DNA of 21,764 nucleotides, from the IMG/VR virus record IMGVR_UViG_3300025010_000245, positions 1-21,764 of that record, one strand, 5' to 3'. Shown here piece after piece: positions 1 through 21,764 of this stretch. The stretch's first letter is position 1, and each line of letters opens with the position of its first letter. A model generated the notes under the pieces. The model was not told the origin of the DNA. It was given only the letters and a program-made list of their open reading frames with translations, and made no database searches. Source of the DNA: a virus. The position numbers and the translations under genes are program-made.

Positions 1-192
1 CCAAGCACCTAAAAAACCACCATTGTCTTCAAGTCTTTCGTAGTCGCCTCTCGTTTCAGAATAGACCGTGTTCCTAACAGATTCTTTGATTATCTCAAGA
101 ATTTGCCCAGAAAATTCGTCTACAATCTCTGTCATCTCAGCCGAGAATACCGCCATCAACTGGACGTCATTAGTTATAGGAGCTCCCGCCAT
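1..192 (-). CDS. Phage virion-associated protein of unknown role, partial at window edge
   Basis: The gene starts with ATG at 190-192 and stays open for 64 codons to the window edge, so its C-terminus is missing. A strong GGGAGGTGA ribosome site sits just upstream of the ATG, which supports this start although the visible part is short. The visible protein starts MAGAPITNDVQLMAVF, is helical and acidic, and has a segment of the form VRNTVYSETRGDYERLEDNGGFL. Short tail-module proteins of many Gram-positive phages carry a similar V-x-x-x-VY...Y-x-R...NGG stretch; that resemblance is from memory and gives no biochemical function. It lies 16 bases after the zinc-ribbon ORF, in the place where genes before the tape measure protein are often found. 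Confidence 0.75.
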   Translation of the reverse strand, partial: MAGAPITNDVQLMAVFSAEMTEIVDEFSGQILEIIKESVRNTVYSETRGDYERLEDNGGFLGAW

Positions 193-208
193 CGCTCACC
201 TCCCGTGG

Positions 209-403
209 TTATATCTCCACCTTACTGTTTTTATTACGTTTATCCGTAATGTCTTCACTAAAGTTGCAATCCTCACATATCATAAATGTATTGGAATAGC
301 TAACTCCTTCTTCGTCATCGACGACATCAACCACTTTCAGTCTACCACCACATTCGGGGCAACCGTATTCCAGGTACTTACGAAATTTTTCTCTATATGG
401 CAT
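209..403 (-). CDS. Small zinc-ribbon protein, possibly the frameshifted extension of the tail assembly chaperone
   Basis: This is a 64-residue ORF with two CxxC knuckles, C15-x2-C18 (CPEC) and C43-x2-C46 (CEDC), 24 residues apart, the layout of a small zinc ribbon. The N-terminus is basic and the C-terminus lysine-rich. Its own ribosome site is weak: only GATGGA lies at a plausible distance from the ATG at 401-403. Its frame is -1 relative to the upstream gene at 421-981, and the -1 frame is free of stops back to a run of seven A at 432-438 near the end of that gene. It could therefore be translated as a G-T type fusion, as in the tail assembly chaperones of many siphophages. It may equally be a separate small protein. 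Confidence 0.7.
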   Translation of the reverse strand: MPYREKFRKYLEYGCPECGGRLKVVDVVDDEEGVSYSNTFMICEDCNFSEDITDKRNKNSKVEI

Positions 404-420
404 ATAATGAAATCCATCTT

Positions 421-981
421 TTATGTGGTAGTTTTTTTAGGTCTGCCCTTTTTTACCGGCAATTCTTCCGTGGTTTCGATATTGGGATAGAATTTACCCA
501 CATCGGCTTTAACGGCTTCGAATTTCCCCAACAACTTTTGGATGCCGTCTTCGCTGAAATCCATGTCTTTTACTTTGGCGATGGCGTCGCTGGCTACATC
601 TATCAACCGCTTAAATGCGGACACAACAGATTGCTGTTCCTGCAATTCTTTTTCAATCTTTTTGATGTCGATATAAAGTTCATCGAGATCCATAATCTCA
701 GCAGATACTTTATTCCAAAGTCCGCTGGAAACCACATCATCTATCACAATGTCTTTTATGTCGACGTTGGTGAGAACGTCTAAAACTGCAACAACCAGGG
801 TATAATGTCTGGTAAGATATTGAGTAACGACATCATCGTCTGCTGCGCTAAAATACGCGGCTAAAATTGTATTTTTATCCGTCATATTAATGAATTTCTT
901 AACCAGAACTTTTTTATCACTGAAAAGAAATTCAGCCAGAGGTTCTTCCTTATTCGATAAATCAAAATTTATTTTTTCCAT
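421..981 (-). CDS. Putative tail assembly chaperone (gpG-like)
   Basis: This is a 186-residue soluble, mostly helical protein with an acidic centre and a lysine-rich tail (GRPKKTTT). Residues about 100-125 look like a short coiled coil (IDIKKIEKELQEQQ). I see no catalytic motif. The assignment rests on its position, downstream of the candidate tail tube gene and before the tail genes at the edge, on its size and helical make-up, and on the run of seven A at 432-438 followed by an open -1 frame into the next ORF. Chaperones of the lambda gpG/gpGT type bind the tape measure protein and recruit tube subunits during tail assembly. The ribosome site is AGGATG upstream of the ATG at 979-981. It could also be an unrelated tail protein. 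Confidence 0.6.
   Translation of the reverse strand: MEKINFDLSNKEEPLAEFLFSDKKVLVKKFINMTDKNTILAAYFSAADDDVVTQYLTRHYTLVVAVLDVLTNVDIKDIVIDDVVSSGLWNKVSAEIMDLDELYIDIKKIEKELQEQQSVVSAFKRLIDVASDAIAKVKDMDFSEDGIQKLLGKFEAVKADVGKFYPNIETTEELPVKKGRPKKTTT
432..438 (-). other. Candidate -1 frameshift site (seven-A run)
   Basis: Seven A in the mRNA are read as AAA-AAA-A(CT) in the zero frame, five codons before the TAA stop. A -1 slip would continue AAC TAC CAC ATA AAA GAT GGA TTT CAT TAT and then the ATG of the zinc-ribbon ORF at 403, with no stop. The base before the run is T, so this is not a textbook X XXY YYZ heptamer; P-site slippage on AAA is the likelier route. The site is suggestive only. Confidence 0.35.
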
Positions 982-996
982 TTATTTCATCCTAAA

Positions 997-1422
997 TTAT
1001 TCTTCCTCATATTTAAAGCAGGGGGGGTCGATAACTACGTCCATGATACCGCCATCACATGCTTTCTGCGCGAGTTCACGATAATAAACTTCGAGGCAAT
1101 CTATAGTTGCATCTCGCTCGTCGAGTTTACGTATAAGTTTCTTGTTTTCTCTTTCTAGCCTGCCAATACGAAGTCCCTGATCATCAAATTTCTTTTCTTG
1201 ATCCAAGAATTTTTTATCATATGTGTCAATTACGTTTTCAAGCCTGCTGATGCGAGTCAATTGCTTATCTAGGGCGTCCTCGTATTTGTCAATGGTTTCT
1301 GCGGCGGTTTTATCGTTTTCCACCACCAATTTATTTTTATCTCCACGCGACAAAAATGTTTTCCAAAGCATTACTAGAATGCCGATGAGTGCTACGATAT
1401 CAGTAATGCTAGGACTTGTCAT
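997..1422 (-). CDS. Membrane-anchored coiled-coil protein, spanin-like topology
   Basis: The 141-residue protein has one hydrophobic N-terminal helix (about residues 6-25, ITDIVALIGILVMLWKTFL) followed by a long charged heptad-rich segment, about residues 33-115, and an acidic end. There is no signal-peptidase or lipobox motif. This layout fits an inner-membrane-anchored coiled coil such as an inner spanin or a virion-associated anchor, but nothing in the sequence proves a lysis role. Its ATG at 1420-1422 lies inside the end of the upstream gene, a 14-base overlap, with GGAGG five bases before the start; the two are thus translationally coupled. The pairing with a holin-like neighbour is the main reason to suspect lysis. 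Confidence 0.7.
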   Translation of the reverse strand: MTSPSITDIVALIGILVMLWKTFLSRGDKNKLVVENDKTAAETIDKYEDALDKQLTRISRLENVIDTYDKKFLDQEKKFDDQGLRIGRLERENKKLIRKLDERDATIDCLEVYYRELAQKACDGGIMDVVIDPPCFKYEEE

Positions 1423-1774
1423 ATCGCCTCCGTCTATCTTTTATTTTTTGAATATGTGCTTTAATTATATCCGGTAAATACATGGGTTTAAAATTAGAAA
1501 CGGATTCAATAACGACAAGAACGATGAGCATTGTGGCTGCTGGTCGAATCCAAGTACTAGAAAATGCGTATTCGCTACCATCAAGGGGAACAAATTTTAA
1601 AATCGAGTAAACGACAGACCAATAGAGTCCTAGAAAAGAATACATCCATTTGCTCCAATTACCTACTTCTTCACGATTACGCACCGCATGAATAAAATTA
1701 GTGACACCTACAATAAATCCTCCCAAGATATTGACATATAACAATATCTGTGCAAACACATTTAATACCACCAT
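1409..1774 (-). CDS. Small membrane protein, holin-like
   Basis: The 121-residue protein has three likely membrane helices, roughly residues 4-27, 42-62 and 74-93, and a strongly basic C-terminal tail (KIKDRRRRYDKS). Size, helix number and charged tail match class I holins, which form pores in the cytoplasmic membrane to release endolysin. Membrane proteins of other function in phage tail modules look similar, so holin is an inference. It follows a hairpin after the candidate tail tube gene and overlaps the coiled-coil gene by 14 bases. The ribosome site is AAGGAG, ten bases before the ATG at 1772-1774. No endolysin is visible in the window. Confidence 0.6.
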   Translation of the reverse strand: MVVLNVFAQILLYVNILGGFIVGVTNFIHAVRNREEVGNWSKWMYSFLGLYWSVVYSILKFVPLDGSEYAFSSTWIRPAATMLIVLVVIESVSNFKPMYLPDIIKAHIQKIKDRRRRYDKS

Positions 1775-1801
1775 AGGCGCAATTCTCCTTTCGAAATAAT
1801 T

Positions 1802-1830
1802 AGGAGGGATATCGTTATAATACCCCTCCT
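1802..1830 (-). terminator. Hairpin, probable partial terminator after the tail tube gene
   Basis: Arms 1802-1812 and 1820-1830 pair over 11 bp in the minus-strand RNA (AGGAGGG/CCCTCCT at the base, one G-U pair), with a 7-nt loop. It lies 16 bases after the stop at 1846 and is followed by AATTATTT, a weak U-rich tail. It may lower readthrough from the highly expressed tube gene into the membrane-protein genes. Confidence 0.6.
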
Positions 1831-1845
1831 GTTATCGAAAAAAGA

Positions 1846-2901
1846 TTAAGCGGTTGTCACAATACTAATGGTATCATGTAACAAGCCGGCATCCGCATCG
1901 ACATATGAAGCAGTGACAGTAGCAAGCCATCCGGCTGCAACAGCAGATCCTGCCGTCACCAAGCCAGTATGGAGTCCTACATTGAAATTGGCTGCAAGAG
2001 TTGTTGAACCGCTGGTTACAATAAACGAAGCCGTTGTAGTAACATCTACGTTAGATAGCAAGCCACCACGAATACCCCAAAGAGTAATTTGTTTGCTCTT
2101 AGGCAATCCGGCCGCAACAGAGAATGACAGCGTGGCAGGGCTGGCTGCCAAGGAAAGAATTGAAGGTGTGGTGTCGGCGACAGGAATCCAGGTCACTTTG
2201 GCATAGTATTCGCCGGTGTCGCAATCGCTTGAAGCCACGGCAAGGGCACTACCTTCGAGAGCCTGATTGCTGACCCCATTGGCTGCAAAACTCAAGGTGT
2301 AGTTACCAGTAACTTGGAAACTCGGAATATTGATCTGAACGTAATTCTGGATCGCGCCGGTGTTGTCGCGCTCTTCTGCAATAAGCGTAAGGTCTACGAC
2401 TGTAGGCGGAAGAACGGTTTCAACGGTAATTTGATCCGCAGTAATGGTGTATTCATAGATTGCATTAACGCGATCATCTGCACCACCACTAATTGTAATT
2501 ACACTGCCAACAGGAGTTACGGTTTCAATCAAGCCATTAGAAAGAACAACGCTGACGTCACCCAGCGGGGTATCAAGCAAGGTGCCGCTACCACTAGCAG
2601 AGAGAACAAGACAATCTGTTTTTACCGCTGTAACGCTACTATTCAAAACGCTTGTACCGGCATTAAGAGCAAGGATGGTTTTATTAAATGTTGCCTCTGT
2701 GATTTTTACTTCAACTTTTCTGTCATGAATATAGGTATAAAGCAGGGGGTTGTTCCTGCCACCTCTCACTTCTGTTGCCTGCGTGGTTATTGTTAATGCG
2801 CTATCGATATTGGCTGTACCATAAGCAAGTGCATTGCCAGTAGTTGCATCACGAAGAATTGCGTCGGCAACTGTAACCAAGAATCTATTCGAGTCTGTCA
2901 T
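1846..2901 (-). CDS. Putative tail tube / major tail protein with C-terminal Ig-like part
   Basis: The 351-residue protein is rich in Ser, Thr, Val and Ala and has a beta-rich make-up with no transmembrane helices. The N-terminal part (about 1-80, with GTANIDSALTITTQATEVRGG followed by NNPLLYTYIHDRKVEVKIT) resembles the start of major tail proteins in phages of Gram-positive bacteria, where a short EVRGG.N element is followed by a beta strand. Residues from about 240 on look like an Ig-like domain of the kind often added to tube or capsid proteins. Position after the connector genes and before the chaperone candidate fits a tube protein. The ribosome site is AGGAG before the ATG at 2899-2901. 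The name is inferred from resemblance and context; another beta-rich virion protein cannot be excluded. Confidence 0.65.
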   Translation of the reverse strand: MTDSNRFLVTVADAILRDATTGNALAYGTANIDSALTITTQATEVRGGRNNPLLYTYIHDRKVEVKITEATFNKTILALNAGTSVLNSSVTAVKTDCLVLSASGSGTLLDTPLGDVSVVLSNGLIETVTPVGSVITISGGADDRVNAIYEYTITADQITVETVLPPTVVDLTLIAEERDNTGAIQNYVQINIPSFQVTGNYTLSFAANGVSNQALEGSALAVASSDCDTGEYYAKVTWIPVADTTPSILSLAASPATLSFSVAAGLPKSKQITLWGIRGGLLSNVDVTTTASFIVTSGSTTLAANFNVGLHTGLVTAGSAVAAGWLATVTASYVDADAGLLHDTISIVTTA

Positions 2902-2952
2902 ATGTTATTTTCTCCTTTTTTATTTAGTTATAATTCAAATTATCGGAACATC

Positions 2953-3738
2953 TTATTTTCCAAGGACGGCTTTATTCTTGTCAAAAAATGTCTCCGACGC
3001 TATCAATATATCATCATATCTTCCTTTTTTACCTCGGTGATAAAGATAATGTTTTAGCTCTCCGCCTTTCATTTTGATCTCACCAGAGGCTATAAGAGGT
3101 TGATATAAATCAAATTGTTTTAACGTTATCATTCTATCAAATATGTTTTGCAACTGATATATAGTATATTCACCAATTTCTTCGGGATTTTTACGCAATA
3201 AAATAGAAAGTGTAAATATCTGATCGGCGAAATCTATATCAGATCTGCCATGTGAGCGTATTAATTTCTGCTCCAGTTCAGGATGGTACTGATTCACATA
3301 TTCTATGCTACTGCCGTTTTGTTCCAGTATGATTTCCCGCAGTTCTTCAAATTCCCATTCATTGATTTCCACGTCGTCAATAATAAGATAGACCATGGAG
3401 TTTTCACCGCTGTAGGGTTTGCCGCTGTCTATAATGTGAGTTTCTATTTTTACTTTTTGTCTTTTGGTTACATATTTGAAGAAATCCTCAATATCTTCGA
3501 TGGTTTTATCCCTGATGTCTTTATCCGCAGATATGGCGATAATAAATCTGAGATAACTCATCTTTATTACGTCTTTATCTGCTACAAAATTCTTGGGATA
3601 TGTAAAAATATTATAAAAAGCGCTAAAATATTTCATATCTTTTATTTTGACGGGATAGAATTCCAGTCCTTTATAAATCTGAGATAAGCCAAATACGTCG
3701 TTGCTACTAATATATGATTTTGACAGGTCTTCATTCAT
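2953..3738 (-). CDS. Uncharacterised phage protein in tail module
   Basis: This 261-residue acidic and helical protein has no motif I can tie to a reaction. The segment GLEFYPVKIKDMKYFSAFYN near residues 24-43 and the stretch DVIKMSYLRFIIAIS near 56-70 recall a short conserved pattern (G-L-x-x-YPVK-x-x-D...) that I remember from proteins next to tail genes of Gram-positive phages. No function is established there as far as I know. The gene starts nine bases after the upstream stop at 3748, and its AGGAG site overlaps that TAG stop, so the two are likely coupled. A tail-assembly helper role would fit the place but is a guess. Confidence 0.7.
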   Translation of the reverse strand: MNEDLSKSYISSNDVFGLSQIYKGLEFYPVKIKDMKYFSAFYNIFTYPKNFVADKDVIKMSYLRFIIAISADKDIRDKTIEDIEDFFKYVTKRQKVKIETHIIDSGKPYSGENSMVYLIIDDVEINEWEFEELREIILEQNGSSIEYVNQYHPELEQKLIRSHGRSDIDFADQIFTLSILLRKNPEEIGEYTIYQLQNIFDRMITLKQFDLYQPLIASGEIKMKGGELKHYLYHRGKKGRYDDILIASETFFDKNKAVLGK

Positions 3739-3747
3739 AGTCTGCTC

Positions 3748-4323
3748 CTATCCCAAGGCATTACTGCACATAACCACAGACATGCCTTTATAGGGAATAC
3801 TCCCTATTACACCAACTCTACATCTTGACGACGCTCTGGCGTTAAAGTATAATCTACCCACGCCTTCGATGTCGGCGCCATTTAGCACCTCTATCAGTCT
3901 TTGTATAATAACTGCATTTCTTGTGGCATAGTTGGTCATGGTGGAAAGACTGTAATGACTGTAGACTTCGAAAAGCACGGAGGAAGTACCATAGATGTGA
4001 TTGGCAGGAACAACTTCAGCCGGACTTATTCTCAATATTGTAGCAGCAACTGTCCAGCTCTGATCTTGTCCTACATCGAAGAATACCCTGTGGTCGATTT
4101 CGTCGCCCTCGCCATTCCATATCAACGCACCTTTTTCGGCTTTGCTGAGATCGGCATGTAGTGAGGAATTCCAAGCATCAGCAGTTGTATATTTTAACAA
4201 CCTCCATATTAATTCATCGTTATCCATAAGATATGAGCAGATGTTATAACTCATTTGAGGGAGTAGGCTGAATTTATTATAAGCCCATTGATTACTGTCT
4301 AAATTAGGATCGATATTAGGCAT
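3748..4323 (-). CDS. Putative tail terminator / neck completion protein
   Basis: The protein is 191 residues. Gene order (adaptor, head closure, this gene, then tube) is that of the tail terminator in many siphophages, a protein that caps the tail tube and joins it to the neck. The N-terminal half is helical (about 10-70) and the second half mixed; the segment from about 95 to 150 (ILRISPAEVVPANHIYGTSSVLFEV through AVIIQRLIEVLNGADIEG) alternates strands and a helix as in terminator folds. I see no diagnostic motif. It begins four bases after the stop of the head-closure gene, with GGTGA close to the ATG at 4321-4323. Confidence 0.55.
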   Translation of the reverse strand: MPNIDPNLDSNQWAYNKFSLLPQMSYNICSYLMDNDELIWRLLKYTTADAWNSSLHADLSKAEKGALIWNGEGDEIDHRVFFDVGQDQSWTVAATILRISPAEVVPANHIYGTSSVLFEVYSHYSLSTMTNYATRNAVIIQRLIEVLNGADIEGVGRLYFNARASSRCRVGVIGSIPYKGMSVVMCSNALG

Positions 4324-4327
4324 AATG

Positions 4328-5608
4328 TCACCATGCTCCCTTCAAATTTACGCTTATTTGTTTTACAAAGCTACCGCTTGTAGCATTTATAAGCAAGGGA
4401 TAATCCAAATATTTATTTACATTATTGACTGTAAACGCATTATCGCCGATATCCGCCATTGTATAATTTGCTGCCGGTACATTGGCATCTGCAAGCGGGA
4501 ATGTGAACACATTAGATTGTTGTATGCCGTTGGTATATACATAGGCAGTGAATGTTTTAGACTCATCTTCTAATATGAATGTATCATCTGATGGTGTTAT
4601 CCGTACTTCTTCTGTTGAAACACCGGAAGTACTTACTGTTACCGCGGCACTTGCTGAAACCGTGGAATTACTAGCCATGGTGGAAGTAATTACGGCAACA
4701 CCAGAAGCACTTAGAGTCAAAGAACCTGTTGTTGAAACCCCGACTTTTGCCGCGTCGCTACTAGTGTATACTACGGATTTGGTGATAGGATCTCCGTTGA
4801 GTGTTACAGTAGAAACCAGTTGACGTGTTTCTCCGACATTTCCTGTTATTACCGCAGGTGTTAGAGACAAGGCATAGACGTTGTCATAGTAGTTTGCTAT
4901 GCCCAAACTGAGGTTATCGAGGTCGTTGTTTATTTCCCAACCACCTACTGTTAACGTAAGCAATCTGCTAGTTGTATCGTCATCGGTCTCTTGGTTTTGA
5001 GTATTTTGAACGCCGTTGCCAAATACGCGCCAACACAATCTATTATTGGGGCGACCAAATAGAAATCTCTGTCCGCCTTTGATTAATTCAGTATTAGAAT
5101 TTAGTTGCACATATATGTCTATGTAGCCCTGTGGTATGATCAAATTTTCTGCCGTAAGTGTATCTTTACTTCTAGCTATTTTATAATCAATGGCACACGG
5201 TTCCTCATAGTAAACTCCGTTGTCGCCAATCCAGCGAAGATATTCGTTGGCTCTCCTAACCATACAGTTATTTGACAGCGATTTTATCGTGTCGCTATAA
5301 ACACATATCCAGTAATTATTTTCGAAATAATATTTTGTACCTATACCTGCAATATGAGTGTCGCTTGGTTTGAATATCAACTGTTTGAAATCATCACTCA
5401 GCCGAGCGCCAGTCATGTTATCAATAGCAGAGGTTACTCTTGCGGTTGCATCTACTAAAGATCCACTGGCAAAACTTGATTCTCGTTTAATTACATACAC
5501 GTCTGAAGCAACTTCAAACTGCTGATTCACAAGAGCATCAAATTCTTCAACTAGTATGGAACTTGCGCTTATAGCAGGAGGAGATAATTGATAATATTTT
5601 AATCCCAT
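4328..5608 (-). CDS. Head-closure / head-tail connector protein with Ig-like domains
   Basis: The protein is 426 residues. The N-terminal part, about 1-245, contains IGTKYYFENNYWICVYSD at 89-106, then VRRANEYLRWI at 118-127 and EEPCAIDYK at 135-143, a run of features I associate with head-closure (stopper) proteins of Gram-positive phages. Residues about 247-327 form a bacterial Ig-like (BIG2-type) domain: LTPAVITGNVGETRQL, then YTSSDAAKVGVS and a Gly-containing strand GVAVITS. Residues 331-426 look like a further beta domain. Stopper proteins close the portal channel; Ig domains on them are thought to decorate the neck and bind cell-surface sugars, which is inference here. Its ATG lies 13 bases after the adaptor gene. 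Confidence 0.65.
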   Translation of the reverse strand: MGLKYYQLSPPAISASSILVEEFDALVNQQFEVASDVYVIKRESSFASGSLVDATARVTSAIDNMTGARLSDDFKQLIFKPSDTHIAGIGTKYYFENNYWICVYSDTIKSLSNNCMVRRANEYLRWIGDNGVYYEEPCAIDYKIARSKDTLTAENLIIPQGYIDIYVQLNSNTELIKGGQRFLFGRPNNRLCWRVFGNGVQNTQNQETDDDTTSRLLTLTVGGWEINNDLDNLSLGIANYYDNVYALSLTPAVITGNVGETRQLVSTVTLNGDPITKSVVYTSSDAAKVGVSTTGSLTLSASGVAVITSTMASNSTVSASAAVTVSTSGVSTEEVRITPSDDTFILEDESKTFTAYVYTNGIQQSNVFTFPLADANVPAANYTMADIGDNAFTVNNVNKYLDYPLLINATSGSFVKQISVNLKGAW

Positions 5609-5621
5609 ATGTTACGCCTCC

Positions 5622-6098
5622 CTAAACCGCTCTGTGATCAAAGTCTTGGTTCTGCCAGTCAACCCAGTCTAGTTTTCTGAAGCCGTAATTGTTGAGTAGT
5701 TGACTGATTTCTTCAGTTTTCATAATGTAGTATTCCTTCTTAGCTTGAAGATTCTGAGCAGAAGAAAAAGTTTTAAAATCCCTGTCGGTTATAAAGTTTT
5801 GCATTTGCAGGACGTCGCTAATAGACTTAGCCATCCAGTATTTTACCATAATTTGACTGAGGATTATTTTATTTTCTGTAGACAACACAACAGAAAAACT
5901 ACCTTCGGTTGTTCCGCTCGTAGGAGCATATGTTAGTACTTGATCGCATTCATTGAACTCTACGATGGCGTCCATCAACCAGGGTTCCAGATATTCATTA
6001 AGCACGAAACTTCCACTGGTATTATAGATGGTATCCAAGCGGTAATCGGTTACGCGCATGAGAAACAGATCATTTATTTCCGATGATAATGTTCCCAT
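5622..6098 (-). CDS. Head-tail adaptor (neck) protein
   Basis: The mainly helical protein is 158 residues if it starts at the ATG 6096-6098. EINDLFLMRVTDYRLDTIY at the start, PWLMDAIVEFNECDQVLTY and the long helix ILSQIMVKYWMAKSISDVL fit the small adaptor proteins that bind below the portal ring; the gene also stands between the capsid block and the head-closure gene. The open frame extends 19 codons further, to an ATG at 6153-6155. I prefer 6098 because AGGAAGGAGG lies just before it, because the 6155 ATG lacks a ribosome site, and because the extra stretch holds a 9-bp inverted repeat that looks non-coding. The gap between GGAGG and ATG is only 3 bases, so this choice is not certain. Confidence 0.72.
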   Translation of the reverse strand: MGTLSSEINDLFLMRVTDYRLDTIYNTSGSFVLNEYLEPWLMDAIVEFNECDQVLTYAPTSGTTEGSFSVVLSTENKIILSQIMVKYWMAKSISDVLQMQNFITDRDFKTFSSAQNLQAKKEYYIMKTEEISQLLNNYGFRKLDWVDWQNQDFDHRAV

Positions 6099-6125
6099 AA
6101 ACCTCCTTCCTGTTGTATTATAGAA

Positions 6126-6151
6126 GTACGGTAGCCTAATGACTACCGTAC
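6126..6151 (-). repeat. Hairpin upstream of the adaptor gene
   Basis: Perfect 9-bp inverted repeat, arms 6126-6134 (GTACGGTAG) and 6143-6151 (CTACCGTAC), with an 8-nt loop. In the minus-strand RNA it sits 27 bases before the preferred start of the adaptor gene, so it may act as an mRNA stability or processing hairpin. The loop plus its flank (ATTAGGC) is complementary to GCCTAAT at 6168-6174 just upstream, allowing an alternative 7-bp pairing. Confidence 0.5.
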
Positions 6152-6192
6152 CCATAAAAGTTTTTTATTAGGCGTGTACCTAAAGGCAGTTC

Positions 6193-6840
6193 CTACTCGT
6201 TTTTAATTTCATTAATTTCTTGCACAGCCTTTACCCTGGCGTTGATGTCAACCCCAGATACTTTGGATATGCTGTTGACGAGATTAAAATCTACGGGTTC
6301 ATTAGCAACCATTTTTTGTATGATAAAATCAACAACAATTTTTTGCTGCTTGGGATTGGCTACTTGAAACAGGCTAAGAGCATCTTTATGATTACTCAAA
6401 ATTTGTTCAATTTGCACCTTGGTTAATATGTGAGCATATGTTTCTTCCAGTCCCTGAGATTTAATTACACGATCATCTAAAATCAGATAATAACCGGCTT
6501 CCAGAAAATTAGGATGATTGGCATTAATATCCAGTAGATCTCCAAATACGATGTTACGGGTTTCACCAAATTTCATAAAACTATAATGTTTACCCTGCCT
6601 GCCTTGAGCGGTGGATAAATTTAACTTATTATTACATAATGACATTACTTTTATATATTCATTTTGAGGAATATCGGCAAAAAGGCGGTTTTCAGCAGGT
6701 ATTTCTATTTTATCGCCACCAACTTTTTGTGATGCCATTACTAATTTTGTAAGTTCTTCTACTTGTTTTCGAAGTTGAGAAACTTCATCCTCGGTATTCG
6801 AGGGTTTGATTTCCCTGTCTAAAGACTTAGGACGTGCCAT
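6193..6840 (-). CDS. Phage protein of unknown function with N-terminal coiled coil
   Basis: The protein is 215 residues. Residues about 15-40 form a short coiled coil (DEVSQLRKQVEELTKLVMAS); the rest is mixed and ends in a helical segment with QKIVVDFIIQKMVANEPVDF. No enzymatic motif or membrane segment is visible. It lies between the capsid gene (with the HNH gene inserted) and the neck adaptor gene, where connector, head-completion or capsid-associated proteins usually sit. The start is an ATG at 6838-6840 with AGGAG ten bases upstream. I do not recognise the family with confidence. Before the endonuclease insertion it was probably directly downstream of the capsid gene. Confidence 0.75.
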   Translation of the reverse strand: MARPKSLDREIKPSNTEDEVSQLRKQVEELTKLVMASQKVGGDKIEIPAENRLFADIPQNEYIKVMSLCNNKLNLSTAQGRQGKHYSFMKFGETRNIVFGDLLDINANHPNFLEAGYYLILDDRVIKSQGLEETYAHILTKVQIEQILSNHKDALSLFQVANPKQQKIVVDFIIQKMVANEPVDFNLVNSISKVSGVDINARVKAVQEINEIKNE

Positions 6841-6858
6841 TTTATATTTCTCCTTTTG

Positions 6859-6874
6859 TGGTACAATAGTACCA
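6859..6874 (-). repeat. Short hairpin between the HNH gene and the next gene
   Basis: Perfect 6-bp inverted repeat TGGTAC/GTACCA with a 4-nt loop, 11 bases after the HNH stop codon. Without a U-tract it is more likely an mRNA 3'-end stabilising or processing hairpin than a terminator. Confidence 0.35.
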
Positions 6875-6885
6875 TTTTATAATTA

Positions 6886-7917
6886 TTATTCCGGCAATTT
6901 AATTTCGCCAGACGATATACGTTGTTTAAATTCTTCAAATTGTGATGGGGTGTTATTACCATGCCCATAGACTTTATGGTAAAGTACATGAACTGATTTT
7001 TTCATCACTGCGCCCAGCCCGTATTTATTGTGCAATTCGACTATTCGGAATAATACTTCTGTGCCGTATTTGCTGTAAGCGCTGGTATAATAATTTTCAT
7101 CGCTTATACCAAATTCTGCCATTGCCGCTTTAGCAATAGTTTCAAAAGATGTTATATGATGAACATCTATAGGTATACTCGATTCTCCTGTTATACAACA
7201 AGTATAATTTGCTGCTCGAAGAGATGCAATAGTCCAAGGATCGAGCCTAGCTCTTGCGGCAACCCATATTTTGCTTACTCCGCCCTTCCACGTTGAAGAT
7301 CCTTCTCCACGATTATTATATGCTCTTAAATCTATTCTGCATTGACGGCATGTTGGAAATTTTACAAAATCTCTAACCATTCGAAACGTTTCATGCCCAA
7401 GGGAACACTTGTAATGAATTTTGCTCGCACCAGTTTTATAGCCTTCGGGAAAAGAAACAAATTCTAAAGAATTATCAAGAAGCATTTTTAACAACTCTTT
7501 TTCTGGAAATCTGTTTACATAGAAGTTTTCAATCATACATTTTTTACAGCCAAAATCTCTTTTTAAATCGGCGTATGATAAAAAATTTATGTGTCCGCAA
7601 GGATATAATATATCTATCTTGTCTTTTGTAAGTACAGGAATCTTTGATAAAAATTTCAGGTTTTTAGATTCCATGTATTCTTGGGCTTTATCTATATCAA
7701 ATTTTTTTGGAGTTCTTTTTGGCAAAGGATTGCATATTAAACATCTAGCCATACTGTTTATAATATCTCTAGATGCACCTTTCCAAATATTGCCACAAAC
7801 AATACATTCTACTGTTACGTGATTTCGTATATTAGTAAACTCAATAATTCTAATAGTGCCGTCATAAAAGGAAGCAACTCTTCTTTCCGCTTCTTGCAAT
7901 GTAATTCTAGCAGACAT
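6886..7917 (-). CDS. Free-standing HNH homing endonuclease with three zinc-knuckle modules
   Basis: The protein is 343 residues. The C-terminal part, about 205-343, is an HNH nuclease: C240-C241 and TG before D251-V-H253-H254, then H310 and H314 in VHVLYHKVYGHGNNTPSQF, a typical ending of phage HNH homing enzymes. It would cut double-stranded DNA at a cognate site, probably in the endonuclease-free capsid region of related phages. The N-terminal 200 residues consist of three tandem modules (about 5-68, 73-136, 137-200) with zinc-ligand pairs C38/C41-C59/C62, C107/H109-C124/C127 and C171/H175-C190/C193, likely for DNA recognition. The gene lies between the capsid gene and the next head gene without breaking either. 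It has its own promoter and a structured leader that can hide its AGGAG site. Confidence 0.92.
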   Translation of the reverse strand: MSARITLQEAERRVASFYDGTIRIIEFTNIRNHVTVECIVCGNIWKGASRDIINSMARCLICNPLPKRTPKKFDIDKAQEYMESKNLKFLSKIPVLTKDKIDILYPCGHINFLSYADLKRDFGCKKCMIENFYVNRFPEKELLKMLLDNSLEFVSFPEGYKTGASKIHYKCSLGHETFRMVRDFVKFPTCRQCRIDLRAYNNRGEGSSTWKGGVSKIWVAARARLDPWTIASLRAANYTCCITGESSIPIDVHHITSFETIAKAAMAEFGISDENYYTSAYSKYGTEVLFRIVELHNKYGLGAVMKKSVHVLYHKVYGHGNNTPSQFEEFKQRISSGEIKLPE

Positions 7918-8025
7918 TAAAATCTCCTCACATATTATTAAATCTCACTATGATTTATGAGGCGGAAAGATATTAGTGAGGATATATCTTTTATCAGTAA
8001 ATTAGCAAGATTTACCTATCCGCCT
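7918..8025 (-). promoter_or_regulatory. Structured 5' leader of the HNH gene (anti-Shine-Dalgarno switch candidate)
   Basis: The predicted transcript starts at about 8025. P1 pairs 8019-8025 with 7960-7966 (7 bp). Inside it P2 pairs 8010-8015 with 7997-8002 (6 bp), and P3 pairs 7984-7990 with 7967-7973 (7 bp). The P3 loop 7974-7983 reads AUCCUCACUA in the RNA. It is complementary over 7 nt to UAGUGAG at 7944-7950 and over 7 nt to GUGAGGA at 7925-7931, which is the Shine-Dalgarno region of the gene. The two pairings exclude each other, so the loop can sequester the ribosome site or be held by the upstream decoy. The same plan is seen in the leader at 15518-15621. Confidence 0.7.
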
Positions 8026-8031
8026 GCAAGA

Positions 8032-8060
8032 ATATTACCACAATATTGCGAATTTGTCAA
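8032..8060 (-). promoter_or_regulatory. Sigma-70/sigma-A type promoter of the HNH gene
   Basis: The -35 box TTGACA is at 8055-8060 and the -10 box TAATAT at 8032-8037, with a 17-base spacer that ends in GTGG, giving an extended -10 TGG. Transcription would start near 8025, exactly at the first base of the leader's closing stem. It matches the promoter at 15628-15656 in boxes, spacer length and the TGGTAATAT core. Confidence 0.8.
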
Positions 8061-8086
8061 GGGTGGAGAATATTTCATCTCCACCC
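8061..8086 (-). terminator. Hairpin after the major capsid gene
   Basis: A perfect 9-bp GC-rich inverted repeat, arms 8061-8069 and 8078-8086 (GGGTGGAGA/TCTCCACCC in the RNA), with an 8-nt loop, lies 15 bases after the capsid stop codon. It abuts the -35 box of the next promoter. The bases after it, TTGACAAATT, give no proper U-tract, so it may terminate weakly or protect the capsid mRNA 3' end. Confidence 0.6.
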
Positions 8087-8101
8087 CAAAATGCAAATAA
8101 A

Positions 8102-9217
8102 TTAAAGGCCAATAGTGGCGGCCACGCTCGATGTAATTACTCCGGCTTTCCAGAATTTTACAAATGACGCGTTTTGCTGGAGGTTGGCATTATCCCACTG
8201 TCCGTTGACATTGGAAATAGTCGATCCACCGATTACGCATTTGATAATCTTATCTGTTCCAGGAGCAACAATCCACAAATAGCTATCAGAAATCTGAAGA
8301 CTAAACGGGGATTCCCAGTTTGCGACCTGGGGAATTTCCAGAGAATCTACGCCAGCGATGGTGCGAACATATCCGAGCTTCACAAATTCGCTGTCGATGT
8401 CATAACGAAAATTAGCATCTTCTGGAAGAATGCTAGCAAGAGCAACTTTGGTTCCTAACACAATTGGCTTGGCTCCCCCGTTGAACGCTGAAACACGCTG
8501 GCTTAGCTTTGTCAAATCGGCTTGTGAGTACCCAGTAACACGCAATCCTGTAGTTGCATCGGTTGACAACCCAGACATACCATTGTAGAAAGCGGTATAG
8601 ATGTCTTTGGTCATCTCTGTTTCGATGGAACGAATCGCTTTTGAAGTAAACGATGCGAGGGATTCTTGACCAGTCAAAACACGGAACAAGGAAACACCAA
8701 CGGTAATCATGTGCCCTTCGGGGTTCAAAGTAACTTGCTTCTCAAAACCTTTATGCATTTCAGCTTCACGCTGTCCAAGGCGACCAACTTTAGTCACAGG
8801 GAACAAGTCGCGGGAGCGAATGTCGAAGATTCCCGATTCGCCAAGTCCAAGGACTTTAATTTCGGCGTAAGCCGAAGTTCCCTGAACCATGGTATCGGGA
8901 AGAACGGCGTCAATCAATTGAGATACGATATTACCAACAGACCAAGAAACAAGAGGGTGAGTTGCCATCTGTTCTGGAGTCATGGTTGTCGCATCAACAC
9001 CAGATCGTTTTGAAATTTCACGCAAAAGCATGGCATTCAAAGCCGCATCTTTTTCAGCAAAACTAATAGCTTTGCCGTCTTTATCAGCCTTGATGTAGGG
9101 GAACTGTTTAGTCCCATTCTCAGACCGATAATGATTCCAGTAATCGACAAAATTATCGAATAATGTCGTATCGCCAGCGGCGAACTGGACTACACTTGCA
9201 GGTAATTTAATAGTCAT
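8102..9217 (-). CDS. Major capsid protein, HK97 fold
   Basis: The 371-residue protein is the head shell subunit. It lies directly after the protease/scaffold and decoration genes and is followed by a hairpin, the usual setting of this gene. The sequence fits an HK97-like shell protein: a helical N-terminal region (to about residue 100), an extended-loop region near 110-170 with SGIFDIRSRDLFPVTKVG, a spine-helix candidate SLASFTSKAIRSIETEMTKDIYTAFYNGM around 187-215, and a C-terminal P/A domain ending FVKFWKAGVIT. I see no cleavage-site motif I would trust. The ribosome site is GGAGG before the ATG at 9215-9217. The fold is inferred from order and sequence style, not from alignment. Confidence 0.88.
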   Translation of the reverse strand: MTIKLPASVVQFAAGDTTLFDNFVDYWNHYRSENGTKQFPYIKADKDGKAISFAEKDAALNAMLLREISKRSGVDATTMTPEQMATHPLVSWSVGNIVSQLIDAVLPDTMVQGTSAYAEIKVLGLGESGIFDIRSRDLFPVTKVGRLGQREAEMHKGFEKQVTLNPEGHMITVGVSLFRVLTGQESLASFTSKAIRSIETEMTKDIYTAFYNGMSGLSTDATTGLRVTGYSQADLTKLSQRVSAFNGGAKPIVLGTKVALASILPEDANFRYDIDSEFVKLGYVRTIAGVDSLEIPQVANWESPFSLQISDSYLWIVAPGTDKIIKCVIGGSTISNVNGQWDNANLQQNASFVKFWKAGVITSSVAATIGL

Positions 9218-9283
9218 ATTTTATTTTTCCTCCGTAGAAAATTTTTTGATAATGATTTTAGTCAAGTCAAAACATGACTACGA

Positions 9284-9826
9284 TTAAGATTGATAAGCCT
9301 CGAACTGATAGGCGGTAATACGACCAGAGCCGATTGCCGAACCATTAGCTGAGGGAATATATGTGGTTGCAACGTATCTTAAGCACACACCAGTAGATGC
9401 GGCGGCTGCCCACTTCCACTTGTAGTTGCCGCTATCATCAGGAATAGCAAAAGCAGCGGTAGTGGTACTGTCGAGAGCTTCGGCGGTTAACGTGATAATA
9501 TCTGCGTTGGGCTGAAGTTTAAAACCAGTAAACACGGTACAAGCAGAGGTATAAAAGTCCTGAATACTACCAAGTCCTTTATAAACATTGTCTCCAGCGG
9601 TAGCAAACGGAAGTTCGGGTTCTCCAACCATCCAAACAGCCGTCAGACTTGCGCTTGAAGGTGCTGTAGCCAGCCAAACTTCCCCCTCACCAGAAACCCC
9701 CGTCTTTTGGGCTGTCACGAAAACGAAACCATTATCGACAGCAGAAGCACTGATTGCGGGACGAATATAGGCATCAACGTTTTTAGCCATAACTTTATTT
9801 GGCACGAGCACTGCATGATTAGTCAT
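9284..9826 (-). CDS. Putative head decoration protein
   Basis: The 180-residue protein is rich in Ala, Ser and Thr, with many predicted strands and no membrane helix or catalytic motif. It stands between the protease/scaffold gene and the capsid gene, the classic place of small capsid-decorating (cement) proteins. The N-terminus MTNHAVLVPNKVMAKNVDAY could be an arm lying on the capsid surface. Decoration proteins bind the outer shell after expansion and stabilise it. The start is ATG at 9824-9826 with AGGAG about 12 bases upstream, a longer gap than usual. The role rests on position and composition only; a minor head protein is possible. Confidence 0.65.
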   Translation of the reverse strand: MTNHAVLVPNKVMAKNVDAYIRPAISASAVDNGFVFVTAQKTGVSGEGEVWLATAPSSASLTAVWMVGEPELPFATAGDNVYKGLGSIQDFYTSACTVFTGFKLQPNADIITLTAEALDSTTTAAFAIPDDSGNYKWKWAAAASTGVCLRYVATTYIPSANGSAIGSGRITAYQFEAYQS

Positions 9827-9879
9827 ATCTTAATTTTTCTCCTTTTTTGTTGTTATAATAATATCGACGGGTAGTAATA

Positions 9880-11505
9880 CTATTTTACCCATCCTTTACT
9901 TAAATCTTGCTTATTCCTGTCTTTTTTATCAACCCAAGACATAGCAATTCGGTTGACACCATCATCAACCTTTTTATCTTTACCGAGTGAAAACGCTAAG
10001 GCTTTTATTTCATTTTTCCATGCGCCAACTGTTTCTAAAGTGAAATTCTTGCTATTTTCCCTTGCCTTTTCAATTTCTTCTTTTGGCATGGTATCAGAAA
10101 CTTCGGCAATAGTGGACTCAACCTCAAAAGCAAATTGTTTGGCTTCTACATCTGCTTTGAACTGTTTCAGTTCTTCGTTAGCCGACATATAGACGTCACC
10201 ATCTTCCTTTGCCTTTTTCAGTTCATCAGCCATTTTACACATTTTAGCATATGCCAGGGCATAAACTTTAGCGTGATCCAATTCTTCACCCGCCTGATGT
10301 TTAGCAACCAAGGCTTGATAATCCTCGGTTTCTTCGGCAAGCATGGCTAAAAACGCAGCGACATCGAGATTGCTGTCAAGAGACATTTCTTTCTTTTCAG
10401 ATTCAGGCTTTTCTTCTTCATCTTCTTGCTTTTCGTCCGCCGGAGATTCTTCTTTTTTCTCTTCCTCTGGTTTTTCTTCAGCCATTTCTTCAGTCGTAGG
10501 CAATTCCATTTTTACTTCTTCGACTTTCGGTTCTTCTTGCATTTCTTCTTTCTTTTCTATTTCTTTTTCATCCACAGATAACTCCTCCTTTACTTCAAAA
10601 TATGATAGTTGTTTACTATCTATTTCGTTTATAGCATTTACAATATTTCGACTCCATTCTACGGCATTGTTGCCGCCATGAAGAAGCCAAGATATGTATT
10701 CCGCATCGGGCTGATTTTTATTCTTTGGTACGCCCTTACGAGAATTTAAGAATTTGTGAATAGACTTAATTTTATCCATCTCCACAATTTCATTTTTAAT
10801 AAGATGTCTTGCAACTGCTAGAGAAACAGATGTGCCACCAATACCCATGGATTTATATAGTTCCAAGCCTTTATTGGCATTTGCTTTTACTTCCTTCGGA
10901 ATATTCATATCAATATTTCCGTATTTATTGGAAAATTCCATCAAGGCTTTTTCATAATCTTGTTTTTCCTTGGTAGCAAATGCAACCAAATCTGCTTTAG
11001 CCATAGGAATTGCAGGACGAACCATCTCTCCTAAAACAGTGATACACATGTAGCAGAAATTCAGGATTTCAGGCATTCCAAATTCTTCATTTTTATCCTG
11101 CTCAAAAACTTCCATCTCGATACTAACCGATTTTGATCGGTCTCTTTCGAAAATATCCATCATCTTACCGGAATATCTAGTCCATAATTTTCCTATGACG
11201 GACATCATAGTACGACCATCTTCTAGTTTTCTGAATTCAATAGGACTATCGTGCGGAACAAAACCACACGGAAGCTCATCCTCGCTATGTCCGGTGGCAT
11301 CGTCGGTTACGCGGCTATACGCCCACACAATGGGTTTTTGTAATATCGTTGTCGCTGTTTTTCTAAGAGTATCTTCGGATATAAAGAGATCGTGCCTATT
11401 TTTTCCGCTGGCAAATGCATCTATCTTTAATGTGGCAAACTGAGAATTATTTGCTTCTTCTATCAGTTCCATATTTTCAATAGCAAAACTTAATTTTTCA
11501 CTCAA
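9880..11505 (-). CDS. Head maturation protease fused to scaffold
   Basis: The protein is 541 residues. Residues 1-175 look like a phage prohead protease of the XkdF-like type: NRHDLFISEDTLRKTATTIL, PIVWAY, D69-ATGH73 and a later KSVSIEME (S126/S128) give a plausible His/Ser active site. Residues about 202-293 (IPKEVKANANKGLEL, GGTSVSLAVARHLI, YISWLLHGGNNAVEWS) match a small domain common in phage and prophage proteins, usually VPKGVQ-like at its start and IAWLLWGGD-like at its end, with no established function that I know. Residues about 305-375 are an acidic Glu/Lys linker, and the rest is helical scaffold-like sequence. Such a fusion would build the prohead and then cut scaffold and capsid arms. 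The start is a TTG at 11503-11505 with AGGAGG nine bases before it. Confidence 0.8.
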   Translation of the reverse strand: MSEKLSFAIENMELIEEANNSQFATLKIDAFASGKNRHDLFISEDTLRKTATTILQKPIVWAYSRVTDDATGHSEDELPCGFVPHDSPIEFRKLEDGRTMMSVIGKLWTRYSGKMMDIFERDRSKSVSIEMEVFEQDKNEEFGMPEILNFCYMCITVLGEMVRPAIPMAKADLVAFATKEKQDYEKALMEFSNKYGNIDMNIPKEVKANANKGLELYKSMGIGGTSVSLAVARHLIKNEIVEMDKIKSIHKFLNSRKGVPKNKNQPDAEYISWLLHGGNNAVEWSRNIVNAINEIDSKQLSYFEVKEELSVDEKEIEKKEEMQEEPKVEEVKMELPTTEEMAEEKPEEEKKEESPADEKQEDEEEKPESEKKEMSLDSNLDVAAFLAMLAEETEDYQALVAKHQAGEELDHAKVYALAYAKMCKMADELKKAKEDGDVYMSANEELKQFKADVEAKQFAFEVESTIAEVSDTMPKEEIEKARENSKNFTLETVGAWKNEIKALAFSLGKDKKVDDGVNRIAMSWVDKKDRNKQDLSKGWVK

Positions 11506-11541
11506 ATACGTTTTCCTCCTTTCGCCAAGGATTCCTACAAC

Positions 11542-11559
11542 ATAAAATGGTTATTTTAT
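11542..11559 (-). repeat. AT-rich hairpin at the end of the 65-aa ORF
   Basis: A perfect 7-bp inverted repeat ATAAAAT/ATTTTAT with a 4-nt loop spans the stop codon of the gene at 11556-11753 and precedes the protease gene. It is AT-only in its stem and lacks a U-tract, so only a weak structural role is likely. Confidence 0.3.
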
Positions 11560-11753
11560 CGTCCCAATTTTATCAATATCTTTATCCAGCCAGGTGCATA
11601 GAATAGACATTCTTTTAATATATCGCTATTACTGAAATAATAAATATCGCCTTGCTGAGATAATATGGGAATATTATTGCTGATAATATATTTAGCAACC
11701 AATCCCTTGTAGGCAACTTTGTTGCCGATTTTCTCTGGGTTAACTATATACAT
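11556..11753 (-). CDS. Small conserved-looking phage protein of unknown function
   Basis: The 65-residue protein is basic, with the pattern KGLVAKYIISNNIPILSQ then DIYYFSNSDILKECL. Short proteins with a central IPxL and a following YYF element occur near portal genes of several Gram-positive phages in my memory, without known function. It begins two bases after the ferritin stop codon, and its GGAG site lies within the ferritin 3' end, six bases from the ATG at 11751-11753. Tight spacing and a good ribosome site make it a real gene. Confidence 0.7.
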   Translation of the reverse strand: MYIVNPEKIGNKVAYKGLVAKYIISNNIPILSQQGDIYYFSNSDILKECLFYAPGWIKILIKLGR

Positions 11754-11755
11754 AT

Positions 11756-12229
11756 CTAACTCCAGGTGGCGTCAAATAGCACCATATCGGAAACCGCGTT
11801 GATTTTCAGCATAAATTCTTCGGCTTCATCTTCCTCGATTAATTGATCATGCAACATTTCCTGGATAAACGGCACGTCGATATACGATTTACTATCATAT
11901 ATCATATCGGCTATTTCTTCCAAGGACTGTGTGGTTTCAATTTCTGCGTCAAGGAATATCTGTCCGGCATCTTTAGGACTTCCTAATTGAATATTTGGAA
12001 CTTCAATTTCAACCGGATAATGCCTGCCACCTAAGCGGGTGTTAAGATATTCGATTATTTTTTTGTAATGACCATATTCTTCATCTGCTTGAGATAAAAA
12101 CATTTTGGCGATATTAGTCAGTCGCAAGGCGTCGAAATAACTATACAAAATCATATACTTACGATTATTAAAAATTTCCTTTCCGGCCTGCTCATTTAGT
12201 ACTTCGTTAAGGTTTTCGGATAATTTCAC
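11756..12229 (-). CDS. Ferritin (non-heme, FtnA-like) with complete diiron ferroxidase site
   Basis: The 157-residue protein is predicted as a four-helix bundle plus a short tail, close to the 160-170 residues of bacterial ferritins. When laid against E. coli FtnA from memory, every ferroxidase ligand has a counterpart: E18 (FtnA E17), E51 and H54 in DEEYGH (E50/H53), E96 in DAEIETTQSL (E94, followed by a matching T-Q), and Q129-x2-E132 (Q127/E130). Y25 matches Tyr24. Ferritins oxidise Fe(II) with O2 or H2O2 and store Fe(III) in a 24-subunit shell. Here the gene stands between portal-side genes and the protease in a head operon, so the product could protect host or virion DNA, or be packaged. 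The start is GTG at 12227-12229 with GGAGG seven bases upstream. A ferritin-like fold with altered function is the main alternative. Confidence 0.85.
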   Translation of the reverse strand: MKLSENLNEVLNEQAGKEIFNNRKYMILYSYFDALRLTNIAKMFLSQADEEYGHYKKIIEYLNTRLGGRHYPVEIEVPNIQLGSPKDAGQIFLDAEIETTQSLEEIADMIYDSKSYIDVPFIQEMLHDQLIEEDEAEEFMLKINAVSDMVLFDATWS

Positions 12230-12263
12230 GCATTACCCTCCTTTCCTAAGATATTATCAGTCG

Positions 12264-12596
12264 TTAAAATACGATGTAGTCCACTTCGTCACTTGCGGCA
12301 ATAACCCAGTTTCCACTAATAGAAGTGATATTGAGATTGCTTCCCGAAGAAGTTACCTTGATTGCAGATCCAGATACCGGACTTCCAGACCTGTAGACAT
12401 TAACCATTTTGCCTCTAACGGTGGTCAAGTTGGTCTGAATAACGATGGCAGAAGCAGAAGCCTGTCCAGATGTTACCGCGTGGCTTCCTGAAATCGGAGC
12501 GTTCTGAATCCATGATCCAAGATTTGCGAGTTGAGCTGCACGATTGGATCGATTAAGTTTTGATGCAATTGCATTTGTTAGTTTTGCGATAGTCAT
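12264..12596 (-). CDS. Small virion-type protein of unknown function
   Basis: The protein is 110 residues. The N-terminal 28 residues are helical and basic (LTNAIASKLNRSNRAAQLANL); the rest is Ser/Thr/Ala-rich and beta-prone, ending in DEVDYIVF. No motif is recognisable. The composition is like that of small decoration, head-fibre or adhesin proteins of phages, and the gene lies directly after the portal gene, but the function is open. The ribosome site is GGAGG, eight bases before the ATG at 12594-12596. A structured 36-nt hairpin lies between the portal stop and this site. Confidence 0.65.
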   Translation of the reverse strand: MTIAKLTNAIASKLNRSNRAAQLANLGSWIQNAPISGSHAVTSGQASASAIVIQTNLTTVRGKMVNVYRSGSPVSGSAIKVTSSGSNLNITSISGNWVIAASDEVDYIVF

Positions 12597-12633
12597 TTTT
12601 TTATTCCTCCATTATTTTTTTGAATATGATATT

Positions 12634-12669
12634 TGCACACGGAGCCAGGATCTTATCCCGTTATGTGCA
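12634..12669 (-). repeat. Bulged hairpin between portal gene and the 110-aa gene
   Basis: Arms 12634-12642 and 12658-12669 pair over 9 bp (TGCAC/GTGCA and ACGG/CCGT) with a 3-nt bulge, and a nested GGAT/ATCC can form inside. It lies 38 bases before the next start codon with no U-tract. No promoter is visible. It may stabilise or process the mRNA. Confidence 0.4.
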
Positions 12670-12675
12670 TGATTA

Positions 12676-14337
12676 TTATTTTTTATTTTTTACACTTTTA
12701 GCCAGATTGCTTCCAGCGTCTCTGGTGTTCATGCCCTCTTCTCCGAGTTCATCATCGGACTTAGATGGTCGTCCAGATTCTTTACCACCACTGATTTGTG
12801 CTGCGGGAACAATTGGGGTAAGATTTTCTGTCCACTTGCGTTCTCTCGCCTCATCCATCTGTGCTTGCATTACAAACGGATCTTGTCCTGTTGCAGCCGC
12901 TATCTTTTGAGGCAATACAACACCTTGCCCCATCAGACTAATCTGTGTATCAAGCCTGCGTTGCCTATCGGTATAGAAATTAGTACCTTCGAAATTAAAT
13001 CCAAACTGGTATTCTAAGCCTGCATCTTTTACTCTTTTATTAATTTGATATTCCATAAACTGATTAAAATAAGGATATATAGATGTTGAGCACATTTCAT
13101 CGACGGCAGCCGAAAGGCCAGTTTCCAAAGAATTCATTTTTTGACTGGTACTACTGATGAGGTTTCCATTTATACCGCTTTGCCCAGTTACATTTTTCGA
13201 ATAGCTGCTATACATTTCATTATCGTGTTCAAATTCTATTCCCTGAGTATTTTGGACAGGCGCTTCTACAAACCTCACGGCGTCATTGCTGATAATGGCT
13301 TTTACAAGAGCCATAAATTCGCCAAGCAGACGAGGTGAAAGTGCAGTAGCATCTCTTACGGTTGCTTTTGTATCTTTTAAAAACGGAAGTTCAGCAAACA
13401 ATATTTTTGCCGCACTCAACGCATAAGCATTTCTTTGCATAGATCTCACCATTGGAAGCATTGCAAAATCAGGAAACAGTGACGAAAACGCCGGGATGCG
13501 GCTTGCCAACTCATTGGAAAACTTCCAGCCCCAGAACCCATCGGTTGGATCACAGCTTCCCCACTGCGAATAAACGCTATTGGCTCTATCGCCTATCAGC
13601 GCTGAAGGATTATATGCGTCTGGTCGTTGTCCCTTAAATATCTTAGTGTATGTTTTTTTAAATATGTCGGGATACAAATCAATGTCGACTCCCCCTTGAT
13701 TAAAAAACATATAGTCGAAATCAAACAATAATCCGTAATCCCATCTGCCGGTTATCACACAATAATTTGACGGTAATTCCTGAAGGACATATCTACCCAT
13801 TCCTTCGTCTCTGAAAACAGTAAAATAGGTTTCCTGCCTCAGTAGTTGCCTCAATGCACTAGAAAACTGTCCTTTTACATCAAATCTAAACATAAAATCT
13901 TTTAGTACATTCAATGCTTTATTGTATGGTTCACTCTTATACTCAGACGACTTTTTTACATTTTTGCAATAATACGTATAATCCCAAGCGGGAAGATTAG
14001 AAAGATAAGATATAATACGCTTATATGTGGGGTTACTATATTCCAATATTTCCGAAATTGATAATAATTCCATTTCGGATTCTCTCGGATTAGCAAGCGC
14101 CTTTGCTACGCGCTCTTCACTTGCTTCCCCCGTGCCACTTAGCGTAATGCTCTGCATTCTCGCATTAACCAGCATGGGGTTGAACACAGAAGGATATAAA
14201 TAAGAATTGTTGGAAGACTGTGCAAATTCCTTAAAGTTCTGATCGTTCCAATTATATATATTCAAAATGTTTTGTAGTTGCTGTTCTGTTAGTTCAGAAA
14301 TTTCTGTTTCTAGTTTAATTTTTTTTGGTCTACCCAA
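12676..14337 (-). CDS. Portal protein
   Basis: The 553-residue protein would form the 12-subunit ring at one head vertex through which the terminase pumps DNA and to which the neck binds. Its size, its place between large terminase and head protease, and its mix of helical and stem-like regions fit a portal: an N-terminal wing with ISEILEYSNPTYKRIISYLSNLPAWDYTY near 92-120, a central part with LPSNYCVITGRWDYGLLFDFDYMFF, and a long helix AAVDEMCSTSIYPYFNQFMEYQINKR in the last third. The C-terminal 60 residues are charged and likely disordered. The start is TTG at 14335-14337 with AGGAGG eight bases before it. The endonuclease gene sits 19 bases upstream and has probably separated portal from terminase. 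Confidence 0.9.
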   Translation of the reverse strand: MGRPKKIKLETEISELTEQQLQNILNIYNWNDQNFKEFAQSSNNSYLYPSVFNPMLVNARMQSITLSGTGEASEERVAKALANPRESEMELLSISEILEYSNPTYKRIISYLSNLPAWDYTYYCKNVKKSSEYKSEPYNKALNVLKDFMFRFDVKGQFSSALRQLLRQETYFTVFRDEGMGRYVLQELPSNYCVITGRWDYGLLFDFDYMFFNQGGVDIDLYPDIFKKTYTKIFKGQRPDAYNPSALIGDRANSVYSQWGSCDPTDGFWGWKFSNELASRIPAFSSLFPDFAMLPMVRSMQRNAYALSAAKILFAELPFLKDTKATVRDATALSPRLLGEFMALVKAIISNDAVRFVEAPVQNTQGIEFEHDNEMYSSYSKNVTGQSGINGNLISSTSQKMNSLETGLSAAVDEMCSTSIYPYFNQFMEYQINKRVKDAGLEYQFGFNFEGTNFYTDRQRRLDTQISLMGQGVVLPQKIAAATGQDPFVMQAQMDEARERKWTENLTPIVPAAQISGGKESGRPSKSDDELGEEGMNTRDAGSNLAKSVKNKK

Positions 14338-14356
14338 TGTAATTACCTCCTTTCGT

Positions 14357-15517
14357 TTAGAGGTTTAGTTCTTTTATAAGAATATTTTCAATATTATTAA
14401 AATCCCAGTAAGGAATTTCAATTAATTTTATTTTTTTGCTAAAACAGTAATCTTTTTTAATATCGTCTCTTCTTTTTTGCGCTTCAAATGCTTTCTCTCC
14501 GCCGAAATAATCAATGGCATAAAAATGTTGTTGCCCAGAATATTCCAAGCAAATATTATATTCTGTTAAATAAAAGTCAAAAGGAAGAAGTTTTTTGCAC
14601 TTACAATCTTTAAATTCATATTGATCAACATATTTTATTTTATGGTTTTCCAAACATTTTCTTATTTTTAACTCTCCTTTTGAGACTTTGCAGAAAGGAC
14701 ATCCCGATTTAGATTTTCCTGCTCGATGTCCGATTTTAGCTTCATAAGATTTTCCACATTTGGGACACAACCAGAAAACAGCAATCTTACTATTGGAACA
14801 TACCCTATAAGGGCTTATTGTGTTCTTACTCCAATCCCATTCCAAGAGCAAATCTGGATTTTCTTCACCTAAATTATGCCCATCAAAAATTAGTTTGTCT
14901 GACCTTTCTTTTCCCCTCTTTATATATGAGCAGTCGCGACATCTATTGCCTCTCTTAAACCTGTCAAAAACCATAAAATAATTCTTTTGACACATGTGGC
15001 AAAATATTTCTATTTTTTCTTTACATCCTAAACGTTCTTGTGAAATTAAAATATCTCCATCGCCATATAGTAAAATATAATTTCTTATATAGTCTAACGT
15101 AAATGTCTGTTCTATGCCCTGCTTTATATGAGAACATATTCCACACCGATACCCTCTCTTAAAATCAGAGAATCGCGATAAATATACATGATTATTTGGG
15201 CATATGGTTTTTAGCTTTTCGCTTACAGTTTTATATGTCTCAGAAATTAAAACATATCCCGCGTCTTCATAATATTGTTTAACTTCAGCATATGGAATTC
15301 TTAATCCTTTGCCGCGGTCTTTACTGGGGCAAAGATGGTGCCTATACCCTTTGATAAAGCTGTTCCAATCTATAGAATAAATATCATTACAGACACGACA
15401 TCTATATTCTAATTTAGTATTTGAGTTTTTATATACGGTGCTTATTAGCATCTCCCCGCTACCATTTTTCTCCACATAATCTCTAACCAAATCAATATTC
15501 CATTTTACGGCACACAT
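14357..15517 (-). CDS. Free-standing EDxHD (Vsr-like) homing endonuclease with zinc modules
   Basis: The protein is 386 residues. Residues about 280-386 are a Vsr-like nuclease of the EDxHD type (the I-Bth0305I group): G-E282, FD-F with D314, then E325 and the block EYSGQQHF with H331, followed by R-R-D351-D352-IKKDYC and a final strand IKLIEIPYW. It would nick or cut both strands at a homing site, probably in terminase or portal DNA of related phages. Residues 1-206 hold three tandem modules of about 62-66 residues with ligands C40/C43-C63 (the first knuckle of the second pair degenerate), C106/H110-C125/C128 and C173/C176-C193/C196. Residues about 215-277 resemble the treble-clef DUF4379 (LEWDWSKN, C251/C254, C273/C276). 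It has its own promoter and a switch-like leader. Terminase and portal frames on either side are intact, so it is inserted between genes. Confidence 0.9.
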   Translation of the reverse strand: MCAVKWNIDLVRDYVEKNGSGEMLISTVYKNSNTKLEYRCRVCNDIYSIDWNSFIKGYRHHLCPSKDRGKGLRIPYAEVKQYYEDAGYVLISETYKTVSEKLKTICPNNHVYLSRFSDFKRGYRCGICSHIKQGIEQTFTLDYIRNYILLYGDGDILISQERLGCKEKIEIFCHMCQKNYFMVFDRFKRGNRCRDCSYIKRGKERSDKLIFDGHNLGEENPDLLLEWDWSKNTISPYRVCSNSKIAVFWLCPKCGKSYEAKIGHRAGKSKSGCPFCKVSKGELKIRKCLENHKIKYVDQYEFKDCKCKKLLPFDFYLTEYNICLEYSGQQHFYAIDYFGGEKAFEAQKRRDDIKKDYCFSKKIKLIEIPYWDFNNIENILIKELNL

Positions 15518-15621
15518 TTTTATTCCTCCTAGTAATATTTGCTCCTATTGTTTAATACTAAGTAGAGAGATTGTCTGTTAGGAGTACAGATTTTCGGGAG
15601 CGACCCTATCTCTCTACTATT
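15518..15621 (-). promoter_or_regulatory. Structured 5' leader of the EDxHD gene (anti-Shine-Dalgarno switch candidate)
   Basis: The predicted transcript starts near 15621. P1 pairs 15608-15618 with 15561-15571 (11 bp, AGUAGAGAGAU/AUCUCUCUACU). Inside it P2 is a GGG/CCC mini-hairpin (15604-15606 with 15596-15598), and P3 pairs 15586-15590 with 15574-15578 (UCUGU/ACAGA). The P3 loop 15579-15585 reads ACUCCUA. Six bases of it, CUCCUA, are complementary to UAGGAG at 15542-15547 and equally to UAGGAG at 15526-15531, the Shine-Dalgarno sequence seven bases before the ATG. Architecture, order and length match the leader at 7918-8025, although the stems and loop have different sequences. Confidence 0.7.
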
Positions 15622-15627
15622 ACTACT

Positions 15628-15656
15628 ATATTACCATACTATTACAATTTTGTCAA
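15628..15656 (-). promoter_or_regulatory. Sigma-70/sigma-A type promoter of the EDxHD gene
   Basis: The -35 box TTGACA is at 15651-15656, three bases after the terminase stop codon, and the -10 box TAATAT at 15628-15633, with a 17-base spacer ending TATGG (extended -10 TGG). It has the same boxes, spacing and TGGTAATAT core as the promoter at 8032-8060. Confidence 0.8.
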
Positions 15657-15659
15657 GTG

Positions 15660-17489
15660 TTAAAATCCATAAGTCAACCCCATAACCGCCGTCCAGTCAT
15701 CTCCAGTGTCTTGCTCTTGCAGTAAATCCTGATCAAGCAAACTGGCAAAAAAGTTACCATAGGCTAAGCTACTGTATCGGTCTTTCCTTGCAGTAGATGT
15801 TGCGGTTTCTAATTTAATATTTCCTCCGATAATAGCCATTTCTAAGTTAATACATTCATTAACTAATAAATTAATTTGCACATAGGATTGTAGGAATGAT
15901 GCGCGAACTTCTGGATCTATTTTACTATCAACAAATTCTTTATTGTTTTTTAGCAGATAGGTTTCAGCGTCTGCATCTTTTACCAAGAAATCAACCATCT
16001 TCTTTTGTAATTTGTCTCGTAATTCAACAGCTATTTGCGAATTAAGTTTAGCATCTGCGCTAATCGGATATATAATAGGCAGTGCATTTAAAGCGCTGGT
16101 ATGATTCAGAAGTTCTTCATATTTTACATTATCCAATGACGGATGGCTCATACTGGTCATAGCAGGATATTCTTCGTTGCGCTCCGAATCCTTTGTTACC
16201 ATGCCCAGTTGTTCATAAACGGAAACGCCGATATTAGCAACATCGAGCACGATGAAGTCGGCCTCAAAATCCCACCATAATTGCTTTATGCGCAACCCCT
16301 GAGTCATACTGTTCTTGCCACTGAACGATTCCATATAGACAACCTCGCGTCGATATCCTTTGTGAGTGGGCAGAAGCCTGATACAACTGGAAACCGCCAG
16401 GTCATTTGCTTTACCGCCTCTACTGGCGATATCACAGGTCAAAATACGAATTTCGTCATCCTGTTTGGGAATCCCATAAAGATTTTTCTTGGGGTTGTGA
16501 TTGTAATTATCACTCCTCTGTGGATAAAACGCCTTTTCTATTTTTCTCGCTTTTTCAAACATGCTCAACTTAAAGTAGGCATTAGTACTTTCACCCCATG
16601 GAATATTATCATATTCTTCCAAAGCGGTGATTTCATCCATCTTGCTTTTTTCCCTCTTGATTTGAGCAGCGGTTTTAATATTGTGTAAAATAGACAAACT
16701 ATAATCCAGACATATTACGCCACACTTTTCACCCTTGAGCATCATTGACAAGTTCTTCTTGGTTTCGTCATACCACCATAATCCCTTATGGTAAGCAGAG
16801 GAAATAAATGCTTCTTTAGGCTCTTCTTTCAAAATTTCTATACCAGCATATTCTGGCAAATTTAAATAAGGAGCTTGACGAATATAAGAAAATGGTCTGA
16901 TAACGGCGTCGACTACAGCCTTATCAATTAACCGGAATTCTTCATATATGGTAAACGTTGAACGTCGACCACGGCTGCTATCTTTACTAGCCACAACTTT
17001 AATCACGCTACCGTTATGAAAATCAACTTGCCATTTATTCATATTAGTGGTGATATTACTAATCTCTCTAGCCAAGTTGGGATGATCGTTTGCCAGACTT
17101 GTAATCTTATCCGATACAATCAATCCCGCTTGTTCCTTGGTACTACTACAAACAACAATCTCAGATCGAGGATATAGAATAGCCTTTGCACATGCAAATA
17201 CAGCAAGTAACCAGGTTTTGCCATCGGCTCGGCTCGCTATGGCGACAAAAGAGTCGCTTACCGACATTAAATATATCCAGATTATCTGAAAGAAGTATAA
17301 CTTAATACCTAGGTAATGACTTACGAAAAAATGAATATTGCGACGATAAAGCGTACACCAGTCGATGATGTTATCAATTCTCTTCTCATCCATTTTCTGT
17401 GATGTTACAATTTCTTTCGGACGCTTAAACACATCTTGATTATTGGCGTTTTTTATTCTATCATTTTGAAAATTCTTATGCGAAGGCAT
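15660..17489 (-). CDS. terL: Terminase large subunit (DNA-packaging ATPase and nuclease)
   Basis: The 609-residue protein packages phage DNA: its N-terminal ATPase drives translocation through the portal and its C-terminal nuclease cuts the concatemer. Walker A is S86-R-A-D-G-K91-T92, the arginine-containing variant of terminases. The Walker B region is FTIYEEF at 179-185 with E183/E184, where Tyr182 replaces the usual Asp. The coupling motif is SSAY at 230-233. The RNase H-like nuclease has D353 (ILTCDIASRGG), D416 (DFIVLDVAN) and D570 (RKDRYSSLAYG), the three metal-binding acids. Length is normal. The ATG overlaps the TAA stop of the small subunit gene as TAATG, so they are coupled. The gene is followed by the promoter of the endonuclease gene. 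Confidence 0.97.
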   Translation of the reverse strand: MPSHKNFQNDRIKNANNQDVFKRPKEIVTSQKMDEKRIDNIIDWCTLYRRNIHFFVSHYLGIKLYFFQIIWIYLMSVSDSFVAIASRADGKTWLLAVFACAKAILYPRSEIVVCSSTKEQAGLIVSDKITSLANDHPNLAREISNITTNMNKWQVDFHNGSVIKVVASKDSSRGRRSTFTIYEEFRLIDKAVVDAVIRPFSYIRQAPYLNLPEYAGIEILKEEPKEAFISSAYHKGLWWYDETKKNLSMMLKGEKCGVICLDYSLSILHNIKTAAQIKREKSKMDEITALEEYDNIPWGESTNAYFKLSMFEKARKIEKAFYPQRSDNYNHNPKKNLYGIPKQDDEIRILTCDIASRGGKANDLAVSSCIRLLPTHKGYRREVVYMESFSGKNSMTQGLRIKQLWWDFEADFIVLDVANIGVSVYEQLGMVTKDSERNEEYPAMTSMSHPSLDNVKYEELLNHTSALNALPIIYPISADAKLNSQIAVELRDKLQKKMVDFLVKDADAETYLLKNNKEFVDSKIDPEVRASFLQSYVQINLLVNECINLEMAIIGGNIKLETATSTARKDRYSSLAYGNFFASLLDQDLLQEQDTGDDWTAVMGLTYGF

Positions 17490-18442
17490 TACGCCTCACT
17501 TTGTGATGAATCGTCTTCCAACGTATCATCTCTGTCTACCGCACCTTCAAAATCAAAGTTCCTTTGAACACCCCAGAAATTAAGGAACGGTCTTAGTATG
17601 TGTTTCTTCCAATAATCATTGATGTTGCTAACGTCCTTGTAAATATCTTGATCCTTATACCACTCCGCAGGTTTTAACTTTTCAATATCTGCCAACCATA
17701 TGCCAAATGCCTCAGAACTTTTTGTTCCATCGGCAGTCTTTTTCTGGTCTGGGCGAATCGCGGAATTGCTCATCATTTCACCAAGAGCTTTTACACGTTT
17801 TTCAACGTTATTGCCTGAAGCCCTGTCATTTTCTATTTCCAGCAATTGAAAGCATATTTCCCTCAAAAGAATGGCTTTGGGACGATCATCTTTAACATCG
17901 CGTCCACCCAACTCATTAAATTCATTCTGTAAATAGGCAATATCTTCATATGATTTGCCCTTACCCCAAAACGCCTGTAGTTCCTGATAAGTTGCATCTG
18001 CATCTTCTTCTGGTGTATTGACAACTATAGAAGCAACGGAAGGATATTCTTCGAAAGTTAAAGACTGATCATCTGCTAAATTACTAAGCGTGGATAATTT
18101 GCTCTTATATATGCCAAATACAGTAATATCTTCTTGTCCCTTTGCTTTTAATTTATCAATATGGGTTCTAGTGGAATCTACGGCATTGGCGTTCCACCCC
18201 ACGTTTAGGATTTTGCATGTGCGCAGTAATGCTTTTTCAAAATTTCTTTCAATAGTAAAAGCGTTGTCATAGATTTCTCCACAGCATTTGCGGCAAATTG
18301 ACATGAAATTATTTTTATCGAGCACGGCGTCCGTGGCGGAGTAGTATTCTTTTGCCACTTTATCTTTCATACATCGGCGACAATATATTAACTTTTCATC
18401 AGATTTACCCGATGTTCTAATCAAACTTTTTGCTTTAGGCAT
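17489..18442 (-). CDS. Probable terminase small subunit with N-terminal zinc finger
   Basis: The protein is 317 residues. The N-terminus carries C21-x2-C24 and C50-x2-C53 (CRRC and CRKC), a zinc finger, followed by a mostly helical body (NFEKALLRTCKILNVGWN, LREICFQLLEIEND) and an acidic tail from about 300. A helical centre of about 150-240 could serve for ring formation. Small terminases bind the packaging start on the DNA and stimulate the large subunit. The call rests on the one-base overlap with the large subunit gene, size and DNA-binding finger; there is no clear helix-turn-helix. The start is ATG at 18440-18442 with AGGAG about ten bases before. Longer than most small terminases (140-250 residues), it may have an extra domain. 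Confidence 0.75.
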   Translation of the reverse strand: MPKAKSLIRTSGKSDEKLIYCRRCMKDKVAKEYYSATDAVLDKNNFMSICRKCCGEIYDNAFTIERNFEKALLRTCKILNVGWNANAVDSTRTHIDKLKAKGQEDITVFGIYKSKLSTLSNLADDQSLTFEEYPSVASIVVNTPEEDADATYQELQAFWGKGKSYEDIAYLQNEFNELGGRDVKDDRPKAILLREICFQLLEIENDRASGNNVEKRVKALGEMMSNSAIRPDQKKTADGTKSSEAFGIWLADIEKLKPAEWYKDQDIYKDVSNINDYWKKHILRPFLNFWGVQRNFDFEGAVDRDDTLEDDSSQSEA

Positions 18443-18474
18443 TTTCTATGTACTCCTATTATTTAAAAATAATC

Positions 18475-18490
18475 GCATCATAAAAGATGC
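18475..18490 (-). terminator. Weak terminator-like hairpin after the tRNA gene
   Basis: Inverted repeat GCATC/GATGC with a 6-nt loop, followed in the RNA by GATTATTTTT. The 5-bp stem and interrupted U-run suggest at most a partial terminator or a tRNA 3'-processing boundary. It lies 32 bases before the small terminase start. Confidence 0.4.
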
Positions 18491-18513
18491 ATATTGAAAT
18501 TTGTGTTACTAAG

Positions 18514-18587
18514 AGCTCCAAAGAGGAATTGAACCCCTGACATCCTCATTACAGGTGAGGCGCTCTACCAACATGAGCTATTGGAGC
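18514..18587 (-). tRNA. tRNA-Thr (anticodon UGU)
   Basis: A 74-nt cloverleaf reads on the minus strand. The acceptor GCTCCAA/TTGGAGC is a perfect 7 bp, the D stem is GCTC/GAGC with GG in the loop, and the anticodon stem CCTCA/TGAGG encloses the loop CCTGTAA. The variable loop has 5 nt, and the T arm AGGGG/CCTCT has the loop TTCAATT. Positions 34-36 are TGT, so threonine (ACA codons). Two oddities are C at position 33, where nearly all tRNAs have U, and U at discriminator position 73. No CCA is encoded. The stems are intact, so it is not simply decayed. It sits between the surface-protein genes and the terminase genes, right after an 18-bp hairpin. Confidence 0.9.
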
Positions 18588-18591
18588 CAAG

Positions 18592-18638
18592 TATAGTCAT
18601 AGAAGGAATAACTGGCAATAATTCCTTCTACGACTATA
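18592..18638 (-). repeat. 18-bp hairpin directly before the tRNA
   Basis: Arms 18592-18609 and 18621-18638 are inverted repeats of 18 bases with an 11-nt loop. The single non-Watson-Crick position is G-U in minus-strand RNA but A-C in plus-strand RNA, which indicates that the structure works in the minus-strand transcript. It ends four bases before the tRNA 5' end and has no U-tract. A nuclease-processing signal that frees the tRNA, or a 3' protector of the upstream mRNA, is likelier than a terminator. Confidence 0.75.
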
Positions 18639-18661
18639 TAATGAAATCGTTCTTTTATGTA

Positions 18662-18982
18662 CTATTCAAATACGGGATGAACCGTAAATGTATCGGCTGT
18701 AGCCACCCATTGACCGTTTTCGGTATTTACTCTAGCGCTAATATACCAAACACCAGGCATACTGATGTCGCCTGCGACTGAGACATACTTTATCCTGCCA
18801 TTTTTACCATCGCTATCAAATACTGCGGGTCGATTGAAAGTAGTTCTATCTGGTCGTTTAAATAAAATTACGTTGGATGCGCTGGTTCCGCCGGATAAAT
18901 CTACCGGTACTCCACTATCTGATATGTTTACAATAAACACGGTGCCGGTGTCCCCGCAATGGATATCCGTCATAGCAGCCAT
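18662..18982 (-). CDS. Ig-like virion protein similar to the BppU N-terminal domain
   Basis: The protein is 106 residues. The pattern IHCGDTGTVFIVNISDSGVP, VDLSGGTSASNVILFKRPD, a middle stretch DGKNGRIKYVSVAGDI and PGVWYISARVNTENGQWVATADTFTVHP is that of a small beta-sandwich domain widespread in phages and related to the N-terminal domain of the baseplate upper protein BppU. There it helps attach receptor-binding proteins to the baseplate; here the domain stands alone. The ATG at 18980-18982 is three bases after the TAA of the small upstream ORF. No membrane segment or signal peptide is present. Confidence 0.8.
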   Translation of the reverse strand: MAAMTDIHCGDTGTVFIVNISDSGVPVDLSGGTSASNVILFKRPDRTTFNRPAVFDSDGKNGRIKYVSVAGDISMPGVWYISARVNTENGQWVATADTFTVHPVFE

Positions 18983-18985
18983 ATA

Positions 18986-19138
18986 TTACCTCGCAATCAC
19001 CAGGACGTTTTGAATGACGCCCTGTGCTTCTAAAATTTGTTTGATATAAAGTGTTTTTTGGTATAATCGCGTAGCAGACATTTTAAAAGAAATTTGTCGT
19101 TGTATAGACACTCGGAATTCAAAGGTATCAGCGTTCAC
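18986..19138 (-). CDS. Small coupled ORF of unknown function (50 aa)
   Basis: A GTG start at 19136-19138 is preceded by GAGGTGA at a good distance, and the ORF ends three bases before the Ig-like gene. The product is basic and starts VNADTFEFRVSIQRQISFKM. It overlaps the previous small ORF by 11 bases. Dense packing, a good ribosome site and a complete fill of the gap support a real gene. I do not recognise the protein. Confidence 0.6.
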   Translation of the reverse strand: MNADTFEFRVSIQRQISFKMSATRLYQKTLYIKQILEAQGVIQNVLVIAR

Positions 19139-19295
19139 AACTCACCTCAAACACCCTGCATATTTTCAATGTAATCTCCTTTGTGGGTTGCCAGAAAAAT
19201 GATATGATCTCGGCAATAAATTTCCTAGAATATCCCCAAGAAACAATACCGCCGAAGTTGTTGACGTTTCTTCCATATCCTCTCGCAACTATCAT
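19128..19295 (-). CDS. Small coupled ORF of unknown function (55 aa)
   Basis: The ATG at 19293-19295 overlaps the TGA stop of the 221-aa gene as ATGA, a classic coupling. The protein starts MIVARGYGRNVNNFGGIVSW and has a basic C-terminal half. A short ORF opening with a similar Gly/Arg-rich piece is often found next to this type of structural gene in phages, as far as I recall. Function is unknown. Confidence 0.65.
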   Translation of the reverse strand: MIVARGYGRNVNNFGGIVSWGYSRKFIAEIISFFWQPTKEITLKICRVFEVSCER

Positions 19296-19957
19296 TCCAA
19301 TTCCTCGCGGCGTTCACTACCTTGACCCCTGTATTTCTGCAAACCATCGGCGTCCTCATACAATTGAGCACTTAATAGTATACTGCCGTCTTCGGCGTAA
19401 ATAGTCATCACGCCTGTAAGGGGATCTGTTATCATCTTATTTTTTAGAATGGCGGTGATAATGCTGGTTTCGTATGACATATCACTTAGCGATTTACCAA
19501 ATGTGTTGACGTTGGTGTGGTTTATCAACAGGCTCTCCCAAACAGCAGTAGCAATTTCTTCTGGGGTTGGAGGAGTGACACCGCCTCCGGTGGCAACAGT
19601 AATTGCCTGCACCGGTTGCTGATAATTAATTCTAACAGTATAAGCGCCGTCGGTATTGTTGAATGGGTCTCCACCACCGTCAACAAGCAATATGCCGTCA
19701 CTAATAGTAACAGTATGATTTGCCTCTTGCGGTTTTAGTTTCCACCCATTCATCAAAAACGCATAAATAGGAATAGCCGTTCCAACTATGGGGTCGATGT
19801 CGTTACCACCGACTTGACTAAAAGCAGGGAGATATTTTGAATTATCAGACGTAAGAAACCAGTCTACCCACCGTGACCATAATTGACGAACCGACAAAGA
19901 TGTTGTTCCGGTGGTCAAGGTTATTACTTTTGTCAAACCATTAAAGCTCAGTCCCAT
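19292..19957 (-). CDS. Phage structural protein of a widespread fibre/baseplate-associated family
   Basis: The protein is 221 residues. The N-terminal module, about 5-120, has KVITL at 10-14, LWSRWVDWFLTSDNSKYLP around 26-44, NGWK at 70-73 and QEANHTVTISDGILLVDGGG; this run is typical of a family common in uncultured and environmental phages, and I treat it as a virion surface or fibre-linked protein. A Gly/Pro hinge at 124-133 leads to a helix (EEIATAVWESLL) and a small C-terminal domain ending GQGSERREELE. The ribosome site AGGAG overlaps the stop codon of the upstream 462-aa gene, five bases from the ATG at 19955-19957, so translation is coupled. The exact virion location is not known to me. 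Confidence 0.75.
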   Translation of the reverse strand: MGLSFNGLTKVITLTTGTTSLSVRQLWSRWVDWFLTSDNSKYLPAFSQVGGNDIDPIVGTAIPIYAFLMNGWKLKPQEANHTVTISDGILLVDGGGDPFNNTDGAYTVRINYQQPVQAITVATGGGVTPPTPEEIATAVWESLLINHTNVNTFGKSLSDMSYETSIITAILKNKMITDPLTGVMTIYAEDGSILLSAQLYEDADGLQKYRGQGSERREELE

Positions 19958-19966
19958 GGTTACTCC

Positions 19967-21355
19967 TTAATCGAGATAAGCTCTATCAGCCTCAGCCGTT
20001 AATGTAATGGATATACCCTTGCTTCTAGAAATTGTACCTGTGGCTACAACTGGTTTAGCACTTCCGGCATTACCGGCTACAACAACAATAGGTGCGTCGT
20101 CGCCATTGCTTCCAGTGCCTCGTTGCACATTTCCGTCGTAATCATAAGAAAACCCAATAGACGCAGCGGATATTGCCCCGGTAATCGGAACGCTGTCGTT
20201 ATCATTAACTGTAATGGCGTCGGCGGTTCCGTAATCATAACCCAAATTGCTACCTGCGTCATCGTTGGCAAAATACATGCGATAATAGCCGGTTCCACCA
20301 GCAGTTAAAGCTGTGTTGAAATTCAATGTTCCGGCTGCGGCATAAGGATAATAAACCTCATTACCAACAGAAGAACCATAGGGCAGGAAGTATACGCGGT
20401 TTAAATCTGCCGCAATAACGCCTTCAATAAATACTCCGGCTGTGGTATAAAGGGTGTCACCAACAAAATAACATAATTGATTGGCTGTTTGTCCCGTTAC
20501 GCTTCCCACGCCATCATCTATGTCTCCGGCTTGTCGGAGATTATATTGCATCTTGGTATAAATTTCTTCCAGAGTAGCATTAGCAACGGTATTATCTATA
20601 ATGGTTCTGAAGTTATATGATTGGCTACCAACCTGTTTGCTCTGATTGACACCAAAATATTCAAGATCAATGCTTGAATACGGCGCACCAGACATGGCGA
20701 CGTCGTCATCTGTAATTTTCAGATCTGCACCAACGGAAATAGGCAGAGAAACTTTAAATGCGCCAGTACCGGACTCACCAACATCGCCTAATACGGCGTC
20801 ATCATAGGTATAATTTGCTTCACGGCAGAATAATTTAAAATAAGACCTGTTATCAAAGTCGCCGTTTGTGGCGTCGCCATAAACCTGTATGCCCTCATTT
20901 GGTGCATCTGTAAATGTAAAATCATAAGCAGTACCGCCGGAGTCGCGCTGATAATAAAATTGTGCCCCCGCAGGAAAACCAGACGCTAAACCAACCAAAC
21001 CCACATACTGTCTATTCAATACGCCGACGTTAGAATATTCACTCCAACCAGCATCTCGAATCATTTGCCTCGTTGTATCGCCTGCGGGTTTCCATCCGTT
21101 GTAACTGCCACCAGGATCTTGACCGAAAATATATTGGCCAGAACGAGCGTCGAGAACATTCATGGGGAATGGATATGGCTGATAAGCAGCAGTTGTCCAC
21201 AAATCCACAAATTTTGCCCAAATAGCGTTACCTGTTACGCCGTCTTTTGCCGTAAGATTTCCGGCTTCAAGCAATGTAAATGTTTTTGCTCCAAAATCAA
21301 AAGTTATCTCAGTACCAACAACGAGATCATCAGGATCTATAATCTTATATCCCAT
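19967..21355 (-). CDS. Large phage surface/structural protein sharing a module with its neighbour
   Basis: The protein is 462 residues, Gly/Asp/Tyr-rich and beta-prone, with no membrane helix or enzymatic motif. Residues 15-90 hold EITFDFGAKTFTLLEAG, AIWAKFVDLWTT at 44-55 and NGWKPAGD from 86, which parallel the N-terminal module of the 221-aa protein. The middle part (DFDNRSYFKLFCREANYTYDDAVL and following) is typical of long virion proteins of uncertain location. It ends ITLTAEADRAYLD, very like the end of the next gene upstream (SQVIDRAYLE). The ribosome site GGAGG lies five bases before the ATG at 21353-21355. A fibre, baseplate or capsid-appended protein is inferred. Confidence 0.72.
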   Translation of the reverse strand: MGYKIIDPDDLVVGTEITFDFGAKTFTLLEAGNLTAKDGVTGNAIWAKFVDLWTTAAYQPYPFPMNVLDARSGQYIFGQDPGGSYNGWKPAGDTTRQMIRDAGWSEYSNVGVLNRQYVGLVGLASGFPAGAQFYYQRDSGGTAYDFTFTDAPNEGIQVYGDATNGDFDNRSYFKLFCREANYTYDDAVLGDVGESGTGAFKVSLPISVGADLKITDDDVAMSGAPYSSIDLEYFGVNQSKQVGSQSYNFRTIIDNTVANATLEEIYTKMQYNLRQAGDIDDGVGSVTGQTANQLCYFVGDTLYTTAGVFIEGVIAADLNRVYFLPYGSSVGNEVYYPYAAAGTLNFNTALTAGGTGYYRMYFANDDAGSNLGYDYGTADAITVNDNDSVPITGAISAASIGFSYDYDGNVQRGTGSNGDDAPIVVVAGNAGSAKPVVATGTISRSKGISITLTAEADRAYLD

Positions 21356-21367
21356 AAACGCCTCCTT

Positions 21368-21764
21368 CTATTCCAAATACGCTCTGTCAATTACCTGGCT
21401 GACAGGCAAGGAACTGTTAGTTGCACCAAGGACATATCCTCTAACATATAAAGGCACATATCCTATTTTAAATATTCCTACATCTATGCTTTCACCAGCA
21501 CTTGTATAATTGTAATTATAAGTTGTTCCAGAATTCTGTTGTACATTAATACGCTCTACTTCTGTACCGGCATTTAGAATAGAAATATCGGAGCCGTCTT
21601 TTAGTCCTGAAAGAGTAAGAGTAATTGAAGAAACAACGCTTGTACTTGCACCGCTGCCATTACGATATGAGACCACACCTATGTTTCCACTTGCATTAAG
21701 AGTAACTTGACCGCCGGAATTATTATAAATAACTTCGTTTCCGGTTGAACCATTGGAACCCGCA
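21368..21764 (-). CDS. Gly/Ser-rich structural (fibre-like) protein, C-terminal part
   Basis: The frame is open to the right edge of the window without a stop, so the true start lies beyond it; the internal GTG near 21676 is not the start. The visible 131 residues begin with GSNGSTGNEVIYNN-type repeats (Gly/Asn/Ser-rich, beta-prone), continue through SITLTLSGLKDGSDISIL, and end with a compact domain GYVPLYVRGYVLG...LPVSQVIDRAYLE. Such make-up is common at the C-terminus of phage fibre or appendage proteins. It lies 12 bases before the 462-aa gene and belongs to the same transcription unit. Confidence 0.75.
   Translation of the reverse strand, partial: AGSNGSTGNEVIYNNSGGQVTLNASGNIGVVSYRNGSGASTSVVSSITLTLSGLKDGSDISILNAGTEVERINVQQNSGTTYNYNYTSAGESIDVGIFKIGYVPLYVRGYVLGATNSSLPVSQVIDRAYLE

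Follow-up and report, generated by a model that had tools for sequence, protein, structure and literature searches.

Translation of phage homing endonucleases is known to be restrained by RNA structure at the start of the gene, as described for T4 I-TevI, I-TevII/III, Aeh1 mobE and T4 segB (PMC3014915). Another well-described system is the C4 RNA of phage P1, which is processed by RNase P and acts in trans, with its b' loop occluding ribosome sites (PMC5320573). A third RNA, int-alpA (RF02996), is typed as an sRNA in Rfam and lies canonically between integrase and alpA genes; no function for it was found in a literature search. Finally, HEARO and the IscB omega RNA are also found near endonuclease genes.

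In this work, two leaders, A and B, were analyzed in a 21,764-nt stretch of viral DNA (IMG/VR record IMGVR_UViG_3300025010_000245, positions 1 to 21,764; hereafter the window), each preceding an endonuclease gene. Much like the T4 group, the ribosome site of a phage homing endonuclease gene would be sequestered by RNA; the T4 genes use local helices at the start site, whereas the leaders described here possess a separate upstream junction, with a loop and a decoy copy of its target. The original prediction set the leaders apart from HEARO, and Rfam searches agree, in that neither leader A nor leader B matched HEARO or omega RNA. Moreover, the leader core is small (about 50–65 nt) and complementary to its own mRNA, with no hint of a guide role. 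No description of such a leader before endonucleases was found in a literature search of incomplete coverage.

Two leaders and their downstream genes

Leader A occupies positions 15656-15518 on the minus strand and precedes endonuclease A (386 aa; 14357-15517, minus strand; ATG at 15517), with leader and gene lying directly between the genes for the terminase large subunit and the portal. Leader B (8060-7918, minus strand) follows the same plan and precedes endonuclease B (343 aa; 6886-7917, minus strand; ATG at 7917), behind a capsid-region gene. A tRNA gene (Rfam tRNA, 59 bits) also lies in the window, at 18514-18587 of the minus strand.

Endonuclease A combines zinc repeats and a DUF4379 treble clef with a C-terminal domain that resembles annotated phage homing endonucleases; based on a conserved motif and annotated relatives, this domain is probably a Vsr-like PD-(D/E)XK-type nuclease. 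Its protein matches include DUF4379 (3.3e-21), the HNH endonuclease phrog_559 (9.8e-67) and the homing endonuclease phrog_9084. Endonuclease B carries N-terminal zinc repeats, and its C-terminal part is an HNH-type region that resembles SPbeta YomD. The two proteins were originally taken to be unrelated, and this is true of their C-terminal nuclease parts, which differ; however, their N-terminal zinc repeats belong to one phage family (phrog_559/681; pairwise E 5e-4 over that part), and because this part is common to both, the endonucleases are not wholly unrelated.

The original prediction of identical promoter boxes before both genes was borne out, as the core TTGACA-N14-TGG-TAATAT occurs without a mismatch at 15656-15628 and at 8060-8032 on the minus strand, where 0.14 matches per window would be expected by chance even with up to two mismatches allowed. 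Promoter A, placed right behind the terminase stop codon, consists of a -35 box TTGACA (15656-15651) and a -10 box TAATAT (15633-15628) separated by a 17-base spacer with TGG at its end; in promoter B the boxes lie at 8060-8055 and 8037-8032. The promoter is not a constant part of the leader; among relatives, it was seen upstream in 13 of 29 and 9 of 42 cases, versus 21% of shuffles.

Both leaders also present their parts in the order that had been claimed, namely the helices P1, P2 and P3, a decoy target (T1), a target at the ribosome site (T2) and the start codon. In leader A, the three-way junction (15561-15618, minus strand) is formed by P1, AGTAGAGAGA/TCTCTCTACT at 15618-15609/15570-15561; J12, UAG at 15608-15606; P2, GG(G)/(C)CC at 15605-15604/15598-15597 or, as GGG/CCC, at 15606-15604/15598-15596; J23, GAAAA at 15595-15591; and P3, TCTGT/ACAGA at 15590-15586/15578-15574, with the loop ACUCCUA at 15585-15579. 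T1 (UAGGAG, 15542-15547) complements this loop with a stacking sum of -11.1 kcal/mol, and T2 (UAGGAGG, 15525-15531), which is the Shine-Dalgarno sequence of endonuclease A, complements the same loop, also at -11.1 kcal/mol.

The junction of leader B (7960-8025, minus strand) consists of P1, AGGCGGA/TCCGCCT at 8025-8019/7966-7960; J12, UAG at 8018-8016; P2, GTAAAT/ATTTAC at 8015-8010/8002-7997; J23, UGAUAA at 7996-7991; and P3, AAGATAT/ATATCTT at 7990-7984/7973-7967, with the loop ATCCTCACTA (as RNA, AUCCUCACUA) at 7983-7974. Here, T1 (UAGUGAG, 7944-7950) pairs with the 3' part of the loop at -12.2 kcal/mol, and T2 (GUGAGGA, 7925-7931), which overlaps the Shine-Dalgarno sequence of endonuclease B, pairs with the 5' part at -14.4 kcal/mol.

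Both junctions were read from the sequence and coincide with matches to R2, a covariance model described below. The core of leader A folds with a z-score of -2.83 and surpasses 197 of 200 shuffles in stability, three being as good. The energy of leader B is not unusual (z -0.7; more stable than 151 of 200 shuffles, with 49 as good), and folding energy by itself is weak evidence for the leader structure. With just two copies at hand and a weak folding energy for one of them, the loci might be read as mere strong promoters accompanied by chance hairpins and purine-rich Shine-Dalgarno look-alikes, and it is the relatives on other phages that speak against this reading.

Relatives on other phages and the int-alpA family

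Viral contigs yielded about ninety loci that encode relatives of the endonucleases, and about two dozen distinct loci among them show the same leader plan. Since a MAFFT alignment of raw leaders left P1 and P3 unaligned, each seed was trimmed to fixed slots and padded with N, and 20 seed leaders were used to build a covariance model, R1, which was only partly trained on sequences from outside the window. In this alignment, which was hand-fitted to the structure, 96.6% of helix cells pair (92–100% per helix) and 15 of the 16 pairs are changed on both sides. Over 78 loci (520 kb), R1 gave 29 matches, and all but a few lie upstream of genes and in the same sense. On whole records, it found non-seed copies before GIY-YIG genes with NUMOD3 (two on one phage, best E 2.0e-6), before NUMOD4-HNH and Vsr-like genes and, weakly, before AP2-HNH genes and antirepressors. 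A hand-written descriptor scan recovered the correct sites, together with long-loop noise.

In a gene-blind search, two DNA patterns were run over 2.9 million viral contigs and yielded 99 loci, within which R1 gave 61 matches of up to 41 bits. A second model, R2, was built from 43 of these pattern-derived leaders only, all from other contigs and without any window sequence. Its alignment pairs at 94.9%, with both sides changed in 11 of 16 pairs and a covariation score of 0.65, compared with 0.15 for shuffled and no more than 0.10 for slid alignments. The patterns had been built from protein-derived leaders and fixed the junctions and three P1 pairs, so that the junction bases and the inner P1 pairs are not independent in R2; the positions independent of the patterns are P2, P3 and the outer P1. 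Within the window, R2 picks out only leader B (34.8 bits, E 5.8e-9) and leader A (15615-15564, 17.4 bits, E 0.0015), and R1 likewise finds these two alone, the score of leader A being low with either model (20 bits with R1). R2 also recovers 17 protein-derived leaders at E < 0.01.

Altogether, about 75 relatives on other phage contigs retain the three-way junction, with J12 as UAG and J23 GAAAA-like, and exhibit many compensatory changes. It had originally been argued that compensatory change between leaders A and B proves a selected RNA structure; two copies alone are no proof, but the relatives do show that the structure is selected.

A search with a single protein led to a MAG labelled as Bacteroidetes, one contig of which carries two leaders, both before endonucleases, and no leader was detected in 118 genomes of that MAG's phylum, under strict filters that also lost known positives. 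Likewise, no convincing copy was seen under stricter filters in eighteen cultured phages, most of them picked for their endonuclease genes, and three leader regions gave no match among cultured phage records.

Model matches with covariation before phage endonuclease genes had been anticipated and were found, but the leader is not restricted to such genes. In the pattern set, it precedes GIY-YIG, HNH_3/NUMOD4, AP2-HNH, HNH repeat and DUF4379 endonucleases, as well as tail assembly chaperones (phrog_313, in three distinct phages), head-tail adaptors and an AntA antirepressor. Individual loci are as follows. Leaders before tail assembly chaperone genes (phrog_313) were observed at L168:2195-2249, L163:3928-3982, L161:10655-10712 and L153:667-720, in GC-rich and other phages. 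Leader-like matches lie closely upstream of head-tail adaptor genes at L243:7340-7399 and L154:3215-3272, with putative loop-target sites. Antirepressor-type genes follow the leader at L185:12565-12622 (AntA by Pfam), L045:4430-4481 and in L120, the last two judged from translation, in a context that resembles the C4-ant system of phage P1. In L084, L085 and L087, relatives of the endonucleases occur without this leader, apparently behind group I intron sequence.

Across the relatives, the junction bases (UAG, GAAAA/GAUAA) are nearly invariant and every helix varies. A three-way junction with a pseudoknot between loop and Shine-Dalgarno sequence is a common riboswitch layout, and it is conceivable that the conserved junction is an aptamer whose metabolite ligand picks loop-T1 or loop-T2 pairing. 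We consider this improbable, however, as the nucleases, tail chaperones, head-tail adaptors and antirepressors located downstream point to no metabolic pathway, and conserved junctions may serve folding only.

Comparison at a single genomic site bears on another alternative. At the terminase-portal junction where leader A lies (window 14357-15662), four sister contigs (L287-L290) likewise carry an endonuclease, with homologous promoters. An endonuclease of one of at least three divergent types is present there in all five sister phages, among which no empty site was seen. Between leader A and the sister leaders, P2, P3, the loop, T1 and T2 all differ together; for example, the loop ACUCCUA occurs with UAGGAG and UAGGAGG in leader A, and UUUCCUGA occurs with UCAGGA and CAGGAG in a sister. 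Homing endonucleases such as I-TevI can be autorepressors (work cited in PMC3014915), and each endonuclease might by the same token bind its own leader, perhaps via its zinc repeats. Yet the leaders of L289 and L287 are almost identical from promoter to T1, with endonucleases only 26% identical; the leader is thus conserved apart from the protein, which argues against autoregulation by one nuclease. Its occurrence before proteins without a nuclease or zinc domain also argues against autoregulation, which we regard as very unlikely.

The original prediction recognized no named RNA family in the two leaders, and this part did not hold for the group as a whole. Leaders A and B gave no RF02996 match at E ≤ 10, nor did they in a whole-record search, and plain Rfam searches of A, B and L054 returned chance matches only; still, eleven related leaders score above the RF02996 gathering cut-off of 35.8 bits, six in records with HEG-type leaders and five from the pattern set. 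Because neither A nor B matches RF02996, both were filed as relatives that are joined to the family through R2, some of whose training leaders are RF02996-positive, and they are best read as divergent relatives of int-alpA, not as members. The int-alpA three-way junction, P1-UA(G)-P2-GAAAA-P3-CU-P1, is present in A and B too, and its CCUU-type P3 loop complements a conserved AgGG after P1, corresponding to T1; such complementarity of the P3 loop to a site shortly after P1 occurs in A, B and nearly all relatives. The canonical location differs, given that A and B precede phage endonucleases, and the Rfam model ends at T1, with T2 not described.

Canonical int-alpA copies from E. coli and Klebsiella, scoring 59–64 bits with RF02996, were found directly before an ORF with both T1 and T2 sites present; where annotated, the copies lie after an integrase-type gene or before alpA. 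R2 matches the canonical E. coli (E 9.8e-6) and K. variicola (E 0.0021) copies and leaves the other two unmatched. In the canonical copies (L291-L294), GTRACG overlaps or follows T2 before the start codon and is conserved outside the Rfam model.

One loop with two mutually exclusive target sites

The original prediction that the loop and both of its targets change together was confirmed in A and B and extends to the relatives. For each of 77 leaders, complements of the top of P3 were sought among the 75 nt downstream of P1. At the best site, pairing averaged -13.0 kcal/mol in the protein-derived set and -13.2 kcal/mol in the pattern set, versus -8.7 and -8.6 kcal/mol with partners swapped between leaders. 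A second, non-overlapping site paired at means of -11.1 and -10.9 kcal/mol, respectively, versus -6.7 kcal/mol when swapped, and none of 20,000 permutations reached the observed best-site or second-site pairing in either set. A few of the 77 site pairs, such as those of L243, L154, L186 and L232, are probably due to chance, being poor matches or situated past the start codon.

The positions of the two sites are regular. T1 begins a median of 10 nt after P1 (MAD 2), and T2 ends a median of 5 nt before the start codon, which follows T2 within 17 nt in 32 of 32 and 38 of 42 leaders. The sites are about equal in strength (T1/T2, -12.3/-11.8 and -11.9/-12.7 kcal/mol in the two sets), and the loop segments that pair with them overlap by at least 3 nt in 71 of 74 leaders. 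As both pairings use the same loop bases, they are mutually exclusive.

A loop that pairs with a Shine-Dalgarno sequence could conceivably be a simple mimic of the anti-Shine-Dalgarno sequence. In 24 leaders, however, the computed T2 lacks a Shine-Dalgarno-like core and still pairs with the loop, as with GAUUAGC, UUGUUGGA and CUCAGAAA, a few of these sites being doubtful (L243, L154, L232). Because such sites still match their loops, the pairing itself is selected, and mimicry is insufficient to explain it. Together, these non-Shine-Dalgarno targets, the cross-family model matches, the compensatory changes and the permutation tests refute the chance-hairpin reading at the sequence level, leaving it with next to no probability.

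Two further endonuclease leaders have other architectures. That of L011 (2230-2398) possesses a long P1, one hairpin and an unpaired CUCUACGUG with two downstream complements, CACGUAGAG and ACGUAGA, the latter beside the ribosome site. The leader of L064 (2800-2974) is a simple hairpin; its loop, ACUCCUAAC, has the complement GUUAGGAG(U) at two places, of which the second is the ribosome site.

Proposed translational control in cis or in trans

The reading that we prefer, at a probability of roughly 0.6, is that A and B are 5' leaders that control translation in cis through competing loop pairings. The closed three-way junction of P1, P2 and P3 would present the P3 loop, which could pair either with T1, the first site to emerge, or with T2 over the Shine-Dalgarno and start region. 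With the loop on T2, ribosomes could not start and the endonuclease would not be made; with the loop on T1, the start site would be free. We infer that T2 pairing represses and T1 pairing relieves, both in cis. The near-equal strength of T1 and T2 fits this scheme, because a two-state switch needs partners of about equal strength, and the near-fixed distance between P1 and T1 favors a cis pseudoknot. The balance might be tipped by a ligand that binds the conserved junction, by a protein, or by folding kinetics during transcription.

The main alternative is suggested by C4 of phage P1, which is the nearest working analogue. By this account, the junction domain would be excised and would act in trans, as an antisense RNA, on T1 and T2 of other mRNA copies, resulting in dose-dependent shut-off or in immunity between related phages. 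The layout of C4 is indeed alike: in P1, a three-stem RNA (RF01695) lies at the 5' end of the transcript before icd-ant, its P3 loop matches the b2 site before the icd start, and a second target, a2, follows right after P1. The leaders likewise possess a P3 loop that complements the region where translation of the downstream gene starts. The RNase P processing and ribosome-site occlusion known from C4 lend themselves to the analogy, the sRNA type of int-alpA in Rfam is compatible with it, two relatives precede antirepressor genes (AntA; L045) as C4 does, and the constant order of T1 before T2 would fit an antisense RNA in trans equally well. Nevertheless, C4 binds its two distinct targets through two distinct segments, a' and b', whereas the leaders have no separate a' segment and use one loop for two alternative target copies. 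Moreover, a purely trans mechanism has no need for the near-constant distance between P1 and T1. The C4 model, which scores 68.8 bits in P1 itself, left A and B unmatched at E ≤ 10 and found no match in five leader-carrying phage records, nor did R2 match P1. Based on these considerations, a C4-like antisense RNA is somewhat unlikely.

Returning to control in cis, the presence of the leader before so many kinds of genes suggests a translation switch that phages employ for mobile nucleases as well as for several further genes. It is tempting, if only tentatively, to go further and propose that int-alpA, together with its relatives, makes up a single phage-wide class of two-target leaders, which would gate endonucleases, tail chaperones, head-tail adaptors and antirepressors on a common infection signal, for instance the copy number of the genome or the dose of RNA; the loop-target pairs might then represent specificity groups, as in C4 immunity.

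For int-alpA, these results offer a concrete and cheaply testable mechanism, in which one loop would serve two exclusive targets, one of them at the ribosome site, and they widen its range to many phage contigs and gene families. The same RNA device appears to have moved among unrelated nucleases and virion genes, and it may be linked to the means by which phages avoid harm from the selfish homing endonucleases that they carry.
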